Position numbers and translations under genes: made by a program. Under the pieces are notes generated by a model. The model saw nothing but the letters and a program-made list of their open reading frames with translations. It had not been told where the DNA came from and made no database searches. From a bacterium (GTDB lineage Bacteria > Patescibacteriota > Minisyncoccia > Phycocordibacterales > UBA9973), in contig JAKBMK010000002.1 of the NCBI GenBank assembly GCA_021831595.1, positions 1 to 42,720 on the forward strand: 42,720 nt of DNA, in the 5' to 3' direction. Below, one piece after another: positions 1 to 42,720 of this stretch. Numbering within the stretch: position 1 is the first letter of the stretch; each line of letters opens with the position of its first letter.

Positions 1-530
1 GAGCAGAAACACTCAATAACATAATCATTGATACAATGCCTGATTTGTTATCTAAATATCAGATTATTCACCAGACAGGGGTCAAGAATCTGGATGATGT
101 AGTTGGCAGATCAAAGTTAGTTATGGAGAACAACCCTAATTATTCTCGATATGTGCCTCTACCTTATTTGAATAATTTATCTACTAGAATGGCTGCCGGA
201 GCAGCAAGCTTGGTCATATCTCGTGCAGGAAGTGCAATATTTGAAATAGCTTCTTGGGGTATTCCTTCTATTATAATTCCTATCACTAACTCAAATGGAG
301 ATCACCAGAGAAAGAATGCCTATAACTACGCACGAAGTGGAGCTTGTGAAGTCATAGATGAAGCAAATTTAACTCCTCATGTTTTGGTTTCTGAAGTAGA
401 CAAGATTCTAAGTAATAAAGAAAAGCTATCAATAATGAAACAAAGTGCACTTTCTTTTGCTTCACCTGAAGCTGCAGAGAAAATAGCAAAAGAAGCTATC
501 CTTATAGCTCAAACTCACGAAGAAAAATAA
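1..530 (+). CDS. murG: MurG, UDP-GlcNAc transferase, C-terminal part
   Basis: This is the C-terminal part of the glycosyltransferase that adds GlcNAc to lipid I to make lipid II at the inner face of the membrane. The reading frame is open from the first bases of the window (first complete codon at position 3), and the residues before the first internal Met (AETLNNIIIDT) continue the fold, so the true start lies upstream. The sugar-nucleotide-binding half is visible: ISRAGSAIFEIASWGIPSI followed by a proline-rich strand and DHQRKNA, matching the MurG pattern of a conserved RAG, an E in the next helix and a GxP turn. gltX starts 6 nt after the stop, so the two are probably co-transcribed. MurG implies the cell makes its own peptidoglycan, in line with dapF and the two wall hydrolases nearby. 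Confidence 0.85.
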   Translation, partial: AETLNNIIIDTMPDLLSKYQIIHQTGVKNLDDVVGRSKLVMENNPNYSRYVPLPYLNNLSTRMAAGAASLVISRAGSAIFEIASWGIPSIIIPITNSNGDHQRKNAYNYARSGACEVIDEANLTPHVLVSEVDKILSNKEKLSIMKQSALSFASPEAAEKIAKEAILIAQTHEEK

Positions 531-536
531 AATTAT

Positions 537-1994
537 ATGGAAAATACTACAAAAAAAGTTGTAACTCGTTTTGCGCCAAGTCCTACAGGCTTTATGCATG
601 TAGGAGGAGTTCGTACTGCTATTTTTGCTTACCTTTGGGCTCGAAAAAATAATGGAACTTTTATATTAAGAATAGAAGATACAGACAAAGAAAGAGAAGT
701 CGAGGGTTCTATAGAACATATTATAAAATCTCTTAAATGGTTTGGATTAGATTGGGATGAAGGTCCTGATATAGGTGGCCCCAATGCTCCATACAAGCAA
801 TCAGAGAGACTAGATTCTTACCAAAAATATGCCAAGATTTTACTAGAGAAAGGATTCGCTTATGCTGATCCATATACAGAAGATGAAGTTGAAGTATTTA
901 GAAAAAAAGCTGAAGAAGAAAAAAGGCCGTTCTTGTATAGAGAACACAGACCAGACCTGTCTGCGCAGGCAGGAAATCCACCTACTTGGGATGGATCTAA
1001 ACCTCTACGTTTCAAAGTCCCAGAAATAAAGAGATATGAATGGGAAGATTTAGTGTTTGGTCATTTGAGTGCCGGAGAAGAAGCATTGGATGATTTTATT
1101 TTAATAAAAAGCGATGGATATCCAACTTACAATTTTGCACACATCATCGATGATCTCGAAATGGGAGTCACTCATGTAATGCGAGGCCAAGAATTCATAT
1201 CTTCAACTCCAAAATTCTTATCATTATACGACGCTCTTGGAATAGAGAGACCTCATCTTGTAACATTACCACCAATAATGGGAAAAGATGGCAAGAAAAA
1301 ACTAGGAAAAAGAGATGGGGCAAAAGATGTTTTAGAATATGACGATGATGGATACTTACCGGAAGCTATGATCAACTTTCTTTCATTTTTGGGATGGAAC
1401 CCAGGAGGAGAAAAAGAAATATATAGTAAAAAGGAGCTCATAGAAGCCTTCGATATTTCACGCATAGGGCATTCAGGCGCAATGTGGAATGACGATAAGC
1501 TCGACTGGGTAAATAAAGAATATATCAAAATGCTTTCTGAAGGAGAAAAAGAAAGTTATATCTTCGAATGGCTTCCAAAAGAACTTCAAATAAAGAAGCT
1601 TGTTCCTATCATTACAGAAAGAATCTCTAAAGGTAGTGATATAAAGACAATGATTGAGGCAGGGGAGTTAGACTTCTTCTACAAAGAACCAGTTTATGAA
1701 AAAGAGAAACTAATTTATAAAGATACAGATAAAGAAATAATAATTTCTAATTTGAAAAATGCTCTGGAAGTCATAACTATGACAGAAGAAGAGAATTACA
1801 ATAAAGAAAACTTAAAAACTTTATTAATGGAACTTGCTGATAGCCTAGAGAATAGAGGCCAGATTCTACACCCACTTCGATTTGCTCTTTCTGGACTTGA
1901 TAAGTCTCCAGATCCATTCATCTTGGCTGATATTCTTGGTAAAGAAGAGACAATAAAACGCATAAATAAAGCAATTTCTAATTTAAGTTCATAG
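537..1994 (+). CDS. gltX: Glutamyl-tRNA synthetase
   Basis: Class I aminoacyl-tRNA synthetase of 485 aa, the usual family length, which charges tRNA-Glu in the cytoplasm. The catalytic HIGH motif appears as HVGG (residues 21-24) inside FAPSPTGFMHVGG, and the KMSKS loop as KLGKR (about 255-259). The RIEDTDKER segment is the ATP/glutamate pocket typical of GluRS. Because gatB lies 1.5 kb downstream, the enzyme may be non-discriminating, also loading Glu on tRNA-Gln for amidation by GatCAB; that is inference. The ATG at 537 lies 6 nt after murG and has no Shine-Dalgarno sequence. It stops with TAG. Confidence 0.97.
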   Translation: MENTTKKVVTRFAPSPTGFMHVGGVRTAIFAYLWARKNNGTFILRIEDTDKEREVEGSIEHIIKSLKWFGLDWDEGPDIGGPNAPYKQSERLDSYQKYAKILLEKGFAYADPYTEDEVEVFRKKAEEEKRPFLYREHRPDLSAQAGNPPTWDGSKPLRFKVPEIKRYEWEDLVFGHLSAGEEALDDFILIKSDGYPTYNFAHIIDDLEMGVTHVMRGQEFISSTPKFLSLYDALGIERPHLVTLPPIMGKDGKKKLGKRDGAKDVLEYDDDGYLPEAMINFLSFLGWNPGGEKEIYSKKELIEAFDISRIGHSGAMWNDDKLDWVNKEYIKMLSEGEKESYIFEWLPKELQIKKLVPIITERISKGSDIKTMIEAGELDFFYKEPVYEKEKLIYKDTDKEIIISNLKNALEVITMTEEENYNKENLKTLLMELADSLENRGQILHPLRFALSGLDKSPDPFILADILGKEETIKRINKAISNLSS

Positions 1995-1999
1995 TCTGA

Positions 2000-2005
2000 T
2001 ATAAT
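2000..2005 (+). promoter_or_regulatory. -10 box of the M23 peptidase gene
   Basis: TATAAT starts 6 nt after the gltX stop and ends 10 nt before the next ATG, so the transcript would have a leader of only a few bases. No convincing -35 hexamer is seen. Confidence 0.5.
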
Positions 2006-2015
2006 AAAGATAGTA

Positions 2016-3290
2016 ATGAAAAAGATAATTTTCGGCACAATTTTTATAACATTAGCTTTATTCGCTTGTTCGTCATATTCTAATGCCCAAACAGAAACCG
2101 AACTTCGAAATCAAATAAATGAGGCCAATAGTGAGATAGAAAAGATCAATAGAGAAATTGAGATTCTTTCTGGGCGCATAGCTACTACTGCGGAACAAAA
2201 AAGAACCTTAGCAAATGCTATTAAAGATCTAACTCTAAAAAAAGACAAACTGGTCAAAGAAAGATTACAAACAGAGAAAAAAATAAAAGCGACAGGATTA
2301 GTAATAAAAACTCTTGATAATGAAATTGTGAATAAGAATATAGTGCTAGATAAATCTAGACAATCTCTTTCTGTGCTATTAAAAGATTTATATCAACAAG
2401 ATAGACAAAATTTTGTTCAAAAAGTACTTTCCGAAAATAATTTAGCGGATTTTAGTCGTGAATACAATAATGTTATTACTTTAAACAAACAAATAGATGA
2501 CAATATAAACACCGTTTCGATACAAAAACAAGGATTGACTATTTCAAAAGATAAAAAAGTAGTTGAGCAACAAAATCTTACAACATTAAAGAAAACTCTA
2601 ACTGCTAAAGAACAAGAGATTGCCGCAAATAAAAAAGAGAAAGATTCACTTCTAGTTGCTACTAAGAATAAAGAATCAGAGTATCAGAAAATGTTAGCAG
2701 AGCAAGAAAAGAGGAAAGAAGCTTTCGAGAAATCAATAGAGGATTATGAAGCTCAAATAAAATTTATTCTAAATCCAAATTTATTACCAAAAGAAGGTTC
2801 AGGGGTTTTATCGTGGCCCCTTAGTTCAGTTCTTATCACTTCTCCTTATGGTTCTAGATGGGGAAAATTCCACTATGGGCTTGATTTCAGAGCTAAGGTG
2901 GGAACTAATGTATACGCTATGGCAAGTGGGACAGTAATGGGCACAGGAGATACAGATATAGCCTGCAGAGGTGCATCATTTGGTAAATGGGTGTTCATTA
3001 AGTATAACAATGGACTTTCGAGTACATATGGACACTTATCTCAAATAAAGGTTAGTGAGGGCGACAAAGTGAAGGCAGGAGATATTGTCGCTTTATCTGG
3101 AAATACAGGCTCATCTACCGGTCCTCATTTGCATGTAGCAGTCTATGCTTCTGGTGGAGTAAAAGTTGATACTGTCCCTAGTAAAAGTTGTAATGGTAAA
3201 ATATTTACTCAGCCAATTGCCGCTCTTAGTTCTTATCTAAATCCATCTCTTTACCTACCCAAAACATTGGCTAGTATGATAAAAAAATAA
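2016..3290 (+). CDS. Secreted coiled-coil M23 peptidase (EnvC/NlpD-like)
   Basis: A 424-aa exported zinc metallopeptidase predicted to cut peptide cross-links in peptidoglycan. Residues 1-25 form a signal peptide ending ...SYSNAQ; the LFAC at 15-18 weakly resembles a lipobox, so a lipoprotein is possible. Residues about 27-250 are a long heptad-rich coiled coil. The C-terminal M23 (LytM) domain has all zinc and catalytic motifs: H286 and D290 (HYGLD), H340 (YGHL), and H371/H373 (HLH). This looks like an active enzyme, whereas EnvC-type activators lack the metal ligands. The coiled coil resembles that of the lytic transglycosylase at 14026 (NKESEYQKML here, NKEAEYQKLL there). It has its own -10 box and ends in a hairpin terminator. 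Confidence 0.92.
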   Translation: MKKIIFGTIFITLALFACSSYSNAQTETELRNQINEANSEIEKINREIEILSGRIATTAEQKRTLANAIKDLTLKKDKLVKERLQTEKKIKATGLVIKTLDNEIVNKNIVLDKSRQSLSVLLKDLYQQDRQNFVQKVLSENNLADFSREYNNVITLNKQIDDNINTVSIQKQGLTISKDKKVVEQQNLTTLKKTLTAKEQEIAANKKEKDSLLVATKNKESEYQKMLAEQEKRKEAFEKSIEDYEAQIKFILNPNLLPKEGSGVLSWPLSSVLITSPYGSRWGKFHYGLDFRAKVGTNVYAMASGTVMGTGDTDIACRGASFGKWVFIKYNNGLSSTYGHLSQIKVSEGDKVKAGDIVALSGNTGSSTGPHLHVAVYASGGVKVDTVPSKSCNGKIFTQPIAALSSYLNPSLYLPKTLASMIKK

Positions 3291-3319
3291 AGCAATTTTC
3301 ATTGCTTTATTTTTTATTT
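3289..3319. terminator. Bidirectional terminator
   Basis: AAAGCAAT and ATTGCTTT pair around a TTTC loop. A T-rich tail follows on the plus strand and an A-run precedes it, so the hairpin can end the peptidase transcript and also the tRNA-Leu transcript coming the other way. Confidence 0.75.
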
Positions 3320-3320
3320 G

Positions 3321-3402
3321 TGCCCGAGGTGGGGGTCGAACCCACATCCCTTACGAGACACGATTTTAAGTCGTGCGCGTATACCAATTCCGCCACTCGG
3401 GC
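3321..3402 (-). tRNA. tRNA-Leu (UAA)
   Basis: A complete cloverleaf on the minus strand. The 7-bp acceptor stem is GCCCGAG/CTCGGGC, the T-arm carries GGTTCGACC, and the anticodon loop is CTTAAAA (3370-3364), giving anticodon UAA. A long variable arm, as expected for a class II tRNA, follows the anticodon stem. The discriminator base is A and CCA is not encoded, so CCA must be added by a nucleotidyltransferase. Confidence 0.96.
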
Positions 3403-3440
3403 ATAAAAGCTATTAACTTTTCAACTACGACTTAAATCAT

Positions 3441-3477
3441 AGTATAATTTTCAAATTTTTACAAATTTTGCTATACT
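3441..3477. promoter_or_regulatory. Divergent promoter region of gatB and tRNA-Leu
   Basis: For gatB, TTTCAA (3449-3454), a 17-bp spacer and TATACT (3472-3477) end 6 nt before the ATG, predicting a leaderless mRNA. At 3441-3448 the bases AGTATAAT read TATAAT on the plus strand and TATACT on the minus strand, so the same site can serve as a -10 for tRNA-Leu, about 40 nt upstream of its 5' end. Confidence 0.6.
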
Positions 3478-3483
3478 CCTTAT

Positions 3484-4902
3484 ATGTCTAAACAATATTA
3501 TACAACGATTGGATTAGAAATTCACGCTGAACTTAAGACCAATTCAAAAATGTTCTGTGGTTGCAAAAATGACCCAGATGAAGAAAAACCTAACATAAAT
3601 ATCTGTCCTGTTTGTATGGCTCACCCTGGCACATTACCTGTGATAAATAAAAAGGCAGTAGAGAGTGTCATCAAAGTAGGGCTTGCTCTAAATTCTAAGA
3701 TAGCAGATTTTACAGAATTTGACCGTAAGAACTATTTCTATCCAGATATTCCTAAAGCTTACCAGATTTCTCAATACAAGTATCCAATAGTCTCTGGCGG
3801 ATCTCTTAAGGGTGTAGATATCACTCGTGTACACCTAGAAGAAGACACAGCCACAAGTAAACACGATAAAGGAGATTATTCTCTAGTGGATTTCAATCGA
3901 GCTGGCGTACCTCTTATGGAGCTTGTCACAGAACCGGTTATTCATTCTGCAAAAGAGGCAGGAGATTTCGGACGTGAACTTCAGGCTGTTCTTCGCTATC
4001 TTGGAGTTTCTGAGGCCAACATGGAGAAAGGTCAAATGCGTGTAGAACTAAACATTTCTATATCAGAAGATCCAAATAAGTTTGGTACAAAAGTAGAAGT
4101 AAAGAATATTAACTCATTCAAGGCTATGGAGCGCGCTGCTGAATATGAAGTGAAGAGAATGTCTGTGCTTCTTGATGCAGGAAAAGGAGATGAGATAGTA
4201 CAGGAGACTCGTGGTTGGGATGAGAACAAGCAAGCCACATTCTCTCAGCGCAAGAAGGAGAATGCCAATGACTATCGATATTTCCCAGATCCAGACCTTC
4301 CAAAACTTTTCTTGTCTAAAATCTTTGATATAGAAAAATTAAGAAGTGAACTTCCAGAACTTCCCGAAGCTAAAAGAAATAGATATAGAGCTGATTATGG
4401 AATTAAAGATGAAGATATAGAGAGTTATATAGTAGATCAAGAGCTTGGATCTTGGTTTGAACAAGTTGCTAACACTCTTAAAGATAAAGAAAAAGTAAAA
4501 ACTGCTTCAAATTACATAACTTCAGATTATCTAGGTCTCAAAAAGATAAATTTGGAAGCCAAACTTCCAGCTATTGAAAACTTTGCAGAATTAATTGAAA
4601 TGGTTTTGGGAGGGGATATTTCTTCCCGTGGAGCCAAAGATATACTTGCAATGATTGTGATAAACAATGAATCACCAAAAAAAATAGCGGAAGAAAAAGG
4701 ACTTATACAGAATCACGACGAAGGGTCTCTCAAAGAAATCGTCCAGAAAGTCATAGACGCCAACCCTGTCGTAGTAGCTACTTACAAGGGAGGCAAGGAG
4801 AATGCTATAATGTCCTTAGTTGGTGGGGTTATGAAAGAAAGTAAGGGCAGCGCCAATCCACAAATAGTTTTGAAGTTATTAAAAGAATTATTGACAAAAT
4901 AG
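3484..4902 (+). CDS. gatB: Asp/Glu-tRNA amidotransferase subunit B
   Basis: Kinase/tRNA-binding subunit of GatCAB, which converts Glu-tRNA-Gln (and Asp-tRNA-Asn) to the amide form. It is 472 aa, the normal length. The N-terminal GLEIHAEL signature is present, and the zinc knuckle is intact as C25, C27, C41 and C44 (CGC...CPVC). The catalytic core includes LMELVTEPV and DYRYFPDPDLP, and the tail has the YqeY-like helical domain (SRGAKDILAMI). gatA and gatC are not in the window. The ATG is placed by the TATACT box 6 nt upstream. It stops with TAG. Confidence 0.97.
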   Translation: MSKQYYTTIGLEIHAELKTNSKMFCGCKNDPDEEKPNINICPVCMAHPGTLPVINKKAVESVIKVGLALNSKIADFTEFDRKNYFYPDIPKAYQISQYKYPIVSGGSLKGVDITRVHLEEDTATSKHDKGDYSLVDFNRAGVPLMELVTEPVIHSAKEAGDFGRELQAVLRYLGVSEANMEKGQMRVELNISISEDPNKFGTKVEVKNINSFKAMERAAEYEVKRMSVLLDAGKGDEIVQETRGWDENKQATFSQRKKENANDYRYFPDPDLPKLFLSKIFDIEKLRSELPELPEAKRNRYRADYGIKDEDIESYIVDQELGSWFEQVANTLKDKEKVKTASNYITSDYLGLKKINLEAKLPAIENFAELIEMVLGGDISSRGAKDILAMIVINNESPKKIAEEKGLIQNHDEGSLKEIVQKVIDANPVVVATYKGGKENAIMSLVGGVMKESKGSANPQIVLKLLKELLTK

Positions 4903-4963
4903 TAATTTAGTATTAGATTTAAATTAATTTTCTGGTCATTTCATTAATTAAAATCAATACATT

Positions 4964-5164
4964 ATGTTTGGAAAATTTTTTTGGTTTGTAAAAACCCCGA
5001 AATGGTATTGTAAAAAATATCATAAAAAACATCACACAACCACAATGTGGTTTTATAGTGGTGTCGTAAAAAAATGCTCTAAATGTGGAGTAGAATTTGA
5101 GGAGAAATCTCCTCATGCTCTAGATTTCCATATATTAAAACTATTCTTGAAAAACTCTAGCTAA
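4964..5164 (+). CDS. Small CxxC protein of unknown function
   Basis: I do not recognise this 66-aa protein. It is basic and aromatic at the N-terminus (MFGKFFWFVKTPKWYCKK), has a His cluster (KKHHTTT), and carries one knuckle, C38-x2-C41 (KKCSKCG), followed by a helix with DFHILKL. The knuckle could bind zinc with the nearby His residues, or with a second copy in a dimer. A good hairpin terminator lies at its 3' end, which supports a real gene. No clear -10 box or ribosome site sets the start. The opposite strand also has a reading frame here, but it lacks recognisable features. Confidence 0.5.
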   Translation: MFGKFFWFVKTPKWYCKKYHKKHHTTTMWFYSGVVKKCSKCGVEFEEKSPHALDFHILKLFLKNSS

Positions 5165-5183
5165 ATTAAGGCTGGAGTTTTTT
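5151..5183 (+). terminator. Rho-independent terminator
   Basis: AAACTCTAGC pairs with GGCTGGAGTTT (with G-U pairs) and is followed by six T. It overlaps the last codons of the small CxxC gene and precedes the GAPDH promoter. Confidence 0.7.
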
Positions 5184-5211
5184 GTAATTTTTTATAGAAA
5201 AATGCTATAAT
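5182..5211 (+). promoter_or_regulatory. Promoter of the GAPDH leader and gene
   Basis: TTGTAA (5182-5187), an 18-bp spacer and TATAAT (5206-5211). The predicted start is near 5218, giving an untranslated leader of about 95 nt before gap, unlike most genes here. Confidence 0.6.
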
Positions 5212-5221
5212 ATATTTATAT

Positions 5222-5266
5222 ATGGACAAAACCCCGAATGAATTTTCAAAATTATTAAGGGGATAA
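5222..5266 (+). CDS. Possible 14-codon leader peptide upstream of gap
   Basis: An ATG lies 10 nt after the TATAAT, where leaderless starts fall in this window, and opens the frame MDKTPNEFSKLLRG with TAA. It could be a leader peptide that tunes GAPDH expression, or chance. No obvious attenuator hairpin is seen between it and gap; the 46 nt that follow are very AT-rich. Confidence 0.3.
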   Translation: MDKTPNEFSKLLRG

Positions 5267-5312
5267 AATAATGTTTAGAGTGTAATTATTATTTAATTGA
5301 TTTAAATTATAT

Positions 5313-6359
5313 ATGAATGAAAATTCAAACGGGGCAAGAAAAATTCGTGTTGCAATCAATGGTTTCGGTAGAATAGGTCGTGCATTTTTGAAAATCACTT
5401 GGGAGAATCCTGATATTGAAATAGTAGCTATCAACGACCTTGGATCAATCCAAAGTCTTTCGTATTTGCTTCGTCATGATACAGTTTATAGAAATTGGGA
5501 TCATAAAGTAGAGGCGGAAGGTTCAGATTTAGTTATTGATGGCAGAACAATCAAGTACCTTTCAGAGAAAGATACTACGAAACTTCCTTGGAAAGATTTG
5601 GATATCGATGTAGTTGTAGAATCTACTGGCCTTTTCACTTCGTTTGATAAAGCAAAGTTCCATCTTGATTGTGGAGCAAAGAAAGTGGTCATCAGTGCTC
5701 CATCAAAAGGCGCTGAAAGCACAACCCCAGGTGCAACTATACTCCTCGGCATAAACGAAGACAAATTTGGCACTTGTGATATTACAAGTAATGCATCTTG
5801 TACAACAAATGCTGCAAGTCCTATCATTGCTATTATGCACGAAGCTATTGGTATAGAGAAAGCTATATTAAACACTGTTCATGGATACACAGCCACTCAA
5901 GCTCTCGTCGATGGCCCAAGCAAAAAGGACTTAAGAGAGGGAAGAGCTGCCGCTCAAAATATTATTCCTTCTTCTACAGGTGCTGCTATCGCTGTGACAG
6001 AAGCCTTCCCTGTACTTAAAGGACTCTTCGATGGTATCTCTATCCGTGTACCAGTTCCAGCTGGCTCAATAGTAGACATCACATTCATTGCAAAGCGTGA
6101 TACAACAAAAGAAGAAGTAAATGAAATAATGAAGAAAGCAGCAGAAGATCCTCGTTGGCACAAGCTATTCACTGTCACAGAAGATAACCTTGTCTCTTCA
6201 GATATTCTTGGAGAAAGTCACCCATGTATCGCCGACCTTGAAATGACTCGTGTCGTCGGAGGCAACCTTGTGAAAGTCCTCGGATGGTACGACAACGAAA
6301 TGGGGTACACTTACACCCTCGTAGATCACGTCCTCAAAACTGGACAGAGCATTAAATAA
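5313..6359 (+). CDS. gap: Glyceraldehyde-3-phosphate dehydrogenase
   Basis: Glycolytic enzyme of 348 aa that oxidises and phosphorylates glyceraldehyde-3-phosphate with NAD(P). The Rossmann motif INGFGRIGR lies at about 15-23, and the catalytic Cys163 sits in SNASCTTNAASP. The substrate-binding segments HGYTATQ and RGRAAAQNIIPSSTGAA (here REGRAAAQ) are intact. The C-terminal WYDNEMGYT is the family signature. Residues 1-9 (MNENSNGAR) are a short extension before the first beta strand. It follows a ~95-nt leader and ends at a strong terminator shared with dapF. Confidence 0.97.
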   Translation: MNENSNGARKIRVAINGFGRIGRAFLKITWENPDIEIVAINDLGSIQSLSYLLRHDTVYRNWDHKVEAEGSDLVIDGRTIKYLSEKDTTKLPWKDLDIDVVVESTGLFTSFDKAKFHLDCGAKKVVISAPSKGAESTTPGATILLGINEDKFGTCDITSNASCTTNAASPIIAIMHEAIGIEKAILNTVHGYTATQALVDGPSKKDLREGRAAAQNIIPSSTGAAIAVTEAFPVLKGLFDGISIRVPVPAGSIVDITFIAKRDTTKEEVNEIMKKAAEDPRWHKLFTVTEDNLVSSDILGESHPCIADLEMTRVVGGNLVKVLGWYDNEMGYTYTLVDHVLKTGQSIK

Positions 6360-6369
6360 ATACAATACA

Positions 6370-6407
6370 AAATCCCAGATAGAGGTTGAACCCCTATCTG
6401 GGATTTT
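6370..6407. terminator. Terminator shared by gap and dapF
   Basis: AATCCCAGATAGAGG pairs with CCCCTATCTGGGATT around a short loop and is followed by TTTTT. It lies between convergent genes and can act for both. An almost identical hairpin occurs at 18284-18319. Confidence 0.85.
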
Positions 6408-6416
6408 TGATATATT

Positions 6417-7208
6417 TTATATTTCTCCTGTAAATACAAATGTAGCGGGGCCACGTAGAATTACGTGGTCTTGTTCGTTTTTAGATAGATAAAGTTTCCC
6501 GCCGGGGAATTCTAAGGTGATTTCTTTATTAAAATTTTCCTTTTTGTTCAAGATAGAGAAGACTGCGCATGCTCCAGTACCACAAGCAAGAGTCGCCCCA
6601 CAACCGCGTTCCCAGACTTTTACTTTGTAATAATCATCAGAAACTTTTTCTATAAATTCCACATTTATTTTACTAGGAAAAAGAGAGTTCTTCTCAACTT
6701 TTGCACCAACAGTTTTGAAATCAAAATTTTCTATATCTTTTACCTCTGCTACCGCATGGGGATTGCCCATCGATACACAACTAAAATCTAAGTTCTCAAT
6801 ATTTACTGTACCAGTAGAACTATTAGGAAAATCAGGGCTTTCAAATATAGGCGCCCCCATATCAACGGAGTAAGTATCATCTCCATTTACTTTTATATTC
6901 TTTGTCCCAGCACGAGTTTCTAAATTTATTTCTTTTAGATTCTTTCCTGTTTCTTTCAAATAAAATTTGGCTGTACAGCGGGCTCCATTGCCACACATTT
7001 CAGCAATACTTCCATCAGAATTATAATAATTCATAAAACAATCAGATAAAAAAGACGACTCTAGGAGAATAATTCCGTCGGCCCCTATACCCATATTCCT
7101 ATCACAATATTGCTTAATCTGCTCAGGAGATAAAATTATATCCTTACTCAAATTATTTATCATTATAAAATCGTTCCCAGCACCGTGGTATTTGTAAAAT
7201 TTAAGCAT
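6417..7208 (-). CDS. dapF: Diaminopimelate epimerase
   Basis: Converts LL- to meso-diaminopimelate for peptidoglycan and lysine synthesis. It is 263 aa, close to the usual 270-280. Both catalytic cysteines are present: C72 in MCGNGARC and C209 in ACGTGACA. The N-terminal KYHGAGNDF and central GNPHAV segments match the family. The start is fixed by a TATAAT box ending 6 nt upstream. It is divergent from rpiB with only 36 bp between the two start codons. Together with murG it suggests a DAP-type peptidoglycan. Confidence 0.96.
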   Translation of the reverse strand: MLKFYKYHGAGNDFIMINNLSKDIILSPEQIKQYCDRNMGIGADGIILLESSFLSDCFMNYYNSDGSIAEMCGNGARCTAKFYLKETGKNLKEINLETRAGTKNIKVNGDDTYSVDMGAPIFESPDFPNSSTGTVNIENLDFSCVSMGNPHAVAEVKDIENFDFKTVGAKVEKNSLFPSKINVEFIEKVSDDYYKVKVWERGCGATLACGTGACAVFSILNKKENFNKEITLEFPGGKLYLSKNEQDHVILRGPATFVFTGEI

Positions 7209-7244
7209 AGATTTATTATACTTTTATATGATATAATATACAAC
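7209..7244. promoter_or_regulatory. Compact divergent promoter dapF/rpiB
   Basis: Within 36 bp there are two outward-facing -10 boxes: TATAAT on the minus strand (7220-7215, 6 nt before the dapF ATG) and TATAAT on the plus strand (7232-7237, 7 nt before the rpiB ATG). Any -35 elements must lie inside the opposite gene's region. Both transcripts are predicted leaderless. Confidence 0.75.
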
Positions 7245-7700
7245 ATGAAAATATACATCGGTAGTGATCATGCAGGATATGAACTCAAAGAAAAGTTAAA
7301 GACTTATTTAGAAAGTCTCAATATCGAAATTGTAGATAAAGGCGCTTTTTCTTTAGACAATGAAGATGATTATCCAGATTTTATAGTTCCAGTTGCAAAA
7401 GCAGTTGTTAAAGACAAGGGGTCACTCGGTATAGTTCTGGGTGGTAGTGGCGAAGGAGAGCAAATCTCAGCAAATAAAATAGATGGGGTACGAGCGATAG
7501 AATATTATGGTGGTAACCTTGAGATAGTAAAGCTAGGCAGAGAGCACAACAATGCAAATATCCTTTCATTAGGAGCTCGCTTTATGAGTGAAGATGAAGC
7601 AGAAAATGCTATAGAGATTTTCATAAATACGCCATTTTCAAATGAAGAACGCCATATTAGAAGATTAGAAGAGATAAAACAAGAGGAAATTAATAATTAA
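7245..7700 (+). CDS. rpiB: Ribose-5-phosphate isomerase B
   Basis: Interconverts ribose-5-phosphate and ribulose-5-phosphate. The 151-aa protein has the N-terminal SDHAG (7-11) and the C-terminal LGAR and EERHIRRL segments of the RpiB/LacAB family. The usual active-site Cys (CGTGIG) is absent; the loop reads GGSGEGEQ, with E72 in the place of the base. This matches the mycobacterial subclass, in which a Glu does the proton transfer. The in-frame upstream start would overlap dapF and its promoter, so the ATG at 7245, 7 nt after TATAAT, is chosen. The Rpe-like gene follows. Confidence 0.93.
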   Translation: MKIYIGSDHAGYELKEKLKTYLESLNIEIVDKGAFSLDNEDDYPDFIVPVAKAVVKDKGSLGIVLGGSGEGEQISANKIDGVRAIEYYGGNLEIVKLGREHNNANILSLGARFMSEDEAENAIEIFINTPFSNEERHIRRLEEIKQEEINN

Positions 7701-7710
7701 TGTAGTATTT

Positions 7711-7743
7711 TACTAGAAACTAATCACTAGTTACTAGAACCTA
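7711..7743 (-). repeat. Dispersed 33-bp repeat, copy 1 (stop-rich heptads)
   Basis: Read on the minus strand this is about 29/33 identical to 24002-24034. It consists of 7-bp units close to TAGTRAY, which place TAG, TAA and TGA triplets in all frames. It lies between the rpiB stop and the next gene. Confidence 0.65.
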
Positions 7744-7748
7744 ACCCA

Positions 7749-8435
7749 ATGACTGAAGTTATACCAGCAGTATTAGCTAAAGATATAAACGACTTGAGAC
7801 AAAAAATTGCGAACGTTGTAAACGTAGCAAAAGTTGTTCAGATTGATATATGTGATGGAAAGTTTGTAGAGTCTACTTCTTGGCCTATGGGATATTATGA
7901 CAAAGAAAGTGTAGCTCTCATACTAGATGAAGAGGAGGGTTTGCCTTACTGGGAAAATGTAGATTTTGAATTTGATCTAATGGTAAAGAATGCCATTAAG
8001 CAATTTGATTTTTTTACAAGACTAGGTCCCAAGAGAATAATTTTCCACTTAGAAGCCGAAGACCAAAATGAGCTAAAAGATTTTATCAATGCTATAGATC
8101 CTTATACTAGAGAATTAGTAGAAATAGGCATTGCAATAAACACAACAACGGATATAGAGAAATTATCTCCACTTATAAATAGTATAGATTTCGTACAATG
8201 TATGGGTATAGAGCAGATTGGATTCCAAGGACAAAAATTTGATGAAAGAGTCCTAGACCAAATAAAAAGTTTAAGATCAAAATATTCTGATATAATAATA
8301 AGCGTAGATGGAAGCGTAAACGAAGATACTGCACCATTACTCGTAGGGGCCGGAGCAGATAGACTCGTCGCGGGAAGCGTATTGATAAAAAGTTTCGATG
8401 TAAGGGAAACAATAAAAGAATTAGAAAATCTTTAA
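7749..8435 (+). CDS. Ribulose-phosphate 3-epimerase-like TIM barrel
   Basis: A 228-aa (beta/alpha)8 barrel resembling Rpe, which interconverts ribulose-5-P and xylulose-5-P. The strand signatures VQIDICDGKFV (about 30-40) and SVDGSVNEDTAPLLVGAGAD near the C-terminus match, and both metal-binding Asp positions are kept. Two metal-binding His positions are not: the family HFDVMD reads QIDICD, and DVHLM reads FDLM. It may use a different metal site or have another phosphosugar substrate. Its place between rpiB and transketolase argues for an epimerase role. Confidence 0.75.
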   Translation: MTEVIPAVLAKDINDLRQKIANVVNVAKVVQIDICDGKFVESTSWPMGYYDKESVALILDEEEGLPYWENVDFEFDLMVKNAIKQFDFFTRLGPKRIIFHLEAEDQNELKDFINAIDPYTRELVEIGIAINTTTDIEKLSPLINSIDFVQCMGIEQIGFQGQKFDERVLDQIKSLRSKYSDIIISVDGSVNEDTAPLLVGAGADRLVAGSVLIKSFDVRETIKELENL

Positions 8436-8439
8436 AAAT

Positions 8440-9291
8440 ATGGAGACTATTTCAGATGAAAAAATTAAAACACTTCAGATAAAAGCGAATAATATTCGTA
8501 AGAGTATTATAGAAATGCTTTATCTGGCTGGTTCAGGCCATACAGCTGGAGCTCTTGGCATGACTGATATTTTTACTTATTTATATTTTGTAGCTCTAAA
8601 ACATAAACCAGAAAATCCAAATTGGGCAAATAGAGACAGAGTCGTACTTTCAAATGGGCATATTTGTCCTGTTCTATATGCGACTATGGCACATTCTGGA
8701 TATTTTAAAATAGATGAATTAAAAACATTAAGGAAATTCGGCAGTAGACTTCAAGGACACCCACATAGAGAATACTTATCTATGATCGAGACGTCTTCTG
8801 GTCCACTCGGAGAAGGACTTTCCCAGGCAGTAGGTATGGCTATTGCTTCACGTATAGACAAAGGTCTCGATAAAAAAATATATTGCTTAGTAGGAGACGG
8901 AGAACTAGACGAGGGACAAAACTGGGAAGCAATAATGCTCGCTGCCAAAGAAAAATTAAATAACTTAATAGTTATCGTTGATAGAAATTTTATTCAGATA
9001 GATGGTAGTACTGAGGCTGTCATGCCCCTTGGTGATTTGAATTTGAAATTTAAAGCTTTTAATTGGAATACTATCGATATAAACGGAAATGATTTCAAAG
9101 AGATAAGTGAGGCTTTCACGACTGCTCAAAAGTCTATCGATAAACCAACCGTCATAGTAGCAAATACTGTTCCTAGTAAAGGAGTTTTAGCCTGGGAATG
9201 GGATTACAAATGGCACGGTAAAGCTCCAAATAGAGAAGAAATGAGTATGGCTATAAGAGGATTAGAGGAAATAAATAACAAGATAAAATAA
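8440..9291 (+). CDS. tktA: Transketolase, N-terminal (TPP-binding) subunit
   Basis: First half of a split transketolase, 283 aa, which together with the next gene moves two-carbon units between sugars in the non-oxidative pentose phosphate pathway. The thiamine diphosphate/metal motif GDGELDEGQNWEA and the downstream IVDRN are clear, and the GHP segment (LQGHPHREY) and the SGPLGEGLSQAVGMA helix are conserved. Separate N and C subunits are typical of archaea and many CPR bacteria. It starts 4 nt after the Rpe-like gene and ends 1 nt before the C subunit, so it is surely in the same operon. No Shine-Dalgarno site is seen. Confidence 0.95.
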   Translation: METISDEKIKTLQIKANNIRKSIIEMLYLAGSGHTAGALGMTDIFTYLYFVALKHKPENPNWANRDRVVLSNGHICPVLYATMAHSGYFKIDELKTLRKFGSRLQGHPHREYLSMIETSSGPLGEGLSQAVGMAIASRIDKGLDKKIYCLVGDGELDEGQNWEAIMLAAKEKLNNLIVIVDRNFIQIDGSTEAVMPLGDLNLKFKAFNWNTIDINGNDFKEISEAFTTAQKSIDKPTVIVANTVPSKGVLAWEWDYKWHGKAPNREEMSMAIRGLEEINNKIK

Positions 9292-9292
9292 T

Positions 9293-10282
9293 ATGCTAAA
9301 CCATAATTTAAAATTAAATCCCAAAGTATTCAATGATGATGTAACAAAGAAATCTACTAGGGAAGGTTTTGGGGAGGGGCTACTACAAGCAGCAATAGAG
9401 AATGACAATGTCGTAGGACTCTGCGCGGACCTAACAGACTCAGTAAAAATGAATATTTTTGCTGAGAAATTTCCTGATCGTTTTGTAGAAGTAGGAATTG
9501 CTGAACAGAATCTAATCTCAGTTGCAAGCGGAATGGCTGCCATGGGTAAAATTCCTTTTGTCGGTTCATATGCTATTTTTAATCCAGGTCGCAATTGGGA
9601 ACAGATACGTACAACTGTTTGCTACAATGATCAACCTGTAAAAATTTTTGGTTCACATGCTGGACTTTCTGTAGGCCCCGATGGTGGAAGCCATCAAATG
9701 CTTGAAGATATTGCTCTTACTAGAGTATTACCTAATATGATAGTAGTATCTCCTTGTGACGCAATAGAAGCTTCTAAGGCAACTCTAGCTATATCTAAAA
9801 CAAAAACTCCAGCTTATCTCAGGGCAGCTCGTAATGATACTCCGATAATTACAACAAAAGAAACAAACTTTGAAATAGGTAAGGCTGAGATTTTCTTTAA
9901 ACCTGAAAATGGGTTAGCTTCTGTTGGTATAATTGCAACAGGACCCATCCTATATAATGCTCTTATCGCAGCTAAAAAACTTGATGAAAAGGGAATAAAA
10001 GTCAAATTAATGAATTTATCTACGATTAAGCCACTAGACAGAGAAGCAATCATTTCACTCGCCAAAGAAACCAAAAATATTGTTACAATAGAAGACCATC
10101 AGATTACTGGAGGAATGGGTAGTGCGGTTGCTGAATGTTTAAGTGAATTTTATCCTACAAAAATTACATTCATGGGAGTGAAAAATATTTTTGGTCAGTC
10201 TGGTAATCCAAAAGAATTAGAAAAATATTATAAGCTTGATATAGAAAGTATTATTGAAACAATAGAAATATTACTTAAATAA
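9293..10282 (+). CDS. tktB: Transketolase, C-terminal subunit
   Basis: Second half of the split transketolase, 329 aa. It holds the pyrimidine-binding domain, with the catalytic Glu in EVGIAEQN, the FVGSYAIF strand and the HAGLSVGPDGGSHQ loop, followed by the C-terminal transketolase domain (VTIEDHQITGGMGSAV). The symbol is given only to mark the subunit. It starts 1 nt after the N-terminal subunit and ends inside a symmetrical terminator. Confidence 0.95.
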   Translation: MLNHNLKLNPKVFNDDVTKKSTREGFGEGLLQAAIENDNVVGLCADLTDSVKMNIFAEKFPDRFVEVGIAEQNLISVASGMAAMGKIPFVGSYAIFNPGRNWEQIRTTVCYNDQPVKIFGSHAGLSVGPDGGSHQMLEDIALTRVLPNMIVVSPCDAIEASKATLAISKTKTPAYLRAARNDTPIITTKETNFEIGKAEIFFKPENGLASVGIIATGPILYNALIAAKKLDEKGIKVKLMNLSTIKPLDREAIISLAKETKNIVTIEDHQITGGMGSAVAECLSEFYPTKITFMGVKNIFGQSGNPKELEKYYKLDIESIIETIEILLK

Positions 10283-10316
10283 AAATCTGGCCTTAAGGCC
10301 AGATTTTTATTTTTTA
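10280..10316. terminator. Symmetrical terminator between tkt and the PfkB kinase
   Basis: AAAAATCTGGCC and GGCCAGATTTTT form a perfect 12-bp stem around TTAA, flanked by A-runs and T-runs, and so works for both convergent genes. Confidence 0.9.
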
Positions 10317-11312
10317 ATTGAATTTTGTAACTTTGTATCCTTCGGGTGCGTTTGCTAGATATTCTTCTATTTGTTCCCTGGTCAATAATCCCTTTTGAGC
10401 TCCAACTTGAGATACAACAGACATAGAATTGATTGGTCCCCACAATAATGCTTCATATAAATCTTTACCTAATATAAGAGCAGATATCATTGCACTATTG
10501 AAAGCATCTCCAGCCCCCGTAGATTCAAATGAAGATTCGCTGTAAACAGGAAGGAATAGTGCATCGTTTCCATCATAGGCATACGCACCATTTAATCCAT
10601 CAGTTATAACTATAATTTTAGGACCCAAAGATCTCAATCCTTCTAGGAGCTTTAGCTTATCATCTTCTTCGGTATTTAAAATTCTTTTTGCTTCAACAAA
10701 ATTACAGAAAAGTATTTCAGTTCTTTCATAAATATCTTTTAGAGTTTCAACCCCAAGCTTTATCTGAAATGTTCCAGGCTGAAAAGCGAGTTTGGCTTCT
10801 GGATACTTTTTTAAATATTCTGCAATTTCTTTGTGGTATAGAGTACTGTTTGAAGCTAAAGATGATAGATAAACCCACTTGGCTTCGGGAACATCGTTTC
10901 CAAAAGAATAGGGGAATTCTGTATGTCTCACGAGTATAGTTCTCTCATTAGCATACCAGAGAACATAATGATAATTTGACTCCATACCAGGAACTATCTT
11001 CATGTGATCAATATTTACTCCATCTTTCATGAGAGATTCAATATCTTGTTTTCCAACGAGATCATCTCCGACATAAGAAATTAGTGTTGAGTTAACTCCT
11101 AGTTTACTAGCTCCGACAGCGACATTTGGACTATTACCGACCGCTCGACAGACTTCCGCTGATTCATAGGGAATCTTGTCTCCAAAACGGAAACATATTT
11201 TGCAGTGTTCACCTTGTAGATCACAACTTGCTTCTGCATCAGTAATTCTAATAAATGGCTCAGTCGCTATATCTCCTATAGCTAGAAAATCAATTTTGTT
11301 GTCTTGTTCCAT
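10314..11312 (-). CDS. PfkB-family sugar kinase
   Basis: ATP-dependent carbohydrate kinase of the ribokinase/PfkB family, about 332 aa. The C-terminal signature ESTGAGDAFNSA holds the catalytic Asp and the anion hole; the N-terminal GDIATEPF and the GNSPNVAVGASKLG segment (sugar binding) also match. The substrate cannot be read from sequence. Its position, divergent from class II aldolase and next to pentose phosphate genes, makes phosphofructokinase or ribokinase activity plausible. The ATG at 11312 is preferred because TAGAAT lies 8 nt upstream; an in-frame ATG at 11330 would add six residues but sits directly on a -10-like CATAAT. Confidence 0.88.
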   Translation of the reverse strand: MEQDNKIDFLAIGDIATEPFIRITDAEASCDLQGEHCKICFRFGDKIPYESAEVCRAVGNSPNVAVGASKLGVNSTLISYVGDDLVGKQDIESLMKDGVNIDHMKIVPGMESNYHYVLWYANERTILVRHTEFPYSFGNDVPEAKWVYLSSLASNSTLYHKEIAEYLKKYPEAKLAFQPGTFQIKLGVETLKDIYERTEILFCNFVEAKRILNTEEDDKLKLLEGLRSLGPKIIVITDGLNGAYAYDGNDALFLPVYSESSFESTGAGDAFNSAMISALILGKDLYEALLWGPINSMSVVSQVGAQKGLLTREQIEEYLANAPEGYKVTKFN

Positions 11313-11320
11313 ATACCCAC

Positions 11321-11343
11321 ATTCTATCATATTATGGTATAAT
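11321..11343. promoter_or_regulatory. Divergent -10 boxes for the PfkB kinase and aldolase
   Basis: TATAAT (11338-11343) precedes the aldolase ATG at 11351 by 7 nt, and TAGAAT on the minus strand (11326-11321) precedes the kinase ATG by 8 nt. The two promoters sit within 40 bp. Confidence 0.6.
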
Positions 11344-11350
11344 TATGAAC

Positions 11351-12220
11351 ATGAAAACTTTAAGAGAATATATAAAAGAAGCTGGTGAGAAGGGTATTGC
11401 TATTGGGCATTTTAATATTTCAAACATAGAAGCTTTACATGGTATCTACAATGCAGCGAAAAAACTAAACGTGCCAGTTATTATCGGAGTTTCAGAAGGA
11501 GAGGAAGAATTTATCGGAAGAGATGAAGTTGCCACCTTGGTAAAAATGATAAGAGAAAGAGACAATTATCCGGTATTCTTGAATGCTGATCATCACTATT
11601 CTTTTGAATCAGTTAAGGCAGCCCTCGATAGTGGTTATGATGCTGCTATTATAGATGCAGTAAAACTTCCACTAGACGAAAACATTGCTCTCACCAAAAA
11701 GTGTGTAGAATATGCAAAAGAATTAGGAGAGAAAGAGGGTAGAGATATTCTTATAGAAGCCGAGCTTGGATTCATCGGTCAATCTTCCAAACTTCTAGAT
11801 GCTATTCCTGAAGGTGTAAGTGAAGCGACAATGACGAAGCCAGAAGATGCAAAATATTTCATAGAACAAACAGGTATTAGTTTGCTTGCGCCATCTGTTG
11901 GGAATATCCATGGCATGGTAACGGGAGGTAATCCAAGACTCGATATAGGAAGAGTAAAAGCAATTAAAGAAGCTACTGGTACACCCCTCGTACTTCACGG
12001 AGGATCAGGTATAGCAGATGAAGACTTTACTGCTGCAATCAAAGAGGGTATAGACATAGTTCATATCAATACCGAAATCCGTGTCGCTTATAAAGAGGCT
12101 CTTGAAAAATACCTGAAAGAGAATCCAAAAGAAGTCGCCCCTTATAAAATTTTAAAGCCTGCAGTCGAAGCCATCGAGCAAGTCGTCTACAATCGTCTAA
12201 AACTTTTTAATAATTTATAA
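11351..12220 (+). CDS. fba: Class II fructose-bisphosphate aldolase
   Basis: Zinc-dependent aldolase of 289 aa that cleaves or forms fructose-1,6-bisphosphate. The metal and catalytic elements are visible in order: NADHHYSFES (Asp base and first His), EAELG (metal Glu), PSVGNIHG (second His), LHGGSGI (third His) and HINTEI. The ATG at 11345, which would add two residues, lies 1 nt after the -10 box, so the one at 11351 is chosen. It has its own promoter, divergent from the PfkB kinase, and ends in a bidirectional terminator. Confidence 0.95.
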   Translation: MKTLREYIKEAGEKGIAIGHFNISNIEALHGIYNAAKKLNVPVIIGVSEGEEEFIGRDEVATLVKMIRERDNYPVFLNADHHYSFESVKAALDSGYDAAIIDAVKLPLDENIALTKKCVEYAKELGEKEGRDILIEAELGFIGQSSKLLDAIPEGVSEATMTKPEDAKYFIEQTGISLLAPSVGNIHGMVTGGNPRLDIGRVKAIKEATGTPLVLHGGSGIADEDFTAAIKEGIDIVHINTEIRVAYKEALEKYLKENPKEVAPYKILKPAVEAIEQVVYNRLKLFNNL

Positions 12221-12228
12221 AATAAAAA

Positions 12229-12254
12229 AACCTGCTCAAAAAAGCAGGTTTTTG
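12229..12254. terminator. Bidirectional terminator
   Basis: AACCTGCT pairs with AGCAGGTT around CAAAAA, with a T-run on one side and an A-run on the other. It separates fba from the convergent minus-strand gene. Confidence 0.85.
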
Positions 12255-12265
12255 GGTTCATCAAT

Positions 12266-12706
12266 TTAATGATAGAAACACTCTTTATTTAATATTGGAA
12301 CAACATTTTTCTGGCAAAAATTAACAACCCTAACGTCTTTTATAGAATCGGGGTGACTATTGATAATAAAAGAATTTTTTCCAAAAACAATCGATCCTTC
12401 TTTTTTGCCAGGGTAAAAGAGTAGACCATGCAGAAAAATAAATCTTATTGATTTTTCCTCGCCTTCAACAAAGAATTGGTCATAAGCCAATTTAATTTCT
12501 GTAGGTTTATGTTTGTACTCAGGGGTTATAATTTTTTCTGGCATACTTTCTCCCCACCTTTTCAAAATAAGAGTATTTTGATACATGTCGTAGCACAGGC
12601 TTACATAAAAATTAAGATTTCTGTGGACATTAACCAGCTCATTTAAAAATATGAGCAAATCTGTTCTGATACCTTCCATTTTCACATAATGTATTAAGTT
12701 AAACAT
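12266..12706 (-). CDS. Hypothetical protein, 146 aa
   Basis: I do not recognise this protein. It has no signal peptide, no membrane segment and no obvious catalytic motif. The composition is mixed alpha/beta, with a run of beta-like strands in the second half (IRFIFLHGLLFYP, SIVFGKNSFII). A start at an internal Met (MEGIRTD, ten residues in) is possible. The upstream region holds a TATAAA-like box about 20 nt before the ATG and a partial palindrome (12727-12738) also found before rpmE. It stands alone between two terminators. Confidence 0.6.
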   Translation of the reverse strand: MFNLIHYVKMEGIRTDLLIFLNELVNVHRNLNFYVSLCYDMYQNTLILKRWGESMPEKIITPEYKHKPTEIKLAYDQFFVEGEEKSIRFIFLHGLLFYPGKKEGSIVFGKNSFIINSHPDSIKDVRVVNFCQKNVVPILNKECFYH

Positions 12707-12726
12707 TTAAAGAGCAAATTTATAGT

Positions 12727-12738
12727 GTGATATTATCA
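12727..12738. promoter_or_regulatory. Candidate operator, copy 1 (12-mer shared with the rpmE promoter)
   Basis: GTGATATTATCA is the reverse complement of the 12-mer TGATAATATCAC inside the palindrome over the rpmE -10 region. Here it sits about 20 nt upstream of the start codon of the minus-strand hypothetical gene. Confidence 0.3.
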
Positions 12739-12771
12739 TCTTTTGCAATTCTGTCAAAACAATAATCTCCC

Positions 12772-12796
12772 CAGACAGTGACAAGGCCACTGTCTG
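12772..12796. other. Hairpin CAGACAGTG/CACTGTCTG
   Basis: A perfect 9-bp stem with a 7-nt loop in the gap between two minus-strand genes. It lies just beyond the 12797-12833 terminator when read on the minus strand and may be a second terminator or an RNA-stabilising stem. Confidence 0.5.
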
Positions 12797-12833
12797 AAAA
12801 GCCCCTTATATCATTCCTGATAAAGGGGCTTTT
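12797..12833 (-). terminator. Terminator of the 130-aa minus-strand gene
   Basis: AAAAGCCCCTT pairs with AAGGGGCTTTT, with further pairing of TATCA and TGATA inside. It starts 4 nt after the stop codon of the gene at 12837-13229, and four T end the stem on the minus strand. Confidence 0.8.
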
Positions 12834-12836
12834 GTG

Positions 12837-13229
12837 TTAGTTCAAAGAACTAAATGGGGAAAATTGCTTGAATTCATCCAAATGTTCATGCAGAATACGA
12901 GATACATCCGCTATCGTTTTTATCTCGCCGAGAACCATTTCTTTCTTGATGTCCCGAGCATGAACCCTGGCAAATCCAACTTCCATTCCAAGAACTTTTG
13001 GTCGAGGATTTTTCTCTAGCAATTCATGAATTGATTCATCGAACTCTAGATCTGGGTTTTTGCTGTAATTTTCAGAAATATACAAGCTAATTTCCTCTTT
13101 TGTTTTTTTAGGAGTCTCCTTTGCTCCGAGTAAAACTAGTAGTTGATCAAGAGACTGATGGAAAAACCTACTTTCTGAAGGATATTGTCTTTTCCCTACC
13201 ATAGGAATAAATTTTAAATGATTTAACAT
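12837..13229 (-). CDS. Hypothetical protein, 130 aa
   Basis: I do not recognise this protein. It is soluble, probably mostly helical, and charged (DESIHELLEKN, DVSRILHEHLDEF). No signal peptide, membrane segment or metal motif is seen. It is divergent from rplY and has a strong terminator of its own. A TATAGT box lies only 2 nt before the ATG and a TATGCT box 22 nt before, so the exact start is uncertain; an alternative Met is residue 10. Confidence 0.6.
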   Translation of the reverse strand: MLNHLKFIPMVGKRQYPSESRFFHQSLDQLLVLLGAKETPKKTKEEISLYISENYSKNPDLEFDESIHELLEKNPRPKVLGMEVGFARVHARDIKKEMVLGEIKTIADVSRILHEHLDEFKQFSPFSSLN

Positions 13230-13269
13230 TAACTATATTTGCCATAAGACTAGCATACTCGTTTTAGAC

Positions 13270-13298
13270 TTGCAAATATTAGATTTTAGTGTTATTAT
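13270..13298 (+). promoter_or_regulatory. Promoter of rplY
   Basis: TTGCAA (13270-13275), a 17-bp spacer and TATTAT (13293-13298), ending 7 nt before the ATG. The same -35 hexamer, TTGCAA, occurs before rpmE and tRNA-Ile. Confidence 0.75.
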
Positions 13299-13305
13299 AG
13301 CCCCC

Positions 13306-13959
13306 ATGAATACATTAACCGCAACAAAGCGAGGTAAGGCTGACAAGCTAGCTCTCATACGAAATAACGGTATGGTTCCAGCAGTCGTCTATGGCGCTCA
13401 AGTGGAAAACACTCTTGTTTCCGTATTGAGCACTGACTTCGTAAAAGTATTAAAAGTCGCCGGTGAGACAAGTACAATAGTTCTTGATATCACAAGCGCA
13501 GATGGAAAAGATAAGCCAACGAAAGTTGACGTTCTAATCCACGAAGTTCAAGTCGATCCAGTTAAGGGACATCCTATACACATAGATTTCCTAGCTATCG
13601 ATATGAACAAGCCAGTCGAAGTCACAATACCACTTGAATTCACAGGACTTGCAAAAGCTGAAAAAGATGGACTTGGTACACTTGTAAAGGTATTACACGA
13701 AGTAGACATTGAAGCTCTTCCAAAAGACCTTCCACACAATATCGTTGTTGATGTCAGCGGTATAGCAACCCTTGAAGATAAGATTCATGTTAAGGACATC
13801 AAACTTCCAAAGGGAGTAACTCTCGTCACAGATGGTGAAGAAGTTGTCGCTCTTGTAGCTGCTGTAAAAGAAGAAGTAGAAGCAGCTCCAGTTGATCTCT
13901 CTGCTATTGAAGTAGAGAAGAAAGGTAAGAAGGAAGAAGAAGCAGCTCCAGCAGAATAA
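13306..13959 (+). CDS. rplY: Ribosomal protein L25 (CTC family)
   Basis: 5S rRNA-binding protein of the large subunit, in the long CTC form of 217 aa. The N-terminal L25 domain runs from about 1 to 90 (TLTATKRGKADKLALIRNNGMVPAVVYG, read here from 2 on in shorter pieces: KADKLALIRNNG, MVPAVVYG). A beta-rich TL5-type C-terminal domain follows to about 185, then an acidic and Lys-rich tail. The ATG at 13306 is chosen because it lies 7 nt after the -10 box; the in-frame upstream codon at 13270 falls inside the promoter. It ends in a UUCG hairpin. Confidence 0.93.
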   Translation: MNTLTATKRGKADKLALIRNNGMVPAVVYGAQVENTLVSVLSTDFVKVLKVAGETSTIVLDITSADGKDKPTKVDVLIHEVQVDPVKGHPIHIDFLAIDMNKPVEVTIPLEFTGLAKAEKDGLGTLVKVLHEVDIEALPKDLPHNIVVDVSGIATLEDKIHVKDIKLPKGVTLVTDGEEVVALVAAVKEEVEAAPVDLSAIEVEKKGKKEEEAAPAE

Positions 13960-13975
13960 GCTTATAGAATATAGT

Positions 13976-14009
13976 AAATCGCCCTCAGGCTTCGGCTTGA
14001 GGGCGATTT
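13976..14009 (+). terminator. UUCG-capped hairpin after rplY
   Basis: A 15-bp stem (AAATCGCCCTCAGGC with its complement) closed by a TTCG tetraloop. The T-tail is poor (TTTATG), and the -10 box of the next gene begins 5 nt later, so terminator and promoter are fused. Confidence 0.75.
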
Positions 14010-14013
14010 ATGT

Positions 14014-14019
14014 TATACT
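14014..14019 (+). promoter_or_regulatory. -10 box of the lytic transglycosylase gene
   Basis: TATACT ends 6 nt before the ATG at 14026, predicting a leaderless mRNA. The -35 region falls within the rplY hairpin. Confidence 0.6.
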
Positions 14020-14025
14020 AAAAGT

Positions 14026-15402
14026 ATGAATCGATATATTCTATACTTTTTTTCTTTCATATTCGTAATAACATTAATTTTTAGCAACTACACATTCAAA
14101 ACACCAATCGCCCAAGCCGACCAGAAACTAGAAAATACCCAGGCCGAGAGGGCTATTCTTCAGGCTGAGTATGACAGACTCCAAGAAGAGATGGCCGCTC
14201 TTGAAAAAAAGAAAGAGAATCAAAAGGGTCAATCTGCTTCTATAGACAGAGATATCTCTATTCTTAAAACAAAGATTAAAAAAGCCGGATTGGACATCAA
14301 AGCCAAGAATTTACTCATAAAAAAGCTAGGGGGTGAAATAGTTGAGAAAGATAAGAAAATAAATATTCTAAATGGAAGAATTGATAATATAAAAGAATCA
14401 CTTGCTCAACTCATACGCAAGGATAGAGAAATAGACGACAAATCTATACTTTCTCTTGTGCTTTCAAAAAGTACGATATCAGAAGCTTATGGAGACATAA
14501 ATGCTTTTGCCTCGGTCAAAACAGGCATAAATAATCAAGTTAATGAGATTAAGGGAGTCAAGGTTCTAACAGAAGAAGAAAAACAACAACTAGAATTAAC
14601 TAAAAACAAAGAAACAGATACAAAAGTCCAACTAGAGACCGCAAAAAAAGAAGTTGAGATGAGTGAGAAAGAAAAACAACAGTTACTATCTATCAGTAAA
14701 AACAAAGAAGCTGAGTATCAGAAACTCCTAGATGCAAAAGCAAAGAGACGCGCAGAGATACTTTCTATGCTCTTCAATCTTCGTGACGTATCGGCAATTC
14801 CATTTGAGAAAGCTTATGAGTATGCAAAAATTGCTGAACAAAAAACAGGAATCAGACCAGCTTTCCTATTAGCAATCCTTACTCAAGAAAGTAATTTAGG
14901 AACAGATCAAGGATCTTGTTATGTAACAAATATGGATACTGGAGCAGGGGCTAGTTCAAAAAGTGGAAAAGTGTTCAATAATGTTATGAAGCCAAACAGA
15001 GACATAAAGCCTTTCTTTGAAATTACAACTTCCGTAGGAAGAGATCCTTACAAAACTTTAGTGTCTTGTCCTATAGGTGGCTCTGGTTATGGAGGAGCTA
15101 TGGGACCTGCCCAATTTATCCCATCTACTTGGATGCTACTAAAGAATAGAATTGCTGATATGCTAGGTATAAAGACCCCAGATCCTTGGTATGCCAAGGA
15201 TGCCTTCATGGCTTCAGCTATATATTTGACTGATTTAGGGGCCCAAGGGAGTAGTTATACAAGTGAAAGAAATGCGGCCTGTAGATACTATTCTGGAAGA
15301 AAATGTGATTCTAGAAAGCCAAATAATAGCTTTTATGGGGATAGTGTAATGAAAAAAGCCAAGAATATACAAGAGAATATGATTAACCCATTGCAAGATT
15401 AA
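14026..15402 (+). CDS. Secreted coiled-coil lytic transglycosylase
   Basis: A 458-aa exported protein predicted to cleave the glycan strands of peptidoglycan. Residues 1-32 look like a signal peptide or membrane anchor (hydrophobic 5-26, ending near AQA). A coiled coil spans about 33-250. The C-terminal catalytic domain has the candidate acid E288 in LTQESNLG, then GGAMGPAQFIPSTW, the strong signature of the MltB/SLT lysozyme-like fold, and a late AACRYYSG. Its coiled coil resembles that of the M23 peptidase at 2016 (NKEAEYQKLL). One enzyme would cut glycan and the other peptide, so they may act together in division or growth. Confidence 0.88.
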   Translation: MNRYILYFFSFIFVITLIFSNYTFKTPIAQADQKLENTQAERAILQAEYDRLQEEMAALEKKKENQKGQSASIDRDISILKTKIKKAGLDIKAKNLLIKKLGGEIVEKDKKINILNGRIDNIKESLAQLIRKDREIDDKSILSLVLSKSTISEAYGDINAFASVKTGINNQVNEIKGVKVLTEEEKQQLELTKNKETDTKVQLETAKKEVEMSEKEKQQLLSISKNKEAEYQKLLDAKAKRRAEILSMLFNLRDVSAIPFEKAYEYAKIAEQKTGIRPAFLLAILTQESNLGTDQGSCYVTNMDTGAGASSKSGKVFNNVMKPNRDIKPFFEITTSVGRDPYKTLVSCPIGGSGYGGAMGPAQFIPSTWMLLKNRIADMLGIKTPDPWYAKDAFMASAIYLTDLGAQGSSYTSERNAACRYYSGRKCDSRKPNNSFYGDSVMKKAKNIQENMINPLQD

Positions 15403-15422
15403 TAAAAACGTGATAATATCAC
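15391..15422 (+). promoter_or_regulatory. rpmE promoter with overlapping palindrome
   Basis: TTGCAA (15391-15396), a 17-bp spacer and TAATAT (15414-15419) precede the ATG by 10 nt. The perfect palindrome GTGATAATATCAC (15410-15422) covers the -10 box and is a candidate operator. It shares a 12-mer with 12727-12738. Confidence 0.5.
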
Positions 15423-15429
15423 AAAACAT

Positions 15430-15645
15430 ATGAAAAAAGATATACACCCAAAATATAATGATAAAGCAAAGGTCACATGCGCATGTGGAGCTACTTTTCC
15501 TGTAGGATCTACTATGAACGAAATAAACGTTGAAATATGCAGTCAATGTCATCCTTTCTATACAGGTAATGAAAAGGTTCTCGACACAGCAGGACGTGTA
15601 GACCGCTTCAAGAAGCGTGCTGCATCAGCAAAAGCAAAGAAATAA
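15430..15645 (+). CDS. rpmE: Ribosomal protein L31
   Basis: Large-subunit protein of 71 aa. It is the zinc-binding (C+) form, with C17 and C19 (TCACG) plus C37 and C40 ([10 protein letters not shown]). The family end GRVDRFKKR is present, with a short Lys/Ala tail. In other bacteria C+ L31 is a zinc store replaced by a C- paralogue under zinc limitation; no paralogue is in this window. The palindrome on its promoter could be where a regulator binds, but which one is unknown. Confidence 0.95.
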
Positions 15646-15653
15646 ATACTTTA

Positions 15654-15693
15654 AAAAGATAAAAGGCTCTTAATGGAGCTTTTTATCTTTTTT
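15654..15693 (+). terminator. Terminator of rpmE
   Basis: AAAGATAAAA..GCTC pairs with GAGC..TTTTTATCTTT around TTAATG and is followed by more T. The prfA -10 box begins just after it. Confidence 0.8.
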
Positions 15694-15697
15694 AGTA

Positions 15698-15703
15698 TAT
15701 AAT
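15698..15703 (+). promoter_or_regulatory. -10 box of prfA
   Basis: TATAAT ends 11 nt before the ATG at 15715; the leader would be a few bases long. Confidence 0.55.
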
Positions 15704-15714
15704 ATTAAAATAAG

Positions 15715-16686
15715 ATGAATTTAGACTTAGAACAACTTAAGAAAGATCACAAGACAAGCTACTTCGCAAACGAATATGAGCGTCTTTTGGATGAGGAAAA
15801 GAAGGTGAATGAAATGGTCGCAAGCGATGAAAGTTTGCGTGACTTGGCAGATGAAGAAATTCAAAATATTAAATTTCAGAAAGAAGCAATAGAAAGACAG
15901 ATAGAAGAAATAATTAAAAAAGACAAAGAGGAAGAAGAATTTCCAAATGAAATAGTCCTAGAAGTCCGTGCTGGCGCCGGAGGTGACGAAGCTTCACTTT
16001 TCGCTTGGGAGCTTGCTCATATGTATGAGAGGTTCGCTGAAGATAAGAATTGGAGCTGGAAAACCTTAGACGAATCTGAGAGTAGTGCTGGTGGGTATAA
16101 AGAGGCTTCTTTCGAAGTGAAAGGCAAAGATGTATATAAACTTCTACGACACGAGACTGGCGTACATCGTGTCCAGAGAGTTCCTGCGACTGAGAAAAAT
16201 GGCCGCATACATACATCTACTGCATCTGTCGCTATTCTTCCTATCCGCAAAAAAACAACAGTTGTCATAAATCCAGGTGATATAGAAATGGAGTATTCAC
16301 GCTCGGGAGGTGCTGGAGGGCAGAATGTGAACAAAGTGGAAACTGCAGTTCGTCTTATTCACAAGCCTACAGGTATAGACGTACGTTGTACAACAGAGAG
16401 AAAACAGCTTGCCAACAGAGAAAAGGCGATGGAAATCCTCATGTCTAAATTGCAACTTTTGAAAGACGAGGAAGAAGCTAAGAAATATTCTGGAGAGAGA
16501 AAAGATCAGATAGGTACAGCAGATAGAAGTGAGAAGATCCGCACTTACAACTTCCCCCAAGACCGCGTCACTGACCACCGTATCCGCCAATCCTGGTCCA
16601 ATATTCCCGGTATTATGGAAGGCAACATCACCAAAATGATCGATGCCTTAGCCAGCGGCCAAGTAGGGGATGCAGAAGAGGAATAA
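15715..16686 (+). CDS. prfA: Peptide chain release factor 1
   Basis: RF1 ends translation at UAA and UAG. The 323-aa protein has the GGQ tripeptide (201-203) that enters the peptidyl transferase centre and the codon-reading tripeptide PAT (157-159), which marks it as RF1; RF2 would have SPF. It is shorter than typical RF1 (about 360 aa) through a trimmed N-terminal helical domain. All stop codons seen in this window are UAA or UAG, exactly the RF1 set. A hairpin terminator follows. Confidence 0.96.
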
Positions 16687-16702
16687 ATAAAATAAAAGCT
16701 CA

Positions 16703-16742
16703 AAATAAATACTATTTTACAACGGTAAAATAGTATTTATTT
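16703..16742 (+). terminator. Terminator after prfA
   Basis: An 18-bp AT-rich stem (AAATAAATACTATTTTAC and its complement) with an AACG loop. It ends the native operon just before the efflux-gene promoter. Confidence 0.75.
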
Positions 16743-16762
16743 ATTTAAAATACTGAAATCTA

Positions 16763-16791
16763 TTTACAGCAAAACATATGTGTGTTACTAT
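16763..16791 (+). promoter_or_regulatory. Promoter of the efflux-gene leader
   Basis: TTTACA (16763-16768), a 17-bp spacer and TACTAT (16786-16791). The leader ORF's ATG begins 6 nt after the -10 box. Confidence 0.7.
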
Positions 16792-16797
16792 TGAAAT

Positions 16798-16932
16798 ATG
16801 AGCAAAAGATGCCACAAACTAAATATAAATAACTGGACCATTTCACCAATGGCCGGATTCACCGTATCTTACGAATACGCAAACAACTTTATATTTAGCC
16901 GTGACATTTCTAATTCACCCAAAAACTATTAA
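16798..16932 (+). CDS. 44-codon leader peptide of the MFS efflux gene
   Basis: A short frame opened by ATG at 16798 and closed by TAA. It begins MSKRCHKLNINNW and ends SRDISNSPKNY. I do not recognise the peptide. Its last third overlaps TATTTAGCCG (16892-16901), which can pair with CGGCTAAATA (16967-16976) in the terminator region, so ribosome position on the ORF could decide between terminator and antiterminator. This is the usual arrangement of drug-inducible resistance leaders in Gram-positive bacteria. Confidence 0.6.
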   Translation: MSKRCHKLNINNWTISPMAGFTVSYEYANNFIFSRDISNSPKNY

Positions 16933-17001
16933 ACAAACCAAATTGTAAAAAGTCTTAAAAATATCTCGGCTAAATAGAAAGCGAGATATTTTTTATTTAG
17001 C
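16892..17001 (+). promoter_or_regulatory. Transcription attenuator of the MFS gene
   Basis: The terminator stem is AAATATCTCG (16959-16968) with CGAGATATTT (16982-16991), followed by T. Its 3-prime-loop bases and the end of its 5' arm, CGGCTAAATA (16967-16976), are complementary to TATTTAGCCG upstream (16892-16901), forming an antiterminator. A second TATTTAGC (16994-17001) can pair with GCTAAATA as well. Three mutually exclusive hairpins are thus possible before the gene. Confidence 0.7.
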
Positions 17002-17033
17002 AAAACAAAATAGTTTTTTAACAATTTAATATT

Positions 17034-17039
17034 AGGAGG
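17034..17039 (+). promoter_or_regulatory. Strong Shine-Dalgarno site
   Basis: AGGAGG lies 8 nt before the MFS start codon. It is the only clear consensus ribosome-binding site I found in the window; neighbours rely on leaderless or unmarked starts. Confidence 0.8.
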
Positions 17040-17047
17040 TAAAAATC

Positions 17048-18226
17048 ATGAAAGAAAAAGATGTGTTACGCAATGTTAAAATGTACAAATTGTACAAAAC
17101 ATTTGGTGAACCACTTATGTGGGGACCGATTCTGATTTCTTGTCTTATGAATTTAGGACATATGAAATTATCAGAAATCTATTTTATGGAATCTATCGTT
17201 TTGGTTGGAACAATTTTTTTACAAATTCCTACCGGAGCGTTAGCTGACATCATTGGCAGAAAAAAGACAATTTTAATTGGCTCATTTTTTCTTTCCCTTA
17301 GTATAATCTTATTTTCTACTATCTATTCGCCATTAAGCGCTTGGATAGCAAATATCGTATGGATGATCGGATTCTCTCTCTGTTCGGGAGCAGACTCAGC
17401 ATTTCTATATGATTCCTTGAGATTAATAGGGAAGGAAACAGAGTACAAAAAAATTGAAGGTGATTCTGTGGGCAATCGATTCTTGATTACAGCTATTTGT
17501 TCAATTTTTGTTGGATATTTAGCAGAATATTATATTCGATTGCCGATACTTTTGTCTATTCCAGGGGTTGTTTTTTCTACTCTTATTGTGTTCTTTTTCA
17601 AAGAACCATCAAGAAATGAAAAATATACGCCCGGTAAACAAATAGACATGGCTAAAATTAGTTTACTTTTTGTATCAAACCACAAAGAGATAAAATGGAT
17701 TATATTTTTTGTAACGACGATTGGAGTTACTTCAAAAGTTTGGTTCTTTACATATAATCCGTATTTCGAATTGGTTGGACTTGATTTAAAGTATTATGGA
17801 ATTGTATTTTTTGCTTTAAATATTGTTGCTTGGTTTTTTAGTAAAAATGTAAGCAACATTAGTAATAAAGTAAAAGATATTAATATTATTGTAATATTGG
17901 TGTTACTAATAGCAGTTCCAATATTAATAATGAGCTCTGTCCCTTCTGTTTTTTGTGTGGGAATGGTATTTTTCCAAAATGTTGCCCGTGGTTTTATGGG
18001 TCCATTCTTTGGAGAATTTATGAACAGACATCTAAACGGAGAAAACAGAGCAACAGTCCTTTCGATTCAATCTGCCGTTTCTGGCTCAGCTCAATTCATC
18101 GCTCTTGGTGCATTTGGCTTTCTGCTGGAAAACAATGGCCTCCTATTCTGCCTTCAAATATTAGGAATAATAGTCCTTGTATTAGGGGGTTTAGCAATAT
18201 TTAGATACAAAAAAGTATTTAAGTAA
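17048..18226 (+). CDS. MFS efflux transporter, probably acquired
   Basis: A 392-aa major facilitator with about 12 hydrophobic segments. Motif A between TM2 and TM3 is clear (GALADIIGRKKT), and a central cytoplasmic loop near 185-205 (EPSRNEKYTPGKQ) splits two six-helix halves. It is probably a proton-driven exporter; the substrate is unknown, but the leader and attenuator resemble those of inducible antibiotic-efflux genes. Signs of transfer are its own promoter, a consensus AGGAGG site unlike its neighbours, a long attenuated leader and terminators on both sides. A Firmicutes donor is my guess. It ends with TAA. Confidence 0.88.
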   Translation: MKEKDVLRNVKMYKLYKTFGEPLMWGPILISCLMNLGHMKLSEIYFMESIVLVGTIFLQIPTGALADIIGRKKTILIGSFFLSLSIILFSTIYSPLSAWIANIVWMIGFSLCSGADSAFLYDSLRLIGKETEYKKIEGDSVGNRFLITAICSIFVGYLAEYYIRLPILLSIPGVVFSTLIVFFFKEPSRNEKYTPGKQIDMAKISLLFVSNHKEIKWIIFFVTTIGVTSKVWFFTYNPYFELVGLDLKYYGIVFFALNIVAWFFSKNVSNISNKVKDINIIVILVLLIAVPILIMSSVPSVFCVGMVFFQNVARGFMGPFFGEFMNRHLNGENRATVLSIQSAVSGSAQFIALGAFGFLLENNGLLFCLQILGIIVLVLGGLAIFRYKKVFK

Positions 18227-18236
18227 AACAATTATA

Positions 18237-18268
18237 AAGATGGGTGTTTATTAACATCCATCTTTTTA
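18237..18268 (+). terminator. Terminator of the MFS gene
   Basis: AAAGATGG..TGTT pairs with AACA..CCATCTTT around TATT, followed by T. Confidence 0.75.
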
Positions 18269-18283
18269 CTGTATCGATTATCA

Positions 18284-18319
18284 ACCAGATAGAGGCTTAA
18301 CCTCTATCTGGGAATTTTT
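18284..18319. terminator. Second hairpin, near-copy of the gap/dapF terminator
   Basis: CCAGATAGAGG and CCTCTATCTGG pair perfectly around CTTAA, then GAATTTTT. It nearly duplicates the 6370-6407 hairpin, with compensating changes in the stem. Confidence 0.75.
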
Positions 18320-18320
18320 C

Positions 18321-18349
18321 TTGCTATATTTTCGCTTCTCTGTTATAAT
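18321..18349 (+). promoter_or_regulatory. Promoter of the RRM gene
   Basis: TTGCTA (18321-18326), a 17-bp spacer and TATAAT (18344-18349), with TG two bases upstream. The transcript would carry a leader of about 150 nt. Confidence 0.75.
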
Positions 18350-18355
18350 TGCCCC

Positions 18356-18508
18356 CAGTAGTTTAGCTTATGTTTTGGTATTAGTTTCATTCCCCGTGTG
18401 CAAACATTGAGGTATGTAAATGAAATCAGCTTCGCGATTACATTTATAAATTAGTTTTCTTCGAGTAAGTAGTATGCAAGTACTCTTACGAGAAGCACAT
18501 TGTCATAT
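18356..18508 (+). promoter_or_regulatory. Structured 5' leader of the RRM gene
   Basis: This leader of about 150 nt holds two good hairpins. In one, AAATGAAATC pairs with GATTACATTT with one mismatch. In the other (18459-18495), CTTC, GTAAG and AGTA pair with TACT, CTTAC and GAAG, with a GA/GA internal loop. TTTCATT upstream can also pair with AATGAAA, competing with the first hairpin. A tiny frame MFWY (start 18370) lies near its 5' end. It could act as a cold-sensitive or protein-bound switch, by analogy with other cold-shock RNA-binding genes. Confidence 0.5.
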
Positions 18509-18787
18509 ATGGCAAAAAAGTTGTATGTAGGTGGTCTTCCTTACAAGACTACCAACGATGAGCTTAAAGCTCATTTCAGTGCTGCAGGAGCGGTCGCTTC
18601 AGCAACCATTATCATGGATAAAATGACTGGCCGTTCAAAAGGTTTCGGTTTCGTAGAAATGGAAAACGAAGCTGACGCAGCTACAGCTATCTCAATGTTT
18701 GATGGAAAGGATTACGAAGGACGTAACCTTACAGTAAACGAAGCTCGCCCTATGGAAGAGCGCCCAAGAGGTAATTTTCAAAGATAA
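18509..18787 (+). CDS. RRM-domain RNA-binding protein
   Basis: A 92-aa single RNA recognition motif. RNP2 is LYVGGL (about 5-10) and RNP1 is KGFGFVEM (about 45-52), with the NEARPM ending typical of bacterial Rbp proteins. These bind single-stranded RNA and are often cold-induced. The ATG at 18509 is chosen over a TTG three codons earlier, because MAKKLYVGGLPY is the normal family start. The long structured leader suggests post-transcriptional control, possibly by the protein itself. Confidence 0.93.
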   Translation: MAKKLYVGGLPYKTTNDELKAHFSAAGAVASATIIMDKMTGRSKGFGFVEMENEADAATAISMFDGKDYEGRNLTVNEARPMEERPRGNFQR

Positions 18788-18803
18788 TTAACTTATCTAA
18801 GAC

Positions 18804-18837
18804 CAAAAACCCCACATTCGAAAGATTGTGGGGTTTT
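18804..18837 (+). terminator. Terminator of the RRM gene
   Basis: AAAAACCCCACA pairs with TGTGGGGTTTTT around a 10-nt loop; five T end the stem. Confidence 0.9.
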
Positions 18838-18840
18838 TGT

Positions 18841-18869
18841 TTGCAAAATAGGGGATTTTTTGCTATAAT
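18841..18869 (+). promoter_or_regulatory. Promoter of tRNA-Ile and perhaps the ATP synthase operon
   Basis: TTGCAA (18841-18846), a 17-bp spacer and TATAAT (18864-18869), about 45 nt before the tRNA. No other good promoter is seen before the atp genes. Confidence 0.7.
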
Positions 18870-18914
18870 GCGTCTGTTCTTTTTAAATTTGAGGATAGAT
18901 TTTTTAGTGTTATT

Positions 18915-18986
18915 GCGTGTGTAGTTCAGTGGTAGAACGCTGTCCTGATAAGACAGAGGTCCATGGTTCGATTCCATGCACACGCA
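18915..18986 (+). tRNA. tRNA-Ile (GAU)
   Basis: A complete cloverleaf with acceptor stem GCGTGTG/CACACGC, D-arm GTTCAGTGGTAGAAC, anticodon stem CTGTC/GACAG around CTGATAA (anticodon GAU), and T-arm GGTTCGATTCC. The discriminator is A and CCA is not encoded. The 3' end is only 25 nt before the first atp-operon gene. A weak hairpin with T-tail (AAGGC/GCCTT, 18988-19009) lies between them. Confidence 0.95.
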
Positions 18987-19011
18987 CAAGGCTTTTAGCC
19001 TTTTCTTTTCT

Positions 19012-19347
19012 ATGAATGAAAAAGAAAAAAATAACGGGATCGAAGTTCCATGGTGGAGAGATAGTCTTTTAAGTTTTATGAAGGTAAGTGCACTGTTTGC
19101 AATACCGATAATCATAGCACTGTACCTAGGTAAATATTTGGATGACAAATTTCATACTACTCCATGGCTTTTCCTAGGTTTGACGGGCCTATCATTCATG
19201 ATATCTTTGTCCTACATTTATATAAGTATGATCAAATATTTAAAAAGTCTAGGTGAAGATACAGACAGTATCACAAGTACAAAACATACAGACAAAGAAA
19301 ATAAAAACAACCAAGAAAAACCAAAAGATAATATAAACAAAGAATAA
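19012..19347 (+). CDS. AtpI/AtpZ-like ATP synthase accessory protein
   Basis: A 111-aa membrane protein at the head of the ATP synthase operon. Two hydrophobic helices (about 23-40 and 50-72: SALFAIPIIIALYLGKYLDD and WLFLGLTGLSFMISLSYIYI) match the ATPase gene 1 family, which helps assemble the c-ring or supply Mg. A Lys/Asn-rich hydrophilic tail follows. The start at 19012 is chosen; an upstream in-frame ATG would lie inside tRNA-Ile. It ends 1 nt before atpB. Confidence 0.8.
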   Translation: MNEKEKNNGIEVPWWRDSLLSFMKVSALFAIPIIIALYLGKYLDDKFHTTPWLFLGLTGLSFMISLSYIYISMIKYLKSLGEDTDSITSTKHTDKENKNNQEKPKDNINKE

Positions 19348-19348
19348 T

Positions 19349-20302
19349 ATGACAACAGAAAATACAGTTCAAGAATCAAATACAATACAAGAACACACTT
19401 CATCAGTTGAAAGTTCTATTGGAGCAGAAATCGCCCCGAAAGGTGAGCAATACACAACCGAATCAACTTTATATGCCGAACCAATAGCACACTTTGGTTC
19501 ATTTACGGTGACTAATTCTCTTTTCACCAGTACTATTGTTGTATTCATCATCATCATAATTTCTATTGTTGTAAAACTAAGTATCAAGAAAATCCCTCGC
19601 GGTATTCAAAACCTATTTGAAATAGTCATCGAAGGAGCAGAGAATCTCTGCGACCAGGTCACAGGAGATAGAAAAGTTACAGATAAGGCTTTCCCTATAG
19701 TCTTCGCTATTTTTATGTTCGTAATATTAAACAACTGGATCGGTATTCTACCTTTGGGAGGATTTGGTCTAGTAGAAATGGGGGAACATGGCAATCTTTT
19801 CATCCCTATAATTCGCTCAGGAACGGCTGATATCAACGGGACATTACCTCTAGCTATCATGTCTGTCATCGGTGCAAATATATTTGGAATACTCTCAATT
19901 GGAATCTGGAAAACAATAAATAAGTATTTGAATTTCAATGTTCTAGGAAGTATCTTCACTAAGATAAGAAAAGATCCGATGATTCTTATGACAGCTCCTA
20001 TCATGTTTGCTGTCGGAGTTCTAGAACTTGTCGGTGAATTTGCAAAAGTTGCTTCGCTCTCTTTCCGTCTCTTTGGTAACGTATTTGCAGGAGAAGTTCT
20101 CCTCGCTTCTATGGGTGCCATACTTATGTATATTTTGCCAACTCCATTCTTACTTCTTGAAGTAATGGTGGGAGTTATACAAGCATTTATTTTCGCCATT
20201 TTAACACTTGTTTATTACACGATCGCAAGCTCCGATCATGACGAAGATCATGACAAAGCAGAAGATCATGCTAAAGAAGTGGAGTTAAGTGGAGTACATT
20301 AA
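19349..20302 (+). CDS. atpB: ATP synthase subunit a
   Basis: Membrane stator subunit, 317 aa, with the half-channels for ions. The essential Arg is in SLSFRLFGNVFAGE, and the last helix has IQAFIFAILTLVYYTIASSDH. An N-terminal Thr/Ser/Glu-rich stretch of about 45 residues comes before the first helix, and the C-terminus is a His/Asp-rich tail (SSDHDEDHDKAEDH); both are longer than in model enzymes. The gene follows the assembly protein by 1 nt. Confidence 0.95.
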   Translation: MTTENTVQESNTIQEHTSSVESSIGAEIAPKGEQYTTESTLYAEPIAHFGSFTVTNSLFTSTIVVFIIIIISIVVKLSIKKIPRGIQNLFEIVIEGAENLCDQVTGDRKVTDKAFPIVFAIFMFVILNNWIGILPLGGFGLVEMGEHGNLFIPIIRSGTADINGTLPLAIMSVIGANIFGILSIGIWKTINKYLNFNVLGSIFTKIRKDPMILMTAPIMFAVGVLELVGEFAKVASLSFRLFGNVFAGEVLLASMGAILMYILPTPFLLLEVMVGVIQAFIFAILTLVYYTIASSDHDEDHDKAEDHAKEVELSGVH

Positions 20303-20334
20303 TTTATTAAAGGTCAAATTATTATTAATTATAA

Positions 20335-20574
<240 letters not shown>

Positions 20575-20677
20575 TTTAACTACTTACATCTGGTCGTTTG
20601 GTCTCTATCACAAATGACTAGGAGTAAGGAGCTAAAACTTCTTTAATTTAAAATTAATAATCAGTAATTATAAAATC

Positions 20678-21169
20678 ATGGATTCATTTATTGAAACATT
20701 TCATATAGATTGGAAAATCATAATCGCTCAAAGTGTGAACTTTATTGTCGTTCTTTTTATCCTATATTTCTTGCTTGTTAAACCTCTCAAGAAAATGATG
20801 AAGGATCGTACAGAGACAATATCTGGTGGGTTAAACGATGCTAAAGTAAACGCAGAATTACTTTTAAAAACAAAAAAGGAGTATGAAAATGTCCTAGCAA
20901 ATGCACGAATTGAAGCAAATACTATTTTCCAAGAAGGCAAGAAGGAAGCACTAGAAACCAAAAGAACTATGATAGAAAACGCTAACAAAGAAGTAGAACA
21001 AATGATTGCTAGCGGTAAAAAATCTTTAGAAAGTGAAAAAGCCAAAATGATAGAGGAAGCAAAAGCTGAAATCGTATCTCTAGTAGTTAAAGCAACAGAG
21101 AAATTATTGGAATCTCACAAGGACGAAACTTTCGACAAGCAGACAGTTGAAAAGATTAAGAAAATGTAA
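20678..21169 (+). CDS. atpF: ATP synthase subunit b
   Basis: Peripheral stalk subunit, 163 aa, with one N-terminal membrane helix (about 16-36, SVNFIVVLFILYFLLVKPL) and a long charged helix (residues 40-160) for dimerisation. The 103-nt gap after atpE has no feature I recognise. atpH begins 9 nt after its stop. Confidence 0.93.
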   Translation: MDSFIETFHIDWKIIIAQSVNFIVVLFILYFLLVKPLKKMMKDRTETISGGLNDAKVNAELLLKTKKEYENVLANARIEANTIFQEGKKEALETKRTMIENANKEVEQMIASGKKSLESEKAKMIEEAKAEIVSLVVKATEKLLESHKDETFDKQTVEKIKKM

Positions 21170-21178
21170 TAATTCTAT

Positions 21179-21586
21179 ATGGCCACGACATCAATCAAAA
21201 ACCTAGCAGAAGCAATTTATGAGTCCTCTTTGAATAAAGAGGGTAAGGACTTTGATATAGCCATTGAGAAAAGTGCCAAATATATAAAAGAAAAAAATTT
21301 ACTGGGGAAAAAAGAAGAAATACTTGAGGCACTAGAAAGAATAGTTCACAGAGAAAATGGAATAATAAAAGCAAAAGTAACAAGTGAAATCAAATTAAAA
21401 AGTGGAGTAGAAAAAGAAATAGAAGAATTTATAAAGAAAAAATATAAAGCCAAAGAGGTAATACTAGAGCTGAAAGAAGATAAAGGTTTACTAGGCGGAA
21501 TAAAAATAGAAACAGAGAATGAGATAATAGATGCAACGCTTAAAAACAAGATAAAACAATTACAAGATTATTTAATAACAAACTAA
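21179..21586 (+). CDS. atpH: ATP synthase subunit delta (short)
   Basis: Stalk subunit joining b to the alpha3beta3 head. At 135 aa it is about 40 shorter than usual, with the loss in the N-terminal helical domain. The C-terminal domain has the pattern [18 protein letters not shown]...[24 protein letters not shown], matching the family end (GGxxIxxGxxxxDxSxxxxLxxL). It sits between atpF and atpA, the normal order, and ends 1 nt before atpA. Confidence 0.88.
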
Positions 21587-21587
21587 T

Positions 21588-23090
21588 ATGAGCAAAAATC
21601 ACATTGTAGAAAATTTAAGAAAACAGATAGAAAAATTCCAGGGAGACCTAAAAGTTGAAAAGGTAGGGCATGTCGTTGAAATCTTCGATGGTATTGCTCG
21701 TGTTTCTGGCCTTTCAGACTTGAAAGCATCAGAAATGGTGACTTTCGCAAGTGGTGCAACGGGAGTTGCTCTAAACCTCGAAGAAGATACCGTTGGTATT
21801 ATCGTTCTTGGTGACTTTTCAAATATTCATGAAGGTGAAGAAGTAAAAGCTACAGGGAACATTCTTTCAGTGCCAGTATCAGATGCTCAAATCGGCCGCG
21901 TATTAAATGCACTAGGTGAACCAATAGATGGTAAAGGTGCAATAAAGACAGACAAGAGAAATCCTATCGAGAAAGTTGCGCCTGGAGTTATTACACGTCT
22001 TTCAGTTGACCAGCCAGTGCAAACAGGTATCAAAGCTATCGACGCTCTTATTCCTATCGGTCGCGGACAACGCGAACTTATCATCGGTGATCGTCAGACA
22101 GGAAAGACAGCTATTGCTATCGACACAATATTAAACCAAAAGGGTCAGAATATGATCTGTGTCTATGTCTCAATCGGTCAGAAAGATTCTAAATTAAGAA
22201 AATTACAAACTCGTCTAGAAGAGGGTGGAGCAATGGATTACACTATTATGGTTTCTGCTGGAGCATCAGAACCAGCATCTCTTGCTTATATCGCACCTTA
22301 TACCGGAGTTTCTATTGCTGAATACTTTATGGATCAAGGTAAGGATGTCTTGATAATTTATGATGATCTTTCCAAGCACGCCGTAGCTTACCGTGAAATC
22401 TCACTCTTGCTTCGCCGTCCACCAGGTCGTGAAGCTTACCCTGGAGATGTCTTTTACTTGCACTCAAGACTTCTAGAAAGAGCTTGCCGAAGAAATAAAG
22501 AATACGGAGGTGGATCAATCACTGCTCTTCCTATCATTGAAACTCAGGCTGGAGACGTATCTGCATACATTCCTACAAACGTCATTTCTATTACTGATGG
22601 ACAGATCTTCCTAGAAACAGACCTTTTCTACAAGGGTATTCGTCCTGCTGTAAACGTCGGACTTTCTGTATCACGTGTGGGAGCTACCGCTCAGATTAAA
22701 GCTATGAAGAAAGTGGCTGGTAAGATCAAGCTTGAACTCGCTCAGTATCGTGAGCTTGAAGCTTTCGCTCAATTCGGCTCTGACCTCGATGAGGGTACAA
22801 AAAAACAGCTAGAAAGAGGAAAGAGATCTGTGGAAGTTCTAAAACAGCCTCAATACTCTCCAGTAGGAACTATCGACCAAGTTGTTATTTTCTATGCTTT
22901 GATTAATGGCTATATTGACGGTGTAGCTATAGATAAAGTAAAAGAATTTGAAACAGGCCTCGCAGAATATGCATCAAGAAATGCTAAAACTTTCTATAAA
23001 GAAGTCGCAGAGACTCGTATGTGGACAGACGCAGGAGAAGAAGAACTCAAGAAGGTTATTGCTGATTTCGTTTCAAGTTTTAATAAATAA
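21588..23090 (+). CDS. atpA: ATP synthase subunit alpha
   Basis: Non-catalytic nucleotide-binding subunit of F1, 500 aa, normal length. The P-loop GDRQTGKT is at 167-174. The Walker B strand reads [12 protein letters not shown], and the family signature [21 protein letters not shown] is complete. It starts 1 nt after atpH and has no Shine-Dalgarno site. Confidence 0.98.
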
Positions 23091-23092
23091 TT

Positions 23093-24004
23093 ATGGCAGG
23101 AACAAAAGAAATAAAACAAAGAATAAAGAGTGTGAAGAACACCAAGAAGATTACAAAAGCGATGGAACTCGTAGCGGCTTCAAAGATGAAGCGTGCTATA
23201 GCAAAAGCTTTGTCTGGAAGACTTTATGCCAATTATTCCTGGGATCTTTTGACTTCACTTTCTGAAAGATTAGACAATATTGAGCAGCCTTTCTTCAATG
23301 GCCACCCACAAAAAGAAGGCGGGGTAAATAAAACTTTATTTGTTTTGATAACTTCAAATAGTGGTCTATGTGGAGCTTATAATTCACAGATAATTAAAAG
23401 AACTATATCATCATTAAAAGAAATAGACCCAGAAAATGTAGATATTATAACAATAGGAAAAAAAGGGGATAATGCTATGAGACGAATAGGGTCAAATGTC
23501 ATCGCTTCATTCTTGGAACTTCCAGACAATAGTAATCTCTCTGATATTCTTCCTATCTCTAAGATGATTATAGATGAATACAAGTCTGCTAAATATACCA
23601 AGATTTATATAGCTTATACAGATTTCGTTTCAGCTCTTACTCAAAAATCCAATGTCAAACAAATATTACCAATAGTAAAAGAAGACTTAAAAGAGGTAAT
23701 AGAGACAATTGGTGAGAATAACAAAGAAGAAGTAAGCACAACAAAAGTTCCATATGTTTTTGAAGGAGATATGGAGACAATTGTTGAGTCATTAGCAGAG
23801 AAATTAGTTCGAATGCAGATATATCATATGATTCTTGAATCGAGTGCTTCGGAACAATCTGCTAGAATGATGGCCATGAAGAACGCTTCAGAAGCAGCAG
23901 AAGAAATGATAGACGATCTCACATTAGTATTCAACAAAGCTCGCCAGGCTGGAATTACTCAAGAGATATCAGAGATTAGTGCAGGAATGGCGTCGATAAA
24001 TTAG
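23093..24004 (+). CDS. atpG: ATP synthase subunit gamma
   Basis: Central rotor shaft, 303 aa. The N-terminal helix has the family start GTKEIKQRIKSVKNTKKITKAMELVAASKM, visible here as KEIKQRIKSVKNTKKIT; the C-terminal helix includes SARMMAMKNASEAAEEM. The SNSGLCGAYN motif is conserved. Its TAG stop is the first TAG of the dispersed stop-rich repeat. Confidence 0.96.
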   Translation: MAGTKEIKQRIKSVKNTKKITKAMELVAASKMKRAIAKALSGRLYANYSWDLLTSLSERLDNIEQPFFNGHPQKEGGVNKTLFVLITSNSGLCGAYNSQIIKRTISSLKEIDPENVDIITIGKKGDNAMRRIGSNVIASFLELPDNSNLSDILPISKMIIDEYKSAKYTKIYIAYTDFVSALTQKSNVKQILPIVKEDLKEVIETIGENNKEEVSTTKVPYVFEGDMETIVESLAEKLVRMQIYHMILESSASEQSARMMAMKNASEAAEEMIDDLTLVFNKARQAGITQEISEISAGMASIN

Positions 24005-24034
24005 GTTCTAGTAAATAGTGATTAGTGACTAGAA
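24002..24034 (+). repeat. Dispersed 33-bp repeat, copy 2 (stop-rich heptads)
   Basis: TAGGTTCTAGTAAATAGTGA and the following bases match 7743-7711 in reverse complement at about 29 of 33 positions. TAG recurs every 7 bp, covering all three frames. It starts with the atpG stop codon itself. Confidence 0.65.
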
Positions 24035-24063
24035 AAATACAAAAATATTATTAGCATTATTAA

Positions 24064-25440
<1,377 letters not shown>

Positions 25441-25460
25441 TTAATAATCACTAATTAATA

Positions 25461-25907
25461 ATGAGCAAATTACTAAAACTTAAAATTGTTACTCCAGAGA
25501 AACTTATTCTAGAAGAAGAAGTAGAATCTGTGACAATTCCGACAAAAGAAGGAGAGATAACTGTCCTGCCTGACCATGTACCTCTTATCGCACCACTTGC
25601 AGGAGGAGACATAGTCGCTATGGTAAACGATGAATATGTGCCTATGGCTATAGTGGGAGGTTTTCTTGAGGTCAAAAATAGTGAAAATGGAGGAACAGAA
25701 GTTGCAATACTTGCAGACTTCGCAGAACATTTAAGTGATATATCAGAAGAGGCTATAGCTAAAGCTAAAGCAAGAGCAGAAGAACTCAAGAAACTTGCAG
25801 AAAATAATGAGATAGTGGACTTTGAGCACTTTGAAACAGAACTTGAAAGATCTCTAACAAGAGTCAAAATCGCTGATAAATGGAAGAATAGAAAATATAG
25901 AAAATAG
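25461..25907 (+). CDS. atpC: ATP synthase subunit epsilon
   Basis: Rotor subunit that couples and inhibits F1, 148 aa. The N-terminal beta-sandwich has the family pattern (VTPEKLILEEEVESVTIPT, then GEITVLPDHVPLIAPL), and the C-terminal helical hairpin (AIAKAKARAEEL...) is present. It is the last gene of the operon, stopping with TAG just before a terminator. Confidence 0.95.
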   Translation: MSKLLKLKIVTPEKLILEEEVESVTIPTKEGEITVLPDHVPLIAPLAGGDIVAMVNDEYVPMAIVGGFLEVKNSENGGTEVAILADFAEHLSDISEEAIAKAKARAEELKKLAENNEIVDFEHFETELERSLTRVKIADKWKNRKYRK

Positions 25908-25915
25908 AGAAACAA

Positions 25916-25945
25916 AAAGGGCTGTCACAAATGTGACAGTCCTTT
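25916..25945. terminator. Bidirectional terminator of the atp operon and the minus-strand gene
   Basis: AAAGG.CTGTCAC pairs with GTGACAG.CCTTT around AAAT. An A-run on the left gives the minus-strand gene a good T-tail; the plus-strand tail is weaker. Confidence 0.8.
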
Positions 25946-25948
25946 ACG

Positions 25949-26431
25949 TTATGCAATTTCGTAGTGATGGTAATTTTTCCCCCAGAACCACATTTCAAAT
26001 AAAAGTGAAGTGTGTTTTAAGGAAGAAATATCCCTTTTCTTTAGTTCTTCATAAGATTCTCTTGAGATCTCAATAAAACTTTTTTGATGTTTTTTGCTTT
26101 CTTCGAAGAAAACAAAATAGCCAATGACTTCTGCCGGATTCTCTTTGGCATAGATTAAATTTTGTATCAAAGTTGTATTGTTATCAAGATTGTAATCCAT
26201 GATTATCGGAAATTTCTTGGCCTTTAATCTTATGATTTTTCCTTTGATTTTTTTCATCCTGGTACGAACCAAAGATTGAAAAAATCTCTGAGATTTCTTC
26301 CAAAATGATTTGATTCTTTTCTTCCATTTAAAATCAAAAATCAAGTGAGAAATCTCTAATCCATAAGCAAGAATTAATAGTACAAGCATACCAACAATAC
26401 CTGCAGCGATAAAAAGTGCGTTTGTTTTCAT
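25949..26431 (-). CDS. Hypothetical membrane-anchored basic protein
   Basis: I do not recognise this 160-aa protein. One hydrophobic helix is at about 5-25 (LFIAAGIVGMLVLLILAYGL), followed by a very basic stretch (FKWKKRIKSFWKKSQRF, RMKKIKGKIIRLKAKK). The C-terminal half is soluble. The basic region suggests contact with membrane lipids or nucleic acid at the cytoplasmic face. It has a good divergent promoter and a terminator. Confidence 0.65.
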   Translation of the reverse strand: MKTNALFIAAGIVGMLVLLILAYGLEISHLIFDFKWKKRIKSFWKKSQRFFQSLVRTRMKKIKGKIIRLKAKKFPIIMDYNLDNNTTLIQNLIYAKENPAEVIGYFVFFEESKKHQKSFIEISRESYEELKKRDISSLKHTSLLFEMWFWGKNYHHYEIA

Positions 26432-26475
26432 AACTTCTGGTTTTTTAGATTAACAAAAAATTTTATTTCATCTTA

Positions 26476-26504
26476 TTTATAATACTTTATTTAAAATGAG
26501 TCAA
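26476..26504 (-). promoter_or_regulatory. Promoter of the basic membrane protein gene
   Basis: On the minus strand TTGACT (26504-26499), a 17-bp spacer and TATAAA (26481-26476). The leader is about 38 nt. Confidence 0.65.
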
Positions 26505-26527
26505 CGTGACGAGCCTCACAAGAATGT

Positions 26528-26533
26528 TATAAT
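26528..26533 (+). promoter_or_regulatory. -10 box of rarA
   Basis: TATAAT ends 6 nt before the ATG at 26540; a leaderless mRNA is predicted. The -35 region abuts that of the divergent gene. Confidence 0.65.
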
Positions 26534-26539
26534 CTTTAC

Positions 26540-27694
26540 ATGGAACCACTTGCTTCTAAAATAAGACCTAAAAATATCAAAGAATTCATTGGACAGGAAC
26601 ACCTTGTAGGCCCTGATAAGCCCCTTGCTATTGCCATTAGAGAGAAGCATGTCTTTTCTTTTATACTTTGGGGACCACCAGGAGTTGGAAAGACTACTCT
26701 TGCTCGTATTTATGCTAAGGCTTTAAATGCTGATTATCATGAACTCTCAGCTGTTTCTGCTGGTAAGGATGACATACGAACACTCGTAGAAGGTAAAGGA
26801 AGCGGAGCACTCCTTGGTCCTCGTATACTTTTCCTAGACGAAATTCATCGTTTCAATAAAGCTCAGCAAGATTTTCTTCTCCCTTATGTCGAGAGTGGTA
26901 AACTCGTGCTTATAGGAGCAACTACTGAGAACCCCAGCTTTGAAGTTATTCCTGCACTTCTTTCACGTTGTCGAGTTTTCATCATGGAAGAACTTTCTGA
27001 TGACAATATAAAACAAATAATTAAAAGCACTGGTTATAAAATCAAGAAAGATGCACTAGATTGGCTTATCAGTATGGCGGGGGGTGATGCTCGTCAAGCT
27101 TTAGCTATGATAGAGAATACTATCTCACTTTATAAAGAAATTACTATAGAAAATTTCAAGAATACTCTCCAGTCCAAATTCCTTCGCTATGACAAGAAGG
27201 GAAGCGAGCATTACGATACTATCAGCGCATTCATAAAAAGTATGCGAGCCTCACAACCCGATGCTGCACTCTACTACATGAATCGCATGCTTGAAGCAGG
27301 AGAGGATCCAAAGTTTATTGCGAGACGTATGGTTATATTTGCCAGTGAAGATATCGGCCTTGCTCTTCCAACAGCTCTTGTAGTCGCCAATGCAGTTTTC
27401 CAGGCCGTCACGACTATCGGCATGCCTGAATGCGGAGAAAACCTCGCTCATGGAGTAATCTATTTGTCAGAGGCACCAAAGGATCGCCGAGCATACGATG
27501 CATATTTAAAGTCCAAAGAAGATGTAGTCAAATACGGCAATATACCAGTCCCACTGGAAATACGAAACCCTACAACAAAGCTTAATAAAGAAATAGGTTA
27601 TGGAAAAGATTATGAAAAGTACACAGACAAGAGTTTACTCCCAGAGAAAATAAAAAATCATAAATATCTAGTAAATAAGAAGAAAAGTGAGTAA
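26540..27694 (+). CDS. rarA: RarA/MgsA AAA+ recombination factor
   Basis: A clamp-loader-like ATPase of 384 aa that acts at stalled replication forks. The start [16 protein letters not shown] is typical, the Walker A is GPPGVGKTT, the Walker B is LFLDEIHRF, and sensor 1 is GATTENPSF. The C-terminal tetramerisation part ([30 protein letters not shown]) is complete, though the whole protein is shorter than the 420-450 aa of most bacteria. It has its own leaderless promoter. It is one of several repair genes in the window. Confidence 0.95.
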
Positions 27695-27713
27695 AAATCA
27701 CTTCTCTTTACTA

Positions 27714-27743
27714 TTGACAAATAGCATATAATTATGCTATAAT
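27714..27743 (+). promoter_or_regulatory. Consensus promoter with embedded palindromic operator
   Basis: TTGACA (27714-27719), an 18-bp spacer and TATAAT (27738-27743): the best sigma-70-like promoter here. The inverted repeat ATAGCATA-TAAT-TATGCTAT (27721-27740) fills the spacer and overlaps the -10 box, so a dimeric repressor could block it. Confidence 0.7.
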
Positions 27744-27784
27744 ATACGCGAAATATCTTGAAATATTCACTCAAAAAAATAGTT

Positions 27785-28057
27785 ATGAAAAATGTTAACT
27801 TTAAGGATGGACTGATTCAACTTGGGATCATTAAATTGGACTTAAACAAAATTGGTCCATTTGGCTGGTTTATATTTGGATTCGTACTCATTTGTATGAT
27901 CCTGCCAATGAATGAACTGGCGCCAAATTTCGTAACACCACTTTGGTGTTATCTGGTATACTTCTTTGTGGTAATTATGTGGGTATACTTGAAAACCCCA
28001 CAAAATCCAGTTAACAACCATCCTCATCAAAAGAAAGATTGGGAGGATAACGAATAA
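27785..28057 (+). CDS. Small membrane protein, two helices
   Basis: I do not recognise this 90-aa protein. Two hydrophobic segments are at about 25-45 (GPFGWFIFGFVLICMILP) and 52-68 (LWCYLVYFFVVIMWVYL), followed by a hydrophilic His/Asn/Lys-rich tail. The ATG at 27785 is chosen; an upstream in-frame TTG at 27758 would add nine residues. Its strong promoter and operator-like palindrome suggest a tightly switched gene, so it may respond to stress. A terminator follows. Confidence 0.65.
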   Translation: MKNVNFKDGLIQLGIIKLDLNKIGPFGWFIFGFVLICMILPMNELAPNFVTPLWCYLVYFFVVIMWVYLKTPQNPVNNHPHQKKDWEDNE

Positions 28058-28062
28058 AAATA

Positions 28063-28098
28063 ACGCCGTAGATCATTTGATCTGCGGTCGTTTTTTTC
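28063..28098 (+). terminator. Terminator of the two-helix membrane protein
   Basis: CCGTAGATCA pairs with TGATCTGCGG (one G-U), with ACG/CGT at the base, and is followed by seven T. Confidence 0.85.
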
Positions 28099-28113
28099 TT
28101 ATATAAATTACGA

Positions 28114-28119
28114 TATAAT
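28114..28119 (+). promoter_or_regulatory. -10 box of the AlkD-like gene
   Basis: TATAAT ends 6 nt before the ATG at 28126, fixing that start and predicting a leaderless mRNA. Confidence 0.65.
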
Positions 28120-28125
28120 AGAGAT

Positions 28126-28911
28126 ATGAAAAAGGTACCTGTGGATAACTCGAAGGCCGAGAGGTCTGAGATCCTGAGCCAGCAGGCGAAGGTTATAATT
28201 AAAGAGATCAAACAAAATACAAAACGAGACAAATCAGAACTCTTGTCAAGATTTTTCAAAACAGGACCTGGTCAATATGGAGAAGGGGACAAATTCCTAG
28301 GTATTACCGTCCCAGTTTCTCGTAAAATCGCTCAAAAATATAGCAATATTTCATTACCAGAAATATCCAAATTATTAAAGAATGAGTACCATGAAGCCCG
28401 CCTTGTCGCTCTCCTTATTCTCGTCCATAAATATAAAAAGTTATCCACAGATCATACTAGCTCAAGACAAGGCCTGAGGGATCGAAAAAAGCTGGTAGAT
28501 TTTTATTTAAAAAATACTAAATATATTAATAACTGGGATCTTGTAGACTTATCTGCCGGATATATAGTGGGTGATTATTTATATAAAAATGGGGATAGAA
28601 AAATACTAGAGAAGTTAGCTAAATCAGAAAATCTGTGGGAGAAGAGAATAGCTATTATTTCTACCTTTGCATTTATATATGAGGGTGAGAGCAAGTGGAC
28701 TTTCAAAATAGTAACAATGCTTATGAAAGATAAGCACGACCTCATTCACAAGGCTTGTGGTTGGATGCTTCGAGAAGTAGGGAAAAGAGTGTCAGAAAAA
28801 GAATTAACAGAATATCTTGATAAATATACACAGAAAATGCCTAGAACAATGCTCCGCTATGCGATAGAAAGATTACCTGAATCTAAAAGACAATATTATC
28901 TAAATTTATAA
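28126..28911 (+). CDS. AlkD-like DNA alkylation repair glycosylase
   Basis: A 261-aa HEAT-repeat DNA glycosylase that removes alkylated bases. Family signatures start at about residue 40 (RFFKTGPGQYGEGDKFLGITVP) and include NNWDLVDLSA (the Trp and catalytic Asp), LWEKRIAIIST and KACGWMLREVGKR. The first ~38 residues are an extension (VPVDNSKAERSEILSQQAKV). That part is encoded by a dispersed intergenic repeat (28137-28192), so it is probably dispensable. A further insertion near residues 105-125 (KKLSTDHTSSRQGLRDRKK) also contains a TTATCCACA sequence. The start is set by the -10 box. Confidence 0.9.
   Translation: MKKVPVDNSKAERSEILSQQAKVIIKEIKQNTKRDKSELLSRFFKTGPGQYGEGDKFLGITVPVSRKIAQKYSNISLPEISKLLKNEYHEARLVALLILVHKYKKLSTDHTSSRQGLRDRKKLVDFYLKNTKYINNWDLVDLSAGYIVGDYLYKNGDRKILEKLAKSENLWEKRIAIISTFAFIYEGESKWTFKIVTMLMKDKHDLIHKACGWMLREVGKRVSEKELTEYLDKYTQKMPRTMLRYAIERLPESKRQYYLNL
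28137..28192 (+). repeat. Dispersed 56-bp repeat, copy A, inside the alkD-like gene
   Basis: The ends ACCTGTGGATAACTC (28137-28151) and CTGAGCCAGCAGGCGAAGG (28174-28192) are identical, in reverse complement, to the ends of 37219-37273. The 22-bp middle differs. The copy is in frame and encodes the N-terminal extension of the glycosylase. It is GC-richer than its surroundings. Confidence 0.8.
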
Positions 28912-28938
28912 AGGACATTGTAAATACAATGTCCTTTA
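28910..28938. terminator. Terminator of the AlkD-like gene
   Basis: AAAGGACATTGT pairs with ACAATGTCCTTT around AAAT, with T/A-rich flanks. Confidence 0.85.
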
Positions 28939-29242
28939 TATTATTGTCCTTTATATTACCCACAGGAATTGCCTGTGTAATTTCCAAAAAATAGAAACGT
29001 ATTTTAAAAAAATAATTTCATCAATAATTAATACAAAATATTTATAAAAATTTGTCAAATTTATAACACCTAAAAATAAAACTTCATTCCACATTCATTT
29101 TTATCTTTTGAAAAGTATTGACTTAGTCTTCTCTAAGTTAGATAATCTAGGTATACTAGTTCTTGTTTCTCTGTCTCCTTTTATTAATTTATTAACTGTA
29201 TGGCTCTCGACCTTAAACAGAAACGAGACCAATCATAATTTT
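28912..29242. other. 331-bp gene-free stretch before the cysteine-repeat protein
   Basis: It holds, in order: the terminator; a direct repeat of TGTCCTTTATATTA (28930-28943 and 28945-28958); a hairpin CACAGG/CCTGTG around AATTG (28960-28975); a very AT-rich stretch; a promoter at 29118-29146; and a leader of about 90 nt with a 12-codon frame, MALDLKQKRDQS, at 29200-29238. Confidence 0.6.
29118..29146 (+). promoter_or_regulatory. Promoter of the cysteine-repeat protein
   Basis: TTGACT (29118-29123), a 17-bp spacer and GATAAT (29141-29146). It places the transcript start near 29153 and rules out the in-frame TTG at 29108 as the start codon. Confidence 0.65.
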
Positions 29243-30253
29243 ATGTTTACACAAATGAGAACTTCTCGTCTCAAATTTTTCGAGATGATATTATTCGTTA
29301 CCGTTTTCTTAATCAGTGGTCTTCTTACTAGTGCAAATATAGTACTAGCTTCCGAGACTTCATCTTCTAGTACTACTATAACTGTATTAGTATCATGTAC
29401 TCCTGGGTCTGGCGATGTGTATGATATGCGTACCGGAGAGAGATGCTCTAACGCACCAGCATTAATTGGATGCAAGGATGGATCAGGAGATTTGTACGAT
29501 GTGAATACAGGAAAGCGATGCTTGAATACTCCGCTTGCAGCATGTAAAGATGGATCGGGTGATCTATATGATGTAAATACTGGTAAAAGATGTACCAATA
29601 CACCTCTCGCAGCTTGTATGCCAGGATCTGGGGATAAATATGACATGAACACAGGTAAAGTGTGTACAAACGACACATCTGGAGTAAAAGCTTGTGGTCT
29701 ATCTAGTGATATATACAATATATATACAGGCAAACTTTGTGCAGACAAAAGTGCTGTTGTTGGTGTATTAAATCCCACAGAAAAAATTACGGATAAAGAA
29801 CTTACTCTTTTAACTCCAAACGCTCAATTGAGTGGGAGTATGACAGGTAGTGATGAAGGAACATCTGGCAAAATAGCTGAAGCATCGGAAGGTCTTTCTG
29901 GAAGACAGATGTTGGCAAAGAGTTTGTCGGCTAGTGTAGCAAAAGCCGGAAGCATACTAAAAGGACCTATGTCTATCTGGATTATTATACTTATAATAGC
30001 CATTCTTTTAGGCGGAAGTTACGCAATATATGAATTACTTAAGAAGAAAGAAAAGGTAGTAGCAATAAAACAAAACCCAACAAACGTAAAGCCTGTAACC
30101 CCTGTCACTCCTTTAACAAATACACCAAATAGCGCAACAACTCCTGAAGTTAAGACTCAAAGTGCTCCTTCTGCTACACCCGTAACTCCTACACCTGCTC
30201 CTGCCCAGCAACAGATGAACATTCCTAACACTTCTAATCCTCAAGCTAAATAA
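29243..30253 (+). CDS. Surface protein with five Cys-TG-Cys repeats and one membrane anchor
   Basis: I do not recognise a named family. From the ATG at 29243 the protein is 336 aa; a start at 29255 is also possible. A signal peptide ends near IVLASE. Five repeats follow (29396-29740), each C-x2-GSGD-x-YD-x2-TG-x2-C or close to it, 24-26 residues apart; each Cys pair could form one disulphide loop. A membrane helix comes later (SIWIIILIIAILLGGSYAIYEL), then a Lys-rich stop and a Pro/Thr/Gln-rich tail. The same Cys motif occurs once in the giant protein downstream (CTPGAKFSTTTGKNC). The two may belong to one surface structure. Confidence 0.8.
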   Translation: MFTQMRTSRLKFFEMILFVTVFLISGLLTSANIVLASETSSSSTTITVLVSCTPGSGDVYDMRTGERCSNAPALIGCKDGSGDLYDVNTGKRCLNTPLAACKDGSGDLYDVNTGKRCTNTPLAACMPGSGDKYDMNTGKVCTNDTSGVKACGLSSDIYNIYTGKLCADKSAVVGVLNPTEKITDKELTLLTPNAQLSGSMTGSDEGTSGKIAEASEGLSGRQMLAKSLSASVAKAGSILKGPMSIWIIILIIAILLGGSYAIYELLKKKEKVVAIKQNPTNVKPVTPVTPLTNTPNSATTPEVKTQSAPSATPVTPTPAPAQQQMNIPNTSNPQAK

Positions 30254-30481
30254 AGTAATTCTTAAGTCTTGACAGTTATCCACAAGTTATGCACTTGGTG
30301 GCTATTGACAGAGCCTGTATTAAGTATAATCTTTGAGTATAAGCAAATAATGTTTCTGTATTTTTGGTCAATTTTATTAATATTATTAATAATAAAAGCT
30401 TTCCAAAACTTGCCACGACTCACTCCTTTTGGATAATCCAAATCCATAGCCGAGACTGGTTTAGACAGCAAAATTAAATAT
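30254..30481. other. 228-bp intergenic region with DnaA-box-like sites
   Basis: TTATCCACA (30276-30284) and TTATGCACT (30287-30295) lie in tandem, directly after TTGACA (30269-30274). A second TTGACA (30305-30310) and TATAAT (30325-30330) are only 14 bp apart. Further on are an AT-rich palindrome near 30378-30396 (TTATTAATATTATTAATAA) and TTTGGA/TCCAAA. It is the leader and promoter region of the giant surface gene. Confidence 0.5.
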
Positions 30482-33400
30482 ATGAATACTGTCATGAGAT
30501 TTAATCTCAAACACATAGGAGCAATACTCTTTGCTCTGGTCTTTTTGGTTGGAGGAGTTGCTGTTGCTAATACAGCAAGAGCTGCAACTCCAGGAGATGT
30601 GATTATCAATGAATTTGTATCTCATCCAAATACTGGTGATAAAGAATGGGTGGAACTTTTAAACACAACGGGATCGGATATAGATTTAAGCACAGCACCA
30701 TTGATTTTACGTGATTTCACTGCTCTGGGTGCTCCGAACGATACAACCCTAAATAGTGGTGTGATTCCAGCAATGGGATTGTTTGTGTATGAGTATTCAA
30801 CATCAAAACTAAATGATGGAGGAGATGCAATTTTGCTTCTATCAGGGACAGATGTTATTTCTGGAATATCTTATGGCAGTGTCACCCATATTACCAATTT
30901 GGAGACTGTTCAAAATATCGCAGAATCAACCCAGGGTAAAAGTTCTGCATTTGTAAATGGCAATTGGTCTACTGATCAGACTCCAACCAAAGGTTGGTTT
31001 AATGATACTTCTAATGGGGCACCTGCTTGGAATACAATAACTTCATCTTTTTGTAACCCTAATCTAGGTCCATGTGTTGTAGGAATAGCATCAAATATTA
31101 CTTCTGCTGATAATCCTTCTGCAATTTCAGGCTTGTATTTTGAAAAAAATGGATTAGGTAAAATCTCTCTGGCTAACACCATAAATATGACAGACCAAGC
31201 CGTTGTCGCAAAATTAAGTGGATTAGGGACTGCTATGGAAATGACGGATGGACATATAAAATTTGATTCTGCTACAGCAGCAGCAATGGATGCAGCTGGA
31301 GCAACACTATATATGTATGGGTTACCATTTCCTGATGGATCTACTCCAAATATTTTAGTAGATGGAGTTCTTGCTACAGATTCAGATATTGGTACAGTGT
31401 CTTATTCGGGTGGAACCTTGTCTTTCACAGCCAAACACTTCACTCAATTTGATATTGATAAAAATGTTTATGTAAATAGTGATAATATTTGTGCTAATAA
31501 AACTCCTTGTTACACTACTATTCAAGATGCTATAGGAGCAGCTTCATCTGGATCCACAATTAATATCGCAGCAGGAACATATATAGAAGCTGGGCAAATT
31601 GTTATAGATAAAAATTTAAGTATTGTTGGAACAGACAAAGCAACTACAATAATTAAACCAGATGTGGATTACACAGATACCTGGTTTGTAGTTAATTCAG
31701 GAATTAATTTTAATTTATCAAAAGTAACTCTTGATGGGACAGGCAAAAAAATAAACAAAGCCATAAAACATCAAGGTTCAGGAGTTATTAATGATAATAT
31801 ATTTACACAAATAAAAAATTCCTCTATGAATGATGGTCAAGATCGTTTGTATGCAGGAACAGCAATTGCAATCGATAGTACCCAAAATGTAGATATTACA
31901 AATAATACATTTACACAAATAGGAAGAAACGGAATACTTGCAGATCGAAATACAGGGACAATTAGTGGAAACATTTATACAGGTAAGGGTGATGGAGACT
32001 GGATGGATTATTTTGTATTAGCTGAATACGGAGACAATATAACTATTTCAAATAATACTATTACAAATAACACCGGTGTTGCACTAACAGATGGTTCTGA
32101 TTCTTCGGCTATTGCTGTTTGGAACGATACTGGCACACAAGCAACAATCACAGGAAACACAATGACAAATAATACCTCTGGTGTTGCTGTTGTCGCTTTT
32201 CCAGGAACCACAACCAATCCTAAAGTTATTATAGGATCAGGAAATCTTTTTGAGGGTGGAAAATATGGTGTTGATTTACAGACATACGGTTCATCTTTTT
32301 CTCCAGACATAACATTTACAGGTGCTTCAACTTTCAAGGGTCAGACAGAGCAAGCTATTCATCTTTTTGATGGTGTTTCAGCAGGGCAAACTATTGATAT
32401 CAGTAGTGTAGTATTCAAAACTGCCAGTGACACTGTAATCACAGATAATTTTGCCATAGAAGATTTAGTTTCGCACAGAATAGACGCTCCAAATAAGGCA
32501 CTTCTCGTATGGAATGCAAACAACGTTTATGTGACTCCAAATAGCTTCATTATTCCAACAACCACAACACCAAGTATTCAACGGGCTATCGATGCTGTTG
32601 GTTCTTCGGGATGGACAGTAAATATCGCCCCTGGAACATACACAGAACAATTTACGATAAACAAGAATCTTGCTCTGAAGGGTGCAGGAGATACAACAGT
32701 TATTCAGTCTCCAAATACTCTCACCTCAACATTTACGACAACAATTAATGGTAATGTCAGTCCTATGAAGCCTATCATTACAGTAGATGGAGCAAATGCT
32801 GATATTTCATATTTGAAAGTTGATGGAAATGGAAAGGGTGATAGCATAACAAATACATTCTTTGTTGGTATAGGTTTTTACAATGCTGGAGGTTCTGTTG
32901 ATCATGCTACATTAATAGGTGTTAAAGAGACGCCTGCTAGTCGTGATTATCAAGGAGATGCCATAAGAGCAACAAATGCAAATGGTTCTTCTCGTACTCT
33001 TAATATTACAAATAGTACAGTTTCTGATTTTCAAAAAAATGGAATAATTCTATCAGGTAGCGGGCTAGCTGTTACGGTATCTAATAATCATGTTACTGGT
33101 AATGGATCCAATCTTCTAGTAGCACAAAATGGCATAGTGCTTGGTTCTGGAGTAACTGGTAGTGTTACGGGCAATACTGTAAGTAACATAATGTGTGATG
33201 ATTCTACTTGTGGAAACAATTGGTATACTGACTATCAAGCTCTAGCAATTTCAATCAATGGAGCTATCGGACCAATGATAGTCTCAAATAATGTTATTTC
33301 TAATAGTGATATTGGTATTTATAGTGATATATCTAGTGGAACAGCCACAATCACAGATAACACATTAACTAATAATCGTTACTTCGGTATGCTGTTCGGG

Positions 33401-35812
33401 AGAGGAACTAATACCGTTAGTGATGGAAGCATAACTGGGGGAGAAATCGGTATCTTTAATCCATCTGATTACAGCAACAACAATCTTACCGTTCATAATG
33501 TTGCAATATCTAATAACTCTATAAAGAATTTTAAAAATGACGTCAATCTGAGTGTCGATGCAATAAATAACTACTGGGGAAGTGCAGTTTCAGCAGATGT
33601 TATTGCAAAAATCTCTGGAAATGTGTCATACAGTCCATGGTATGTTGACTCTGGATTTTTGCAGACAAACATTGATGCTGATTTAGCTTCAGCGAAGGCT
33701 TCTGCTCCATCTAGCCAAGGTACTTATACTGATACAAGTTGGGGAACATTAACGACAGCCTTGGCATTGCCAGAAACAAATAATGAAGAAAAAATCACTA
33801 AGACAAATTCAATCAACAGTGCAGTTGGTGGATTAGTTTTTAAAACAGATCAAACAATCTCATTCGATACAACATTAGGAGATAAAATTTACGGGGATGC
33901 AGATTTTGGTGTAAGCGCTACAGCGACCTCTACACTTCCGGTTTCGTTTACTTCTACAACTACAGATGTCTGTACAATAAGTAGCGGTACAATCCATATA
34001 GCAAATGTTGGAACATGTACAATCCGTGCTACTCAAGATGGAGATGGCAATTATAATGCAGCCGCACCTGTAGATCAATCATTCACAGTAACAGCTAAAC
34101 AGTTAACAGTGTCAACACCATCAGCAATTTCACTTATTAAAGAAGTATATGATGGCAGCACTGCAACTACAGTGACTGCGGGAGCACTAAGTGGTGTTGT
34201 TAGTGGTGACACAGTAGGAGTAACCGCAGTAGCAAATTACGACACAAAAAATGTCGGATCATCCAAGGTTATAACTGTTGTCTACACTCTAAGCGGAACA
34301 GATGCAGCAAAATACATCAAACCAGTAGACTACTCCACAAATCTCGGACAAATTAATCCTAAACATATTACAGGAAACTTCACTGCAAATAATAAAGTAT
34401 ATGACGGGAATAATTCCGCAGAAACATTATCCCTCACATTAAATAATAAAGTTGGAGATGATATAGTGAACCTAATAGGCGGAACTGCAACATTCAGTGA
34501 CGCAAATGCTGCTGATGGCAAGACAGTTACCTTGGTGGGTGCAACTATTGCAGGCGCCGACTACGGCAATTATGTCCTTGACTCTGTTGGAACAACGACC
34601 GCAAATATCACAAAGAGGCCTATCACCATAACTGCTGTCACAAACACAAAGACGGTTGACGGTAATACTTCTGCTAGCGGAGTACCTACATTAGCAGGTA
34701 CACTTCCAACAGATACATATATCACCCTCACTGAAACATATGACACACCAACAGCTGGTACAGGAAAAACTCTCACACCAAATGCATTAATAACATATGG
34801 AGGAACAGATGCAACTTCAAACTATAATATTACAAAAGTTACAAATACCTCTGGAGTAATACTTGCAAATGATCAATCCATACCAAACACTAACGGAGAT
34901 GCCACCCTTAATAGTACAAAACCAGAAGTAGTTATCACAAATCCTACACAGCCAGTAACAATTGCAGTTGAAACTTCGAACGCAACTCTTGATCTCACTG
35001 GATTAATAAACACTAATACGGGAACAGGAACACTACCTGAAATGACGATAACTGCAAATAATGCTAATGTTGAGATACCAGCTAGTACAGTTGTAACAGC
35101 CTCAGGCTGGGATGGAGTAATGTATGCTCCTACAGCAGGAACTAAGGCAGGAACTGCACCAGCGGGCTTCTCTGTCGGGAATAATGTTGTAGAGATGGGT
35201 TCGCCAGATGTGACACTTACATTCGATAAGGCTGTTAAAATAACTTTAGCCGGAGTAACTGGTAATGTAGGCTATCGTCCTGCCGGTTCTAGTACTTGGA
35301 CACAAATAACAAAAGAATGTACTAGCGCTACTGTACCAGGAATTTCTTCTGGTGAATGTTACTTCCACGAAGGAAGCAATACAATAATCTGGACTTATCA
35401 CTTCACAACATTTGGAGAACTAAACGTCGTTCACAGCTCAAGTGGTAGTTATGTAAAGCCAGTAGTCACACCAGCAATACCAGCTAAAGTTGAAGTACCA
35501 GAGGGGTGCACCCCAGGAGCAAAGTTTAGCACTACAACAGGCAAGAATTGCAATGCATCAATATCAGCTGGTGAGGGGAAAGTTCTCGGTACCGAGAAAT
35601 TTAACTTCACAATTCTAATCAAGAAAGGTTCGAAGGGTAATGAGGTTATAGAACTTCAGAAACTTCTAACTTCTCTAGGTTATGATGTTGGTATCGCCGA
35701 TGGTAAATTTGGACCAAAAACAAAGGCCGCAGTCATCAAATTCCAAATAGCAAACAAGCTAGTAGGGGATGGAGTAGTCGGAACAAAAACTAGAGCAATG
35801 CTAAATAAATAA
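30482..35812 (+). CDS. Giant surface protein: lamin-tail, beta-helix, MBG and peptidoglycan-binding domains
   Basis: A 1776-aa exported protein. Signal peptide 1-34 ends in TARA. A lamin-tail domain follows (about 36-150; DVIINEFVSHPNTGDKEWVE). Two right-handed parallel beta-helix regions span about 330-680 and 694-1056, each opening with a pectate-lyase-like strand (TTIQDAIGAASSGSTINIA; SIQRAIDAVGSSGWTVNIA) and rich in N-x-I turns. MBG/YDG-type beta domains lie at about 1115-1475. Near the end are one Cys-TG-Cys motif (C1676-C1690) and a peptidoglycan-binding domain (about 1713-1774; GNEVIELQKLLTSLGYD). This suggests a fibre-like adhesin or polysaccharide-binding protein tethered to peptidoglycan. 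No catalytic residues could be assigned. Confidence 0.85.
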   Translation: MNTVMRFNLKHIGAILFALVFLVGGVAVANTARAATPGDVIINEFVSHPNTGDKEWVELLNTTGSDIDLSTAPLILRDFTALGAPNDTTLNSGVIPAMGLFVYEYSTSKLNDGGDAILLLSGTDVISGISYGSVTHITNLETVQNIAESTQGKSSAFVNGNWSTDQTPTKGWFNDTSNGAPAWNTITSSFCNPNLGPCVVGIASNITSADNPSAISGLYFEKNGLGKISLANTINMTDQAVVAKLSGLGTAMEMTDGHIKFDSATAAAMDAAGATLYMYGLPFPDGSTPNILVDGVLATDSDIGTVSYSGGTLSFTAKHFTQFDIDKNVYVNSDNICANKTPCYTTIQDAIGAASSGSTINIAAGTYIEAGQIVIDKNLSIVGTDKATTIIKPDVDYTDTWFVVNSGINFNLSKVTLDGTGKKINKAIKHQGSGVINDNIFTQIKNSSMNDGQDRLYAGTAIAIDSTQNVDITNNTFTQIGRNGILADRNTGTISGNIYTGKGDGDWMDYFVLAEYGDNITISNNTITNNTGVALTDGSDSSAIAVWNDTGTQATITGNTMTNNTSGVAVVAFPGTTTNPKVIIGSGNLFEGGKYGVDLQTYGSSFSPDITFTGASTFKGQTEQAIHLFDGVSAGQTIDISSVVFKTASDTVITDNFAIEDLVSHRIDAPNKALLVWNANNVYVTPNSFIIPTTTTPSIQRAIDAVGSSGWTVNIAPGTYTEQFTINKNLALKGAGDTTVIQSPNTLTSTFTTTINGNVSPMKPIITVDGANADISYLKVDGNGKGDSITNTFFVGIGFYNAGGSVDHATLIGVKETPASRDYQGDAIRATNANGSSRTLNITNSTVSDFQKNGIILSGSGLAVTVSNNHVTGNGSNLLVAQNGIVLGSGVTGSVTGNTVSNIMCDDSTCGNNWYTDYQALAISINGAIGPMIVSNNVISNSDIGIYSDISSGTATITDNTLTNNRYFGMLFGRGTNTVSDGSITGGEIGIFNPSDYSNNNLTVHNVAISNNSIKNFKNDVNLSVDAINNYWGSAVSADVIAKISGNVSYSPWYVDSGFLQTNIDADLASAKASAPSSQGTYTDTSWGTLTTALALPETNNEEKITKTNSINSAVGGLVFKTDQTISFDTTLGDKIYGDADFGVSATATSTLPVSFTSTTTDVCTISSGTIHIANVGTCTIRATQDGDGNYNAAAPVDQSFTVTAKQLTVSTPSAISLIKEVYDGSTATTVTAGALSGVVSGDTVGVTAVANYDTKNVGSSKVITVVYTLSGTDAAKYIKPVDYSTNLGQINPKHITGNFTANNKVYDGNNSAETLSLTLNNKVGDDIVNLIGGTATFSDANAADGKTVTLVGATIAGADYGNYVLDSVGTTTANITKRPITITAVTNTKTVDGNTSASGVPTLAGTLPTDTYITLTETYDTPTAGTGKTLTPNALITYGGTDATSNYNITKVTNTSGVILANDQSIPNTNGDATLNSTKPEVVITNPTQPVTIAVETSNATLDLTGLINTNTGTGTLPEMTITANNANVEIPASTVVTASGWDGVMYAPTAGTKAGTAPAGFSVGNNVVEMGSPDVTLTFDKAVKITLAGVTGNVGYRPAGSSTWTQITKECTSATVPGISSGECYFHEGSNTIIWTYHFTTFGELNVVHSSSGSYVKPVVTPAIPAKVEVPEGCTPGAKFSTTTGKNCNASISAGEGKVLGTEKFNFTILIKKGSKGNEVIELQKLLTSLGYDVGIADGKFGPKTKAAVIKFQIANKLVGDGVVGTKTRAMLNK

Positions 35813-35824
35813 TTAAATTAGACA

Positions 35825-35866
35825 AACAAATTCTCACTTTACAGGTGAGAATTTGTTATGTATAAT
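35825..35866 (+). terminator. Terminator fused to the promoter of the CAP gene
   Basis: AACAAATTCTCAC pairs with GTGAGAATTTGTT (13-bp stem). The loop carries TTTACA (35838-35843), which is 17 bp from TATAAT (35861-35866). The -10 box ends 6 nt before the next ATG. Confidence 0.75.
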
Positions 35867-35872
35867 AAATAA

Positions 35873-36832
35873 ATGATTTCTTGGCTTAAAAAACATTTTA
35901 TTCCTCACCAAGGCAATAATCACAGGCCTCACTTTCTACGTACCAATAATACACGTTCTATTGTACTCGCTATTTTGTTCATAGAGGCTTTTCTTTTCCT
36001 AATTCCTACAGTAATTCATATAAACAAGAATGGTGGCATGGCGGCAGTTCTACCTTCTATTCTTTCAGATTTGACTAACGAAGAGCGAGTTATGAAGAAA
36101 GAGACACCATTAGTTATAAATCCTGTATTGAACAAAGCTGCCATGATGAAGGCGACAGATATGGCAAATAATGGATACTTTGCTCACACAAGTCCAGATG
36201 GTAAAACTCCATGGTATTGGCTCGAGAAAGTAGGATACGACTATCAATATGCCGGAGAAAATCTCGCTGTAAATTTCACCGATTCGAAAGATGTTACAAA
36301 AGCTTGGATGAATAGCCCAAGTCACAAATCAAATATAATCAAGAAGAATTATACAGAGATGGGTACTGGCATAGCAACGGGTGTATATGAAGGTAAAGAG
36401 ACAATTTTCGTTGCCCAAGTTTACGCCAACCCTCTTCCCAAAAAAGTAGAAGTAGAAAATATTGCTACCAAAGAAGTTAAGGTAAATACGGCATCAGAAA
36501 CTAATAAAGACATATCGGTTCTCGGCGCAGAAACAATAAAAGAAATTACTACAAATGAAATAACGGAAATAAAATACCCAACCCTTACACAAAAAATGTT
36601 CGCTTCTCCTCGCAATACGACAAATACAATCCTATTTACAATTCTAGGGATAGTTACGATATCACTACTATTAAATATTTTTATAAGGATTAAACATTTC
36701 CACTTAGATCTTATCACCAACGGCTTATTAGTCATTGCTATACTAGGATTCATCTTTGTCATTAATTATTTCCTTAGTTATAGAAATGTATCTGTCATTC
36801 AGAGAATGGATTACTCGAATCAAAATAAATAA
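35873..36832 (+). CDS. CAP/SCP-domain membrane protein
   Basis: A 319-aa protein with a membrane helix at about 28-48, then a CAP domain (about 65-195) outside the membrane. CAP motifs are visible: FAHTSPDGKTPWYWLEKVGY, AGENLA and AWMNSPSHKSNI. A linker follows, then two more helices at the C-terminus (about 245-265 and 275-297). Bacterial CAP proteins are secreted and may bind lipids or wall material, but the exact role is unknown. The gene has its own leaderless promoter, buried in the giant gene's terminator. Confidence 0.9.
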   Translation: MISWLKKHFIPHQGNNHRPHFLRTNNTRSIVLAILFIEAFLFLIPTVIHINKNGGMAAVLPSILSDLTNEERVMKKETPLVINPVLNKAAMMKATDMANNGYFAHTSPDGKTPWYWLEKVGYDYQYAGENLAVNFTDSKDVTKAWMNSPSHKSNIIKKNYTEMGTGIATGVYEGKETIFVAQVYANPLPKKVEVENIATKEVKVNTASETNKDISVLGAETIKEITTNEITEIKYPTLTQKMFASPRNTTNTILFTILGIVTISLLLNIFIRIKHFHLDLITNGLLVIAILGFIFVINYFLSYRNVSVIQRMDYSNQNK

Positions 36833-36833
36833 T

Positions 36834-36863
36834 TTGTAAATTTATTTAAACAGATGTTATAAT
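36834..36863 (+). promoter_or_regulatory. Promoter of the 20-residue Lys-rich peptide
   Basis: TTGTAA (36834-36839), an 18-bp spacer and TATAAT (36858-36863); the ATG is 30 nt downstream. Confidence 0.5.
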
Positions 36864-36893
36864 AAATTTATTAAAAATAATTTTTTTAAATTT

Positions 36894-36956
36894 ATGGCAA
36901 AAGGAATGACTCATAAAAAAGAGACAAAGAAGCCAAAGAAGGCTAAGAAGTGCTAA
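36894..36956 (+). CDS. 20-residue Lys-rich micro-protein
   Basis: An ATG-to-TAA frame coding MAKGMTHKKETKKPKKAKKC, with ten Lys and a terminal Cys. It has its own promoter, and a GC-rich terminator begins 5 nt after it, so it is probably expressed. Short KKETKKPKK-type proteins are, as I recall, found in several bacterial groups; the function is unknown. It might bind RNA or the ribosome. Confidence 0.55.
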   Translation: MAKGMTHKKETKKPKKAKKC

Positions 36957-36961
36957 AAGAT

Positions 36962-36992
36962 AAATGCCCCGGACCGAAGGTCCGGGGCATTT
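36962..36992. terminator. Very strong hairpin between convergent micro-genes
   Basis: A perfect 14-bp stem (AAATGCCCCGGACC and its complement) around GAA. It can end transcription from both sides. Confidence 0.9.
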
Positions 36993-36993
36993 G

Positions 36994-37158
36994 CTACCTA
37001 TATTTCTCTCTCCAATTATAATCCTCTTCTTCGTCGTCACTATTATCTACGATAGGTGCTCCACAGTTCTGACAAGTATCATCATAAGAGCGAAGTCCAC
37101 AACGAGGACAATTCATATCTTTTTGAGACTTATCTTCTTTTATTTCTTCGTCTTCCAT
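36994..37158 (-). CDS. 54-residue zinc-ribbon protein
   Basis: A short minus-strand gene. It starts with an acidic segment (MEDEEIKEDKSQKDM), then two knuckles, C17-x2-C20 (CPRCG) and C29-x2-C32 (CQNCG), then an acidic tail (DDEEEDYNWREKYR) and TAG. TATACT ends 6 nt before the ATG, with TTTGAA 17 bp further up. The four Cys should bind one zinc. It may be a small adaptor or nucleic-acid-associated protein; no more can be said. Confidence 0.7.
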   Translation of the reverse strand: MEDEEIKEDKSQKDMNCPRCGLRSYDDTCQNCGAPIVDNSDDEEEDYNWREKYR

Positions 37159-37164
37159 ATTTAA

Positions 37165-37193
37165 AGTATATCATATCTATTTTGGGCTTCAAA
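37165..37193 (-). promoter_or_regulatory. Promoter of the zinc-ribbon gene
   Basis: On the minus strand TTTGAA (37193-37188), a 17-bp spacer and TATACT (37170-37165), ending 6 nt before the ATG. Confidence 0.6.
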
Positions 37194-37218
37194 TACCAAC
37201 ACACAATAAGGGAACGAC

Positions 37219-37273
37219 CCTTCGCCTGCTGGCTCAGTGTCATTTTCTCTTCGAAAATGAGTTATCCACAGGT
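37219..37273 (-). repeat. Dispersed 55-bp repeat, copy B
   Basis: Its ends match those of 28137-28192 exactly in reverse complement. The middle forms the hairpin TCATTTTC/GAAAATGA (37240-37260). It includes a DnaA-box-like TTATCCACA (37262-37270) and stops 7 bp before the SOS promoter. Confidence 0.8.
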
Positions 37274-37280
37274 CTGAGGC

Positions 37281-37309
37281 TTGACTGTGAACGAGCGTTC
37301 ACATATACT
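37281..37309 (+). promoter_or_regulatory. SOS-type promoter with LexA box
   Basis: TTGACT (37281-37286), a 17-bp spacer and TATACT (37304-37309). The spacer is almost entirely the palindrome GTGAACGAGCGTTCAC (37287-37302), with core GAAC-N4-GTTC, the LexA box of Bacillus and many other non-proteobacteria. LexA bound here would block the promoter, and lexA lies downstream, so autoregulation is likely. Confidence 0.85.
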
Positions 37310-37345
37310 ATATGTAGTTAATTAATAATAATTTTATAAAATTTT

Positions 37346-37558
37346 ATGAGTAGAACACAATACCTAAAAATAATAGAGAGAGAAATCCACGATATCAACA
37401 AGAAGATTGATATTAAGATTATCCAAGGGGTAGATTACTCAAAAGAGGCTCGTGAGCACAAGCAACTTCTCCACAAAATACGCCAACACAAGCGCAAGGG
37501 ACTCTGGGGTAGCTTTCTAAACTTTCTTAATAGATTTCCTCAATTCTCAAATATCTAA
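37346..37558 (+). CDS. 70-residue basic protein, first gene of the SOS unit
   Basis: I do not recognise this protein. It is strongly basic and helical (QYLKIIEREIHDINKKIDIKI..., HKIRQHKRKGLWGSFLNFL), with an amphipathic C-terminus that might touch the membrane. It has no signal peptide or full membrane helix. It is the first gene after the LexA-box promoter and ends 12 nt before lexA. In Bacillus the equivalent neighbour of lexA (yneA) stops division, but there is no sequence resemblance. A weaker TATAAA box 5 nt before its ATG is also present. Confidence 0.65.
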   Translation: MSRTQYLKIIEREIHDINKKIDIKIIQGVDYSKEAREHKQLLHKIRQHKRKGLWGSFLNFLNRFPQFSNI

Positions 37559-37564
37559 TATACT
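37559..37564 (+). promoter_or_regulatory. Internal -10 box of lexA
   Basis: TATACT ends 6 nt before the lexA ATG. It would give LexA-independent, leaderless expression of lexA besides the SOS promoter. Confidence 0.5.
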
Positions 37565-37570
37565 ATAACT

Positions 37571-38137
37571 ATGTACAACGATTACAAATCTAAACTAGAA
37601 AAGTTTTACAACCGAGACAGAAGAATGCCCACATATACAGAGATGATGCAATTATTCGGATTCAAGTCCAAGAACGCTGTTGCCAGACTCGTTGATAAAT
37701 TTATCGAGGAAGGTATCGTCGCAAAGGATCATTTGGGTCGCCTCATAGCCAATGCATCATTCGATTCTATCCCAATGCTAGGTTCAGTAAAAGCCGGTTT
37801 CCCTGCAGATGTCTCCGAAGAGCTCACAGACACTATCAATATCGATGAGTACCTCATAGCCAAAAAAGACAACTCCTATATGCTGACAGTCGACGGAGAC
37901 TCTATGATAGATGCTCACATTGCCGACGGTGATATGGTCCTAGTCGAGAAGACAAATACAGCCAAAGACGGACAGATAGTCATCGCAGATGTCGATGGTG
38001 AGTTCACAATGAAGTATTTCAGAAAGAGTGGTGACAAAATCTGGCTCGAACCTGCAAACAAAGATTTCAAACCTATCTATCCTAAAATGTATCTGAATAT
38101 TACCGCCGTTGTAAAAGCTGTCATTAGGAAGTATTAA
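37571..38137 (+). CDS. lexA: LexA repressor
   Basis: SOS repressor of 188 aa. The N-terminal winged helix (about 1-65) has the LexA pattern PTYTEMMQLFGFKSKNAVARLVDKF. The self-cleavage site is A75-G76 (VKAGFPA). The catalytic pair is S111 (DGDSMIDAHIADGD) and K148 (FTMKYFRK). It is therefore a full self-cleaving repressor. It lies behind a LexA-box promoter and upstream of a Pif1-like helicase. Confidence 0.93.
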   Translation: MYNDYKSKLEKFYNRDRRMPTYTEMMQLFGFKSKNAVARLVDKFIEEGIVAKDHLGRLIANASFDSIPMLGSVKAGFPADVSEELTDTINIDEYLIAKKDNSYMLTVDGDSMIDAHIADGDMVLVEKTNTAKDGQIVIADVDGEFTMKYFRKSGDKIWLEPANKDFKPIYPKMYLNITAVVKAVIRKY

Positions 38138-38140
38138 TGA

Positions 38141-38146
38141 TACAAT
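38141..38146 (+). promoter_or_regulatory. -10 box of the Pif1-like gene
   Basis: TACAAT ends 7 nt before the ATG at 38154, with CTGTCA 17 bp upstream. Confidence 0.5.
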
Positions 38147-38153
38147 AGCCTCT

Positions 38154-39884
38154 ATGACTCAAGAGCAAGCTCTCAAAATAATGAAGACGGGTGTAAATAT
38201 TTATCTTACAGGTAGTGCTGGCTCTGGTAAAACCTATTTACTAAATCAATATATAAAATATCTCGAAGAGCATGATATACCTGTAGCAGTAACTGCTTCT
38301 ACGGGTATTGCTGCTACTCATATGAATGGCATGACTATTCACGGATGGTCTGGCATAGGGGTGAGGAATGTCATGGGTGAAAGAGAACTCGAACAACTTG
38401 AAGAAAAGAAATATCTCTGGAAAAGATTCGAAAAAGCGAGGGTTTTAATTATCGATGAAGTCTCTATGCTCCATGGTTTCCAGCTCGATATGATCGAGAA
38501 AGTCTGCAAAAGATTCAAGAGGAACAACAAGCCATTTGGTGGACTCCAGGTTATACTTTCTGGTGATTTTTTTCAACTTCCACCTGTGGAAAAAGGTAAA
38601 AAGCAAACATCCGAACAAGAGACCTTAGACTATGGCGAATCAAAAGAAACAGAACACAGGAGTGGTATGGTTTATGAAAGTGAAGCTTGGAAAATCCTGA
38701 ACCCAGCTGTCTGCTATCTTACAGAGCAACACCGTCAAGAAGATGATACTCTTACAGAAATTTTAAACAGTATTCGCAGTAATAACTTGGAAGAATTACA
38801 CTATGAACATTTGGATGGATGTATTGATCGCAATCTAGTAGGTATCAAGCTAACCAAACTTTATACTCATAATATAAATGTCGATAATGAGAACAAGATA
38901 GAGCTTGAGCAAATAGAAGGAGAAGAGAGGGTTTTCAATATGACTTCCAAGGGCCACGATATGATTGTCGATATTCTAAAGAAAAGTTGCCTAGCTTATG
39001 AAGAACTTCGACTTAAAGTAGGGGCCGAAGTTATGTGTATCAAGAATAATTTTGATAAGGGTTATGTGAATGGCTCTAGAGGTATTGTCGTTGACTTTGA
39101 AGATGATACAGGCTTACCAATCGTCAGACTTTATAATGGTAATAGAGTTATTATTTCTCCTGAAGTTTGGGCTATAGAAGAAGATGGAAAAATAAAGGCC
39201 TCTTTAACTCAGATACCGCTTCGCTTAGCTTGGGCTATCACTATCCACAAGAGCCAGGGAATGTCCCTAGACAACGCAGAGATAGATCTAAGAAGCTCTT
39301 TTGCATACGGAATGGGGTATGTGGCTCTTTCGCGTGTTAGAACACTTTCTGGTATAAGATTAATCGGCTTCAATAAAGAATCACTATTGGTGAATCCGTT
39401 GGTTTTAGAACATGATCAAGAGCTTCAAAATGAAAGTTATCAAAATGAACTCATGTTCGGTAAACTTAAAAATGGCGATCAGACTAGACTAGAAGAAGAG
39501 TTTATAAACAGGATGGGTGGAACAATAAACTCTATACAAGGATCGTCCTTGCGCAAGGCAAAAGTCAAAGACACAAAAGTTCCAACAGTATTAGTCACCA
39601 AAGAATTATTAGAAGCAGGGAAGAATATTAAAGAGATAGCCAAAGAAAGAAACTTAACAGCGGGAACTATCACACATCACATAGAACAAATAATAAATGA
39701 ATTTCCAGAGACCATAATCACGCACATAAGGCCGTCACAAAAGAATATAGACTTAGTTAAAAAAGCAAACAAAAAGCTAAAAGGGGAAGAAATAGGGAAG
39801 TTGAATCCTATTAAGATTATACTTGAAAAAGAAGGCCACAATCTTTCCTTCGAAGACATCCGCCTCTCTAAACTTTTTATATAA
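38154..39884 (+). CDS. Pif1/RecD2-like DNA helicase with a C-terminal HTH
   Basis: A 576-aa superfamily 1B helicase. Walker A is GSAGSGKT (20-27), followed by [13 protein letters not shown] (motif Ia), LIIDEVSML (Walker B), SGDFFQLPP (motif III) and [18 protein letters not shown] (motifs V/VI). After the motor comes a helix-turn-helix segment of the kind at the end of RecQ and Pif1 proteins ([26 protein letters not shown]). It may unwind G-quadruplexes or blocked forks. It lies 16 nt after lexA, so it may be damage-induced as well as expressed from its own promoter. Confidence 0.92.
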
Positions 39885-39891
39885 TATAGGT

Positions 39892-39897
39892 TATAAT
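39892..39897 (+). promoter_or_regulatory. -10 box of the reduced pyruvate kinase gene
   Basis: TATAAT lies 9 nt before the ATG at 39907 and directly abuts another ATG at 39898. The former is favoured as the start. Confidence 0.5.
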
Positions 39898-39906
39898 ATG
39901 GGTATT

Positions 39907-40707
39907 ATGGAATCCAAAACAAAGGTTATAGCAACTATTGGTCCGTCTTGCCAAAATAAAGACGTTCTCGTCGAACTTATTAAACACAATTTAGGTATGG
40001 CTCGATTGAATTTCTCTTGGGACAACCATGAAGGTCACAGAATCATTATTGAACACATAAGAGAAGCCTCAAAAGAAGTTGGCAAAAACATAGAGATCAT
40101 TCAAGATCTTTCAGGCCCCAGAGTCCAAGAAGAATCTGGTCATCACTTTGGTGGTGAAGAAGACACAAAAGTAATTACCGAGAAAGATATAGCTGACTTA
40201 TATTTCGGGATAGAACAAAATGTAGATTATGTCGCTCTTTCATTCGTCGGAAAAGCTTCGGATATAATCGAGCTAAGAAATTTGATAAAAGAAAAAGGTG
40301 GTAATCAAAAAATTATTGCAAAGATAGAAAGAAAAGTGGCTTATGAGAATCTAGACGAAATACTAGAAGTGACGGACGGTATAATGGTTGCACGTGGAGA
40401 CCTAGGCAATGAATATCCTCTCGAAGAAATACCATTTATTCAGCATCAGATAATAGAAAAATCAAACAAAAAGGGTAAATTCGTCATAGTTGCTACTCAA
40501 ATGATGCTTTCTATGGTCAACAGTCCTACCCCAACTCGCGCAGAAGTTTCTGATGTAGCTTATGCAATTATCGACGGAGCAAATGCAGTAATGTTATCCG
40601 AAGAATCAGCTATGGGTAAATATCCAATAGAAACAGTCACAATGATGGAGAACATAGCATTAGCGGCCGAAAAACATTTAACAAAAAAAGACATTGATAT
40701 CATTTAA
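39907..40707 (+). CDS. pyk: Reduced pyruvate kinase (A domain only)
   Basis: A 266-aa protein made of the catalytic barrel of pyruvate kinase, against about 470 aa normally. The first strands ([18 protein letters not shown]), K139 and E141 (AKIER), D165 (ARGDLG) and T197 (VATQM) match catalytic positions. The 100-residue B lid that closes on ATP is replaced by about 16 residues ([16 protein letters not shown]), and the C-terminal allosteric domain is absent. The nucleotide position after DxKGPxIR is altered (DLSGPRVQ). It may be a minimal or changed enzyme. The next gene starts 5 nt later, so the missing parts are not displaced by a frameshift. Confidence 0.85.
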
Positions 40708-40712
40708 TAAAT

Positions 40713-41684
40713 ATGCCTAAACAAATTTATATAACAAGAAGAATACCAGACGCTGGATTAAAATTATTGGATGAGAAGGGAATTCACTACGATATGTGTG
40801 ACGAGCACAATCCTCCTTGCAAAAAAGATATAATAAAAAAACTTAAGAAGAAACAATATGACGGAGTAATATCTTTCCTCACAGATCCTATAGACAAGGA
40901 CGTGTTTGATGCTTGTCCTACAGCCAAAATTTTTGCTAATTTCTCTGTCGGTTTTAATAATGTAGACATAGAAGAAGCCAAAAAAAGAAATATAGCCGTA
41001 ACAAATACTCCAGGAACTTCAAATACTGCTGTAGCTGAACACACACTAGCACTTATGCTCGCTCTTACCACTCGTTTGACCGAAGGAGATAGATATATGA
41101 GGGCCGGTAAATACAAGGGGTGGGATCCATGTCTTCTTGTGGGGACAGACATGAAGGGTAAAGTTATTGGTCTAGTTGGTACAGGAGCAATCGGAAGTGA
41201 AGTAGCCAGAACACTAAAGCATGGATTTGGTTCAACTATAATATATAGTGATGTAGTAGAAAATAAAGCTTTAGAAGAAGAAACTGGCGCTGTCAAAAAA
41301 GAAATGGATGAACTTTTAAAGACAGCTGATATTGTTTCCTTACACTGTCCACTTCTACCAAGTACTACTCATCTTATAAACGAAGATAAGTTAAAGATGA
41401 TGAAGAAGACAGCTTTCCTAGTAAACACATCTAGAGGTCCTGTTGTCGATGAAATTGCTTTGGTTAAAGCTTTGCAAAATAAAACTATTCAAGGAGCAGC
41501 TCTTGATGTTTTTGAATTTGAGCCAAAACTTACAAAAGGTCTTGCAAAACTAGAAAATGTAATCCTTACTCCACATATCGCTTCTGCCAGAGAAAGTGCT
41601 CGCAACATGATGGCTGAAATCGTAGCTAAAAATGTAATCTCTGTTCTCGAGGATGGTAAGGCACTAAATAGTGTTATAAAATAA
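40713..41684 (+). CDS. D-isomer 2-hydroxyacid dehydrogenase (glycerate/hydroxypyruvate reductase type)
   Basis: A 323-aa NAD(P)-dependent dehydrogenase. The nucleotide-binding loop is GLVGTGAIGSEVA (about 152-164). The catalytic triad is visible as Arg in NTSRGPVVDE (about 240), Glu in DVFEFEP (about 269) and His in LTPHIASA (about 287). Substrates could be glyoxylate, hydroxypyruvate or a 3-phosphoglycerate analogue; sequence alone does not decide. It starts 5 nt after the reduced pyruvate kinase, which suggests a link in three-carbon acid metabolism. Confidence 0.92.
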   Translation: MPKQIYITRRIPDAGLKLLDEKGIHYDMCDEHNPPCKKDIIKKLKKKQYDGVISFLTDPIDKDVFDACPTAKIFANFSVGFNNVDIEEAKKRNIAVTNTPGTSNTAVAEHTLALMLALTTRLTEGDRYMRAGKYKGWDPCLLVGTDMKGKVIGLVGTGAIGSEVARTLKHGFGSTIIYSDVVENKALEEETGAVKKEMDELLKTADIVSLHCPLLPSTTHLINEDKLKMMKKTAFLVNTSRGPVVDEIALVKALQNKTIQGAALDVFEFEPKLTKGLAKLENVILTPHIASARESARNMMAEIVAKNVISVLEDGKALNSVIK

Positions 41685-41691
41685 GGGAATT

Positions 41692-41720
41692 GGCGTAACT
41701 CTGTCAAAGAGTTATAATGT
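41692..41720 (+). promoter_or_regulatory. Promoter with palindromic spacer before the coiled-coil protein
   Basis: TTGGCG (41692-41697), a 17-bp spacer and TATAAT (41715-41720). The inverted repeat AACTCT-GTCAA-AGAGTT (41699-41715) fills the spacer. It could be an operator or a weak terminator stem of the upstream gene. Confidence 0.5.
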
Positions 41721-41748
41721 AAACATTATTAGTATTTAATAAAAAATT

Positions 41749-42672
41749 ATGCAAAAATACATCAAATATTCATCATTAATTTTTGTGAGTGTTCTAGCTT
41801 TTGCCCCTCTTGCTTATGCAGAAGAAACAACAACAGCAGTGCCTCCACAAAATCCATCTGTTACTAGTCCACAACCTTTCGGTGCCATTCGTAAAGAATT
41901 GAAGGATAAGAAAATGGAAATAAAAGATCAAAAAGCAGAATTAAAAGACCAGGCAGCTCAAGACAAAGAACTCTTTAAAAAAGAAATGGAAGCAAAAAAA
42001 GAAGAGTTTAAAGCTCAAGTAGAACAAAGCCGAGAAGACATCAAAAATGCAATGGAGGCAAAAAAGGCTGAGTTCAAAAAATTAGTAGACGCAAAAAGAG
42101 AGGAATTGAAAGCAAAGGCTGAAACTCTTAGAGAAAAAGTCAAAACTGATTTAACAAAAATCAGAGATGAGAAGAAGAGACAAACAGCTCAAAATATAAT
42201 TGACAAAGTGGCAGAACTTAATACAAAAGCTGTTACAAATCTAAACAATTCAACAGATCAAATAGAAGAAGCATTACTACGTATTGAGGCTCGTGCAAAT
42301 GCGGCTGAGATAAAGGGGATAGATGTTTCAAAAACAAAAGCAGAAATTGTGAAGGCTAAAGCTCTAGTTGTCCAAGTTAGAGCATTAATCTTAACTCAAT
42401 CTACAAAAGTATATACAACAAACATAACAACAGATGCAGCGTTAAAGAATGCGATGAGTAAGGTAAAAGAAAGTCTAAATGGAGACATCAAAGTTCTTCG
42501 CGATAAGGTCAAAACTTTACATGAAGCCGCTAGGGTCGCAGCCACAACACTAGCTCAAACTCCTGGTATAGACGACGAAACTCCAGCAACAACAACGACC
42601 CCAACAACTCCTACTACTACAGTAGATACAACAAAAGTCGAAGACACAACAACTACTACAACTAATCAATAA
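41749..42672 (+). CDS. Secreted coiled-coil protein
   Basis: I do not recognise a family. The 307-aa protein has a signal peptide (1-24, ending LAYAEE), then a Lys/Glu-rich coiled coil from about 40 to 150 with an 11-residue-like periodicity (KKEMEAKKEEFKAQ, NAMEAKKAEFKKL), a second helical section (about 150-270), and a Thr/Pro-rich tail (TPTTPTTTV). No membrane helix or enzyme motif is seen. It may be a periplasmic spacer or stalk protein. Another gene starts 5 nt after it. Confidence 0.75.
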   Translation: MQKYIKYSSLIFVSVLAFAPLAYAEETTTAVPPQNPSVTSPQPFGAIRKELKDKKMEIKDQKAELKDQAAQDKELFKKEMEAKKEEFKAQVEQSREDIKNAMEAKKAEFKKLVDAKREELKAKAETLREKVKTDLTKIRDEKKRQTAQNIIDKVAELNTKAVTNLNNSTDQIEEALLRIEARANAAEIKGIDVSKTKAEIVKAKALVVQVRALILTQSTKVYTTNITTDAALKNAMSKVKESLNGDIKVLRDKVKTLHEAARVAATTLAQTPGIDDETPATTTTPTTPTTTVDTTKVEDTTTTTTNQ

Positions 42673-42677
42673 AATAT

Positions 42678-42720
42678 ATGAAGAAAACAATAATATGGAT
42701 TTTAGTTATATTGTTAATCA
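42678..42720 (+). CDS. Start of the next gene, cut by the window end
   Basis: ATG at 42678 opens MKKTIIWILVILLI, the beginning of a signal peptide or membrane anchor. It lies 5 nt after the coiled-coil gene, so it is in the same operon. Nothing more can be said. Confidence 0.6.
   Translation, partial: MKKTIIWILVILLI

Follow-up and report, generated by a model that had tools for sequence, protein, structure and literature searches.

A leader that is probably a ribosome-mediated transcription attenuator precedes exporter and acetyltransferase genes in small-genome bacteria

The DNA analyzed here (42,720 nucleotides, called the window throughout) comes from a bacterial genome of 0.81 Mb that is 95% complete. 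The locus lies on the forward strand and begins with a promoter (16763-16791), recognized from the sequence and its relatives, in which the -35 element TTTACA (16763-16768) is separated by a 17-nt spacer from the TG-extended -10 element TACTAT (16786-16791), the TG sitting one base 5' of the hexamer. The promoter is followed by a leaderless leader ORF of 44 residues (MSKRCHKLNINNWTISPMAGFTVSYEYANNFIFSRDISNSPKNY, 16798-16932), and leader ORFs are also found in relatives. Segment 0 (CTAAATATAAA, 16819-16829), an anti-antiterminator arm, pairs with TTTATATTTAG (16889-16899) in segment 1 (TTTATATTTAGCCG, 16889-16902), which is the partner of either segment 0 or segment 2. Folding places a hairpin at 16833-16856 in the loop between segments 0 and 1; it is a weak candidate for a pause hairpin (mean z -1.45 versus mononucleotide shuffles). 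Segment 2 (CGGCTAAATA, 16967-16976) is the full complement of TATTTAGCCG (16892-16901). It overlaps the 5' arm and loop of an intrinsic terminator (16957-16994) and is the partner of segment 1, in an antiterminator, or of segment 4. The terminator core is a perfect 10-bp stem (16959-16968/16982-16991) that extends to 12 bp (16957-16968/16982-16993), with a T-run at 16989-16994. Directly 3' of the terminator lies segment 4 (TATTTAGC, 16994-17001), a complement of segment 2, and a little further 3' comes a boxA-like element (GTTTTTTAACAA, 17013-17024; GTTCTTTNAMAA in relatives). The Shine-Dalgarno sequence AGGAGG (17034-17039) and the gene of a 392-residue MFS transporter (17048-18226) follow, and a terminator search found a further terminator 3' of that gene (18285-18311). 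The promoter, the 44-codon ORF, the terminator stem, the complementarity of 16892 to 16967 and the segment at 16994 had been recorded in the initial annotation and were all recovered at the same positions. Segment 0, which completes the switch, and the boxA-like element at 17013-17024 are additions to it.

Two other features of the window are recorded here. A long near-perfect inverted repeat, AATAAATACTATTTTAC-AACG-GTAAAATAGTATTTATT (16703-16744), lies between prfA and the leader promoter and is probably the prfA terminator. At 29108-30253 there is an ORF with tandem C-x-x-GSGD-x-YD-x-x-TG-x-x-C repeats and a hydrophobic segment.

Seven promoter-like sites were found in the window against 9.3 expected and thus the leader promoter taken alone is not above chance. 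It is credible because it is conserved in relatives. The leader ATG lies 6 nt 3' of the -10 box, and an unbiased promoter search found a spacing of 6-7 nt between the -10 element and the first ATG at 38 of 56 loci versus about one control locus. Shine-Dalgarno sequences were absent from 23 of the 24 window genes checked, and in many genes a hexamer resembling a -10 element precedes the start codon by about 6 nt. Judged from sequence, leaderless transcripts seem to be mostly the rule in the host genome, and the description of the genome as otherwise leaderless holds for the window. The MFS gene, which comes second on its transcript after the leader ORF, is the exception to the Shine-Dalgarno-less rule there. 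Its AGGAGG had been called the only one in the window, but the hexamer occurs eight times on both strands, which is below chance expectation; what stands is that only the copy at 17034-17039 lies at start-codon distance.

The pairings were assessed in leaders of related genomes. In the first eleven leaders, segments 1 and 2 were paired in 93% of cells versus 28-43% when slid, with 4 of 10 pairs changed on both sides, and segments 2 and 4 were paired in 91% of cells, with changes on both sides at 3 of 8 positions. Over 54 non-redundant leaders the covariation z-scores were 9.0 for 0:1, 13.9 for 1:2, and 12.1 for 2:4, and for each of these pairings a segment matched its own partner better than in all permutations, in 10 leaders as well as in 54. 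Control segment pairs were null or near null (z -2.7 to 1.9). Note that this test re-deals the segments among genomes and ignores phylogeny, but the phylogeny behind the control segments is identical. The initial annotation had named a lack of covariation of the 16892/16967 pairing as a refutation; the pairing covaries in homologues, and the proposed leader ORF, its terminator and the antiterminator that competes with it are supported. All but one of 200 dinucleotide shuffles of the 271-nt leader fold less well than the native sequence (z -3.15), and in the window RNA the energies were -10.8 kcal/mol for 0:1, -17.7 kcal/mol for 1:2, and -13.1 kcal/mol for the terminator (2:3). A pseudoknot between the terminator loop and segment 4 was considered improbable on steric grounds, the linker between the strands being too short. 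The RNA models also gave antisense matches, as the segment order is nearly palindromic.

With the first covariance model, built from eleven leaders, the leader was detected within the same order in 47 of 397 genomes, representing 40 of 179 genera, and a second model found it in nine genomes of other orders of the class. Within its own genus it is present in 4 of 24 genomes, and most positive genomes gave a single match. The locus is no one-off: the leader is widespread in the order. Most same-order relatives share a layout before the MFS gene: TTGACA or TTTACA, often a TG-extended -10 element, an ATG mostly 6-7 nt later, the leader ORF, five complementary segments, the boxA-like sequence, a Shine-Dalgarno sequence (in most) and the gene. 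Relatives also keep the intrinsic terminator that separates the promoter from the structural gene. No Rfam family matched the leader at the gathering score, and at a relaxed threshold only implausible sub-threshold matches to snoRNAs, miRNAs, and sRNAs appeared. Plasmid and viral collections contained no relative of the leader. Very probably the leader represents a real, conserved and apparently undescribed family of stalled-ribosome sensors.

The gene behind the leader varies. At 57 loci we found 28 MFS genes, 27 GNAT genes, one methyltransferase-like gene and one case with no obvious gene, most GNATs and the methyltransferase having been assigned by eye from sequence; the downstream gene is thus of exporter or acetyltransferase type at 55 of 57 loci. 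Of the GNATs, the three that were scanned contain PF13302, one is a pseudogene and one is placed after a short ORF. The leader-linked MFS proteins fall mostly into two clades, MFS-A, which includes the window protein, and MFS-B. In one genus, two genomes have closely similar leaders with an MFS gene behind one and a GNAT gene behind the other, and the similarity drops just 3' of the leader, indicating that the switch was kept while the controlled gene was exchanged. At L073 (G222:C14) a SAM-methyltransferase-like gene stands behind the leader as a third gene type, and at L054 (G244:C10) a good leader match has no MFS, GNAT or other recognizable gene directly downstream. In a genome of the same genus (L006/L084, G020) the attenuator lies at about -361 to -224 relative to a 37%-identity MFS gene, and a further, different hairpin array between the two perhaps makes these tandem attenuators.

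The response of the RNA to a translating ribosome was modeled by masked folding, in which the 5' end of the RNA was hidden as if by a ribosome. The unmasked window RNA gave 14.6 expected pairs for 0:1 and 10.8 for the terminator. Masking to ORF nt 34 gave 12.9 expected pairs for 1:2 and reduced the terminator to 1.1, and masking past segment 1 restored the terminator to 10.8. Masking to nt 50 gave a mixed outcome (8.8 terminator pairs) and thus the prediction is imperfect. The same trend held on average across the family, with 24% of leaders giving the full three-state switch at equilibrium, a fraction that fell to 6% in chimeras having the 5' end or terminator swapped between genomes. If the model is right, the low fraction means that co-transcriptional order must matter.

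We consider it likely that the leader is a ribosome-mediated transcription attenuator and that it responds to slow ribosome movement through the early leader, caused by a translation inhibitor, by switching on. RNA polymerase would start at or beside the leader ATG and the leader peptide would be made from a leaderless transcript during transcription. With no ribosome, or with a ribosome on the start codon, segment 0 would pair with segment 1, leaving segment 2 free to form the terminator (OFF). A fast ribosome would be beyond segment 1 before segment 2 emerges and the terminator would again form (OFF). A ribosome that slows or stalls at about codons 3-15, for which a translation inhibitor is the most likely cause, would cover segment 0 and expose segment 1, which would pair with segment 2 as the antiterminator and allow read-through into the MFS gene (ON). 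The MFS protein would then be translated from its own Shine-Dalgarno site. Translation of the leader, an antibiotic as the signal and protection against it by the MFS protein (a GNAT elsewhere) are inferences. Drug induction and a drug-export function are plausible.

The trp operon of E. coli has a ribosome-mediated attenuator of this type. Both leaders have an ORF, an anti-antiterminator (0:1), an antiterminator (1:2) and a terminator (2:3), and both are OFF without a ribosome or with a fast one and ON with a ribosome held early, states that in our case are predicted by masked folding. In contrast to trp, the present leader lacks a run of control codons, has a leaderless start, contains the additional segment 4 and boxA-like element, and precedes exporter or acetyltransferase genes. 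Most likely it uses the trp logic with the amino-acid codons replaced by inhibitor-slowed translation. Gram-positive resistance genes provide a second comparison, as transcription attenuators that respond to stalled ribosomes control ermK, mef-mel, bmrCD, and lmo0919 (Table 1, PMC5418344), and the tlrB attenuator is described as having a Shine-Dalgarno sequence ahead of the leader ORF and a nine-residue peptide that contains an RYR arrest motif (PMC6851288). These systems likewise place a leader with an intrinsic terminator before a resistance-type gene and have a competing structure or ribosome position that is favored by a slowed ribosome. The leader described here differs in being leaderless, longer (mostly 31-53 codons), and without a fixed arrest motif, and in that one leader type serves unrelated genes in different species and carries the extra segment and boxA-like element.

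The MFS protein matched Pfam MFS_1 (E 3.6e-18) and its predicted structure (pLDDT 91) is of a DHA1-like fold, the nearest folds being VMAT2, LacY, NorA, LmrP, and MdfA, which makes export of a drug or an amine plausible. Its sequence is distantly similar to the tetracycline efflux proteins TetA(P) and Tet(40), over most of its length for TetA(P), but far below the cut-offs (57.1 bits against NCBIfam NF000043, TetA(P), which has a curated cut-off of 750). Its distribution is patchy. In its own genus a relative of at least 72% identity is present in 3 of 24 genomes, its own counted, and a fourth genome has one at 37%. Across the order, relatives at E 1e-60 were found in 13 of 397 genomes, and more distant groups of the phylum have relatives of 27-31% identity without the leader. 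A search of a collection of genome contigs returned only a same-genus relative. The gene had been thought likely to be imported, from Gram-positive bacteria. This is not supported: codon usage and GC3 are ordinary for the window, the near relatives found lie in the same order and class, and the plasmid and viral collections gave a single relative, from a plasmid, at 28% identity. Recent import was rejected, as codon use is typical. In the MFS tree, members of one host family are not always together and one member from another order lies inside the clade with moderate support, a pattern that speaks for genes having been exchanged and lost inside the group and not for an origin in Gram-positive bacteria.

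The nature of the signal bears on the first alternative, in which the same attenuator responds to a non-antibiotic cue, either a small molecule or a general slowdown of translation (polyamines, starvation), and the MFS and GNAT proteins detoxify a metabolite. The GNATs scored 53.6 bits against spermidine N1-acetyltransferase, and have spermidine acetyltransferases among their nearest relatives (PDB matches included). The match of the MFS fold to VMAT-type amine transporters points the same way. Both the MFS proteins and the GNATs are of resistance-like families, with scores below the curated cut-offs. Against this, the best scores of the MFS-B proteins, which exceed those of MFS-A, are to tetracycline pumps, though far below the cut-offs. 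The peptide gives signs of both kinds. Residue 9 is Asn at 40 of 54 loci, which would fit a specific cue, but the codon is nearly always AAT and lies within segment 0, so RNA pairing accounts for most of the bias; pairing of this segment accounts only in part for the preferences at residues 5 (Y/C/H) and 7 (K/Q) seen in the same 54 loci. Composition by position showed no stretch in which a single amino acid is repeated, as happens in biosynthetic leaders, and amino-acid attenuation was rejected for this absence of control codons. The middle of the peptide is variable, indicating that there is no specific arrest motif pointing to a particular drug. Macrolide arrest motifs were considered, as the peptide may resemble ErmCL, and were likewise rejected because they are not conserved. 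We regard a non-antibiotic signal as possible, although rather unlikely, and favor inhibitor-slowed translation.

A boxA-like element matching at 10 or more of 12 positions is present in 76% of the 54 leaders versus 5% of shuffled tails; the consensus GTTCTTTNAMAA recurs across the family, with one mismatch (C to T) in the window copy. In rRNA operons, boxA functions in NusB-S10 antitermination. The family sequence GTTCTTTNAMAA fits the boxA consensus and NusB is encoded in the genome, where 139 nt separate a similar element, TTCTTTGAAAA (L031 303-313; G000:C16:16202-16212), from the 16S rRNA gene that follows it. Unlike the rRNA elements, the candidate lies in an mRNA after a terminator and beside segment 4 and a Shine-Dalgarno sequence. 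An anti-Rho role of boxA was considered and set aside: a Rho family search of this genome (95% complete) gave no match above the cut-off, and the sub-cut-off matches coincided with two ATP synthase genes in the window (21996-22670 and 24364-25221). Segment 4 follows the terminator in the transcript, so any action of it is limited to read-through RNA. A second layer may act in that RNA, in which segment 2 would re-pair with segment 4 beside boxA in a genome without detected Rho. Tentatively, the leader could be a modular leaderless ribosome-stall sensor used across a small-genome lineage with exchangeable protection genes, in which this 2:4/boxA layer couples attenuation to Nus-factor control.

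Nus-factor contact, as suggested by the boxA-like element, would also suit a leader RNA governed by a bound protein or RNA with an ORF that is not translated. Segment 1 is in a non-zero frame at 14 of 58 loci, indicating that RNA pairing rather than the C-terminal part of the peptide is conserved there. However, most loci have a leader ORF whose promoter is placed for a leaderless start, the distance from ATG to segment 1 is close to 90 nt at most of them, and no Rfam family matches at the gathering score; we consider this reading improbable. The segment 0 helix occupies about ORF nt 21-33 in most relatives. At L011/L042 (G395) the start codon and segment 0 region look deleted in comparison with the near relative L012, and segments 1 and 2, the terminator and boxA are still present. 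That the ORF encodes a functional small protein such as a toxin is very improbable: it is found at most loci, but its length ranges from about 20 to 62 residues, constraint is mainly in segments 0 and 1, frame changes across segment 1 are tolerated, and no Pfam or NCBIfam profile matched the peptide at E up to 1. An ordinary terminator with chance repeats in an AT-rich intergenic region is scarcely tenable. The numbers of promoters and terminators, taken by themselves, are close to those expected, but covariation, wide conservation, one match in most positive genomes and a conserved place before the same gene types contradict this reading.

Few studies have dealt with how genes are regulated in these small-genome bacteria, most of them uncultured. 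The open literature we searched contained no account of attenuators in them, which is weak evidence of absence, and no description of the leader family, although one may exist elsewhere. A study of their resistance-like genes is silent on leaders, attenuation, and inducibility (PMC8651080). If the attenuator reading is correct, a conserved switch that senses ribosome progress would mean that these bacteria respond to translation stress, and would help to single out those of their many divergent resistance-like genes that stress really induces. The leader could serve as a handle for scanning genomes for new protection genes, and would provide a naturally occurring example in which to test attenuation that relies on leaderless translation.
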